DNA of 64,000 nt, from the NCBI RefSeq assembly GCF_019649055.1, contig NW_026570225.1, forward strand, positions 1,488,001 through 1,552,000, given 5' to 3'. The notes below the pieces were generated by a model. That model did no database searches, was not told the DNA's origin, and was given only the letters and a program-made list of their open reading frames with translations. Positions 1-64,000 of the stretch are shown here, in pieces. The stretch comes from Paramacrobiotus metropolitanus. Taxonomy: Eukaryota; Tardigrada; Eutardigrada; Parachela; Macrobiotidae. The position numbers and the translations under genes are program-made. How positions within the stretch are numbered: position 1 is the first letter of the stretch; every line of letters starts with the position of its first letter.

Positions 1-3000
1 GGATTGTAGAGAGCGCACTGGTTGACGGCCACACAGGTTCCTTTGGAGTTAACGTAGCCATTGGGACAAGTGCAGGTGTAATTTTGGGCCAAGTCGATAC
101 ACTGGCCGGAACCGCACGGGTTCTTTTGAAGACAGAGTCGCATAACTGCGCAGGGAAAGTGACACCCGTAAAAACATCAGCTGTACTGAATTAAATTGTC
201 AAACACCATTCCTACATGTGCACTCGTTTCCCTGCTGGAATAATCCTGATGGACAGCGGCACTGGAAACTGCCAACGGTATTCATGCACACGGATCCGGC
301 GATACTGGAGCATGCGGTTGGAGCAGCACATTCATCGATATCTGCAACGAAAGCGTTATAGACGCACTGATTGGTTCGCAGCATGACCTCAATCCCAAGG
401 AAAAGAGTAAAATGTTCAAAACTTTTAGACGCTTCATTCATTCAAGTTATCAAATGCATCCATGTATACATAAACTATAATCATGCATATGCCATGTTAA
501 CGCACTCACCAATGCAGTGTATCCCGTCAAACTGGTATCCCGGCGCACACGTGCACTTGTACGATCCTATGGTGTTTTCACAACGTCCTTGACCACAAAC
601 ATTAGGATTATCCACACATTCATTGATGTCAACGCAGACTGGGTTGTTGGTGTTGGCTGTCAGTCTGAACCCGCTCTGACAGACACACGCAACTCCGCCT
701 TCCGGTACTGCCAGGCACTCAGCATATTGACCACATTTGATTAACTGACAGCGAGATGGATGACAGTTTCCTGGTTGGCCAACGTAGTCATCTGGACAGA
801 CGCAACGCGGGATGTTCATGTCAGCCACACATTCGGAGTCCATCGGGCATTTGTAACTATTGCAAGGGTTTTCTGCAGAAAACGAGATTCAAACCACGTG
901 CGTAAAATTCAAACAACGCTAACAGTGTACAACAAACCTCGAATGCAAACATCTGTGCGATCGAAGGCATTTCCCAGCTTCATTTCCGGTGGGCAACGAC
1001 ACTCGTAGCTGCCGACCGTGTTGATGCAGGCCGCATTGGTTGCGCACGGCCGCTGCATACATTCGTTAATATCCACACACGCTCCTTTACTGAACTCATA
1101 TCCATCCGGACAACTGCATTGATAACTACCTTCGGTATTCCGGCAAGTCCCCGGGAGACAAAGATTGGGAGACGCCGCGCATTCGTTGATATCCACGCAG
1201 GTCACCCCGTTGAATTGGTAGCCGGGTCTGCACGTGCATTTGTACGATCCGATCGTATTTTGGCAGTCGCGAGCGCCCGCGCCGCATGGTCGTGCAACAA
1301 TGCATTCATTAATGTCTAAAATTAAAATCGATTCAGTTTCGCTTCCAGATACTAATTGGATAAAATTGAGTGCCTGCGTAGTGAAAATTTGGAATAAGAA
1401 AACTGTAGCTTAAAGAACATGTGACACTCACCAACGCAACCTCCGTCACGGAAAGAGTATCCCGACGGGCATTTGCACACAAACGACCCATCCGTGTTGA
1501 CACACTGTCCCGGTTGACACAGGTTCGGCTGCAGAGCGCATTCGTTGACGTCGACACAGGTGGCTTGGTTGAACATGTACCCATTGATGCAAGCACAGTT
1601 GTACCCTCCCGCTTTGCCCACGCACACTCCATTGGGTCCGCAGGGATTAATTTGACACATATCGATCGAGACACACTGTCCATTCGTCTGACTGTAACCT
1701 TTCGGGCATGAACACTCGTACGATCCCGGCAAATTCCGGCACGTTCCTGGCGTGCACGGATTATATACACATTCATCCACATCTACAAATAAAATAATAA
1801 AATTAAAAAATTAATACAATTAAAGTTAATTTAATTTAAAACCATAACTTAACAAGGCTGTTTGTCACTTAGAAGGCTTTAAAATTCGATGACAACCCAA
1901 AAGGTCGTCCTTAGTGCGCAAAATCGTTTTTAAAGTCTTCGAAGCTCATACCGACACATTTGCCATTCATGAAGTTATATCCATTGGGACAATCGCAACG
2001 GTACGTTCCGTACTGCGACACGCATGACCCCGGACTGCAGACGTTGGGATTATTGGCGCACTCATTGATGGCCACACACTTTCCGCCCTGTTCTTTGTAG
2101 TTCTTGGGACACACGCATTTGTAGGAGCCGGGCATCGGCACACAACTGCCCGGCGAGCAGGGCGTCTTGGGTCCGACACACTGGTTGATGCTCAAACAGC
2201 GGCCGTTGGATTCCTGATAGCCTTGAGGACACTGACACACCACGTGCCCATCGGCTGCACTACACGTGCCAGGAGCGCATGGATTTTCCGCGCATTCATT
2301 GACGGCTGAGGAATCACACATGATATAGTTATACAAATATAATACATAATAGATGTAATAATTATCCAAATACACTATTATAACAGTGTTTTTGGAAAAA
2401 TTTAATGAAAAACACGGAATCTTACCGATGCAGTTCGGGTAACGCCCTTGGAAGCCCGGCGCACACCGACAACGATCATACAGACAAATGACTCCGACGG
2501 GCGTTGTTGGTTCTGGAGGTGGGGTAGTTAACAGTTGTCTGCTGGGAACTGCAATCAGATTTGCATCGTGCAGTTGGTGGATCTCGAAATTAAAAATTTA
2601 TTGCATGGTATTCATACCGCATCCTTTGTCCGGACTTCCGTCGTAATGGTCTTTGCAGTAGCACGAATCGTCTCCGTCGTCGTAGGTGCACGTGCCTTGC
2701 CGATAGCAGGGGAAACCTTCACAGGGCGTGGTTTCCGTGATCGACACTACAGAAATAGGAACGGGCTAGATTTTCACGCTGACGGTGTCCCAGATTTACT
2801 CGTATTTCTCTAACTGCGCTCTGCGCATACCGCATTTTTGGGTTTTATCGTAGGCGATGGTTGTGCTGGTGCCGTCAGGACAGGTGCATGTGTAGCTGCC
2901 GGCCGCGTTATGGCAGATAGCGTCTTGCGCGCAAGGATTTCGCGAGCATTCGTTAATATCTGCATTGCAATAATACAAAATTTATTATTTAAAGAAATTA

Positions 3001-6000
3001 TCATCGAAAATCAATATGAACAAGATCAACACAAGGACATCATACCGAAACAACCACCGTTCAGTGCGGTAAATCCAGCCTGACATTTACAAATGTATCC
3101 ATTATTCGTGCTCACACATTCGCCGTGGGGTGCGCAAGGATTGCGATTGAGACACTCGTCTACCACTACGAGTACAGAAAGTGTTCGCTGTTAGCCTGTT
3201 ACATAATGTTGTGACATGAATTCATAAAAAAAATTTAAATCGTTCCACAAAACGTGCAGCGGTATCACACTAGCGTTAAAACACTTCTCTCCGTGCGTTT
3301 TCAAAATTATGCAAAACCGTGTTGCACAACAATATTATACGAGTACCGCTAATAATAGCTTGCTTACTTCCACATTCGTTGGGACCAATTTGCTCGGATC
3401 CGGGCGGACATGCTAAAAGGCAATAAAACCGGTCAGTGTGTAATGAGTATTACATCCATAAACCCTCCATTTTCAGTCTGCGAGTGGGTCCGTACTTCGA
3501 CACGCTTCTTTGCGACTGTATACGTTCTTTGTTATGGAATTGGCCGGGCAAGAACATGTGTAACTTCCGGGTGTGTTGGTGCACAGAGCGCCGGTTGCAC
3601 ATGGATTATTCACGCACTCGTTGATGTCTGATTATTTTATAAAAAGAAATTATTTTCGGTTTAAAAATAAAACAATTTCAAATACAAATCAAATTCTTCC
3701 TACCGTAGCAGATATTATCCGGAGGACTGCCGGCGTATCCAGGATTGCACTGACAAGTAATCAATCCCGCTCTCACCGAGCAAACCGCGTTAATTCCACA
3801 CACAGATTCGTGGTTTGCAGGACACTGCACCAGCACTAGAAACAAAACCCAAAGAAATGTTTACTTATTATAAACAGAAAACGTATGTATATAATCGAAG
3901 TACTTATACAATCGCAACATGGTATGGTGACTGCATAAATGGTGCGGTGACCTTGTGAGAGTGTTTTACACATACCACACTCCTGTTCTGCAATTCCCGT
4001 GTATCCATTCGGGCACTGACAATACGCCATCCCGGGACCCTTCTCCACGCACACTGCGCCTCGGCCACACTGTTTCTGCTCGCACGCTCCCAGGCAGGCC
4101 GAGTTGCGGTCGAAGGGGTTGAGAGCACGCAGGCCATCCGGACACTGACAGCGGTAACTGCCGGGCATGTTAAAGCACTGCGCTTTGGCGGCGCATGGCT
4201 GGTCTTCGCACTCGTTGATGTCGATGCACTGTGGCGGTGTTCCCTGAAAGCCCATGCCACAGACGCAGCGCATGCCTTGGCAAACGCTGTTGCCATTGCA
4301 CAGCATTGGATCGCAAGGAATCGGATATGCTACAATTATTACAGGCTTTAGCGTTTTCTGGTTGTTTTGACCCTTGATAACATTATTGTACATACTGGGA
4401 AAACATCCCACAATTGGATTGGCTGGCTCTCCTTGAGTGCCAGGCGGACAAATGCACTGGGTCTGGGTACCGCGTAACACGCAGATGGCTTGTGGACCAC
4501 ACAAACATTGCTCTGCAATATTTCGCATAAAAACATTCACAATATATTATTACTTTGATTTAAATTGTCCTTTATTTTCAACATCCATGTATAGAAGTAC
4601 TCTATGCTTTTGTATATTTTGTATCTTTTTTATTTCAGTTGTTTACCAATGGGAATTATGGTAAGATTTTTCGCTGGGGGAATAACGGTTATTCCGAAAC
4701 ACGTGCTCGTGGTGTCGTAAGGATTAAGAATCGTCGTGCCAACTGGACATTTACACTCGTATCCACCATCCGTGTTCCGACACTGCGCCCCGGCTGCACA
4801 CCCAATCACCGCGCACTCATTAACATCTAAATAAGCCCAACCGACAAAAGATGTGTCAATGTTGCTCATCAAAAGGGCTGTTGTGCCGAGAAAGCAATTA
4901 AATGTTGACGACGTTTACCAACACAGCGCTGCAGTTGCGTGTCGAAGGTGTAGCCGTCCAAGCATGTGCACTGATAACTTCCGGGTGTGTTGGAGCACAT
5001 GGAACCCGGTGGGCAGGGATTCTGCTCCGCACACTCGTTGATGTCTGCCGGTGAAAAACACCAACAATTGTTTTAACCATATTCTACATCTGTTTTAATG
5101 TACTTTATCAATATTTTCTTTTAGCCATCGAATCCAGCAGTATACCGGCATTTGGATGATCGTACAGATACACCAACAAAGGATGAAATGTTTTCGAATC
5201 ACTCTTCTTACCAATGCATTTGTCAAAACCGTTGCCGCGGAATCCCGGTAAACAGCGGCATAAGTAGCTGCCCGGAATGTTGCAGCATTCTGCGTGGGGC
5301 ACGCAAGCGGAGGCCGTCTGCGGATTCGCGCATTCATCGATGTCTGGCGTCAAAAGGTCAAATGAAATCATTGCTAATATAGCACTCAACAAAACGTTAT
5401 TATTGTGGCAGATCGATGTGACAGTTATTACCTGTACAAGTGCTGCCATCGCCGGAAAAACCAGGCAGACAGGTGCAGTAATAATTATCCATCGTATTTG
5501 TGCATTTTGCGAATATATCACAGGGCCGGAATTTACATTCATTAACAGCTGAAATGAATAATATTGTACCCGGTAAAGCCATAAGATAGCGAAAGAATTT
5601 TATATAATTTTGCAGGTTATTTTTAATTTATTATGGGAAGAAAAATTAAAATAGGAATGCGTCGTAAAACTTGAAAACTTACTGTGCTGCATTTTCGGAA
5701 ATGTCCACAACCGAAGACCATTAATTTTTTATGCAAGTTTCAGCATAAATACTTGAATGTCATTTATACTTTCGCATAATCGCATTTAGTTTTATTAATT
5801 CACATCATAAGTGATTGTTGTGGACCTTGTGGTTATTAACAAGTAGTAATTATATTAAATGTACCCGGAGTGGTGCAGTCACATCCAGTATATCCATCGT
5901 CGCAAAAGCACTCGGATTTGGCCGAAGAAGCTAAGCATACGCCGTGCGCACAGTTGGGCGAACATTCACCTGTAACCGCACACGCTTTACCGCGCTGCTT

Positions 6001-6824
6001 TTATTCGTTTGTTTTTGACGTGTTGCTTGTAACGAGGACAAACATTAATTTTAGTGACTTTTACTACCATATTCAGTTTTATGTACTTGAACTGAATGTT
6101 TGCTTAAGAGTAAGTTTATTTCGGTCTACTACGACTAAGCTCTTTCACAAAAAAAACGGAAACGCTCTCGACGAAAACAAATTTAAATTTCCTTTCGTTA
6201 GGAATAATTTCATTTTTACATTAGCATTAATTTCTGTTTGTCACTGATATTTGATATTATTGCCAAAAAAGTGATGACAGAGTATCATACGTAAAGACGA
6301 ACACACAGTTCTTGTAGGCTCTGTTTAAAGTGAAAACACTTACGCGAACAGGGAATGTAGTCGCGATTTTCATCCGTTCCTCCAAAACAATCCGGTCTGC
6401 CGTCACATAATTTTGAAAGACTATAAACTTCCAGAAAATCGGAAGAGGCATTCAATTGGCACGCAAAAAATCCTAGCTCAAAGTTAACAACAAATATTTC
6501 CCGCATATTTTTGGGTAATTTGATGGGATAATAACTCGACGCGGAAAACGATGACCTTTGCTTGGCTTCCACCTGCATTAAGCGAAATAAAAAACAAAAT
6601 AATTTTAGCAAAATCCCATTTGACTCGTATGAAACACGCGAACACTGCTTAAAGCTTGCACCACAAAGAATCATTTATTATGATTCTCACGAATACATAA
6701 ATAATAAATACCGCGCTTAGAACACTAATCCAGAAAATACCTGACATATTGAGATCAATAGGAAGAGCCATGTAAAGGCGGTTAGGCATGAGTGACATGC
6801 CGGTCGACGTATCCGCCAACCCAT
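1..6824 (-). CDS. Secreted EGF-repeat protein with N-terminal LDLa-like module (fibrillin/dumpy/MUA-3-like), 3' end outside window
   Basis: Extracellular or apical matrix protein built from calcium-binding EGF modules (DINEC/DVDEC starts, six-cysteine spacing). I read 22 exons: 6741-6824, 6344-6572, 5865-5969, 5432-5548, 5212-5343, 4919-5044, 4647-4826, 4396-4512, 3976-4329, 3704-3835, 3496-3627, 3368-3412, 3046-3159, 2831-2959, 2618-2746, 2426-2548, 1952-2305, 1432-1782, 938-1315, 510-872, 216-341 and 1-145 (open at the edge). Exon 1 encodes only a start Met and a hydrophobic signal peptide (core [13 protein letters not shown]). Exon 2 holds an LDLa-like module ([15 protein letters not shown]) with fewer cysteines than a canonical one. 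About 27 EGF modules follow; nearly all introns are phase 1, so exons correspond to whole modules. The architecture recalls nematode MUA-3/MUP-4 and fly dumpy, which anchor epidermis to cuticle. Fibrillin is the alternative. The C-terminus that would decide (vWA/SEA/TM, ZP or TB domains) is not in the window. Confidence 0.88.
6741..6824 (-). promoter_or_regulatory. Signal-peptide exon and start codon of the EGF-repeat gene
   Basis: The ATG at 6824-6822 opens a 28-codon exon with a basic N-region (MGWRIRRP), then a hydrophobic core and a GT donor at 6740-6739. It joins in phase 0 to the acceptor before 6572. This explains how the LDLa and EGF modules reach the secretory pathway, and it fixes the 5' end of the gene, since the ORF upstream of exon 2 is not a good start. 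The call rests on splice-phase agreement plus hydrophobicity; an untranslated leader exon further upstream is possible. Confidence 0.65.
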
Positions 6825-6988
6825 GTTGCCTACAAAATGCGACAGATTAGTCTCATTGTAAAGTAAATAGATCAGCAAATATATTCCATTCTAAATGATA
6901 TACCAATCCATCACGTTACGCAATACCGAAATGACACGATGGCTTTAAATTTTTATTTATTCATCGCCGATAGCCGATGTGCATAAAC

Positions 6989-7616
6989 TACGAGGAGGAG
7001 CTACCTTGGCCCGATCAAAGGCATATGCGCGACCATAAACCGATCACTGTGCCCGTGTATGTGCATGCTGGGTCACGTGGTTGTGTAATACGGCTAGCCA
7101 CCCAGCGGTGGCAGCGCATGGAAGTCAGCACTTAAAACAGCACAGCTGCCACAGCAGTTGATCACTCATTTGTTTTTTACCTATTTTTAAACTTTCAACC
7201 AGTATTTTAAAATGTGAAGAAAAATTGAACTTCTACACAAATATCCCTTCCATTTCAAACCAAGAAAGTTATGCGTGGTGGAATCTCTTGTAGACATAGC
7301 ACGGGACTTCAGGTCACGGTTCCAAGAAAGAATTTCACGAAAACCCAAGAGTTTGTAACTCACTTGGTTCTCCTGGTAAAAATAAAACTTATGCCACCTT
7401 TTCGCATATGAAATTTATTTTAGAGACACTGAAGAAAGGAACGCTTTAACTGGATAAGTTGGATTTCTTAATGGATGTTTAAAACTGACGTTTACGCGCT
7501 GGTGCTTGCAATCTGCCACCGCGGGGCGGTTAGCCGTGCTGCACGCACATGGAAACAGTGATCGGTTAATGGTCGTGCATATGCCTTTGATCGGGCCAAG
7601 GTAGCTCCTCCTCGTA
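6989..7616. mobile_element. Palindromic MITE, about 628 bp, TA-flanked
   Basis: The ends are inverted copies: TACGAGGAGGAGCTACCTTG on the left returns as its reverse complement at about 7597-7616. The match extends inward at least 60 bp (GGCCCGATCAAAGGCATATG, then the CGATCACTG region) and reappears in patches (GCTAGCC/GGTTAGCC, CCACCGC). TA dinucleotides at both outer ends fit a Tc1/mariner-type target duplication. There is no transposase reading frame, so it is non-autonomous. It lies about 165 bp upstream of the EGF-gene start codon, in the probable promoter. Confidence 0.75.
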
Positions 7617-10600
7617 CCTACAATTTCGCTGTCGTAAACCCTTTTTCTATACGCTCGTTTACATTGGATGTATAATAAGACCGGCCTGAATTTCGGTAGT
7701 TGTCGTTGCATATGATGTTTACTTAATTGACACAGCAGCAGCCAATCAGCGTTAAGCGTACACTATGCGACAAACATTTTGAAACCGTTGCAAAATCTGC
7801 TGGATCAATTTGCAATTGCACTTTATATACTATTCTGTCGCCTTAATAATGTGGCAACGATGTATCGTGCCTATTGTATGCACGCTTTGTACAATATACG
7901 CTGTCCAAGGCTTGGCTAATTATAATAATCTATGAGGCAAAATGGCGAAATGATTTTCTTCAGCTAGAGTAGATATAAGCTTTGTCGACTGAGTGTGACA
8001 GTTGTAATCGAAAGCACGCGAATATTTACCTAATCGATAATAACTTGTAGGTATCAAATGGTCAGAAATGCCTTTCGGGAAGAAACCATTTCATTGCGAC
8101 TAATTTAACCGCTGGAGTATGCAGGTCATTAAAAAACCGTTACGTCTTAATGGTTAATAAATTACTAAGGAAAAAGTATATTTGCTTCTACCACAAAAAT
8201 TATCAGCATAATGAAAATACGGGCGACACAGAATAAATCGATTTAATGCAGTTTGACCGTTGACGAAGTTAAAGAAAGCGTTATGAAATTCAACGTGAAA
8301 TCAAAAATCGTCGACATTTATTAAACGCTTAGTTGTCCGACTTACTGTACTTTGTGAGTGTGTAAACCGTAAGGTGTAAACTTCATTTTATCCTACTGCA
8401 TAACTTTAATGCATCCGCAGAACAGCAGCCCCTGAATATATTTTCGTCGTACTCAAGGTTGCCCTGAAGGTTTAATATTAGCTAAGTACAAGTACAGCGA
8501 AAGCGTATTGCCACGGTTTACGATTTAGAAATTTTTTAAATTATCGTTTAACATAGCACTTAAAGGACATTGTTTTCCCTACTTACAGTCTATGTAACTA
8601 TCTGCACATTGCTTGCTGAAAGTGCTTAAACTAATGTCGTCGAAGTTAGAAAGTATGACGAAGACAAGCAGTGCACTGAACCAGCGCATTCCCGTGGGTA
8701 TCTTCACAATGTTATTACTAATTTGACCGCATAAGTTGGTAAAAAACTGTGTAATCAGAGCAAATGCTCTGTTAGATGGCGGTGCAGCTGGTCGTTGTCA
8801 TTAAAGAGGAATAGCCCACTTTTTTAAAGTAATGATCAAGGCCACTATCAACAATATTCGATACGCTTGGGTTGACATTAAAATTATCAGCGGCGTTTTC
8901 ACTTTCAATCGCAGCTACCGTGCTGCAGTTCTTGCGTTGATAGAAGCCGTGAGATCCAGCAAAGCGGTCCACGCTTACAGCAAGAAACTAAAACAAGGCT
9001 TGGAAAATCTAAAGTATTTTCCTCCCCAAGCATGATCTCAACTTTTAAAGAGTCGTGTATCAAAGATTCACTAGTAATAGTATGTATTTTTTGCATTCAT
9101 TTACAGCACTTTTCGCAAAGTAGGAAAGCGGAAAATGTAATGAAACCAATGTTTTATACGAAACCTTAAGGAAATTATTTTTACTCATTGCTCCATATAA
9201 GCGTAGTTCAGTAAAACAGATTAATTTTGTAGATAGTAATAATACAGGGTTTCAAAATATAAATTTGCAAAAACGTATTTTCTGTAGCCGTATTTTATAT
9301 GATTTACAGATGACAGCAAAATCAAGGCTGACGAATTGCACAGGACTTTTGACGAAAATACTGGAAAAAATTTGAGCATGCTTAAGATAAAGGCTTGTTT
9401 TAAGTATAGGTGTGTTGTTATTAATTTTCAGTAACTATCTGGCCCAGAAGCTTGAGTGCTATGTTAAAATTAAAAGCCAAGGTTCAAAAGAATAAGGGTG
9501 TGTCATGAAATCGAGTTTGTGCAACCGTGAATATCTGATATTTTACCGCATATGCATATGTACGACTAATTTTAGAGAAATACGAGTACTTAAGTATGTG
9601 GTTCAAAGAGGAGAAATATGCACGTATACTTCCTTCCACAAGACAACCAAAATCAAAGAATTACAATGTACTTTGAGCGCGAACATGTTGCACGAGTCGT
9701 GCATCAGCCGCTTTACACCAAAGTTAAATACGAGTAATAATGCGATTTTTGTTCTACCCATTACGGAAATGGAAGTCTATCATAGTTGCTTTAAACAATA
9801 CACCCCCGTTGAGGACCTTAACCTTTTAACAAAAGTTGGCGTTGGAAAAGTGTGGCCTCATCAGTAATATGTGGATAATTTATGCAAAGTCGGCGTTTGT
9901 AAAGCTAAAAAGTACGGTAATTATTTGGGCTAAGCGTTACCACAGGGTGTAACCTGTTGAAACAAAAATCCCCGGACACACACAACACGCGCAATTCCAA
10001 CGGCGATTGCACACAAATCATTAAATTTAATTTATTCACAGACTACCGGCGCTGAGAGATTTTTTCTTAAACAATGTGCGCTCAAAACGGTTATTTGCTT
10101 GACTCATGCGTAATTCCATTAGATAGATTATATTAAATCTACGCCAACGAGGAAGTCTGCACTGCAGTTACTTGGTATACTGGACAATTACATGCGCAGC
10201 GTAATATTCAAAAGCTCTGTAGGAAGGAGGGTTGTGCATAAACAGCAAATTAAGCTTAGCTGACGTAAACACGACGGTAGTTCATAGTTAGTAACACATT
10301 TGCCTTTTGACTAAAATAAAAATTTGATTTAATTTACCACTGAAGTCTGATACACTTTAAAAATAAAAATAAACAAGACAAATATTCAGAATTTCTGCTT
10401 ATCATAACGCTAGAAAGTGCCTGTAACTTTCATGTTTTTGCAAGTGGGGTTGCTGGCCAATGGCCATGGTGCCAAAATTTCTGCAGTTAATCTGCAATTA
10501 ATTTTCAGGGCAGTACTCCAATTTCGATTATCGGTTTACAAAAAGTACATTATATTCATTATGTTAGTACATTGTTATAAATTAATTTTAACCTTGTGGT

Positions 10601-12678
10601 ATTTAGAAACCCGAAGATCTAGGTCATTAATTTTTGGATAAAGTTGTCCTCTTAACGATAACAAATTTTTAAGACAAAATAGTTCTTTTCTTTGTGCCAT
10701 ACATATACAGAACGTCAGCCCGAACTGAAACTTCGCAGGGAGAATCTAATATTGTAAGTTCCCCACAAAATGAATCACAAACTTATTGTACATGAATAAT
10801 ATTATATGATACATAGCTAGACAATTATTTTTACCCATTGGGTTATAACGAAACTGTTGCCATAAGTGAATCATTCATACGAATAAATAAAAAACTGAAA
10901 AAAGCGGCTAGTTACATGTTCTCTGTACAAGGGCAAACACGTAATATTTCTAAAAAAACGAAACATGCCGTTTAGAAAATATGTTAGAAGGTTCCATGTC
11001 AATATCAGCTTCTACAAAGAGGTAACCAGAAGAATCTGCCACGCTGATCAATCCGATACAACTTCGATTATTACAAAGCTGTCTGAGAATCCAAATTCGT
11101 TAAAAACTGCCAAAAATTGTCTTTTGTTATGAAGTGTAACTGAAAACTTCTCATGCAAGATAAGGTAATTACTTCACTATTAGAAGCGTTACAAAGCACA
11201 TCACATGTTGAATATCATATGGACTACTTAATTGATAACATCACTATCTCTGTTTTTAATAAGCACAAATCACAATCATAAGATTTTACCAGAACAGCTA
11301 AAATGGCAGCTAAAACCGACAAAAAACAAGCCGTAATCACCTCTAGATCTGTCGACAAGTTTCATTTTGTACTCGTATTATCGCATTCTATATCGTTAGA
11401 TTTCACTGTCTGTATTATGGTTATTTCGTTTATTTCTTTTGCAAAAATATCAGTCAACGTCACACTGCGGCTGCTAGTCAGTTGACTGACTTCATACTTC
11501 TCTATGTAACTTAAATAAGCAACTTTCATAACCGTTTTATCTTGTAGACCTAATGGAGAAAAGTGGCACAATTTGATCTTCCGTTTTAGGATGCTAAATC
11601 CTTAAATAGTGCGACCTAATAAGTACATATACGAGTGTACGAACAAACAGGCTTCCTGTGTGGACGTGCATGACGTTAACTTACCGGTGTTTCCAGCGTG
11701 ATCCGCTGGCCAGGGCTGTTCCAACAGAATGCAGCCGGCTCCTGTTTCCTTTCCCACGAGAGAAAAATTGGAAGACCCTCACCGCACGGACGGGCGCTTA
11801 CGTAATCCGCATCGATGCACCGCGATAATCGGCAATGACCTTTCCAAGGGAACCCGTCCGGAAGAGGTCGGTGCTACGTGTGGTGATACAATGACAATGG
11901 GCAATCCAGACGCAATGGAGTCATAACACGGTGTCATTCAACCTATGATTTCTTACTTGAGCGGATTAAAACGCAAATCGTGCCCGTGTCTGCTGGGGCT
12001 TTCGTGCCAAGAAGAGATCGGTCTAAGCTGTTTTCCGCTGCAGCTGCTGTATACCTGCTGCAGTGCAATCACACACATACAGCCGACGACTCACCATACC
12101 GTAACAATTATGCCGCCCAAGATCGCTCGACGTTACGGACCGATGAGAAATCGGCATGTGCTTAATTCTTATTTTCCAGCTCTTTCACATTGGCTTCACA
12201 CAGCATATGGAGAACAAGATTTTGAACCTTTACTATGTACCGTTAACACCGTGCTGATGACTACTTCGTTAATGGCCGGCATAATGTTACGCACACGCGC
12301 TTCGCGAAGAAAGAACAACTGGTTAAGCTTCCATTCTGATTACAGAATGCAGCAGCCAGTCATCGTACGCCGAAGTTTCCTTATATGGGATATACAGGGA
12401 CAACATCGGAGTGTTTTTTTTGTCAGAACTGCTTTTGTGACAGTTGTAGCGGCGGAAAATTAGCTGTTGTTATTGCAGAACCAACTTACAACGAGAATTG
12501 CCGTATTTTGACTCCTGTTGAAATTTATCTCTTCACGAGGCAACAATATGTTTTAGTAGTCCAATGCAATATAATTACACTAAGGTCGTGCTAGTCAAAT
12601 ATGTTTGCCAGTTGAACAAAGTGATCAAATATTTTACGCATTCATCAGATTCAGAAGCACATTACAGCACGCTACTCT
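7617..12678. other. Intergenic spacer, no supported gene
   Basis: This is AT-rich spacer. It holds scattered ORFs of 60-120 codons (for example plus 9505-9867) with no recognisable domain, no good splice context and no coding-like composition. The stretch 11690-12330 is more GC-rich and has overlapping open frames (plus 11945-12463, 11980-12165), but the two frames compete and neither resembles a family I know. It could be a promoter, a non-coding transcript or a decayed gene. Confidence 0.5.
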
Positions 12679-13371
12679 TTAAGGGATTTGGCCCGGTACA
12701 CAGCACCAAATTCGTGTACATACAAGAGACTACTCGCTTTCGCGCACTTCCAAAAACTTTTTTGGGTTGCTTTTTGACATTGCGTAGCCAAACGATTTGT
12801 ATACATAGGCGTGAAATCCGTTTTAGCGCGCAACATCCGGTTCGGGAGTTATGGCTGTTAGAAAATTCCAAAAAGTTTAAATGCATTCAGGTGTACCAAA
12901 AGTGTCATTATGGACCGATCTCCTTCAAATTTCGCACATAAATGCACATAGCCATGAAGATCGTTCTTACACGGATCCAGACTTCCACGATTTTTTTCGA
13001 ATTTTAAAACGAATTTTAAAATTTTTGAAATTCATTTTAAAACTTGAAAAGCATGGTAGAACATGAGCGGATCGGTGTAAGAACGATCTTCATGGTCATG
13101 CGCATTTACTACCTGCAAAATTTGAAAGGGATTGGTCCATAATGAGACTTTTGGTACACCTGAATGCATTTAAACTTTTTGGAATTTTCTAACAGCCATA
13201 ATTCCCGAACCGGATGTTGCGCGCAAAAACGGATTTCACGCTTATGCATACAAATCTTTTAGCTACAAAATACCATAAAACAAAGCAAAAAAGTGTTTGG
13301 GAGTGCGCGACAGCGAAAGTTCCCGTGTATATACACGAATTTGGTGCTATGTACCGGGCCAAATCCCTTAA
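12679..13371. mobile_element. Foldback/MITE element copy 1, 693 bp, near-perfect palindrome with TTAA ends
   Basis: The left end reads TTAAGGGATTTGGCCCGGTA and the right end is its inverted copy finishing CCAAATCCCTTAA. The arms are inverted repeats over most of their length, meeting in an AT-rich centre near 13015. Internal paired blocks include the CATCCGGTTCGGGAGTTATG region with its reverse near 13195-13220, and GAAGATCGTTCTTACAC with its reverse near 13075-13095. TTAA at both boundaries suggests TTAA-targeted insertion, as used by piggyBac-type transposases. It encodes no transposase. A second copy lies at 56668-57369. ORFs that appear inside are by-products of the palindrome. Confidence 0.85.
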
Positions 13372-14238
13372 ACGAATACAGGGTGCATTTACATGATTCG
13401 AAGAAGAACAACAAAATTAATAAAGAAGTTGAAGAAGTGACCTCAGTACAATTATACTCGTATGGTATATGTCAGATATCCATAGGCTTGTGGAATTACT
13501 ATGGAAAAAATCAAAAGGAGAAAATTCTAGCATGACCAACATGAACATCCTTTACAAGGTATCGCTTTGATTACCGCGAACGAAAGCGAAGTAGTTATGC
13601 ATCTGACACATCGCAATCTCGAAAATTTCAAATACTTCGAATGTGTTTTAAAACAGTAAAGATACTGGAAAACTGAATCAGCATGGTGAAAATCGTTGGA
13701 GGGATGGTTACAGAAAGTATTAATCGCAGACGCATTCCTGCAACGATATACCGGCCAAACTGGTTAATTAACCGCACATTACTCACATCAATTAAGCGTA
13801 AATTTTCCCATTCCACTATTCGGCATTAGAGATTGTAGCATACGTGGTCAATCAATCAGTGCGAGCAACTAGTAACTGTTATTCCACTGCAAGCAGCGTT
13901 ATCCATGGAATCACTTTTTAAAACATGGGACATGAAACCGGGCAAAACTCCTATTACAGAAAAGTCACATGGTACTCGTACACAAACAATTTAGAAGCTG
14001 ATCTATTCACCATAAAAGCTAATAGTACTCAAAAAATACCGGCACTTGAAAATCCTCACATCTTGACCAACCCATCATCAGAATACAAAAAAAATATTTA
14101 ATGTACAAAGCATGCTTTGAGCAGAAAGGAAGAAAAGGTCCTCTGTAAACCGGCGCAGATCACCAGCTCCTAAAGCAGCAAATATCACTCTGCAACATGC
14201 AAAAAACATCCGGGATTCATCATCACATCTCCACAGGG
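13372..14238. other. Spacer and probable 3' flank of the PPP1R16-type gene
   Basis: AT-rich sequence between the foldback element and the stop codon at 14239. I see no gene. The part next to 14239 is expected to be the 3' UTR of the minus-strand phosphatase subunit gene. Confidence 0.4.
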
Positions 14239-17718
<3,480 letters not shown>

Positions 17719-20700
17719 TCTTGTTTTGGTGTCCACGGGTGATGTGATACTAGACTGATGTCGTCATTACCGTCTATAAAGTGAAGCGGTCACTTCTCAA
17801 GAACAACAGCCTATCAAGGCTAAAACAAGCTCTGTCCATTAAGGTTGCAGCTAAAATAAATAGTCACGTAATTAGGTGCGATAATAGTAGCCGTTAGATA
17901 TCCTAAATAAATACAAGGTACCAAGAGAACGCGTACCAATAAAGCGAATTCAAAAACTGATATTTTCCCACAAAAATTTGTATTATCGGCAAAGTCGCAA
18001 AACGATTCTACAAGATCATCTGCACTACAAAACAAAATTGCCGCAGAGCATTCGTCAAGACGCACTGAGAACGAAACAAAACAGCCTGGTAGACAAATTA
18101 TTGCTTATGATACAATCATAAAACCATGCGAGTTTGTCAGGGACGAGAAGCATTTTCAGAAATATGCACATCAAACCTCGACAGGCGAAAAATTCCCGAA
18201 AAAGCTCAAACACGCAACCGCGACACGAACATACGCCATACACGAGTGAATAAACGCCGCAAAGCGCAACTCTCAAAGGTTATCGCCAGGCAAAGTGTGC
18301 AATGTGTAAATGCCAATAGAGCCCGCCCAGCCGCTCCAAACAGATGAGCAATTTACCCTGACCGTTAATATTTGTCTGGGGAAAATGTCAACATGACAAA
18401 ATTAAAACGTACTGACACCACTGTGGTACATCCACTTGTCCCTCTTCAATAATCCTTTTGTCGAATCGCAGCACAAGGTATAAAAAATTCCCTCTCATCA
18501 AAAAACCAAAATAGCACTGTCGGTCGTCTCGAATTCAAAACCGCAACGGAGAAAGGATTTTCTTTCAACGTTTATAAAAAATGAAAGTGTTCAAATAAAC
18601 TGTTTGACTAGGCTTATTCTAGTTGACAAACCGGTTGTGAAGGGAAATGCTGGCTCAGCGCTTTTTATGCGAAATCATGCCCTATACACATGCCGGGTGG
18701 CTGTCTAAACAGACCTGGTTTCCGGGGACGGAAATTCCGTCACAATGAGAAAATCGTCAAAAATAAAGCTTTAAAAAACCTAATGGAATGGAAAAATTTG
18801 CAATATTAAAAATACCGGGCGTGCACGCCGGCTAGCCCATGGATTCTCGCACTATAACCGAACTTGTCAATGCGTGAGAACGGAAGACAGCGGATTATTT
18901 TTAAGCTCTCACTAACAGCGAATGGGCATCATCAATTTGTCAAGTATAAGCTAATAAAACGTTCAAAATCAACATGAACAGATTTGTTCTTTCCGTTTCG
19001 CGAGATGGTACGATTATCGGCCACTGTAACCGAGTTTGGCAATCGAGAAATTACAATGCGGCCAACAAAAAAAGAAACCAGCACTTCCGTAAAAAGAGCG
19101 ATTAGGTAAATGTCTAAATACGACATATTTCGACCGTAATAAATATTAAATGCCGCAATCACGGGTTCTACTACTTGCACACTGAAAATATGTTTCTGAC
19201 ACCCTTAAAAAATTATCCGACTATTAACGATATCAATACAAGTAGTATCCAAACCGAGCACGAAAACGGCACTTCAGTGTTTTAGTGAACTGACCATGAA
19301 GTGTACTAACAAGGAAAGGTGAAGTAAAACTCACTGGCTACAGCGCACACTGAAAATGTATTTTGTCATCGGTGGCCAGCTAACTTTCCGTAGGTATTCG
19401 TTGGTGATAGTATACTTCTAATTACATATTCCATAATCTGTCCGAAACCAATAGTATATTAAAAGTTTACGAAAACTTGCACCTGATTAAGCAAAGCAAA
19501 AGCGCAAAAAACTGAAACAATGTTAGGTCATCTTTCAAAATTCATCGCTCGCTCCAAATAACAATCTGCAATAATTGCAGTCAATCCACTTTCAGCAGGT
19601 CTGACAATCTAATATCGATAAATGTGGTAAATGTCCTCGCATTTGATACTCTCCACGAAAGATCAACTCTTTATAATGGAAAGTCACCTATCTCGTGGTC
19701 CATCGCATTTTTCAGTGTTGAGTTAAACTATCCGCGAACAACGACTCCTTTTCCAGACCGTCATCAGCTCGAAACAAGGTCACTGACATGCAAGCGACAA
19801 ATTAATAAAACACCCATTATCAACAAAAGAAAAAAAACGACCAACGTAATTAGCCTTAAGAATCAATAACAACCAGCACTGACGATGAGTTATCAAGTTC
19901 ACACGATAATCACTGCCAAAGAAAACCAGCCTCTAGCGTTAGCCTACACCTGCACGATCCTTAGTGCTAATCAATAAATCTATAAAACACGCAGAAATTT
20001 GCCTATCTATTTCCAGTTTCCAACTAAACAATATAACACATCGTTTTTAAATTACAAAGGGCGCAAATTATCCATAATATGATATTTCCCGCTGAAAGCT
20101 TCATATATTATCTGCAAAAAACCTACACAGAACTGATTTTCCAGCTTTACAAACGTAAAAATATAGTGTCCATAACCCCGTCAGTCACATTTTTAATCGA
20201 CTGCCAAATCAATAACAGAAAACTGTAATGTCTGATACTGAAAAAAATAAAGATGCAACAAGCATTAAAATTCCATTAATAACATTATTATAACAACCAC
20301 CATTGATTTCACTGTACTGTTGTAAATTAGGTACTGTAAGTAAAAGCATAGAGAATTGTAGCAAGTGAAAAGAACCTGGGAATGGGAATTCACTATAACA
20401 ATTACATCGGAATTCGGAATACCTTGCATATTACGAAATCGACATAAATATCATTTTATTGCCATCAGTACAACTGGATCTGTTTTACATACAGTAAAAA
20501 ATTTGCAATATTTCGTAACAGTACTCGAAGTCGGATCATCGGAGAAGTGGCCAAGCGGGTGACATGAATATTTAATTAGTACCTTTGCGACTCAATAGCT
20601 TCTTCTGTAGTATGCTACAGCAGTTGCGTTGGCTTTCACAGCGGCTTTCCAACGCATAACACACACCAACTGGTCCACTTCCGTCACCTAAATAATGAAA

Positions 20701-21922
20701 CCATGGATGAGCGATTGATCACCGAGCAGCAGTGCGAAACAAACTGGTTCGTCGTTATTCACAACAACACTAACTGCTACTTGGTGATTTCTGCTTGTTC
20801 AGCATGCAGCGAGTTTTTACACAATTTGGATTCAGAACCAAAATACCCATAGTCCAAAAGCAGTGTAAACAGTAAACAACCACCAATTACGAAAACTAAA
20901 GCCCCATCTAAAGGGATTTAGAGTTCACAGGGCAAAGGCAGAAGTCTTCTGGCATGTCTTGCTGTTCCACATACCAACGAACGATGTTATCCGATTTCAA
21001 CCGCTGTTATCGCCAGAATGGGTAAATATCAACGTGGTACTGTTCATGAATAATCAAAATATCAACACACTACATTTCGAAGCCCGCGGCCGAAGGTGCT
21101 GTAAAACCCAGCAAACTTTATCGAGGAGAGAATGATCGACCTGTGCAATGCAGTCAAATGAAGAGCACTAACACGCGTTAAAACAGTCACGACTCACAAC
21201 CATTTGATGGCCACAGGTAAGTACATACAGTATTTGCTTTACACTGCAACGTACTACGCCATATGCGTACGCTGTAATACGCGCGCGCAGGTAAACCTGG
21301 CTCGACGGTAAATCATTTAGCCAGCAGCTCACGCAAAGGCATCCGCCCTCGGCGGGAGATTTCAGCTCCAGGCATAAATATGTACAGTACCTCCAGGCTC
21401 CAAAGTCCATATTACCTCCAAACTTCCAAAGTTTGAAGTTTCAGACTGTACTCGTAGTGACTGTAATGATGTGATCTAATGCACTACAAAGTAAATATTA
21501 AAAACAAAGTTTAAAATATTTTCATGTTGTGGGAAATCCAAATCTAGGAAACGTATGCTGGGCTGCCGAAGCTCTTGTGCTGCTGTTTAAATTACTACTC
21601 TAGTGTAATGCATTTTCTTAAGGATCCCCTATCTCATATCACATCAGATATGCATAGTGCGTGATTTAACCGTTTAAACATTTCCTTGATTTGGAACCAG
21701 ACACGGCAGACGATATTTTACTTTGTATTCCTTGAATCATTGGTGACGGTTTCCGTTTGCTGCCCAACGTCACACAGCCCACAGGTACCGTCAAAGTGGG
21801 ATTTTAGAATTACAATACCTATTACCACCCTCACCCTATTCCCCTTCCTCCGCTCAGCAGCACCCTTTCCCATATAGATGCTCACCGACTGACTGGCGAA
21901 CTGTGGCCGTAACATCACTAAC
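17719..21922. other. Intergenic region between divergent PPP1R16-type and FGFR1OP2-type genes
   Basis: About 4.2 kb upstream of both neighbouring start codons, so it should contain both promoters and any untranslated exons. Only short ORFs occur, none with a recognisable domain. A GTGGCCAAGCGGGTGA stretch near 20547 looks faintly like a tRNA D-arm, but the rest of a cloverleaf is missing. Confidence 0.4.
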
Positions 21923-22971
21923 ATGTCGCTGACATTAAGTGATGCGCTGAACACGGCCCGCAATCTGGTAGCTAGCATGCGCCAACGCGATGCTACAATG
22001 GAGTCTTCGCGTCGCAGTGCTCGTGCGAGTCTCCACCGACTGGAATCCGCGCTGGATGCCGACAGCCGAAAGCCTAACATGCCCGACAGCCATGGTATAG
22101 TGGAGCAAGAGCTGGTTGAGCCATTTCCCGATTTCATCATGAATAGTCCGGAACACCGTGAATTGTATGACAGTAATCGCGAATTGTATCATGTGGTGGC
22201 GGAACAACAGATCACGCTGCAGATGATCATGGAGAAATATCGCATGCAGATGATGGAACTGCCTTCCGCTACAAACTACATGATGATGCAGAAATTGTTG
22301 GAAAAATATGAAGACCAAACAGGTATGTTTTGAACGATCGAGAATAATAATTTTAGTACAAACGTGTACCGTACTAGGTGTATTCTTCCCAAATTGTTCT
22401 TCTTACAAATTGGCCCAGATAAAACTGCATTTGGTGGTTACGTGGAATAAATTTTTCAAGGATAGTACACTAAACCATAAGTCGCGTAGAGGCACAAGCA
22501 AACAGTTTTTTCATCATATGTGGAAGATGTACCGAAGCGGAAGGCCTGAGAATTTGATGATATTCCTGGACCAGGAATTTTTTATCTTCTGCAGGGATCT
22601 TCCTGCTTTGGGTTTTTGTTATTGTAATTGATTTATCACACCCAATAATGGAGAATTATGAAAACGGCTGAAGATTTTGTAATCGCATTCTGGGTTTTGC
22701 AGGAATTTTAATGCACGAGAAAGGTGTTGCACTGCAAGTGATGGGTGACGCTGTGTGGGAGGATGACGATGCCGACTTTGTACTCACTCAGCATTCCGCA
22801 CAGATGGTCACGGAAAATGAAACCCTCCGCATGCTGGTGCAGCACAGTTTGCGCACCAACGGGATTAGTGCTTTGAGCCTTGGAACGGAAAGTGGCGCTG
22901 CTCAAATTCCGCAATCGGATGATGGCACAGCTAATCAGAATGTGTCGCAGTCAGTCGGTGAAGAGTCTTGA
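21923..22971 (+). CDS. FGFR1OP2: FGFR1OP2/SIKE-family coiled-coil protein (STRIPAK component)
   Basis: Coiled-coil subunit of the striatin-interacting phosphatase and kinase (STRIPAK) complex, by family. Two exons, 21923-22322 and 22703-22971, join at a GGA glycine codon (AAACAG|GTATG donor, TTTTGCAG acceptor) to give 222 aa; human FGFR1OP2 is about 250 and SIKE1 about 207. The N-terminus (SLTLSDALNTARNLVASMR) matches the family's helical start. The core ENR/SNRELYHVVAEQQITLQMIMEKYRMQM block aligns with the family's LEEHQSALELIMSKYREQM region. The C-terminal helix ENETLRMLVQHSL matches the ENKGLREILQ motif. The acidic tail (GTANQNVSQSVGEES) is not conserved. I cannot tell whether it is the single ancestor-like member or a specific paralogue. 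LIPT1 follows on the same strand 580 bp downstream. Confidence 0.88.
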
Positions 22972-23550
22972 TGGGTTTGGATCGTTTCTTGGGTCAGCTA
23001 TTTTGCTCGGAAAATCTGGGCTGGAAGAAACTATGATGGGAACTGTGTTTTTAACATTACTAATCCGCGTTAAGTTGGTGAGATTTGCGTTAATACAGTT
23101 GGAATATGCGAGTCGTAAATATTAATATTACTTACTTGTATCGTAATACTTGTATCGCGTCATACCGACTCACATTCCAGCTTTCCGACTTGTTGCTTCT
23201 AGCTTTCTGTTGAATGTTTTATGCATCTTTTCTCAGTTACTCCATTATTTTGATGAAAAAATGTAAATAATTAACGAATCTAAATTAAATCTGTTTTTGA
23301 AGGTTTTGTCGTAAAATTGATAATGAATTACGCTTTAAGTTCACCAAGCTGCAAATGAGAAAGACAACTTTCTCAGGCTCTTAACAAGTTGCCTATTCTG
23401 GGCGAAATCATAACTGCACAATTTCGTTATCCATTTATCATTAGCGATAATTGTTTAGGCGGACAGTTTTACAAAACGTGTTGAAAACACTTAACACCGG
23501 TCGTTAGGGATGGTAAACAAATTGAGAACAAGGATGGTTTAAATTTTGTG
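22972..23550 (+). other. Spacer between FGFR1OP2-type and LIPT1 genes
   Basis: AT-rich, about 580 bp. It should hold the 3' UTR of the upstream gene and the promoter of LIPT1. A CCAG acceptor-like site at 23562-23565 precedes an alternative LIPT1 start, so a small leader exon supplying a mitochondrial targeting sequence could lie here. Confidence 0.35.
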
Positions 23551-24908
23551 ATGTGTAATTATCCAGGTTCTATGTCTAAACAATGGCGTGTTTTGATCTC
23601 TAAATCCCGGGATGTATACCTTAATCTGGCATGGGAAGATTGGCTGTATCGCAGGGAAAACTTTATTAACCAGAACATGTTGCTCCTATGGCGAAACGAT
23701 CCTTGTGTCGTGATTGGTCGTTATCAGAATCCTTGGAAAGAAGTGAACGTCTCATCCGCGAAGATGCTGGGTATCTCCATAGCGCGACGCTTTAGCGGGG
23801 GCGGCACTGTGTACCATGACCTGGGCAATGTGAATTTTACTTTTTTAACTGAAAGGAGTTTGTATAATCGACGGAAAAATTTGGAGTTTATTGTGGATCT
23901 GTTGAGGAAAGACTACAATGTGCCGGCGACGGTAAACAAGCGGGATGACATTGTGGTCAATAATTCCTTGAAAATTTCCGGTACGGCCGCCAAGCTTGGA
24001 CGCACCACAGCCTATCATCACTGCACGCTTTTGGTATCCGTTATTAAAGACCAGTTACATGCGGTGTTGTCTGCAAAAAATGTAAGCGATAATATTCTGC
24101 AGGCAGCGTTTCTTTATATATATTTGGAACGTTAGCATTCAACTCGTGGAACTAGTAGTACTTACTATTAATTGTACATCATGCAGACTGTCTTACTGAA
24201 TGTCGTACAATACTACTTAATTGTCGTACAATACTACTTAATCAAATTAAGCTAAAAGTGTCTTTCTTAGTTTATAAATTGTTAATCGTAAAATATTTCC
24301 CTTTTAATGCGTTTTTAAATTTCTCTTTTTAAGCATCCTTTCGATTTCAGAAAGGAATAAGAACAAACGCCACGGAAAGTCTTCCAAGTCCTACAGTCAA
24401 TTTAGCGGAAATTGTGGCCGGGATTGAGTGCGAAACTTTGATACACGGATATGCGAAAAGTTTTGCCGCGTTGAATGAGTCTTTTGTAGACAATGTGATG
24501 GTGAAGGAAGTCACTCCAACCAATGTTGAATATCCAGGTCTCTCCACAGTTGCCGACGATCTACGCAGCACGGATTTTGTATTCGGGAAAACCCCCAAAT
24601 TTAACATTGTCAGAGAGTACCTGCTACCCAACGAAGGAGCGGATGCGCTACGATTGTTATTCGATATTCTGGTGGATAAAGGTGTTGTACAAGGGGCAAA
24701 TATTGAGGGAAACCTGCATCCCAGTGTAATGTCGGCATTACGGTCCGTGTGCGCACAGCTCGACGGTATTGCTTATGACTCCCATCTGATGTGGTCAGTT
24801 TTTGAAAAAAGCATGTTATTATCGCCGTTTAACGAGCCTCCCGAAGGTCGAATAGAAATGGATTTTGCATTGAGATGCCTTTTGCGTACGGTGACCTGTC
24901 AAGAGTAA
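23551..24908 (+). CDS. LIPT1: Lipoyltransferase 1, mitochondrial
   Basis: Transfers the lipoyl group to E2 subunits of 2-oxoacid dehydrogenases in mitochondria (BPL/LPL fold). Two exons, 23551-24081 and 24351-24908, joined in phase 0, give about 362 aa (human about 373). Diagnostic motifs are VIGRYQNPWKEVN, the lipoyl-AMP-binding RRFSGGGTVYHDLGNVNFTF, the catalytic-lysine segment LKISGTAAKLGRTTAYHHCT and KGIRTNATESLPS at the splice junction. A C-terminal accessory domain starts near IYGKTP-like FGKTPKFN. The first ATG is 23551; Met 23575 (MSKQWRVLIS) is an alternative. Neither gives a strong mitochondrial presequence, so a missed 5' exon or the acceptor at 23565 should be considered. The intron contains a 21-bp direct duplication. 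Confidence 0.95.
24201..24242. repeat. Exact 2 x 21-bp tandem duplication in the LIPT1 intron
   Basis: The unit TGTCGTACAATACTACTTAA plus T occurs twice back to back, at 24201-24221 and 24222-24242, with no mismatch. This points to a recent slippage-type duplication. It lies well inside the intron and should not affect splicing. Confidence 0.9.
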
Positions 24909-25348
24909 AGACGTATTTAACTTTCTAAACTTCATAACATTTTGCAGCCTTGCATTTTCGTCGCATATGCGGTACATATATAAATGTTTTCGCTGAGCGA
25001 CCAGGCAAAATCCACACGTTTCTTTGTCATGTTGCGCTTGTCCTTTTCGGGGCATGCATGCACAGTGCGCTGAACAGAAAAAAATCACAAAGTATCGAAA
25101 ATACCGAAGACACGATTAATCCTCACATTATCTCGAGGTCACAACTCCAATTTCAACCAGTGTTCTAGTACAGATACTAACCAGTAACAATAACTACGGC
25201 CTACTGGCAATATTTATTAATAATTAATAGTAACGTATCAATTCTGCTATATTTATATTTTTTTCGTACGAAGAATGTACAGAAATGGTAGATTTGTTTA
25301 TAATTTAGTATGCATTTCTTTCAACATCTTCAGAAACCATAATTTATT

Positions 25349-25902
25349 ATGGAGCATCTACCAAGTGTGGTTTGCAAGCTGGCGAAAGGAAGGCACAGTG
25401 TCCACGCCGTCTTGAACGAAGCAATCAAGCGGGCGTTGAGTTCGGCCTTCGTCACTCGAGCCGGTGGGCTTAGACAGAGGCGATGGAAAGCAAACCGACG
25501 GAGTGACTGCTTTCCCATGGAAAATGGAAAGCCGCTAGTGTGGGATGTTACCGTTGCAGACACGTTTGCCCAAGCGTACATCGCCCAGACGTCCAGGATG
25601 TTGGGGAGTGCAGCGGAAATACGAGAAAACCGGAAGTCAGTAAAGTATAGCAGGTTGGCAGACCGTTCATTGTTCAACCGCTGGCGTTCGAAACGAGGGG
25701 AACATTTGGACCGCTGACGAAGAAATTCTTCAAAGATCTGTCGAGAAAGATCACCGACTGTACAGGCAACCCTCGCTCAGGGGAGTTTTTGCGCCAGAGA
25801 ATTGGTGTCGAGATTAAGCGAGGAAACGCCGTTTCCGTTCTCCGTACATTCAGCGACATGGTTGTGAAAGAGAAAGAAGATTGTATTTTGCCTTCGAACT
25901 AG
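25349..25902 (+). pseudogene. Decayed mobile-element protein fragment, frameshifted (possible restriction-like nuclease fold)
   Basis: The open frame 25349-25717 encodes GRHSVHAVLNEAIKRALSSA, then MENGKPLVWDVTVADTFA and a TSRMLGSAAEIRENRKSVKY segment. I recognise this pattern from repeat-associated proteins common in aquatic invertebrate genomes: a histidine helix, then GKPLVWDVTV..DT, then a GSAAE..K..KY block. The homology breaks near 25685-25690 and resumes in another frame (GNPRSGEFLRQRIGVEIKRG, then GNAVSVLRTF) up to a stop at 25902, so a frameshift disrupts it. The acidic strand WDVTV..D suggests a PD-(D/E)XK-like nuclease, but that is inference. It is probably the remnant of a retroelement-associated ORF. 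Confidence 0.6.
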
Positions 25903-28900
25903 CTGAACGGGAATGAGGTCATGTTTTTTTGTTCTTGTTACTTGTTCAAGCGGCATTCAGATCAAACTTTCTCGGTGATTAGGCCAGCCCATGGTGTCCG
26001 AGACTGTCTGCGGTATTGCCGCACCGACAGACATGAACTGCTTCCATTGAGATCGGTGCTATTCGACGAGTACGGTATTCGTATGATAGCTTTATCAGCA
26101 TACGAAAAGTGGTTTCCATAGTGCACGCAATGGGGGAGCAATGCACTCGACTCCCTTTTTGAAAAAATTCCGATTTTTTTCATTCATTTTTGAGCAATTT
26201 CATTGAAAAACTTTTTGCTGCATGACAGGCCGCAACAAAACAGGTCAATATTGCTCTCATAGAAGCAAGTTTGATTCAGATCCGTTTTTGCAGCGTTGGT
26301 GAGAAATTCATTTTTGAAAATGCTGCTGGAGGATTTCACGAAAATTAAATGTGCGGTTCTCCAGCTCTCCAGTTTCTGGACCGAACGCGGTGACCAGAAT
26401 ATCGTATCTGTTTACAGTAAAAAAACAAGAAGCAATTATATCCTCTACCTGAAATACCAAAGTAACAGATTGTAATCTACTAAGCGGAACAAGAGCAATT
26501 TTTAGTTTGCTAATGGGGCCCTATTAATAATGTTTACGTGAAACCACAAATCTGTGTGTTTCGGGTGAGCGAATCATAAAAAACGGCATGTGATATGTAC
26601 ACAAGAGTGCATGTCGATTCATTCAAATCACTTTCGCGCCGACTGATAACGTCTGGGCAGTTACGTTTTTATCTGGTGCAGCACGAAAGCTGTCGTGATA
26701 GAACATATTTCTTTCGGAAAACACACAAACCGATTTCAGCTGACGAACATTTGCCGGCAATTGAGCTTTCACATTGCCACTGTCCAAACCATTATGTGCT
26801 GTTTCGTTATTTTATTTATGCTTGTACAGAAGCAAAAATGCTCAAGTTCATACACCTTTATTGTAAAAAAAAATTTAAATTACCCTTGCACGTGCACGTG
26901 GCATGAGCGTACAATACAACGATGATTAAGCTATACGTTAATTAATGCATATGCATAAGAGTCTGCTATACACTTTACGTCTGCAAATCGCCCCTCTGCA
27001 CTAATTAGAATGCATGGCGCTGAACTGTTTATTAAGGATGAATTGTTAAAGACCGAACACAAAACAGTAAACAGTAAGCTGCAATGTTGCTCATGGGGCG
27101 TTGTGACTTTTATTATAATCATTACAGCGATTAACTTAATACTTTTCGAAAAGCATTGGCTGCAGAGTTTTTCTTTCTTAATATGGAAAGGTCATGTATT
27201 AATTAATTAATGCATATGCTGCTGATATTCGTATAAAGCCATGCAGTAATTGAGAGTCCATTTTGTACGTAGGTGCGGTGTATACTCTATTGTACGTTGC
27301 GACCGTGTACCTTGAAAATTAGGCGTTTATCATTACTGAATATTTAAGTTTCTTTACCTAATAATAACTGACTACAAAATCCGTTCTACTTGTTTTTCGT
27401 ATTCCGGACAATCTAAAAATATCAATTTACGTACTGGACAAAGCATTTTCCATGTTGTTCCACTTGATAAATAATTATCAAAAACTGAATATGTAATAAT
27501 TATTATTTTATACAAGCTTGTTTACGAGAATAATAAAACCACTTATCACGCTTTCAAATGTGGAACATTAAAGGAATGTCGTATCTGTGGTGTCCGGTTC
27601 GCAAATCATATTGTCAAAGTGTCCGGAATGCGAAAAACATCGATTAACTACAGAGTACGTACACTGAGTACACTGTAATTATGAATTAAACGCAAATTTC
27701 ATGACTTTTGTTCCTAGCATCAAGCATGCTAGCCAGAACCGCAACGATCATAACGGCTGTTTCACTATATTTTCCCGTAGCAGTGGCAGCACAAAAAACT
27801 AATCGTAAAACCATCACTTATCCCTAATTAAATTATTAACCTTTGAAAAGTGCTGCGCACAATATTTGCTTTTTGACATGCACCGTTTAAAAGACGGCAT
27901 AATTATCGCAAGCGCGCACGTACGCGTAAGTAGTATTGATGCGAAAAAAGCATCTTATCAGTAATTCACACAGAGTCGCGCCGTAACGGCTGCGGATTCC
28001 ATGCGCTGCTATTGCGCGCGGCTAAACTTGTCAATGGTATCCTAAGTCAAACTTGACTTTTCAGTTTTCAGTCGAACGCATTCAACACCGCATTGCACCA
28101 TATAAAATATTTTGTTTATCCGCTGCTATATATTCAAAATTTAACTATCCGGCAGCGAACGATTAATATGAGCTAATGTATTAGCAAATTCGCAACATTC
28201 TCAAAGACCTTCAGTCAAAGATATTGACATCGTTTCAACCGTTTTTTCTGGGCAGTGGTAGCCGCAGTGCAGCTGTATCGCTAAGCTTTAACTTTTGATC
28301 GTCGATAATGTGCAATGCACTTTTATTGCCTAATTGCATCAAATTCCAAGTGCACACACCTGTAATGCTATCAAGTAAGGTTGTGCTGGATGCCGATGGT
28401 TTGTTACCGGCCTAACGCACAGAAAACTGGGAGTTTGTTAAGTTTCCTAGGGAGTATTCCGAAATTAAATCAGCTGTATATTACAGTATGTTAATTATGC
28501 ACGTACACGTCGTTACCGTTTTATCAATCGCGAACTAGTAATTCGTTCAGACACAAGTAGGGAACAATCACACCTGCACTCAAATCGTCATTAAAAACTT
28601 TGACTTACCACAAAACAAATGCAAAAAATTCATAATTAGTGATACACATACTTAGAAGACAGTCCCAACAGTTTCTGTGCGACCAGATTTATGTAAATTC
28701 TACCGGTATACTTCATGTCCGACTTCGACAAAATTTGTATCGTTGCAAAATTTGTCTTTTTCCGCCAAAAAAGTGCTGATTTAAGGGGTACTGCGACCCA
28801 CGCGAACTACGAGTGACTACACATGTGGATACAAGTACCAAAATAAATATCAATCACCTGTCTACTTTTAATGGGGTGGGGAAGTTAACATTTTCGATTC

Positions 28901-29619
28901 TAGGACACCGTCCGTCCATTTTACCTGTTTTATTAAAATAATTCACAAAAAAGTTAAACCTGTGTTTACGTTTATTAGGGATTAAGCAGTTCTATGTTTT
29001 AAACATTGCTCTTTCGAGAGAAACTAGTGTCAAGTCAACGTTTATTTTCTGTGTTTTTTTCTCTATACAAGTTGTTGTAGACTTGTAGACAAAACTGATC
29101 GAAACGGTTTTTGGCAGTTTTTAATTCTTTGCTGACCAGTGGTAAATTTTTTGACCACCTGTCATCCTGTTATATATAAAAGCACTTTGTGCTATTTTAC
29201 GAAGTTATTTTTTTACGTAATTCATGTGCGCCTAATTATTACAAAATTAAACGCTTTTATGATGTAGACTATCCAATGTGAGCATTGTCGTTGTAAAACA
29301 CCCCAGTCACCATCGGTGACCTATGGATTATGGTCACAAAGTGCCGGTATGTAGCAGACCTGGTCAGTTACGCAAAATGCGCCCACCGTTACAGTTTAGA
29401 GCTACAGAGGAAGCGTGGGATTACATATTATGTGATGTGCAGTGTAGTAGTTTATTTAATTCATCTGTTTTTATTTAATTTATCTGTTTTTTTATTTTAG
29501 TGAAATGTATAGTAGACCTTATTATCATACCCTAGACTTATTACTATAAAATCCTTATATATCTGTAAGATAAAACTGATGTACAGATAACTTAGAAGTA
29601 CCCAACTATATACTGTATT
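25903..29619. other. AT-rich gene desert
   Basis: About 3.7 kb without a supportable coding exon; all open frames are short and lack family signatures. The only structure seen is a pair of 17-bp direct repeats at 26938 and 27203. It probably contains decayed transposon sequence. Confidence 0.5.
26938..27219. repeat. 17-bp direct repeats TTAATTAATGCATATGC bounding about 250 bp
   Basis: Identical 17-mers at 26938-26954 and 27203-27219. They are AT-rich and contain TTAA, so they could be target-site or end remnants of an old insertion or a chance match. No inverted termini were found. Confidence 0.4.
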
Positions 29620-30005
29620 AGTAAAACTTTCAAAAACCTGAAGATTGGTTTTTGAAAAAGTCGCTGTTATCATTTATTAGTAAAACTTAAAATCAATATC
29701 TGAGAAATCAGTTTAAAAATTATACATGATTAGATTCAGTTATTAAAACTTAATAAAAACTTAAAAACCTTAAAACCGATTTTTGAAAAATCACTGTCAA
29801 AACTGTATGTCATTACAACTGTTTAAAACCTTAAAACCACTATCTAAAAAATTAGTGTCAAAACTATAATATGTTATTAGTTCTATCAATAAACTGTTAA
29901 AACCGATTTTCGAAAAATCTGTGTCAAAAGTCAAGACTATATAATTATTATAATTTTATTTATAAGAACTGTCAAAACCCTCAAATTAATTTTTGAAAAA
30001 TAACT
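29620..30005. repeat. Degenerate tandem repeat built on AAAACC...TTTTTGAAAAAT...TGTCAAAAC
   Basis: Five or six diverged units, spaced about 70-140 bp, share an AAAACC element, an ATTTTTGAAAAAT near-palindrome and a following TGTCAAAAC. Examples start near 29625, 29765, 29825, 29890 and 29965. The units are too diverged for recent expansion. There is no ORF, so this looks like an old satellite or minisatellite in the gene desert. Confidence 0.6.
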
Positions 30006-31619
30006 GGTCTCCTATAGCAATTTAGTTTTTTTAATTTTTTTAATTCTACGAAATTTATTAGTTTTCGAAGTTTTAAAAGTTTTAGGACTTGGCCCACTTT
30101 GTACCTAGTACTAGTACAAGTACTTAACTACATTGCGCTGCACCGATGCGGCTGCTACAGGCCCAGCAAGTATAAATTCTGAATTTCTGCGCTACAGTAT
30201 TTCGTGCACTATTGATTTTTGCACAGACTGTAGTTTGCTTTGATGTGTACAAGTATGAACATTTTGCGCACGTTCTTTTGTGATTCCGTATTGAAAACGA
30301 ATACAGTCGAATTTCCGCCATCTGCATATTAATAGACCGCGTGCGATGACAAAGTGCCGCTCGTGGCAAAATTCAAAAGGATACGAAAATTCAAATTCCG
30401 CCCCGTGCTCGATTGGCATTTTCAATTCATTTTGGTCTGCCGTGTCAGTTTCTTTACACAGCCGTGCGATTTGCAACGCCATAAATGAGCATGATTTGAC
30501 TGTAAAAAAATTATCCGCTGTCTGAATTGTACTAGTACTCGTACTAGTACAACAGTATTATTCGTGGTTTTTTGAAAACATACCGACAGATACCGTTTGT
30601 CGTTGTTGTAACTTTTGTTTAGCCTTTTCTGGCTTTAGTTTTATCTACTTGATTATTATAAAAAAACTGTATTATTGTACTGAAACAGGCAAGAGCCATA
30701 AAATTCGGTCTGCAGGAAATCATGATTTAGAGGCTTAGCAGGAGCTGGTGTAACTTGGTAGCTTGTTAAAGTAATGAAAGATCAAACCAGGCAGTGTCTC
30801 CACTGCATTTCAACAACGTCTTTTATACTAGGCGCTGTTTTGATGTTTGATATTCAAATCTTTTCATCGCATTCGCGGATAACCGCTTCGGGGAGTCCCC
30901 TTTATTCATAACACGAAAATATGAAATTCATCAATTGACCCGGAGAGTGGAGACACCAGACTTACGCATACGTAGTCTAAAATCAACATCTAATTGCCTC
31001 CAGAATTTCCCTGCTGATTATAAAAGTCTACAGCACTATGTACTTATAACCTGGGATAACACAAACTTTCTTAAAAGAAATTCAATAGCAACACGCATGG
31101 CTTCTCTAGCACGGCTGAACGGTAAACTTTCTTTCGGGATAGGATTCGTGTTCTACACTTCTAGTACACAAGCAAGAACGAAAATAAATGCGGATAAGTA
31201 AATACGTATATAGTACGTAGCTGGACGTTAAAAGGAGATGGCAATTGCGACTGCATTTTGGTCATGCCAGTCATTCCGCCCTACACTGCCCCAAGCCCCC
31301 CAAACGAAAATGCCAAAAATCGAAGTTTTTGGAATCTTCAGAATCGGTCTGCCAGAGCGGAAATTCCGAACGCGACGAAATTCCGAGCGCGACGATAATT
31401 ACCAGCCAATGGCAGCATTCTCGGGGTGGGCATGAATTTTAATTTCGGCCGTCATTTTCATTTTCGACTGGCATGTTCATCCCGCCCAAGAAGATCGCAC
31501 TGGGCACATTGTTCATCCTTGGCCTGTATACAAGCTGAGCTGCAGTTAATAACATATGTTTCCGGTTTTCATAACGTTGCATTATCTTGCATGGTATACC
31601 GTGAGAACTTCCGGAGAAA
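30006..31619. other. Spacer upstream of the RING/B-box gene
   Basis: No supported gene. A palindromic cluster ACTAGTACTCGTACTAGTAC lies at about 30530-30550. A 17-bp near-exact tandem pair (GAAATTCCGAACGCGAC, then GAAATTCCGAGCGCGAC) lies at 31360-31393, about 230 bp before the start codon and probably within the promoter. Confidence 0.45.
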
Positions 31620-33462
31620 ATGGAGAATCCCACGAATGAAAAGCCGAAAGTGTATCAGACATTGAAATGTCCGAATTGCCAGCTTAGTTACTCTTACTGC
31701 AAGGGATTAGCAGGAAGCCAGTTTCCTTTGATTTTGAAATGCGGTCATTCTGTGTGTTTTCATTGTATTGTACAGAAGATCACCCAAGTAACTGATCTGT
31801 TTTATGACCAGCTGTTCGACAACATACTGAACACGAATGGCACTGAAAGGAATGGTGCGGCGGTGGGACATTCTCGATGCGCGGTTTGCCCAGCGAAAGT
31901 GCTGGACAAGCTGACGATTACCGAATTAAAAAGGCACGGGAGGAAATCGTTTCAGGCTGAAGATGTGCTGCGCATTTTTCCGTTAGATCTCTTTACGCTT
32001 GGATGGCTGGGTGTGGAAGATAATTTTCCGCGGGATCTGCTGCCTCAGTGGGGAAATGTGGAGGCTTATGACATGATTAAGGAACCGACCGATCAGCCTA
32101 ATGATGGTTACGCTATAACTACCGGAAAAGCCGGAAAACAATATAGTGAGTGAAGATTATAAGCTCAAACAATTGATTGCTCATATTTAAAATTTTATGC
32201 AGTAAGTGCGTTTGTGGTTTGTGCACTCGTACACTCGTACAGTTTATCATGAATGTTCTGTTTAGTTGTTTGCAAGCGGTTTGCACTGTTTACAGAACAA
32301 GCCGCGGCTTGTTTTGTGTGTGTTTAATTAGCCCCAGCTACTACTGGAACCCTAATGTTCTGTACGAGTTTATACAATAATTTTTGTCTTGCCCTTGTAA
32401 GAGGCATCTTTTGTAAATCTTTCACTGCATTGGTGACGTGGAATCATGGAACTTAACACACATTTTACATATGCATTCGAATTTACATTTGAACTTTTTT
32501 AAGGCAGGTGCTTGGGTACAGTCGTACCGTAAAAGTTATAGTGTTATGATGACTGTTATCACGGTGATCCATTTGTTTTTACAGAAATGTCCATTCTCTG
32601 TGGACGATGCGAAAACCGAGAACCGGCTGCGTGTTTGTACTGCGAAACAACGGCGACATATCTCTGTGTGCACTGTCAGAATGACAGTCTCGACGCGAAA
32701 GAGGCGCACGAACACCTGTATTTATCGCATGATGGACAGGTGCTCAACGAGAGGGTCATGTGCGGAACACACGGAAAGCCAGAAATGCTTGCTAATGTGC
32801 AGAGCGGTGAAGCGTTCTGTTTGGATTGCAGTGGCAATAAGCTGGAGGACGTCCGAATGTTGAACTGGAAAGCTTTATCTCGCGTCCAGCCCGCTACGAA
32901 ACTTGCCAAAAGCGTGGATAAAGCTACAAAAGACTGTGGGCGAGCAACTGGGATGCTGATGGAAGAGTTACTGAAGAACGGGCAAAGTAAATGTGACGTT
33001 TACATCAGCTTCATGCAGAAGTTAGCGACTAGTTTTCAGAATCTTTGCCACAAGCATTTAACGAAGTTGAACGATATGGATGGGCGGCGACTGGGATTTC
33101 TCTGCCAAATGGAATCGCCAATGGAACAACAGATTCGCCGATTGGAGTATTTGTCGAAAAAGGTCGAGTTTGTGATGAGAGAGGGAAAATCGGTGCGGAA
33201 CACCGATCTGGATGAAGAAATGGAGAGTATTGTTGAAGAAATCGTTCAGTTTGAATTGTTCAACGAAGATTGCATCAGGGATGGGCGGATTGCCTGGGAG
33301 AAATGTGAAGTGAAGCTCAACGAAGAAATGTCTCCCGTTCTCCGCCGGGTGTTGGACGAACTAACAAAGAACACGGATTTTTCCCGTGACACTTTGGAAA
33401 AACTGCAGATGGAAGCAGTTGCTGATCTGTTGGAATTTGGAGAGATACAGGATGCGCACTGA
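31620..33462 (+). CDS. RING and B-box zinc-finger protein with coiled coil (TRIM/RBCC-like)
   Basis: Probable cytoplasmic E3 ubiquitin ligase. Two exons, 31620-32145 and 32585-33462, join through a shared AAA codon (GTGAGT donor, TTTTTACAG acceptor) to give 467 aa. Residues about 16-105 form an atypical RING: CPNC, then CGHSVCFHC and CAVC, with a long insert before the last pair. Exon 2 opens with two B-box-like zinc modules (CGRCENREPAACLYCETT with CVHC..H; then CGTHGKPE..FCLDCSG). A helical region follows from about residue 290 to the end with heptad-like spacing (QIRRLEYLSKKVEFVM, MESIVEEIVQFELF). There is no C-terminal SPRY, NHL or filamin domain. The order RING, B-box, coiled coil is that of TRIM proteins, but I cannot assign an orthologue. 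It ends 740 bp from the converging MCTS1 gene. Confidence 0.8.
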
Positions 33463-34203
33463 GCCCCTATCAGAGTGTTCCAGAGCGATTAACGCAACCA
33501 AGCCCGTCCGAATACGTCAGTCTGAATGGATTTTCGTAAATGTCACTAAAGGGCGCGGGTCACTTAATTTTTGTACAGCAGATCAGGAGCATTACGTTTT
33601 CAAGGACCAAGAATTAGAATCTTTTAGTGTTTTCATTGATAGTAGATAGTTTTGCGGAATGCCTTCAGATCTTACCTTTTGTGATTTTTTAATCAGTTCA
33701 TGGTGCTTCTATTAGTTCTTCGCTTTGATTTGATTTCTTTATGTTGGTGGAGGAGCTCGGTATCTACGGTTCCTTCACTCTGCTTTGGTTTACGCGTAAA
33801 TTCTGATTTGGTTATTAAGAGCTTCTGATGTTCAGTGTGAATCGTTTTTACCCGAAATATGTTCATAAAAGTTTCCAGTGAAATGCTAACGTGTCCCACG
33901 GCGACTACAACCTGTGTATAAAGCTCAGGATGAGAGAAGGAATCGGTCATTCTGATTCAAGTGTACTGTGTTCAGTAATAAGAGAGCACCAACAACAGCA
34001 AAAATAACTGTAGTCAATGTTCAATTTAACAAATAAACATTATAAACTACAACAAAGTCAGTACGAAAAATCCAAAAAGACATGGTTGCGAACTCGCGAC
34101 ACGTTGTCTACAAAATCGGAATCCAGACGGTGTCCAGTAATAAGAAAATACCAACAATAGCAAAAATCAACGCGCCACAAAGAGCGGTAATAACTACTTG
34201 GCA
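33463..34203. other. Convergent 3' intergenic region
   Basis: Holds the 3' UTRs of the plus-strand RING gene and the minus-strand MCTS1 gene. A loosely duplicated segment with the core CAGTAATAAGA.A.CACCAACAA.AGCAAAAAT occurs near 33973-34010 and again near 34134-34170. No gene is supported. Confidence 0.5.
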
Positions 34204-34752
34204 TCACTTAAGAGATTTCATCTGCCACAATCCGTCATTAAGAAAATGTATTAAATCGACAGCAATGCCTTTGTTTGTCTTCCGCACAGCTTCCGTGCTC
34301 ATCTTCATAACTCCAATGCCCAAGGCGTGCTGCTTGCCTTCGGCTACAATCAGAACAGGAGTGTCTTTCTCCACTATCGACATCTTTCCGCCGGGGGAAG
34401 TCAGTCCAGGACACATAATGTTCGCACCGCTCAGAACAAACTTGATCGCCCCTTTATCCACTTGCATCCACGGTAGAATGAAGGGATACTTGTGGAGAAC
34501 GCGAAGGGACGGCAACATGGGACCATCGCGATGCTTGAAGAAAAGAATATCGCCCGTCTGCGAAGCAATCAGTTCGATATGATCCTGGCATTTCACGAGT
34601 TTGACATTATCCTTTTTCGGCCAGATCTCATCGAGGTAGGATTCCACATGTGGATATTTCTCCAGCAAACCTTGACGGTAATTGCGAATTACGGATGATT
34701 TCAGCTGTGAACTTCCTGTTACGGATTCCTTCTCGGAGAACTTCTTAAACAT
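34204..34752 (-). CDS. MCTS1: MCTS1 (malignant T-cell amplified sequence 1) translation re-initiation factor
   Basis: With its partner DENR, this family removes deacylated tRNA from post-termination 40S subunits and promotes re-initiation after short upstream ORFs. It is a single uninterrupted exon of 182 aa, against 181 in human, and the length match supports ATG 34752. It starts [20 protein letters not shown] as in the family. An N-terminal domain (residues 1-90; [35 protein letters not shown]) precedes the PUA domain from about residue 92 ([52 protein letters not shown]) and the [16 protein letters not shown]-terminus. It is transcribed away from DMAC2, whose start lies about 600 bp upstream. 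Nothing looks broken. Confidence 0.98.
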
Positions 34753-35358
34753 ATTGAATCAGGAAATCTAAGAAAATGGAAAGCAACACAGTAATAATTA
34801 TGCTGCAAACTGATTGTCACGCCAAAAACAAAACCACCAGAATTAATCAGAAATATGAATCTGAAAATTTTGTTCGTAAAATGAAAATCCACAATTCCGT
34901 GCGATGGATTATTAAAAAAAAATTGCTTATCCATGGGGCCACGGATACATATCTTGAAAAAACGTATCAGGCAACCTTTGCCCAGTGGCGGGCAATATTG
35001 AGCGAGCGGATTTGGATTTGCCATTTAGTGATTTACCTAAGTATTAAATTGTATGCTGCACGTAATTTTATTTTCTTTTCCAGATTTCATTATTTTCACA
35101 TTTCTTCGAAAATGTTTGCCGTTTGTAGCTGCGAACAAGCGAATTTTTTCTACCTGTTAGTCAATCAGTAGGTTACGAATCTCCATGACACAGTATCAAC
35201 ATCTTGTTCACACTACAGAATCTGCACGGCTGAACCTACTTCAGTGAAAAAGGTGCGTACTAGTACTTCAGCTTCAAATCCGTGCTGCTGCTGTTCACTT
35301 AAATTGGGCGTTTTTTCGTTATTGAGTAGTTTTGGGGTTGTGATTTTAGTTCATAAAC
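34753..35358. promoter_or_regulatory. Shared divergent promoter region, MCTS1 (-) and DMAC2 (+)
   Basis: Only 606 bp separate the two start codons, which point away from each other, so both core promoters must lie here unless leader exons overlap. No TATA box at a fitting position is obvious, as is common for housekeeping gene pairs. The ORFs in this interval show no domain. Confidence 0.5.
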
Positions 35359-37622
35359 ATGAAAACGCTATGCGCTGGTTGCAGCGCTGTTCTTTCATGG
35401 ACGGTGGCCTCGCGCATCACCACGCTGACATCCCGATCCGGGCGATTCTTACCGCATGTTGTGTTGCCTCATTACTCAACCCTGCCTGCAGCCAAAATAC
35501 ACCGTGACTTGACTGCCCAGGAGGAGACCCATCAGAGTTCGTCCGTGCCCAGTGTGAGTCCGCAGCAGGATGAAGATATTGTTCCCGGCTGGCACACACC
35601 GGAATCCTATGCACTCTTGCGTGAGATCGCCAACAAAACCACGCTTCCCAGTCCGCGTCTGTTTGGCTCGTACGGAGTGGGTAAGCCGCTCGTGGGCGAA
35701 CTGGCACCAATTCGGCCACGGGAGCACCGCTGGCAGCCCCAGCCACAGAGCGAATTCAGCGAAAGATTCCAGGCCGTTATAGCCAGACAACGGCCCTCGA
35801 CGAATTACATGGTTTTCAAATTCAAGCAACGAGATAGGACAATGCGTGGTGTCATGATGTGGTTTCAAGAGCGACATTTGGCCAAACGCCGCAGACAACA
35901 AAGGTACTGTAATTGTTGTGATTCACGTAGATGAACTACTGAACTACTGATTGACGATAAATTGGATGTGCAATTGTGCATTACGAGTACACAGCTGTCG
36001 TTGTTTGGAAATGTTTAATGCGTTTTGCATGATAGAGTTCAGAATTATTGTGTCTTTGGTTTGCTAAATGCTAATACTTCCGTACTATCGCTGTTTCTTA
36101 GTTTTTTTGTGCGTATTGTTGAACGCTTTGCAGCTACGATGCTCAGCGCAACCAGCTGTTAGGTCCGGAATTGGCTGCTGCGAGAGTCTTCCTTAGTCGC
36201 GGAGCTCGAGTAAAATTTGAAGGCGTTGATCGGTGGTACGGCAGGTCTGAAGGGAATCTGCGCGCCGTTCCAAGCCGGTTTTTGGATACTGTCCGAGTGG
36301 AAGCGATTGATGCGACTGGAACTGATGTCCTTTACGAAGCCTTGGAAAACCTAGGTACTGCTATCTTTATGAGTACAGTACTAGCAGAATACCCTTGCAG
36401 CTTTATTTCACAATTTTTTACTGTATTTGAATTATGTTACAGTACTTTTGTTCTACATTTCAAGGGAGCAAGTGAACAGATATCGATTTTCTCAATTTTT
36501 TCCGGTTTTCCAGTATTAAATTTTTATAAGCGTTTTTATCTTCTTTTAAGAAAACTGTCGTTGATTTTCCGTTAGTTTTATTAGTAACTGTTCACTTCAA
36601 CGGAGCTTTCAGTATAATGCAGTATACTAACAAAAAACCTGTTGTTTGAAGTGATCCCTTTCTAAAAATTCGCAAGAAAGATAAAGATCTTTTGACTAAA
36701 CACAACCTATATCCTCGTCATTAACAAATCTGCAGCCTTTGTGTCTTCAGAGTTCAAAGTAGGTTGTTTTAATCAAATATATCTATATATTTGTATTTCA
36801 CTGTAATTTGCAGTTGTAAATAAGTACATTTTTGTGTTGCTGACACTGGGTTAGTAACAGTTTAGATGAATTTTAAGTGTGTGTAAAAATGCTGAGAAAA
36901 AACTGATTTTCGAAAGTTTGCGTGGGATGAAATGTTTAAAAATAACTTACTTGTTTTGCAGTTGGTCTGCGGTATTTGCGGTCGTTGACTCTGCGGGATT
37001 GTAAAGATGTGGACGACTTTTGTATACCTAAATTATATATCCTGTCAAATACGCTGGAGTATTTGGACCTAAGTGGATGCCCGAAAATTTCCGAACGTGG
37101 CTTGGCATGTCTGTATCATTTAAGGTACGTGCCTACAATACAGTAACAGAAATCATAATTTATAAACTGCTTTCTGGAAAAGGCTTTTTGTTTAAAACAT
37201 AATTGTGTATCAGAAATTAGTATTTTAATTGATCGACCGTACTTTAGAGAAATCTTTAATCTAAACTTCTTGCGTTATATAGAAATCTGAAGACACTGGT
37301 GATTGAGAATATGCCGAAAGTGGAGAATAAGGAGTTGTATGCTTTGCTTCTGGAGGACGAACTTCCGTTTTGTGAAATGGTCGGTGTGGAGTACAATCAG
37401 GTAGAAATACCGAAGCCAACATTGCTGGAGTCGAGAGAGTCCAAAGAAGCTGAATGGAAGAAGCTGAACGTTCCCTTATACGATGCAATAGCCAGGCCAG
37501 ACTCTGTGGAAGTGGGCAATCCGAGCTACTCTGATGCTCTGCTAGCCGATAAGAAAGCACAAGCGCTTGAGCAAGAAAGGAGAACTAAAGAATTAATGAA
37601 GAAATACGGTATAAGACAGTGA
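35359..37622 (+). CDS. DMAC2: Distal membrane-arm assembly component 2 (DMAC2/ATP5SL), complex I assembly
   Basis: Leucine-rich-repeat-like mitochondrial protein needed, in mammals, to build the distal membrane arm of respiratory complex I. Four exons, 35359-35903, 36134-36354, 36962-37124 and 37283-37622, with consistent phases give 422 aa. The N-terminus is rich in Ser/Thr/Arg with few acidic residues (MKTLCAGCSAVLSWTVASR, then TTLTSRSGRFLPH), as in a mitochondrial targeting peptide. The diagnostic C-terminal block is LTLRDCKDVDDFCIPKL, LEYLDLSGCPKISERGLACL, then LKTLVIENMPKVENKELYAL and LPFCEMVGVEY, which tracks human DMAC2 almost residue for residue. It is much longer than the human protein (about 257 aa) through an extended N-terminal half and a charged C-terminal tail ending EQERRTKELMKKYGIRQ. 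Confidence 0.9.
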
Positions 37623-37848
37623 TAAATTTACAGTTAAAATTAGTTTATTGTAAATATACTGTGGTGGTACTTCTTGTGAACTCCTTTAAAATTTCAGAAA
37701 ACTGCTTAAACTATTGAGCTATGTTTTGCTCTTTGATTCTAACGAATGCACATAAAGAATAGGGAAACGACGGCATTGGCGGAAATTTACGACGGTACGG
37801 TGGGTACCTTTTCAAAGGATCACAGATGGTGCGGGTTGCGTGACACAA

Positions 37849-39066
37849 CTATCGTCGAATTTCGTGTTTAATAGCCAGTTCCTGCATTAACTTGTGAGCG
37901 TGGTCAGAAATCGGGAATGTTGAAGGAGCTGCTCCTGGACCTTCGATAATGTGTGGAACTTCGATTGGCGGACGAGAATAATCTGCGACCTCCACAGTTT
38001 CAAATTTTAAATCAGCTGGAAGAAAAACGTGTTACTAACACTGGAAATGTACAAATCGCTGTACGAGTATACACCGGTATTTACAGTACTTTTGATGCTG
38101 CGACGCGTCGCGCCACAGTTACGCAGCAAGTGTTTATATGGCTACTGATTCTCACTGTCAGTGCATTGCAGTCTGAACTCCAAAGCATGTTAAAATGAAA
38201 CTTACTCATTTGCCGGAAGCTGAGATAAAAAACGGCCGGGTTGTTCGGAGGGTGTCGTGCCGCTGGGAATCCACTTTGATACAGTGTTAGAGTAGGATGC
38301 ATTAGTTCACCATTCTGGCTGAAATAAATCGCTTGATGCTCTGGTGGAATCTGCCATACATAAATATACAGCACAAAATGGAATCGCTCGTGCAAAGCTT
38401 CTACGTGTTTTTATTAATTTTTGTGTCGATATGCTGCAACTTTTAATTCACTTGAGTCGAAAGCTCGAAGTTCAGAATGTTGCGTCGCAAAACGAATTGA
38501 ATTGCGTACAGTGCTCGCATATCGTACATATGCCCTCTAAGGTAAGGGGCATATAGATATAGTATATCGTACGTGGTAATTTCTGGAAACATAATTTCTA
38601 TTGATACAACTATTGACAGTTCACCTCACTGGTCAGCTGTAATTCTTACGATACTTCCAAACATTTTCCATTGGGACGAGCAAAGAAACTTTCTTGTTGC
38701 GATTATGAATTGATATTAATTTAATGCTGCATAGTTTCATGCACTTAGAAAGAAACCGATGAACCACTGCTTTGCGTCTGCTATACTGATGTTATATGCC
38801 TTGTGAACGCCGTAAAATGTCCTTTTGAACTGCAATTATAACTGAAGTTTCAAAACCTTACAAAGCCCAGCAAGTTTGCGAAGCAGCGTTCATTTTTAAA
38901 TTATAATTTCAAACTGAAACGTTTATACTACGATATTTACCTGCGTACATCGTTGAATTTCTTTTTTAACATCATCAAATGTTGCCAGCTCATGTAGGCT
39001 CATGTAATGCGTCAACTTCTTACGGCGTACAATAATGTGAACTTGTAGGGCGAGCGGCAGTAACAT
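37849..39066 (-). CDS. Small ubiquitin-like-fold protein resembling the N-terminus of FIP200/RB1CC1
   Basis: Three exons, 38941-39066, 38206-38350 and 37849-38015, join in frame to give 145 aa. An in-frame TGA lies just upstream of ATG 39066. Exon 1 gives LQVHIIVRRKKLTHYMSLHE and FDDVKKEIQRCTQ. Exon 2 gives IPPEHQAIYFSQNGELMHP, then LTLYQSGF and NNPAVFYLSFRQM. This is the beta-grasp order seen at the start of RB1CC1/FIP200 (strand, helix, then NGGE, Y.AG and NPIFLF), and more loosely in the ULD of IKK/TBK1 kinases. Exon 3 (ADYSRPPIEVPHIIEGP, DHAHKLMQELAIKHE) ends in a stop. No kinase or long coiled coil follows, and DMAC2 converges 226 bp away. It is therefore a stand-alone Ubl protein, a truncated gene copy, or part of a gene with exons I missed. 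Confidence 0.55.
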
Positions 39067-40105
39067 TGTCTTCGATGGACGCCAGCACGAAGATCAAGAT
39101 TCAAGATGCCATTTAAAATATGCTGCACGTTTTAAGATATGCAACAAAAAAACGTATACATGCACGGTGTGCATAAGATTAATAACCCTTAAAGACCACA
39201 TGCTTTAATTAAAAGTGTCGATATTTAGAATCGATAGCAGTAGTGTGACATATATAATTAAGTTATAATTTAACTAAACACCAGTGAGAGTTCACCCACA
39301 ATTTTGTCCCTGGTTCCCCCGTCGTCCTACTTGTATCCACAAACTTCCTCTTTTGAGGCTATTGGGTCATTTGGTGCTGACGTCGGCGTGGAATTAGGCA
39401 TAATCTCTTGCATTAATTTTGAATATTGTGTTGCACTTACAGTTGCACTTACAATAATTGACCAGGCGATTGCATTAGTTTCCTTTTACCAGTACGGCAC
39501 TTCGATTCACATGTAAGAAGAATCTTGTCGGGTGCATGGTATTGTGTAATAATAATAAGAGTGTAAATAGAGTTGTAATAGTAATCCAAACAACTGTCTA
39601 AAAAACCTTCGACTGAATACTGTATAAAAATGAAGGCAGTACTTAATAAACACTGGTATACAGTACTTAACTTTTTTTTCGGCCACATCACCCACAGGTA
39701 CAACAATCCCAATATTTTTATTTTTAACCTAAAACTATAGCAACATAAGTATATTACGGTACTAGTATAATTATGGAGAATCAAAATATCTGGCTTCGAC
39801 ATCTGGTGTAAATATCTGGTGTGGGTATACGTAGTAGCAAACTCGGGTGTCATAAAAAATATGCAAGTACATAAAGTATTTAATAATTTTATGTTATAAG
39901 TATCAATAGAACACTTTATATAATAAATACTTACAGTATGCAAGCATTTTGTTTTGCAAAAAAACCCTGCCTCTTAGTCTCGGTTTATGCGATGAACTTT
40001 ATGCCTTTTCGGAAAGTGCCTAACTTCTTAATATGAGTGGTTTTCGAGTCTTATAAAGAGAACTACACTGTCGTTCGACTTATATCAAATCATTCAAATT
40101 CCAAA
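39067..40105. other. Spacer between the Ubl-like gene and the TRC8-like gene
   Basis: About 1 kb, AT-rich, between the divergent starts of the minus-strand Ubl-like gene and the plus-strand membrane RING gene. ORFs on the minus strand at 39449-39943 are rich in Tyr/Ile/Cys and low-complexity in a way typical of random AT-rich frames. No feature is supported beyond the expected promoters. Confidence 0.45.
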
Positions 40106-42125
40106 ATGATCGCTTTAAACTTATCTAATAAATTGGTGGAATTCCTGGGACGCGTTCCGGTATTATACATACAGGAGAAAATCCTGAGAAAATGGGCTGC
40201 TCCCACCGCCGGACTATATCCGTTCAGCGTAAAGGAATCCTTGAGTAAAGCTCTCGTGATTATGCACTTCCTGTCTCTCACAAAACACCTTCGAAACACT
40301 GTGCCTTTCTGTAGTCCTCCTGATGAGCTGGTTTTGCATCAAATTCCTCCCGACACACCACTACCGTTTACTGCTCTGTCTGGCCGAAATTACCGCCATC
40401 CTGGTCTTATCCGTGTTCCTTAACGGAGTGGTACCCAATGCCGAATACCGCTGGTACAACTTTCGTCCACCGGAATACACTACTGTGTTGCTGCAGTTAA
40501 TCATCTTTCGCATATTAGACACTTGCCTGGAAGGGACCTGGCAGTTGCTGCTAGTGTCCTGGCAGAATGTTGAACTTTTTCGGAAATATATTGCGAATGC
40601 TAGTCAGCTGCGCCAATTGTTTTTTTGGAATTATTTGACATATCCGTGGATTTGTTACTCTTTTATCACCAGTGATGGGGGCGCTTGGAGTGAGCGTGCG
40701 AAACCCGGTGTACTGAAAGGTCACGAAGGGCACTGGATTCTTGTTTTTGCTGTCGCGATTGTGGAAGTTTTCGAGGTCACGGTTTTCTTAGTGATCTACT
40801 TCATGGATTATTTTTACCGGAATTTTGAATTGCGCCTAACAGCAGTAAAATGTGGACTGCTGTATTCATATTTTCAACATATCTTCTGGCCGACAATTCC
40901 TTTCCGAACCGAAGCGTATGCCTATCTTCACGTGTGGATTATGAAAATCATCATTAGTATTTCATCATCACGTCCACCCGTTCGTGAAATCCTTTCGGGT
41001 TGGTATAGCCATCATAATATTCATAAATATATTGGGAGTTTTCTGTTCTCTTCCATATTGAAAGCCTCGTGTGAGAGTGTTGTGGCGTTTTGGGGTTTCA
41101 GTTATTTCTTAGCAGGATGCACAAGCCTGTTTATCCAGTGTTGGCATTTCATTACCGCCTTAATAATGGGTGTATCGTACCGATTTCTGCTGGAGCCCGA
41201 TTTTCGTGCATTTGATCAGAGTTTGCTGCTGCAAGTATTTATTGACGATTTGCAGCTGGACCATTTCACTGCAGTGCGGGCGTTGGCCACGAAGCCCACT
41301 ATCACGCGTCAGCTGATCGATGTAACGAAGTTAATGGGAATCTTTTGCGTACTGCACTATTTGTTTCTCATTCCGCGAAGATGTAAACGGTTTTTAAGAG
41401 AGATCATTCAAAAAGAATTGCCACTTCCGCCGGTTATCATAACGATCCTTAATTCAGCGGTGCTGCCCATGATTTTAACATTCAAACTCTTTCTTATTTC
41501 TAAACATTGGATGATCGGAAATTTTGCTTTACTGTTCACTTCTCCGCAACCGTTTCGTAATTGGTTGACACTGGAAATCTGTAGCAGCATTTTGTACATA
41601 GTGTTTTACAGTGTTTTGTCGGGATTTTTGTTACCAGTTTTATATGTAGTACATTTGCAAAGGTCAGACAGCCTCTCTATCGTTCAGACTAAGGCTTTTC
41701 ATAAAGCGATAAAATTTTTAGAAAAATTTGAAAACTTTGCCAATTATCTTAGTCATTGTGGAATTGTGGGATGTGTAGCCAATATTGCGGCTTTATGGGA
41801 AATTTATCGTCGATGGGATGCAGTGACCTTATCCGGTGTACTGGAACTGTGCGGCCATGTTGTTCTTTTCTACGTTTGTATGGAGAATTTTAACCATGTT
41901 ATCAAAGCGAAACGAAAGCGGCGAGAAGTTTTATGTTTTCAACAATGTGCTCTGAAGTTAACGAAACCGGTCACGGGAAGCAGTTTAACTTGTTATTTGT
42001 GTAACAATACGGGGGATGATTTTCTGGCTTTGCCTTGTACGCACTCGTTTCATAAGGCTTGTTTAAAAATATGGTTCGTGCAAAATTGTGTGTGCCCTGT
42101 ATGTCGGAAAGAAATCTACATTTGA
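40106..42125 (+). CDS. TRC8/RNF145-like multi-pass membrane RING-H2 E3 ligase, with apparent frameshift near residue 60
   Basis: ER-type E3 ubiquitin ligase family (RNF139/TRC8, RNF145). The long open frame 40323-42125 encodes 600 aa with a dozen or so hydrophobic segments and a C-terminal RING-H2: CYLC, then PCTHSFHKACLKIW and CPVCR, all eight zinc ligands present. The natural N-terminus appears in another frame: from ATG 40106, LSNKLVEFLGRVPVLYIQEK aligns with the RNF145 start. The 600-aa frame upstream of its own ATG also continues the family pattern (LSVVLLMSWF against LSVVLLTL). The two frames overlap at about 40270-40320 without a GT-AG intron, so one base seems gained or lost, perhaps in the CAAAAC run at 40281-40286. 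This could be a real mutation, assembly error or recoding. There is one coding exon; the sterol-sensing role of relatives is not shown here. Confidence 0.8.
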
Positions 42126-44218
42126 AAGCACAGCACACACTCAAAGCACAGTCTACTGTATTAGCCTTATGTACTACGAGTAGCGTAAGTAACACTGGAT
42201 TTGCGCTAGTATGGTTTAACTGATAAAATGATTAATACGTAAAATAGACAGCGCGTAAAAGGATTTCAGTTGTAATTCTTGTATTTATTTGCTATCGTTA
42301 AAGCGAAAAATGAAAAAATGAATTGTAAAAGGTTTCTGCACCGTTGTTTGTTGTTTTTTTGTGGAAAAAATTGGGACAGCGAAACTGCAATCAATATTAA
42401 TTGATTTCTTTGTTCGCTCATCTACATTACTAGGGTGTCTGGCTGTCATTTTAATTTTATGCCCGTTTCGGTATAAATAAAAACAAAATCATAATCGTCA
42501 TATACTTATAATTATTATTATCATTATTTTGTATAGTTCCGTAATTTAGGTCGCAGTGTTCGACCATTGGTCTTTTGGCATTAAGATTTTCAGGTTTAAA
42601 ACCACCAGGCAACCAACCATCATCGGAAAGGTAGTTTATACAAGCACCAGCAATTGCCGCTATCTTTCTCGGGAACCGCTTAGTAAGTACACGGTTGAGG
42701 CCCTGCTTGTTTCAAGTGGGTATATCGTTCCCGCGCTTAATCTAACATCCTGAGTCAACATCAGCCGTCCTCAAAGTATAGCATGCAAAGTGTAATAAGT
42801 CGTTTTAATAGCAACCTACCATTTAGCACCTGTTCTCTACCGTAAAAATGCCGATTAATCTTGGTTTTCTCAAATATTTTCCATCTAACATTCGCTACAA
42901 AATTGACATCTATCATCGTCAGGCGGTTGTCCTGCTGAAATTTGACTGACGTTTATGGAGCAGCGCGCCTCGATTACAATTTGCCTCGGCCGTCCTTGTA
43001 TTAGATGCCGCTATATGTATGCCTCCATAAAACGCAAAGCTAACGAAAAGCGATGCAGTATACTAGTACACCCTTATAAAACATGTCACAAATGTTTGCT
43101 GGCTTTGGTTGACGATATCGTATGAGTGCAACGTTAGATTCCGATGCTGATGAGCAGAATATTTATATAATGAGGCTACCGAAATTAAGCAAAGCTAGTC
43201 ATTGTTCAATTGTGCATTTTCCGCTACATTTAAAAATGATATAAAAATTAATACCCTTCGCGGTTACAAATTGTACGTGCACGTACAGTACCTAACAGAT
43301 AGCTTTCATATATTATTATAAGGTACTCTATATATGAGAGAAAAACGCAGTGTTGCATACCGATTTGATTCACGTTTTCCCTTACAATGCAGGTAGAAAA
43401 GGGTGAGCACCGTATGCGCAAGTACGAGTACATTCCACATGAGATTTTCTTGCCTGTGGAGGATCATCGTTTATTACAGTTTACACCTTTTTCACGCTTC
43501 CGTTGGCTATATGAGTAAGCTAGTGTTGTTAGGTCTATAGGCAATGTCAATATCCACCGGTCACCGGTGAATGCGAACCGAATCAACAAATGTTACACAC
43601 AGCAGCAGACCTGAATGCAAGTGATTGCTCATGACCTTTCTCACTGGGACTCTTCGCGACACTACAGTCGCGGCTACTCGATGAGGGTTTATCTTATCGG
43701 GACTACTGAGCAAAGTATCACGAGGTCAAACACAAGTCCTTTTATTGATTTAATACCATCAAGCATATGGCCGGTAAATTATTTGACTTTGAACAACAGC
43801 CTAAATACACTACACACTGTAGCGGTATACAAGCGATTTACAGAAGGAATGTTCAAAGTATGGGAAAAACTTTTGCATTTATAATAATATACTAAGCGTC
43901 AGCGAAACACATGGACGAGGAAAAAGTCAAATAACTTGTGTACATTCAAGAGAGAAATATGAGCTGAGTGTGTAGAAACGGAGAATAGAGATTATACAAT
44001 TTGCCGTGAGATTATAGCCACGTAATAACAAGTACTCCCACAAGCCGGGTGCGCACACACATAACTTCTAACCAACCGGCATCCGGTTAGAGTAAATTTC
44101 GTCAACTGTCCAACGTCTGTTTACCGGCTAACGCCGGTGGTAGTTGTTTGACGTAGCGTGAAATAGCAACTGATACAATCCAGGACAGCATCATCACATT
44201 TTCCCCGTTTAAAATGGT
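42126..44218. other. Intergenic spacer between TRC8-like and odd-skipped genes
   Basis: Roughly 2.1 kb. An AATAAA-type signal near 42475-42480 could terminate the upstream gene. The two neighbouring genes converge here. Open frames are short and without domains. Confidence 0.4.
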
Positions 44219-45727
44219 TCAGTAGGGTGATAATAATAATTTTCTGGTTATCGGTGCCGTGTGAGCCGGGCAGAGTGGTGCAGGCGCCGGTGACGGCTGT
44301 AAATGGCCGGTAGTAAGGTGTCGATGTGAAGTGGCCGCTGTCGACGGCTGAGCGGGCGGCTGCTGCGCATGCACAGCAGATGGTGGCTGCTGTACCATGG
44401 CCACTCCCGATCCGTCGCTGATATGGATATTACGATGCACAGCCAATGTGCGGGACTGGCAGAATCCCTTTCCGCAATCTGTTTAACATACAAAGGTCAA
44501 AATTTCAATAGTATTGTCCAGTAACAGTATAATAAAAATTGTTGCTACCGGGTGCAATAAATATTCCCAAATTAAAAGTAGGCATTCAATGTGTTAACGG
44601 CCACCCGGTGTAACATTTTACAGCTATATATATATGCTAAGTATGCTTTAATTTCAAACGCTCGCAGGCGTAAAAATAATATTTACTACAGCAACTACGT
44701 ATGTAATACCTATCACACGTAAGAATAACATGTGTATTACGGTCGACGTCAATATAGTCTGCGCTCTGTGGTACATACCTTCACATTTGAAGGGTTTTTC
44801 TTTGGAGTGGATGAATTTATGATCCCGTAAGTGATCTATACGTAACCAAAAAGGGATTTTATTAATACCGGTCATATGGGATAACGTATTCCTCTGCTGA
44901 TATTGTAATCGAAACTACAAATTCGTTTAATTTTTTAAATGTACCATGTACGTTTGATTGCTCAAATTTTTCACCGCACAAGCACATCGTATGCATATAT
45001 ATATATTTTGTGCTTCTCAAGTTAAGTATGTACCTTGTCGGCGAAAGCATTTCTTGCAAATTTCACACTGAAACGGGCGCTCATCTGTATGTGTTCGCTC
45101 ATGGATCATCAAGTTGTACGACTTGGTGAAATGTCGTCCGCAATATCGGCAAATATACTGCTTTTTCGGTCGTGCACTACGCGCCGCTCGATTTCGGAAG
45201 CTCTTAACGTGACCACCGTAGAATCCTTGCCCATTTCTTTTCTCCGCCATTCCTTTACTCTTCTCCATTTTATCAATTTCTTGCTCCTTGAGAATCTCTT
45301 CCGCCAAGCGTGAGAAGTCGAATTTGTGCTTCTTTTGCTCTTGGTTTTTCGGCGGCGGCGATTGCAGCACTTCCTTGCGCGCAGGAGTCGAGCGGCGCAC
45401 GGGCGACATACCGGTTGGCGGTACCGGTAGATAGGCAAAGGGCCGGAAGAAAGCCGAAGCGGTGGGGTTGGTCAGTGACGCAAACATAAATGGGGAGTAC
45501 AGCTGCTGGTGAAGTGCAAAGGACAACGCAGCGGTTTGGTGAGCTGGCCATATCGTTTTGGTCTCCTTGCCGCGATGTTCATGGAGATGTTCGGCAATTT
45601 TGTGGAGAGGGGGACGGGAAAAACGGAGGTCCGCCGCTTCCGGCATTGAAGGGTTTGCCGAACGGATCACTGATTCTAGAAAAACATTAAAGCACTGGTG
45701 CATTTTTTGTGGTTGCATTAATTCCAT
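44219..45727 (-). CDS. Odd-skipped family C2H2 zinc-finger transcription factor (odd/bowl/OSR)
   Basis: Developmental transcription factor of the odd-skipped/OSR family. Three coding exons, 45034-45727, 44779-44835 and 44219-44478, sum to 336 aa in frame. ATG 45727 is the first in-frame Met, but a good acceptor (TTTTTCTAG at about 45676-45684) inside this stretch means the true exon may start there with a separate first exon. An N-terminal [13 protein letters not shown] motif matches the family's conserved RFDFANLA segment. Three fingers follow: [32 protein letters not shown] joined by splicing to [10 protein letters not shown], and FKCE joined to [19 protein letters not shown], with TDERPF and SKEKPF linkers. 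Finger sequences are near-identical to OSR1/odd. Introns fall inside fingers 2 and 3. The tail is Ala/Pro/Gln/His-rich. Which paralogue it is cannot be told. Confidence 0.95.
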
Positions 45728-48700
45728 TTATTATCAGCATTGTTTTCATCTGTATAACGTCGGCTGCTAAGCTTGCTATGTTAATTGACTTCAGAGTCGA
45801 ATTTAACGCCTCGCATGCAGCCATTTGATAAGCTGTTATTTAAATGTTGGCCACATCTTTTATCTTAATTGTTTCAAGTTTTTAATGAAGAGAATTCCAG
45901 AGACGGGATGCATATCAAACATTCTGAAAGCCGACAGCCATCCGCCCAATTATTTGTGAAAATCATTCAGATTTATAGCGCAACAAGTGTAAGCGGAGCA
46001 GATTTATTACTGTGCTGTTCGGCAGATACACTACATAAATTCCCAACACATGGATGAGTTAAAAATGTTATCCCTCCAGTATGAGGCGGGAAAGCGATTA
46101 CTAACTGTCTGTATCGGTATATTTATCCACATCGTGCGGCCTATACTGCAAATAAGCACCCGGACGGTTTATTCGATTCTGGACGCAAGACAAACTGGAG
46201 CATGTCGCGCGTAATGACTTCCAAACAGAAGAATGTATCGGTCAAACGATTAAGTTTGCCAATAAAATAAATGGGCCTATTTAACCCGGCGCAGATGCCC
46301 GCCTCATCGACCATTAGAGTTTTAAACGGTTTCTTCAAAGATTGCTGTGATAAGTAATCAGTACTGGCATATCGAATGTATCAAACCAAGAAATAATAGT
46401 TTATAATTATGCAGAAAGGGTCCAGTATACATGAAATGTGTAAGCTTTGTTATAGAGTCTTTCGATACAAGAACAGAAGTACAACCTTTAAGAACTTATA
46501 ACGTACTTTTTTCCGTTTTGTAAGAAGCCTTTAATCGCTAGAACTTCTATGAGCTCTAAATAATGAAGCGAAAATTATTGTTGAAGCAGTAAAATAAAAT
46601 ACTGACTCGCTGATTCCTTTTACGTATTTGCGAAGCCTTGTTAGTTTAAGGGTGTCAAAAAACGTTCCCGTAACACACGAGATGCCGCAGCCTTGTCGAT
46701 GCTGAATTTGTTTTCGACTTCTGTTAACCTGTATCCATTGACAAAAGATCATTATCCCAGATGTTTAAATATCTGATACAATTGATGCGTATTGTAAACT
46801 ACCGGGATACATACAGACAAGAGGGAAATTGAGTCTAATAATGATGTGCGATTTCGGAAAATCAAAGGCACATATCGGATGACAATAATAACAGTAGCTG
46901 CTCGCACACGTAATACACATTCAGTTACTCCAAGATGTCTTGCTCACATGGTCGGCATTAATATTGTTCGAACGCTTACTGCTCTACGAGTAGTCATTCG
47001 CTGTCATGCAGTCAGATACAGGTGCCATAAAAAGAAGCCAGAAGATGCTGAGTAATCTGATCTGACTGTTAATTAGCCAATGCGGCGCAAAAACCCTATC
47101 CACATGTTTGCACAAGAGACACTTTAGCAGTATCATCATAAAAGCCCGCTTTTTGGCTACTTTTGTCTTGTTTATCAAGAAAATACAGTCGTGGGTGTCC
47201 CTGCGAGTCATCTACGCCATCTCATCTGGAGAAATCGCAATCCCAGTGGGAGAACATTTTATGGATTAATCGACTGCACAGCGTACTTGTAAGCGCCGCA
47301 TATGTAATGGATGCAGAAGCGCTAAATGACACTTTCACAGCATCCCGCCAATACACTAAACACCCGCATACAACCAGCGCATTCCTTACTTAATAAATTG
47401 TCGAAACTTAATCATTTTCTTATCTTTCATCATCTGATGTGATTCCTTGTCTGATGCAATTAGTGTGCCTTATACCGGTATACGTCTGCTTGTTTGGCTG
47501 TTTGGGTAAAATTTTTCAGTTACTCTAGACTGAAAGCTGTCTAATTCTGTAGCCAAATAATTAAAATTATTAAGCTTTTAAAAATTAATATTGCTCAGTC
47601 AACGTATAATACGTAACGGTGAATAATTTTGCACACCCCATATTTTAGTACTTGAACAGCAATTACTAATAATGTAAGTAAGTAGTGTAGCACCTCCATC
47701 AGTTAATACGGCCGTCAGCGTGCGGCGGCTTGAACGGGCCGTAAGGGAATGCGTTGCTTTTGACCACGAATTAGACAGCTCAAAGCATTTAGCCGACTTA
47801 AATCCGTCAAAGACTCAAAGGCTATTTTGTCTACCAAGCAGCTATTTTTCCAGCACTTCTTCAGGCGTCATTATCAGTTTTGTCATATTTATCAGCGATA
47901 AACATCGCGACAACGTTGCAGAAAAACACACAACACGGGTGTTTTTCATGTTGCTCATGCCTCAGCACAGTGTTATCTATTGCTCCTGTAGCACGTTACG
48001 TGGGAAACGCTTTTTTCGTCGCGATTAAAATCGCAGTCGTCCACAACAATAAACCGACCTCGAAAAGCACAAAAAAGTTAAAAACCAATAAGATCACCTA
48101 GTGTTAGATTTAGAGATTCAGCGTAACAAAATTGGAAATAACGAAAAACCTGATCGTATGTCAAGTTTTACGTCGCCAATATACGACTATATCTGTACTG
48201 TGGTATACTTGCAGATTTTAGCTGTCAGTTATTAAGCGAAAAGTCTTGCTCAAACCACCTTATTTATACCTTGAATTTTATGTAAATTGTGGTACCGCGA
48301 AAACAAAACAGTCTTGTAAACAGAAGGGCACCTGCATGAGTCGTACAACTCGTATACATCATTAAAGTATTCTAAAAATTTAATAGTCTGTTCCTATTAC
48401 AGTATTTTGTTGCCGGTGATAAGCACTCGTTTAACAGACGGTCGGTCAGCTTTGGAATGGATTTTTCAGAAAGCTCTGATCTGTATATGTAATGACTGCT
48501 TAAAATTTGAAATTTACCAGTCGACAGTGGCATGGTGATAATGCGACAACAACGCGGTTGACAATTGCTCGCTTCATTTGCTTTCGGCGATAATAATGTC
48601 AATGTATCTCGTGATATACGATGCACAACGCACATCTCCCAATAATAGTCGGCATATAAATGGGCTTAAATAAGCTCTTCGAGCCAAAACATCGTATCAT

Positions 48701-51700
48701 AACGTAATGTCGATTCAAGTGTGAAAGGTCACCAAGGGAGCAATCACATTTTCCTGCCAGTAATTACCGCTAATGGACAGAAAACCGCTGGGGAACACTT
48801 GAGAAATCTGTGCAGTATATCGTACGTAGATTTTGTTCTTACCATAACTTCCAACGGGATACATTGGGCTGGTACTGGTAACGGATGCAGTATATCGTAC
48901 GTCCTTTAGAAAAGCTATAAATGACCGACAGATGGTTTTTATCGTTACAGCGTGGGACGCTCGACAAATCAACACGAGTTTATGGCTTTGAACAACAGTT
49001 TTCACTATTACGCCAGCTAGTGCCACAGCGGCTACCAAAGTTTAAAGCGTTGCGGAATACGATGCAGTAAGAGAAATTTGCTTTACAACTGGCAGCATCA
49101 AAACGGTTTGTGTTTTCGGCAGCTACGGCTGCAGTTTAGGGACCAAGTGGCGATGTTGTAAAACGCTCAATATCAGACAATAATATACAGACTAAATGCC
49201 ACCAGTCACAGTTAGCGCGTGAAATAGAGGCGTTACTGGCCAATCGTGTGGATCCTTATTCGCAGCACTCTAGAGCAAATGCCACAAACGCCAGTCGGAA
49301 ACACGAGTCGGTAACGTATACAATTTTCTTGTTAGTTGAGTTACTTGTTAGAGTTATGTACTTGCTTGTTAGATAGTTACTTAGACAAGGGCTCGACTGT
49401 GCTTGTGGGGTACGGTATGAATAATAATTTATTAAAATACAGTATCTACAGATAGTTGTTTAAAACACAATTAAATATCTACAAGACTACTATTAATATT
49501 AATGCACAACTTCATCCTTTTTTGACCTTTGTTTGTGTAGTACAATAAGGGCATCGGTTCCCCTTTCCAACCTTTTTCGTATTTACTGCATTAGTCCGTA
49601 ATTGATTAAATAATTTCTTTGATTTGTATTATACAATTTACGCAATGTTCTTCGGAATGAGGTGAAGCTGAATGTAATCAAATAATCTGCTATTCGAATT
49701 TTGAGGTACTCTCCTTAATTTAAGCAAGATTCAGGTTCTTAAAACCTATATGCCATTATGGCAAGCCAAGCTTATGAAGATGGTTTTATAACAAGTACTT
49801 GGTTATACCGTTTCTTAACATAAGTTCATTTAAGATTTTATGTCTCTCTGGACATTGTGGTGTAAGTGGGTTTGCCATTTTTTCGTGCATTTGCTGTCGT
49901 TAAAGCATGTGTGCGAGAAAAGGACAGAAAGTTACAGAATCCGATTCACTTGACAGTTGTCATTACTGATACGATACTTATCGATTGCAGACATAAAGTG
50001 ACATTTGCATTTTACGCAAATATAATAAATATATGTAGAGCCTATCTAATAATAAATATTGCACTGGAATAAAGCTGCTTGAGCGAAAATACTCGTGTTA
50101 TACCGCATACTTATTGTTCCAAGCTGAATCTGTTCGTGCTTACTTTAGTGCAAGAGTAACACGTAGCGGCATTTGTTGCCAAATGGAAGTTTATTGGCAA
50201 TCAACCTTAATGTGGCACCTTTTTACAGTTGTGCGTAATGCGTAATGCTTTTATGGCTTCCAGCGTTGTGCTCCCAAGCAATGCAGCCGTCATGAGCTTT
50301 ATGAACTGTAAACACGCGGCTTATACTGCCGCACGTGGTTTAATTGGGGCAATATGTTTATCGGGACTAATTAACAGCGTCCGTTGGCAATTTCAACCAC
50401 ACAAAGGTCGAGCACGCGTACAGGTGCGCGGTTTTATTAAACAACAAAAACATAAGAGCAATTCCTTATATATTTATCTTATAAATAACAAGATTTAATT
50501 GAAGTGACTCTTGCACAGACCTGCAGTGTATAACGTGACGGCTGCGCTAAATACAGCCATATACTTTGTAGCTTTCGCATTGTATCAGGACACTGCCGGC
50601 TTTGATTTATCGCTACAGAAGTATACAAGAAAATTCATCAGCCCAAGAAGAGCACAAACTACTTAAATACATAATACAGCATCCTGGACGGGAAGTCGAT
50701 ACTTATAGAAGTTAAACACTTTTATCGGTCATGTGAATGCTGCTGCGAGAGGGAGTCAGCATCATGATCATTAATCCCATCGTATTTAATCACAATGCGA
50801 TTGGCATTAGAAAAGACGCTGGATAACCGATAATGTGATAGCGTAGATTACCAAACAAACTTTAATTTGTTATCTGTTCTTGTTAAAAGTCACACTTACT
50901 GATATGATCAGAATGCAAATTAATAATATCTGTACATGCGTAGACATTGGCAATATTAAACTTATCTGGCTAATTAATTATCACACAAATACTATTATTT
51001 TTATTAATTTCAGCACCACTGCGTGGAGTTTACTGGACGTTTCAGTCTTGGATAGAAGAATTCAATGGACGGTGGATAGAGGAATTATTCCAAAACAAGA
51101 GCTGTATCTTTAGTACAATCACAGGTACGTAACAGTTAAGTTCCCTATGATGCTATGATTCCCGTATTATGCAGTCCGTTTTTACGTTTTAGCGTATTAG
51201 CGGTTAAGTAATCGTAAGATTAAGTACCTTCTTAATACAAAATAATTTTATTAGTAACTATATTGTTAAAAAAAAATAAAATCGCATATACGTAAGTGTA
51301 TGTGTACCCCATGCAAGCCTATGCACACCGCAGGTATTGATATTTTTATAAAAAATAATTTATGTTAATATTTATACTGGGCACTTGAACGCCAAGTGGA
51401 CCTGAATGAGCTTATTGATTAGGGAGTGTAACGGATGCGGCTGCTGAGCGGAGTCGGCTGCAGCAGCGTCGTCGTCGCCGCGGACAAAAAAGAGCAAACT
51501 TGTAGCAGTCGGGATTTAGAAGCTTGGCTCCATCCATGAACTGTAATGAAATCAATATTGATATTAGAGTATTAAGAGCATGCACCAACAAAGCATGCCG
51601 CTGATAGGCCCGGCTCAACATCTATAATTGATAGCGATGAGGGAGCTAATGCAGATTTGAGATTGCTACTAATCAGTCATACAAGCGCCGCTATATGTAG

Positions 51701-54097
51701 CCGCTGTATATGTCACCGTATCCACAGTCAAACACAGGACGCATGACGGACACAGGTAAAGTAACCGGAATCATTTATAACAATCGCGGGTCTAGTGTAC
51801 TATTTCGGTGCAAAGAAAAAGCCAACGCTGGCTCCTTGTGATGTTTACCCAACGACGGTACAGTGGCCAGCAGGTCCATTTTGATTGTGGATGGAGGCTG
51901 ATCTTGTTAAGTTATTAGACCGTTTAATGTACTGCATCAAGCCGAAAAACAAACTGTTCGTCCACGCGTCAACCCGGCTCCGGATTCCAGCGAGCACATA
52001 TGCCGATGTGTACGCCGGCGCCAGAAAGAATCATTTCGGGAAAACAGAATACTGCAATCGGGCGGCGTCTTTAACTAAATTATGCAGATCACAGTTATTG
52101 CTAGCGCCGCTAGCTATAGTTAAGCGGTACTATTGTGCTTATATGTGTTGCTTAGTACTATTAATCATTCTCTTGTTATGTCACTACTCTGGATGCACCT
52201 TTTAAAATTTAAACTAAATGAGTTGAGCTAGCAGTGCGCGCTGTTCTAGTTACAGTAGTTAGTGCTCAGGGTTTCTATTTTTGCCTACTGTTTTTGCCAG
52301 GATTTTAATTTTTCGATTATCACACGCATGTTGTACGCCATCTGCGCGTAACTGCTTTCCCCGAGGAAAATTTTCAAGTTGTTTGACAATTGGCATACCG
52401 TACATGTTTGACTGATTTTTAGTGTGTCAGTAGCACCAGAGAATCAGTAACAGCCGATCGTACATAATGGCTTGGATTTTTATTATGAACCCAGGATTAA
52501 ACTGACACTATCAATCAGTACGGTGACCTTTTTTTTGAAAAATGACATATCCACCTGATGCTGTGATAACTTGATATCTGCCTCAATCCGCCGTTAGATG
52601 CAAACAGGAGATGTTATTTTACATACTTTGCAGCTTAATCGGTATTTGTTAATACCGAACATCAGTGTGCGATGATTGCCATTTCCGTTGTATGCATTCT
52701 GTATCTGAAGCCTTGGCCGGCGATCAGCGATCGTACGGTAGATCGTGTAAACTACTTGAAGCACGTCAAATAAACGATTTACTCATAAACGTAAACAACT
52801 GATCAGCGACAGTTATGGATAGCTCGAACGCGGTGCTCAACACCAAGTTGCGGCAGATCTGCATTGTTATACCTACAGACGCAGAACCTTGAAAATCAAT
52901 CAACTGGAAAAAATCAAATATATAGCGAGGTCTGTGTTGCAGAAAGATGGAGCACAGTGAGTTTGCCGGGCTCAGGGGATCAGAGTCCGGGTGAGATTTA
53001 ACAACCGGAGATGCAAGCTGTCATGCGGCTACTCACCGGGTGTAAATTTGACATTAAACTGAGCGATAGGTTGTCACGGAATAAATGTTTAAACTGATCG
53101 CGAATTGCTATACTTATCAAACACAGGTGCTGAGGATAAAACTTCTTATAAGCCCCCGTAATACTGTACGTATTAGCGCTTGCAGAATTCTTGATGCGTA
53201 TTGCATTTATATAAACTAGGTTTCGATAGTCACTGCGAGACCCCTTAGTTTGGACTCTCACGTGTACACAGTTAATTATTCTATGAGCAAGTCTCGGTAA
53301 AAATATATTTAAATTATATTCAAATTATATGCAATTCCTTTTCGATTAGACTTTACAGGACGACTTGGACTTACATTTTTTTTCCACAATCTGATCGTGC
53401 AACTAGCATCCGGTTTTTTAACTGTGCGGCTGTCACATGTGGCTATCAATAGTACTAGTAACAAAATCAAAAATATTATTTTTTTCAGATGCGCTGGATG
53501 GTGATAAGTACAAAATAATAGTTGTAAGTAGCCGTTTAATCAAATTGAACTTGTTGTATTAGATTACATCACCTTACATGTACAATTTAAATACTGTACA
53601 TACGATATTGCTAAACTTTGTGTTACAATTGTACTAGTACAATATGTGAAATCATTATCAATGGTTTAGAAGACGTATTCGTCATGATGGAATAAAGGCA
53701 ACTGAGAAAGTAATTTTCTAAAAAACGTACAATACAGAATTTGCACGCCTTTAATGATTCGGAAATCAGAAAGCAGTAAAGTCTGCTGACTCTGTTCCAC
53801 AAAAACGGAACAAGCCAAAAAACCTTACAACATCATCGCTTCTGCTCGTATTGCTGATTTTCACTGCAGTCGTGAATTGCTCAATAACAGCAAATTTCGC
53901 GTAACACAATAATAATTGCAACAAAACAGCAGCTGTGCTCGCAAGTTGATAGATGCTACACAATACAATGAAGTGGAAAAAGCGGAGCGATTCAAGCATA
54001 CTTGCATTCAATTCAGATAACATTCTGCAGGAATCGTAAGAACTGTCAAGAACGTCTCAACAAAGGTGCACGACAAGACCGTAACCGTAATTCTGCT
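45728..54097. other. 8.4-kb non-coding interval upstream of the odd-skipped gene
   Basis: The longest stretch in the window without a recognised gene. Open frames here (for example minus 46141-46338, plus 50229-50498, minus 51412-51621, plus 51885-52205) carry no family signature. The minus segment 51421-51541 is GC-rich, opens after an ATTACAG acceptor-like site and could be a small terminal exon. Since it precedes a developmental transcription factor, enhancers and an untranslated first exon are the most likely content. Confidence 0.45.
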
Positions 54098-54634
54098 TCA
54101 TCGCCGCCTGTTCTCACGGTCGCGATAGCCCGTCCGATTCCCTTCCCGCTCCCTGTCCCTGTCGCGATCATTGCGAGGTCCGCGTGACATGTGCGAATGA
54201 ATGCACACATCCAAGACGTCCCCGGCTTGCACGTACCATTCCTCCAGGGTCTTATTCTCCACCCGTTCATCCCCGGGCTTACTGCCAATAAATACCTCCC
54301 CCATATTGCGGCTGCGATACCCTGGATGTTGCTGTTCCGGCGTGAGCAAGTGGAAGCTCAACCGCGTACCCAGCCGACGCGCTTCGGGACGGACTTCGCG
54401 GATGATGTTGGTTAACTCGCGGAGGGTGGCGTCCACCCACGTGTGAATTAACAACAGGCGCTCGTCGTTTGGTAGATTGCCAGAATTGATTTCGGAAGGT
54501 TTGAGATGGGTATTGGACTGGATGAACGTCCGAATTAAAATGGGGCAAGTGCTTTCACGATCCACAACACGTCGTTCGCGTTCCGTGTTCAGAATGACGG
54601 TCGCCACTTGGGACTCGATGCGGGGTGCAGCCAT
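54098..54634 (-). CDS. SAP18: SAP18, Sin3-associated polypeptide / ASAP complex subunit
   Basis: Ubiquitin-fold adaptor of the Sin3-HDAC corepressor and of the ASAP/PSAP exon-junction-associated complexes, in the nucleus. Single coding exon of 178 aa. Family blocks in order are VDRESTCPILIRTF, then ERLLLIHTWVDATLRELTNI, IREVRPEARRLGTRLSFHLL, PGYRSRNMGEVFIG and the final strands EEWYVQAGDVLDVCIHSHM. The core matches human SAP18 closely. After residue about 148 the protein carries an extra tail of Arg-Asp/Arg-Glu repeats (RNDRDRDREREGNR and YRDRENRRR), not present in the 153-aa human protein. The start codon is followed by MAAPRIESQVA, consistent with the human N-terminus. It is transcribed away from PDCL3, with 680 bp between the start codons. 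Confidence 0.96.
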   Translation of the reverse strand: MAAPRIESQVATVILNTERERRVVDRESTCPILIRTFIQSNTHLKPSEINSGNLPNDERLLLIHTWVDATLRELTNIIREVRPEARRLGTRLSFHLLTPEQQHPGYRSRNMGEVFIGSKPGDERVENKTLEEWYVQAGDVLDVCIHSHMSRGPRNDRDRDREREGNRTGYRDRENRRR

Positions 54635-55313
54635 CGTGCCTGGAAAGATGCAGATAGCAAAATCGGTAGCTTTTAATAACTCATTCGTTTAAACAGCTTC
54701 TTTCGCACAAGCAGTGGGAAACATAAAGTAGCCCTGTCAGTGGCATGTTCTGCAACTCACCCGTGGCTGTAACGCAGAAACATCAAAATCTGAGTTAAAC
54801 CTCAAATATTACCAAGTAAAATCCACAAAGAACCTTAAAGGAGGCTCAACAGCCTGAACTTAATAATCAGCTAAACAATAAACAGATACCGATGTCGACG
54901 AAATGCACTATATCGATAAACTGTTAAAAAAGAAAAAGATGGCCTTTGATTGTCATTTATGTATATAATATGAAAAAAAGAAAAGAAAAAGCTACCTGCT
55001 ACTCAGCGCAGAAGAATAAAATAGGGTATATATTAAAAAAATCGGCAGTAAAATGTCTCACTTTGCAAGCGACAGTTGCTGAGCCACAACCTAGGGCGGG
55101 CGAACGCATTTAATACGGCGTTAGTGAGACATTTACAGTATAGTAGCTACTAGCTACGAGTACTGTAGCCTACTATTCTTTTCTTAGTAATCCTACAGTA
55201 GTGGCGCAGTCGCTTCCTTTCATGGTATGGCCAAAATTCAAAAAATTACTTACGATTTAGTTATTTGTTTGGTTTGCTGGTTTTGTATTATTTGTCTTTT
55301 ATAAGGTTTAGAA
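54635..55313. promoter_or_regulatory. Shared divergent promoter region, SAP18 (-) and PDCL3 (+)
   Basis: 679 bp between two start codons pointing apart. The middle is AT-rich, with no coding frame and no clear TATA box. A CTACTAGCTACGAGTACTGTAG stretch, partly palindromic, sits near 55147-55169 and contains the window's recurrent TACGAGTA motif. Confidence 0.45.
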
Positions 55314-57654
55314 ATGCAGGTGGGTAGGCGTAATTTGTTTAGACTGTTCTGAATTGATTCGATACTGAATACTGCTTATTAGGATCCGTACGCCGATACC
55401 GAGTGGAACGATGCATTACGTAAAGCTGGAATTTTGCCTGAAAAGCCACCCATACGAACGCAAGAGACGGAATCGGAACCTGTATCGCTCACGCTCACTA
55501 AGGGTACTCCCTTATACCTCGGTCTTTTAGCTGCTGAATGGAATTACTGTACTTGATTCGGGGTTTAAGATGGCACAAAGGATTATGCTACCATGACGCT
55601 GGACGAGCTTGACGACTTCGAAGACGATGATCCAGAGTTTTTCGAGGAATTTAAGTGAGTCATTCACAGTGTTATTCGTTTTACCGAAAGATTGGTCACC
55701 ACCCGTGCATTACGTATTAAAGGAAGAAACGAATGGCCGAATGGAAGGAAAGTTTGATCAAGAAGCGATTTGGAGAAGTTTTAGAGATCTCGGGTGTGGA
55801 TTACGTGAAAGAAATCAATAATGCTGGAGAGGGCATTTGGGTGGTTCTGCATCTCTATAAGCAAGGGTATGATAGGCAAGGATTAGAAGTAATCGTGCTC
55901 GGATAACTTTGTTGCTGTCTGCTGTGCTTTTAATAAGAGAATATACTTATTAAGAATATTAACTTTAGGATGGACATGGCAGCAATCGTAATCAAGCAAT
56001 GCAGCACATAAAACATACTAGTATTATTAGTACATACTGCATTTAGGCAGCATTTTAATTGTGTTTTGTAGTTAGGTAATTCTTAGTTGATCACATTTGC
56101 ATACGTATTAATTTAGGATTTTGTGTCTTGTGTTTTACGAGCAGTTGTTTGTAAGACCTGTACAAATAGAAGACCGAACCCAAAAAATGCGGGATGTGAA
56201 ACACTTGTTGAACTTTGGCTCTTGTATCCTGTTTTCATCACTTGTTGCACGTTATGTTTTGTATTTTGTATTGTGTTGTACTTATTGCATTGTATTTGTT
56301 GATTCGTCTATTGTTTTGCAGATTTCCCCTTTGCGCATTGATAAATCGTCATATATCTGCACTAGCTCCGAAATTCCCTGACGTGAAATTTGTAAAGAGC
56401 ATTGCCACTACGTGCGTGCCAAATTTTCCCGATGCAAGCCTTCCGGCCATTTTTATCTACTTTGAAGGAGATCTGAAGCGGCAAATAGTTGGTCAGCTGG
56501 AGTTTGGTGGATTGAATCTTACTGAGCAAGGTCAGATCTGAAATACGAGTTATCATTTATGGTATCATGAATGCGATACACGAATGAATGGTCAACTATA
56601 TTTTAGCTTGTTTCTGATATGTGTTTCTGTGCTGTTTCTGGAAGTGAACATCCATTAACTTCGTTGCTTAAGGGATTTGGCCCGGTACATAGCACCAAAT
56701 TTGTATACATGATAATACATCCAAGGCAACTTTCGCTGTTGCGCACTCCCAAACACTTTTTTGCATTGCTTTATGCTATTTTGTAGCCAAAGGATTCGTA
56801 TACATATCTGTAGGCGAAAAAACCGTTTGTGGGCGCAACATCCGGTTCGGGAGTCATTAGTGAAATAAAAATCCAAAAGTTTAAACGCGCGGAGGTGTAC
56901 CAAAAGTCTCATTATGAACCGATGCTCTTCAAATTTTGCACGAAAACACACATTACTATGAAGATCGTTTTGGTACCGAACCAGCTTTCTACCATTTTTT
57001 TCAAATTTTAATATGAATTTCAAAAATTTTAAAAATTAGTTTAAAATTTGAAAAAAATGGTAGGAAAGCTGGTTCGGTGCCAAAACGATCTTCATAGTAA
57101 TGTGCGTTTTCGTGCAAAATTTGAAGAGCATCGGTTCATAATGAGACTTTTGGTACACCTCCGCGCGTTTAAACTTTTGGGATTTTATTTCACTAATAAC
57201 TCCCGAACCGGATGTTGCGCGCGCAAACGGATTTCACGCCTACGTATACAAATCCTTTGGCTACAAAATGTCATAAAGCAATGCAAAAACGTGTTTAGGA
57301 GTGCGCAATAGCGAAAGTTCCCGTGTATGTGCCCGAATTTGGTACTATGTACCGGGCCAAATCCCTTAAGTTGTTTTATGCTTTCATTGAAGTTAAATTC
57401 AATATCTGGTGGTGGATATAGTCACGTAGAATCACAATGTTGAATAGTATTACCGTACATAAAATTTTCGCAATGCACATGTGATAGGGTGATTCATGTA
57501 GATTTCGTTACATTCAGGGCTTGAGTGGATCCTCGCTCAGGAAGGAGTTTTGAAAACTGAATTAACGAGCGATCCACGGTTAACGGCTAACAACCGATCG
57601 CGAATCACAACAGTGCGGGGTCAAAATCGTGCTGATGATTCCGATGATGAGTAA
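55314..57654 (+). CDS. PDCL3: Phosducin-like protein 3 (PDCL3/VIAF), CCT chaperonin cofactor
   Basis: Thioredoxin-fold cochaperone that, in this family, helps the CCT/TRiC complex fold actin, tubulin and signalling proteins. Six exons, 55314-55319, 55383-55503, 55570-55654, 55723-55866, 56322-56530 and 57518-57654, sum to exactly 233 aa (human 239). Exon 1 encodes only Met-Gln before a GTGGGT donor. Exon 2 continues [19 protein letters not shown], the family's signature N-terminus. [16 protein letters not shown] matches the conserved MTLEEL segment. [20 protein letters not shown] and [14 protein letters not shown] lead into the phosducin domain ([44 protein letters not shown]). [16 protein letters not shown] precedes the acidic DDSDDE end, which is typical. 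The last intron (56531-57517) contains a complete foldback element. Confidence 0.97.
56668..57369. mobile_element. Foldback/MITE element copy 2, 702 bp, in the last PDCL3 intron
   Basis: Same family as the element at 12679-13371. It starts TTAAGGGATTTGGCCCGGTA and ends in the inverted copy with TTAA. The two arms mirror each other around an AT-rich centre near 57020, for example ATGAAGATCGTTTTGGTACC with its reverse near 57079-57097, and AACATCCGGTTCGGGAGT with its reverse near 57198-57215. Arms within this copy match each other better than they match copy 1, so palindrome symmetry is maintained or was recently renewed. No protein is encoded. It lies wholly inside the intron, between donor 56531 and acceptor 57517. 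Confidence 0.87.
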
Positions 57655-58792
57655 TTTCTTCTTGTATGTGCTCCGTTTTTAATTTCGTTTTTATTGTTTT
57701 ATAAACGCATATATTGTGAAATCCGATGTTAAAAATTTAAGTGATTTCTTTCACTTTTATCGAAGATTTCAGCTTTGTTCCTATGAAGTCTTGTAGAAAA
57801 CTTTTTTCTGGTGATGAGTTCTGGCTGTTAGTTGCGCAGTTTGCGGTAATTATTGGGTTGTACAACATGGGCATACTAGAGTAGACATTCGATTCTCGTA
57901 CAGCGCAGTATGACAGATTTATTTTTTTGTTTTTTTCATTGCAGGATTGTACAGTATGCAAAATGCCTTTTGTCACAGAAACACAGATACAGAAACTTCA
58001 CCTTACAGAGAAATAACACACCTTGTAACCCAAGGGAAAATAAAAATTTTGGTTGATTTTGCAGCGTTTAAATTCTATTAATACGAGTATTGGATCTATT
58101 TTTATAATTTTATTCGTGTACGAGTACTTAGTACTGATGTAGTAATGTCATCGCGGTCCACTGTTGTTATCTTGGGACTTGTTATCCGCGGATATTCCTT
58201 ATTATGTCAAAAAATGGGCAAAAAAGCTGCATATGTACTGTAATATGCCCTCGACAACAATGGCTATCAACCACCATTCCGCCAGTGAACAACTTCACAG
58301 ATTATCATTATTATCCTAATGTAGAAGCAAAACAAAAAAGTAAGTAAAAAACAAACGCAAAAAAGTAAGTAAAGTTTCACAAACTATACGTACCCACTAC
58401 CAGGTGCATAGACACGCCCCTCTGATTGTGAGCGGAAGTTGTTGTGAACGCAAGAGGCCCAGCAAAGCCCAGCACCAGCTGCTAGCAGATCTGCAGCATG
58501 AAACTGGAAAGGTTTTGTTTTTGTAAGCAGTAGCTGAGTTAAGTAGGAATTCGCTTTCTCAGTACTGTACTTTAATTGCTTTTTTCCCTTGCTTGAAAAC
58601 TCTTTTGCACGTTAAAGACTTGTTTTCAGGCTAGCTCGACGATAGAGCTCATCTGGCTACGTTTCGTTTTGCACGTTTTGTCATATGGATTTTGGTCTGG
58701 TGTTCATTGCACTGCTTTCCTATCCCATCGTTCTGATTTAAATTTGTTAAACGTGGTTTGGAACCACTTCCTTGAATGCTCTGTTAAATAAT
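57655..58792 (+). other. Spacer between PDCL3 and the PIAS-like gene
   Basis: About 1.1 kb that should hold the PDCL3 3' UTR and the promoter of the next gene. A short direct repeat AAAAAAGTAAGTAAA occurs twice near 58334-58372. The minus ORF 57737-57976 shows no domain. Confidence 0.4.
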
Positions 58793-61700
58793 ATGGAGAC
58801 ACGTGCAGCTCGTCAGAAACGGCTTGTGGAGCAGGCGAATAATGCCTCCAGGAATTCCATTGCACCTGAAACTGCGCTCACGGGCCGTGTCAGTACTGGA
58901 GGTCCTCGATTGTCCTTTCTTTGTCACGCAGATAAGGGAATAATCCGAAAAGGTCAGTATATAGCCCCTCTGACAAGTGAATAAAAGCATTGATGATCCT
59001 GGATTTGTAAGTTGTGATTTCCGTGTAGACGATCGCGTGTGGGCATTACAAACGGACGAAAAAGGCAGTTCGCTGTGGCGATTGGCGAAGGTCATTGATG
59101 CTTCTGATCCTAAAGATTTCTCCAATTCGGACTCGTATTTGGTGCATATCTTCAGACAATCAGCTAGGTGAAATCTGTTCAATTCTGAAGAACTGAAATT
59201 AACGCGCTCCCAACCAGAATCTCTGTTCTTTTGCTTTTATAACTTTTAAAACTTGAGCACTAATGATAATCACTAATGTGGTATGCAATTTATTTAAAAT
59301 TGCTCCGACATGAGTTATCGATGGTAGTATTCTGCTTTATGATTAAAATAATGTTAGTGTAATAATCTGTTTTTTATCCAGTGTCCCGTATTGAGTAGTC
59401 TGTAGAAATGACCCGTAGAGGCCTCGCGCACATTGTTTCGCATTGCTGGATTACTCGATATTCAGGGATTGGAACCCTTTTGTGTCGCGCTTTATGGGTA
59501 AATAAAAAATATTTTACTGCTTTTCTAGTGCGGATACTTGGTTGTCCAAAGATTCCATTTTGACTAACACGGAGAAGAATCGTGCTGATGTCGTGAAACT
59601 CAACGGGGATTTGGAAAAGCAGTGAGTTAAAATGAACTACGTTGTTCGTTGTACTCGTAGTGGTTTAATGAAATCAGCCTTGTACCCGGAACTTCCTACC
59701 TTGCTGAAATTTGCTTAGAAAATTAATATGGTTTGCAGATTTTGTTTTTAATGTCGGAAGTCTGTATTATATCATAATGATAATTATTATGATGGATTGT
59801 GTGCGTATAAAGCACTTTGGAACATGTGGCTATTTTTAATGTACGGTTATGTACGGTATGTTTTTTATGTACGGTTTTTATGATTTATGTAGCTGGTACG
59901 TATGTAGCTGTTTTTGGTCATTCGGACTTTCCTGCATACATAATAATGATTTTATGCTGACTGGTGAGTCGCTGCAGGAATCCAAAGCCTTTCGCTGTCC
60001 GGAAATCCGGCCACCGCAGCTCGCTCTCAGCTGCAAATGGAAAATCTGGCGACTCGATGCTAAGATCTCACAATCAGAAAAACGCCTCTCAGTTGAAACT
60101 AGAGAAAATCGGAGAGGAGCAGAAAGAAAACGAAGATAAGAAAGCAAATGCTTGTACGTAATGGATAATCTGGCAGTTACATATTAGGCACATTGGGGAA
60201 GCAGACTCGCAATTTGATACATCCGTATATAACAGAGTAACGAAAGGTTATAACTGAAATGTGTGTTTGATTTTAATCAAACGCAGCCAAGTCCTTAATT
60301 CCGCTACCACGTAAACAGCGATTTCCATTTCCTCCGGCCAATATTGCATCTGCCGCTGAACCCGCACATCCCGTTATGAACTTTGACTATACAAGTATTA
60401 GGATTTCATCTATGCATGAAAAACTTTCAGATGGAATTTTGCGAATTGTGCCCGGAATGCGTAAGCAGATCGTTTTCTTTTGAGGCATATGTTGTTAGCT
60501 AGTGAATGTTTCTCCTTTTCAGGAGTTGTCAGCCATCCTACGTTTGGTGTAGATGGTGGTGATATATTTCGAGTGATGCGTACAGGGATTCTTCTCCGTC
60601 CGGAGCAAAGGGCGCCGAACACATTCGTGATGGTCAGCATATGTAAAAAGCCTTCCGTCCTGCCGGCAGAGGAATTTCATCCCCGTTGCTTGCGAATATT
60701 GGTAAATGAACAAATGGTTCAGAAAGTGAGTATAGCGGATCTAGCCGTTTTAATTGTCTTTTATTGATGTCAGTTCTGATGCAGATGTTTCCGGATGGCA
60801 AAGCACCGTACCCTCAGATCCCGTTGGAGATTCCAGCATCCGAAATGAACGATGTGAATGTGCTGGAGATTTCTTGGGTAGAATCGACACCTCAGGAGTT
60901 GGCAGTGGTAAGAACGTTACTTTGTTCCAGTAAGTGATTATTTTTTTTGAAATCAGCTCGCCTTGATACTTACAGGATTATTATGTATACGTGTACCTGG
61001 CCAAGCGGAAATCGGTTACGCAGGTGGTGGAATCGACGATTACCAATACGCTTACTTTAGCTGAATGTCTGGCACATGGTAATTCCTCAAATCATGGTGA
61101 TTTGCATCGTGTATCCGTATGCATATTTCAGGGTTTTGCATGTAATCATTTGCAGAACGCGATAGTGAGCTAAGCAGCGATATCACAACTGGATCGCGGA
61201 CGGTTCAGCTAAATTGTCCTATTTCGAAGCAGAGGATCGGTCTTCCTGTTCGTGGACGCTATTGCCGTCATTTACAGTGTTTTGACGCTGGTAGTTTCAT
61301 TTCTATTAACTTCGGACCCGCTGCACGATTCCTCTGCCCTTTATGCGCTCAGGTTGTGTTGCCACATCATCTTGTTGTCGACCAGTAAGTTTAATACTTG
61401 TTACGTCGGTGATCTGCGTTGATTATTATCAGTTTTGATAATCGTGCGTGAACTGCCGTGCACCTGTACTGCTGTAGGATTGATTTGGTAATGGAACACA
61501 AAATTGTCTAATTGTAAGCTAAGAAGGGCATCTTTTCGCAGATTTTTCCAGGAGCTGTGTATTTTTACAAAAGAACATTGTGTGGAGTTGCTTTTGGACG
61601 ATCTGGGAATCACCGCGCGAGAATTCACTAGAAAGGTTAAGGTGCCACTCCAGGTTTTGACGAACATAGCGCAAAGTGAGTTATCTTTATGACTTCGAAT

Positions 61701-61801
61701 ATAGTCGGCTGGTTAACCTGATGTTTATTTGTTTTACAGGCCGCATGCCCGGGCAGAACACAGCTAACGATCTGAATGAAAGCGTTGTTTGTTTGAATTA
61801 A
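58793..61801 (+). CDS. PIAS-like SUMO E3 ligase (PINIT + SP-RING) with an N-terminal chromo-barrel/Tudor-knot-like module
   Basis: Nuclear SUMO E3 ligase by domain content. Eleven exons, 58793-58952, 59029-59167, 59529-59621, 59978-60153, 60287-60460, 60523-60725, 60785-60907, 60976-61078, 61156-61384, 61542-61675 and 61740-61801, give exactly 531 codons plus stop. Residues about 54-130 (DDRVWALQTDEKGSSLWRLA, SDSYLVHIFRQS, ADTWLSKDSIL) follow the MRG15/TIP60 chromo-barrel pattern, in which YxVHxxGW..xxDxWV.xSRxL is typical. A basic linker follows, then a PINIT-type domain about 260-390 (CLRILVNEQMVQKMFPDGKA, VLEISWVES, YYVYVYLAKR). SP-RING follows about 405-455 (LNCPISKQRIGLPVRGRYCR, HLQCFDA, FLCPLC), with the expected Cys/His ligands. 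The tail ends DLNESVVCLN, a possible SUMO-interacting motif. PIAS proteins normally start with a SAP domain; none is seen. Confidence 0.85.
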
Positions 61802-62916
61802 ATCCTAATCTTTTGCTGCAGTGGAACCACCGGATTGAGATCTTCATAGCCATGTAAGTGGTTAATGGTTATAGCCGGCTATCGTTGGATATTGTTTGGT
61901 AATTTTCGTTTTTTGCTGCAAAGTGCAAGCTTTGTCTCGGGTTAGTTTATTCTTTGAGATGCCAAAATGAGTACATATGATGCTAATTTCTGTGTTTAAA
62001 TTGTAACGTGTATTATTATCTTATATTTTGGCTGCTTTTTGGGGTAAAAATTATATTATTTTGCCCACTCTATTTGCTGTAAGTACTAAAAAGTAAGTAC
62101 TTTCTGCATGTGAATTCCTGGAATCCTGGTTTAGTGCCAGAGACACGAAAAAAACTGAATGTTGGTACTCGCATCTGTAAATTCGTTGCTAATCATGCAT
62201 ATACTCAGAACATGATGCAATTCAACTTTGCGGATTCTGTTACAATCTTATGCAAGAGATCAAGAATGCAAAACAACAAACATAGTTCGTTTTTTTGTTA
62301 CACATCTTTCGCCCGATGACTTTCGGCTTCGAAGGCGCTTCGATTTCCGCATTATCAATGTTCACACCCACTAGAAACAAAAAACAAAATAATGTTATCA
62401 AACGTTTGCAACACTGAAATGCAAAACCGCGTAAAAAATGTTATTCTTCGCTAAACGCTATTAAACGAGAGATTAATCGCTGCCTTGACAGTTAATTTTT
62501 GACGGAGTACAACCATTCTCTTTTTTTTCCCTGGCGATTCTGACAGTCCTGACTCACCGTTATGTATCTGTAGCTTGCTTCAGGCGATGGACCAGTTTGT
62601 AAAATACCAATCTTTATAGCTACTTCGAAAATTGTTTGTGCACCTTGGTTTGAGCTGTTTTCGGAGTGTATGGGTTCATTAGAAAGCTCATAAATCGCGC
62701 TTTTTAATAGACATAGTTTCAAAATCAACACTAATAGCATAAACGCGATAGAAATTTTTCTGTTGTGTGAGCATTAAAAAAATCTAAGCCAAGCACCAGA
62801 TGGAACATCTTCAGGTCTGATGTTTTCAAATGGAACTTAAAATTATTTCACACACTGGGTTTATTCAGAAAAATCTTGAATAAAAAGCTAGGAAGATACA
62901 AGTTTTGAACATGGAA
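61802..62916. other. 3' flank of the PIAS-like gene and spacer
   Basis: About 1.1 kb, AT-rich. No supported coding exon; ORFs plus 62110-62319 and minus 62492-62740 look random. Confidence 0.4.
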
Positions 62917-63163
62917 CTAATTCTTCTTACGGAGAAAATCACTGAGCGTTGGAGTTCGAATGACTATATCGCAAAACCAAGAAAACCCAGTGTGTAGAAT
63001 AATTTTTCTTTCCAATGGTACCAAGGACGACCAATTCCATTGCGGCAGTGGAATGCAATACGCGTAAAACTCTCCGAACTTTACTTCCAGTAAATCAAGG
63101 TTTTCGGGTTTTGCAAATGGTCCGCTGCATCGGTGGACCAGTTTGAGCAGACAACCACGCTAC
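62917..63163 (-). CDS. Possible terminal exon of an unrecognised minus-strand gene
   Basis: From an acceptor-like GCAGGTAG just above 63163 an open frame runs to a TAG at 62919-62917. It contains LLKLVHRCSGPFAKPENLDL, then KFGEFYAYCIPLPQWNWSSL and ends TPTLSDFLRKKN. The composition looks coding (mixed hydrophobic/charged, Trp-rich, low stop density) and the frame has no start codon suited to a single-exon gene, so it would be a last exon. I do not recognise the family. Upstream coding-like minus segments (63167-63304 and 63773-63970) could be its other exons, but I could not join them with consistent phases. Confidence 0.3.
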
Positions 63164-64000
63164 CTGCAGGCTGCGCATGGCGTTCATGAAATCGCCGCCT
63201 GCGCACGGCTGCAGCGGTACGCAGACACGCAGCCCGCGTGCGGTTGGGTATGCTTCGATTGAAACTGTGATGGCAGCTACGTGAATCGAACCGTGCTGCT
63301 GCACCCCTCCGTCGTTTTGGACCCGCGGTACCTTTTGGTTTTAGACGGATTTGGGTTTCTGTTCTGTTCTTTGCTTCTCAAAAGACTTCTCATTTTAAAA
63401 AGCATTTTTTTCTGTTCTAGAAAATGTAGTTACTGTAACTTCTCTGGGGATGAAGCAAAGCCAGTCTATCGCCTTCACCTAATTAATACTTTGACCAAAA
63501 CCGATCATCCTTCTCCACTGCAACCAGTCAAGCCGTTTAATGATTTGATATCGGTAAATAATTCGAGCAAACATTAAACAATCTGTAAAGTGCGCATATT
63601 TCAGAGAATTGATCACCATATAAGCTCAGCCGGCATTTCCTATCATAATTTTTTGTTCATCATGACCGAAACCGACTACAGTGCGTTCAGTGCCGTTCAC
63701 TGAGTTTTCACAAGAAGCTCGCCCACCTTCTTCTGGTAAATTGTTTAATTATTTGGTCAGACCGCAGTATCTCTAAGCCTTCGTGGTTGGTAATCCCCTC
63801 CTGACTACAAGCTGCGACCACTGCAACAGTATGTGGAATACGGGTGCGCGAAAGTTCGTCAGCTGCACGTTGCGGAAGTCCGTTATACTTGGATTGGAAT
63901 ACACGGAAGACCTATTACAAAAACGGCGTACAAAATTCTCCAACCAAAATCTACAAAGAAGATCACTCACAGAGACAATTGGTCATATGTACGAGGGCCC
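63164..64000. other. Coding-like, strand-ambiguous end of window
   Basis: The segment 63100-63290 is GC-rich and open on both strands (plus: GPLHRWTSLSRQPRYLQAAH; minus: YPTARGLRVCVPLQP). A plus frame from about 63795 stays open to the window edge (RQLHVAEVRYTWIGIHGRPI). The opposite strand also carries a 65-codon frame ending at 63773. One of these is probably an exon of a gene continuing to the right, but I cannot decide the strand. Confidence 0.3.

Follow-up and report, generated by a model that had tools for sequence, protein, structure and literature searches.

A stretch of 64,000 nucleotides of the Paramacrobiotus metropolitanus genome (the window; contig NW_026570225.1) probably holds one real tardigrade gene, here called gene A, that would encode a SUMO E3 ligase of the PIAS/Siz type, with a Royal-family barrel that replaces the SAP domain and tethers the ligase. 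Animal PIAS proteins have a SAP domain at the N-terminus, and in PIAS-type ligases the module at this end probably contributes to targeting.

Gene A lies on the forward strand (58793..61801) and consists of 11 exons in an in-phase GT-AG chain encoding 531 aa. When the exons were re-derived, the coding total was 1596 nt, which equals 531 codons and the TAA stop; the sequence-only reading of this DNA had counted eleven exons and 531 codons between one ATG and one stop, and the same count was obtained here. Each of the ten introns has GT-AG borders, and in the 5' to 3' direction their phases are 1,2,2,1,1,0,0,1,2,1. The freedom of these phases was assessed by enumerating the GT/AG pairs that lie no farther than about 25 bases from the chosen intron ends. 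A single phase is possible at six of the ten introns (2, 3, 4, 5, 7, and 8), and alternative phases are possible at introns 1, 6, 9, and 10.

Exon 1 (58793-58952) encodes the N-terminus (residues 1-53), in which K+R minus D+E is +6. Exon 2 (59029-59167; residues 54-99) begins the Royal-family barrel, as assigned by Pfam, structure matches, and paralog alignment, and exon 3 (59529-59621; residues 100-130) contains its end (DTWLSKDSIL) and a TEKNR extension. Exon 4 (59978-60153; residues 131-189) encodes a linker with a net charge of +5; a second GT at 60158, four bases further, would break the frame if used. Exons 5 (60287-60460), 6 (60523-60725), 7 (60785-60907), and 8 (60976-61078) together make up a PINIT-like region (60287..61078; residues about 190-390), delimited by alignments with PIAS3 and PIAS2. 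The SP-RING is encoded by exon 9 (61156-61384), with zf-MIZ at 61203-61349, and is followed by the C-terminal region in exon 10 (61542-61675) and a short tail in exon 11 (61740-61801). Retention of intron 4 would stop translation two codons on (60154-60161) and leave a barrel-only protein of 191 residues, which is a possible alternative product of gene A.

The C-terminal half is PIAS-like. In Pfam the protein matches zf-MIZ at residues 407-455 with E = 2.7e-15, above the cut-off, and zf-Nse gives a weak match over the same region. Among solved structures the best matches are PIAS2 (E = 2.6e-15; gene A residues 281-474), PIAS3 (2.4e-12; 252-482), yeast Siz1 (7e-9; 323-475), and Siz2 (1.5e-8), and the next match of the full protein is MSL3 (E = 0.054). 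The Cys/His zinc-ligand positions of the SP-RING line up with those of PIAS2 and PIAS3. The Pfam PINIT model has no match in the 531-aa protein at E 10, and therefore the PINIT-like region is assigned from the PIAS3 and PIAS2 alignments, which begin at residues 252 and 281. The Pfam SAP model likewise finds no match in this protein at E 10, the HMMER filters being on. By eye, a VIDLT-type SUMO-interaction motif is absent from the C-terminus of gene A, and a paralog, gene B, has STIVDLTK.

The N-terminal segment is most likely a divergent Royal-family barrel, intermediate between the MSL3-type chromo-barrel and the PWWP domain. In the whole protein, residues 53-119 match MSL3_chromo-like (PF22732) with E = 0.0017, below the curated cut-off; on the isolated segment the match is E = 6.3e-5, with 23.4 bits against a cut-off of 28. 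The best solved structure for the segment alone is the MSL3 chromo-barrel (E = 0.006). The MSL3 segment is aligned over its full length; the spacing is identical, and the T-E-x-N-R tail is similar in both. PWWP domains and chromo-barrels are described as structurally alike, the chromo-barrel being without the PWWP motif (PMC3119473).

Barrels were also found in two paralogs, genes B and D (see below), and each of the three was aligned with reference barrels, the score being compared with those of 1000 shuffles and the shuffles as good being counted. For gene A, the counts are 0/1000 with MSL3, 17/1000 with MRG15, and 214/1000 with MSH6, the last being not above chance. For gene B they are 0/1000 with MSH6, 23/1000 with MRG15, and 540/1000 with MSL3, and for gene D 0/1000 with MSL3, 5/1000 with MSH6, and 83/1000 with MRG15. 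The spacing between H and W, judged by eye, is 11 in gene A, as in MSL3 and MRG15, and 10 in genes B and D, as in PWWP domains. The P-W-W-P motif itself is absent from the barrels, of which the second tryptophan alone is retained (by eye). W70 and W104 (gene A numbering) are invariant across the three barrels, and the MSL3 tryptophan in line with W104 is not part of the cage. In Pfam, the gene D segment has only a weak PWWP match (E = 0.024; 15.6 bits against a cut-off of 25.6), which is the best PWWP match of the three, none being found for the barrels of genes A and B. The gene B barrel alone matched neither the MSL3-type chromo-barrel nor the PWWP family in Pfam, and the gene D barrel alone had zero matches to solved structures in the PDB search.

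A profile built from the three barrels and searched against solved structures gave 17 rows, no one of which is significant alone and among which are unrelated enzymes; the MSH6 PWWP (E = 0.049) and the NSD2 PWWP (0.23) rank first, and MSL3 (0.32), KAT5 (0.58), and MOF (0.71) also appear. In profile-profile comparisons, which are confined to 30-32 columns in the latter half of the barrel and to Royal-group families, in sets partly picked from earlier hits, the three barrels gave 85.5% and a score of 32.3 against four chromo-barrels (shuffle maximum 16.2; reached by 0/150 column shuffles). They gave 94.0% and a score of 38.9 against six PWWP pieces, two of which come from this genome and one of those two lies below the Pfam cut-off (shuffle maximum 17.1; 0/150). 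Because the sets were partly chosen from hits and cover Royal-group families only, these values favour the Royal family in the broad sense and do not decide its branch.

Since the three barrels fall between PWWP domains and MSL3-type chromo-barrels, with A fitting MSL3, B fitting MSH6, and D lying between, the label 'MRG15-type' given to the barrel by the sequence-only reading is rejected as too narrow. The assignment to the Royal family stands by sequence, and it is the MRG15 part of the label that does not: gene A alone has the MSL3/MRG15 spacing, the three-barrel profile scores no worse with PWWP, and the match of gene A with MRG15 itself is poor. The protein also has no match to an MRG domain in Pfam at E 10.

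The cage residues of MSL3, which we take to be Y31, F56, W59, and W63, correspond in gene A to R, I, Q, and A in the MSL3 alignment, so that 0/4 of these columns are aromatic; a tryptophan of gene A lies one column away from the first. In genes B and D, too, neither tryptophan of the GWNxxW stretch is kept. The methyl-lysine pocket of the gene A barrel therefore looks mostly lost, and the proposal that SUMO ligation is placed directly under histone-methyl recognition is unsupported, because none of the cage columns is aromatic. A barrel that functions in methyl-lysine reading, as either a chromo-barrel or a PWWP domain, and puts SUMO ligation under histone-methyl control is unlikely. The similarity of the gene A barrel to MSL3 speaks for such a reader, as does the invariant W70, which by eye is near the PWWP-motif position; a new cage might form from F95 or other aromatic residues; and the PHD finger of plant SIZ1, which recognises H3K4me3 (PMC6954211), is a precedent in a SUMO E3. 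Against these points stand the cage columns of gene A and the loss of both GWNxxW tryptophans in genes B and D.

With the aromatic cage mostly lost, a tether to nucleic acid or to a partner protein is preferred over one to methyl-lysine. The MOF chromo-barrel, which like that of gene A has no full cage, binds RNA instead of methylated tails, and DNA binding is known for MSL3 and several PWWP domains (PMC6222470). The net charge of the gene A barrel is -2, a value that lends no support to nucleic-acid binding by the barrel on its own. Since the barrel lies between positive flanks (exon 1, +6; exon-4 linker, +5), the flanks may do part of the tethering.

A CAHS-like query matches the genome at 18 places with E of 0.01 or better, the best being 83% identical, which points to a tardigrade, CAHS proteins being described as specific to that group (PMC9224920). 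The genome (169.8 Mb, 533 contigs) contains nine zf-MIZ places, gene A included. Beyond the window, eight loci were examined, comprising the stretches with the eight other zf-MIZ places and a barrel match on contig C26. Genome searches with the Tudor-knot, MSL3_chromo-like, and PWWP profiles gave 33, 19, and 8 places, respectively, and gene A, whose barrel is split by an intron, is in none of these. The 5 rows of a search with the gene A barrel were confined to the window and contig C26, the barrel of gene B being missed, and the PINIT profile matched the genome weakly at a single place, which is on a different contig.

Gene B, on contig C4, has a barrel upstream of its SP-RING. The gene A protein matches it weakly by tblastn (E = 0.079), and its second barrel exon was identified by eye on the SP-RING locus. 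It can be modelled with the order barrel, linker, PINIT, and SP-RING, as in gene A. The ten exons of the model through the SP-RING are separated by nine introns with the phases of gene A, the splice sites of genes B and D having been chosen by eye with gene A in mind and the gene B model stopping short of the tenth donor and the last exon. Exons 7 and 8 are equal in length between the two genes (123 and 103). By the same 25-base enumeration, introns 1, 2, 3, and 7 of gene B allow the chosen phase only, and three of these are around the barrel; at introns 4, 5, 6, 8, and 9 the pairs giving the chosen phase are 8/12, 1/7, 2/3, 4/8, and 1/2. As introns 1-3 are forced, the barrel exons are joined as in gene A without freedom. 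The junction at intron 4, from linker to PINIT, is likely to be as modelled, though its phase is unforced. The barrels of A and B are only 25% identical, and gene B is therefore no recent copy.

Gene D (model at L001:2710-4809, contig C26) has a barrel and no SP-RING. Its first four intron phases are those of gene A, three of the four being forced by the 25-base enumeration, and the model ends after the fifth exon, with PINIT and SP-RING absent. A hydrophobic stretch at its start is a possible membrane anchor. Its barrel is 42% identical to that of gene A, with dN of 0.51 and dS of 1.88; dS is near saturation, and A-D is the sole pair computable of the three. These values suggest that the barrel is under constraint. 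Beyond A, B, and D, no further barrel was found when the three-barrel profile, built from A, B, and D themselves, was applied to 4285 frames (18 residues or longer) of the eight loci and the window (next best E = 0.82); since most other SP-RING places were covered by about 4-5 kb upstream (seven loci), first exons lying farther away may have escaped this search.

Immediately downstream of gene B, on the minus strand of L004, is a tandem SP-RING gene (gene C) in which the three-barrel profile finds no barrel. A long proline-rich frame is upstream of gene C, and its first 207 residues are without a Pfam match. In the SP-RING tree (12 rows), 0/9 inner branches are starred, and the kinship of A, B, and C is not resolved by it. 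Two further SP-RING genes, at L002 and L003, have near-alike SP-RINGs and long serine/proline-rich frames; in L002, a far-upstream frame matches the SAP-like models Rho_N/HeH weakly (0.0026 and 0.0051), short of the cut-off.

The zf-MIZ match, together with the matching order and phases of the gene B model, confirms at the level of the sequence that the gene A chain exceeds chance. The fusion of a barrel with a PINIT-like region and SP-RING, described in the sequence-only reading, is likewise supported by the domain searches and by gene B. It is very unlikely that exons 1-4 are a barrel gene and exons 5-11 a separate, adjacent PIAS gene. Such a division would fit gene D, modelled as a barrel-only gene that shares the first four phases and closes with a separate terminal exon, and the stop two codons past the exon 4 donor of gene A; the corresponding junction of gene B, moreover, is not forced. 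Nevertheless, gene B has the same order on another contig with a linker exon in the equivalent place, and the exon 4/5 junction of gene A has one in-frame GT/AG pair only within the range tested. There is also an in-frame stop just upstream of exon 5, and a start at the first ATG of exon 5 would drop the preceding sequence, which is gene B-like. The reading as separate genes is therefore disfavoured, by the gene B order and the single in-frame pair in particular. Also very unlikely is a different small beta domain in the N-terminal segment, or disorder there that matches by chance, for although the segment's single-sequence matches are weak or below cut-off and its profile reached E = 0.049 at best among structures that included unrelated enzymes, both profile comparisons beat all 150 shuffles, no shuffle equalled A with MSL3 or B with MSH6, and the segment recurs in three paralogs with A-D values that, with dS near saturation, suggest constraint.

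Several other features of the window may be mentioned. A stretch at 56655-57311, beside gene A, and one at L010 are near-alike in their translated frames and opposite in orientation; the sequence around the L010 place is also similar, and the two are probably a dispersed repeat. The minus strand carries a SAP18 domain, complete in one frame (54098-54688; E = 1.9e-30), and a Pre-PUA/PUA protein (34204-34758). On the plus strand are a lipoyl ligase catalytic domain (23485-24135) and one long frame that combines hydrophobic stretches with a RING finger at the C-terminus (40260-42125), possibly a membrane ubiquitin ligase.

Compared with animal PIAS1-4, gene A has the same PINIT-like region followed by the SP-RING, both alignable with the PIAS2 and PIAS3 structures; it differs in having an N-terminal Royal-family barrel and linker and no SAP match, and in its short tail, where by eye no SIM is evident. 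Compared with MSL3, MRG15, and MOF, it is without an MRG or acetyltransferase domain match and its barrel is joined to a SUMO ligase; moreover, its MRG15 match is weak, and paralog B looks more PWWP-like. The likeness to PWWP domains (MSH6, NSD2/3) is in the leading rows of the profile search, which are not significant, and, for the paralogs, in the spacing of B and D and the match of B with MSH6; the missing P-W-W-P motif and the chance-level match of A with MSH6 set the barrels apart. CBX4 (Pc2) has a true chromodomain and, unlike gene A, is not known to have an SP-RING. The resemblance to gene A is that this chromodomain protein is called a SUMO E3 ligase. Plant SIZ1 carries a SAP domain, and its additional module is a PHD finger beside SAP and not a barrel replacing SAP. 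As in gene A, a PIAS-type ligase is combined there with an extra module, in SIZ1 a chromatin-binding one.

Among the open-access papers searched, none was found to report a Royal-family barrel that replaces SAP in a PIAS-type ligase of animals. The domain order of the fusion, which the sequence-only reading had regarded as unusual, thus appears unreported within that scope; reader modules on SUMO E3s as such have precedents in SIZ1 and CBX4.

In the preferred reading of gene A as a PIAS/Siz-type ligase with a barrel in place of SAP, the PINIT and SP-RING would hold E2~SUMO and the substrate, as in PIAS, and the barrel and its flanks would tether the ligase to a local platform, which would more likely be nucleic acid or a partner protein than methyl-lysine. 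An extension of this reading, which we consider doubtful and offer tentatively, is that there is a tardigrade SUMO ligase subfamily in which a cage-less reader barrel replaced SAP and directs SUMO to RNA, DNA, or a partner, with the barrel-only gene D competing for or relocating that partner.

The fusion by itself does not place SUMO under histone-methyl control. The barrels of A, B, and D seem to bridge the MSL3-type chromo-barrel and the PWWP domain, which bears on the change of ligand in reader domains. The exchange of SAP for such a barrel would amount to a natural experiment on substrate finding by SUMO ligases, set in an animal group noted for stress tolerance.
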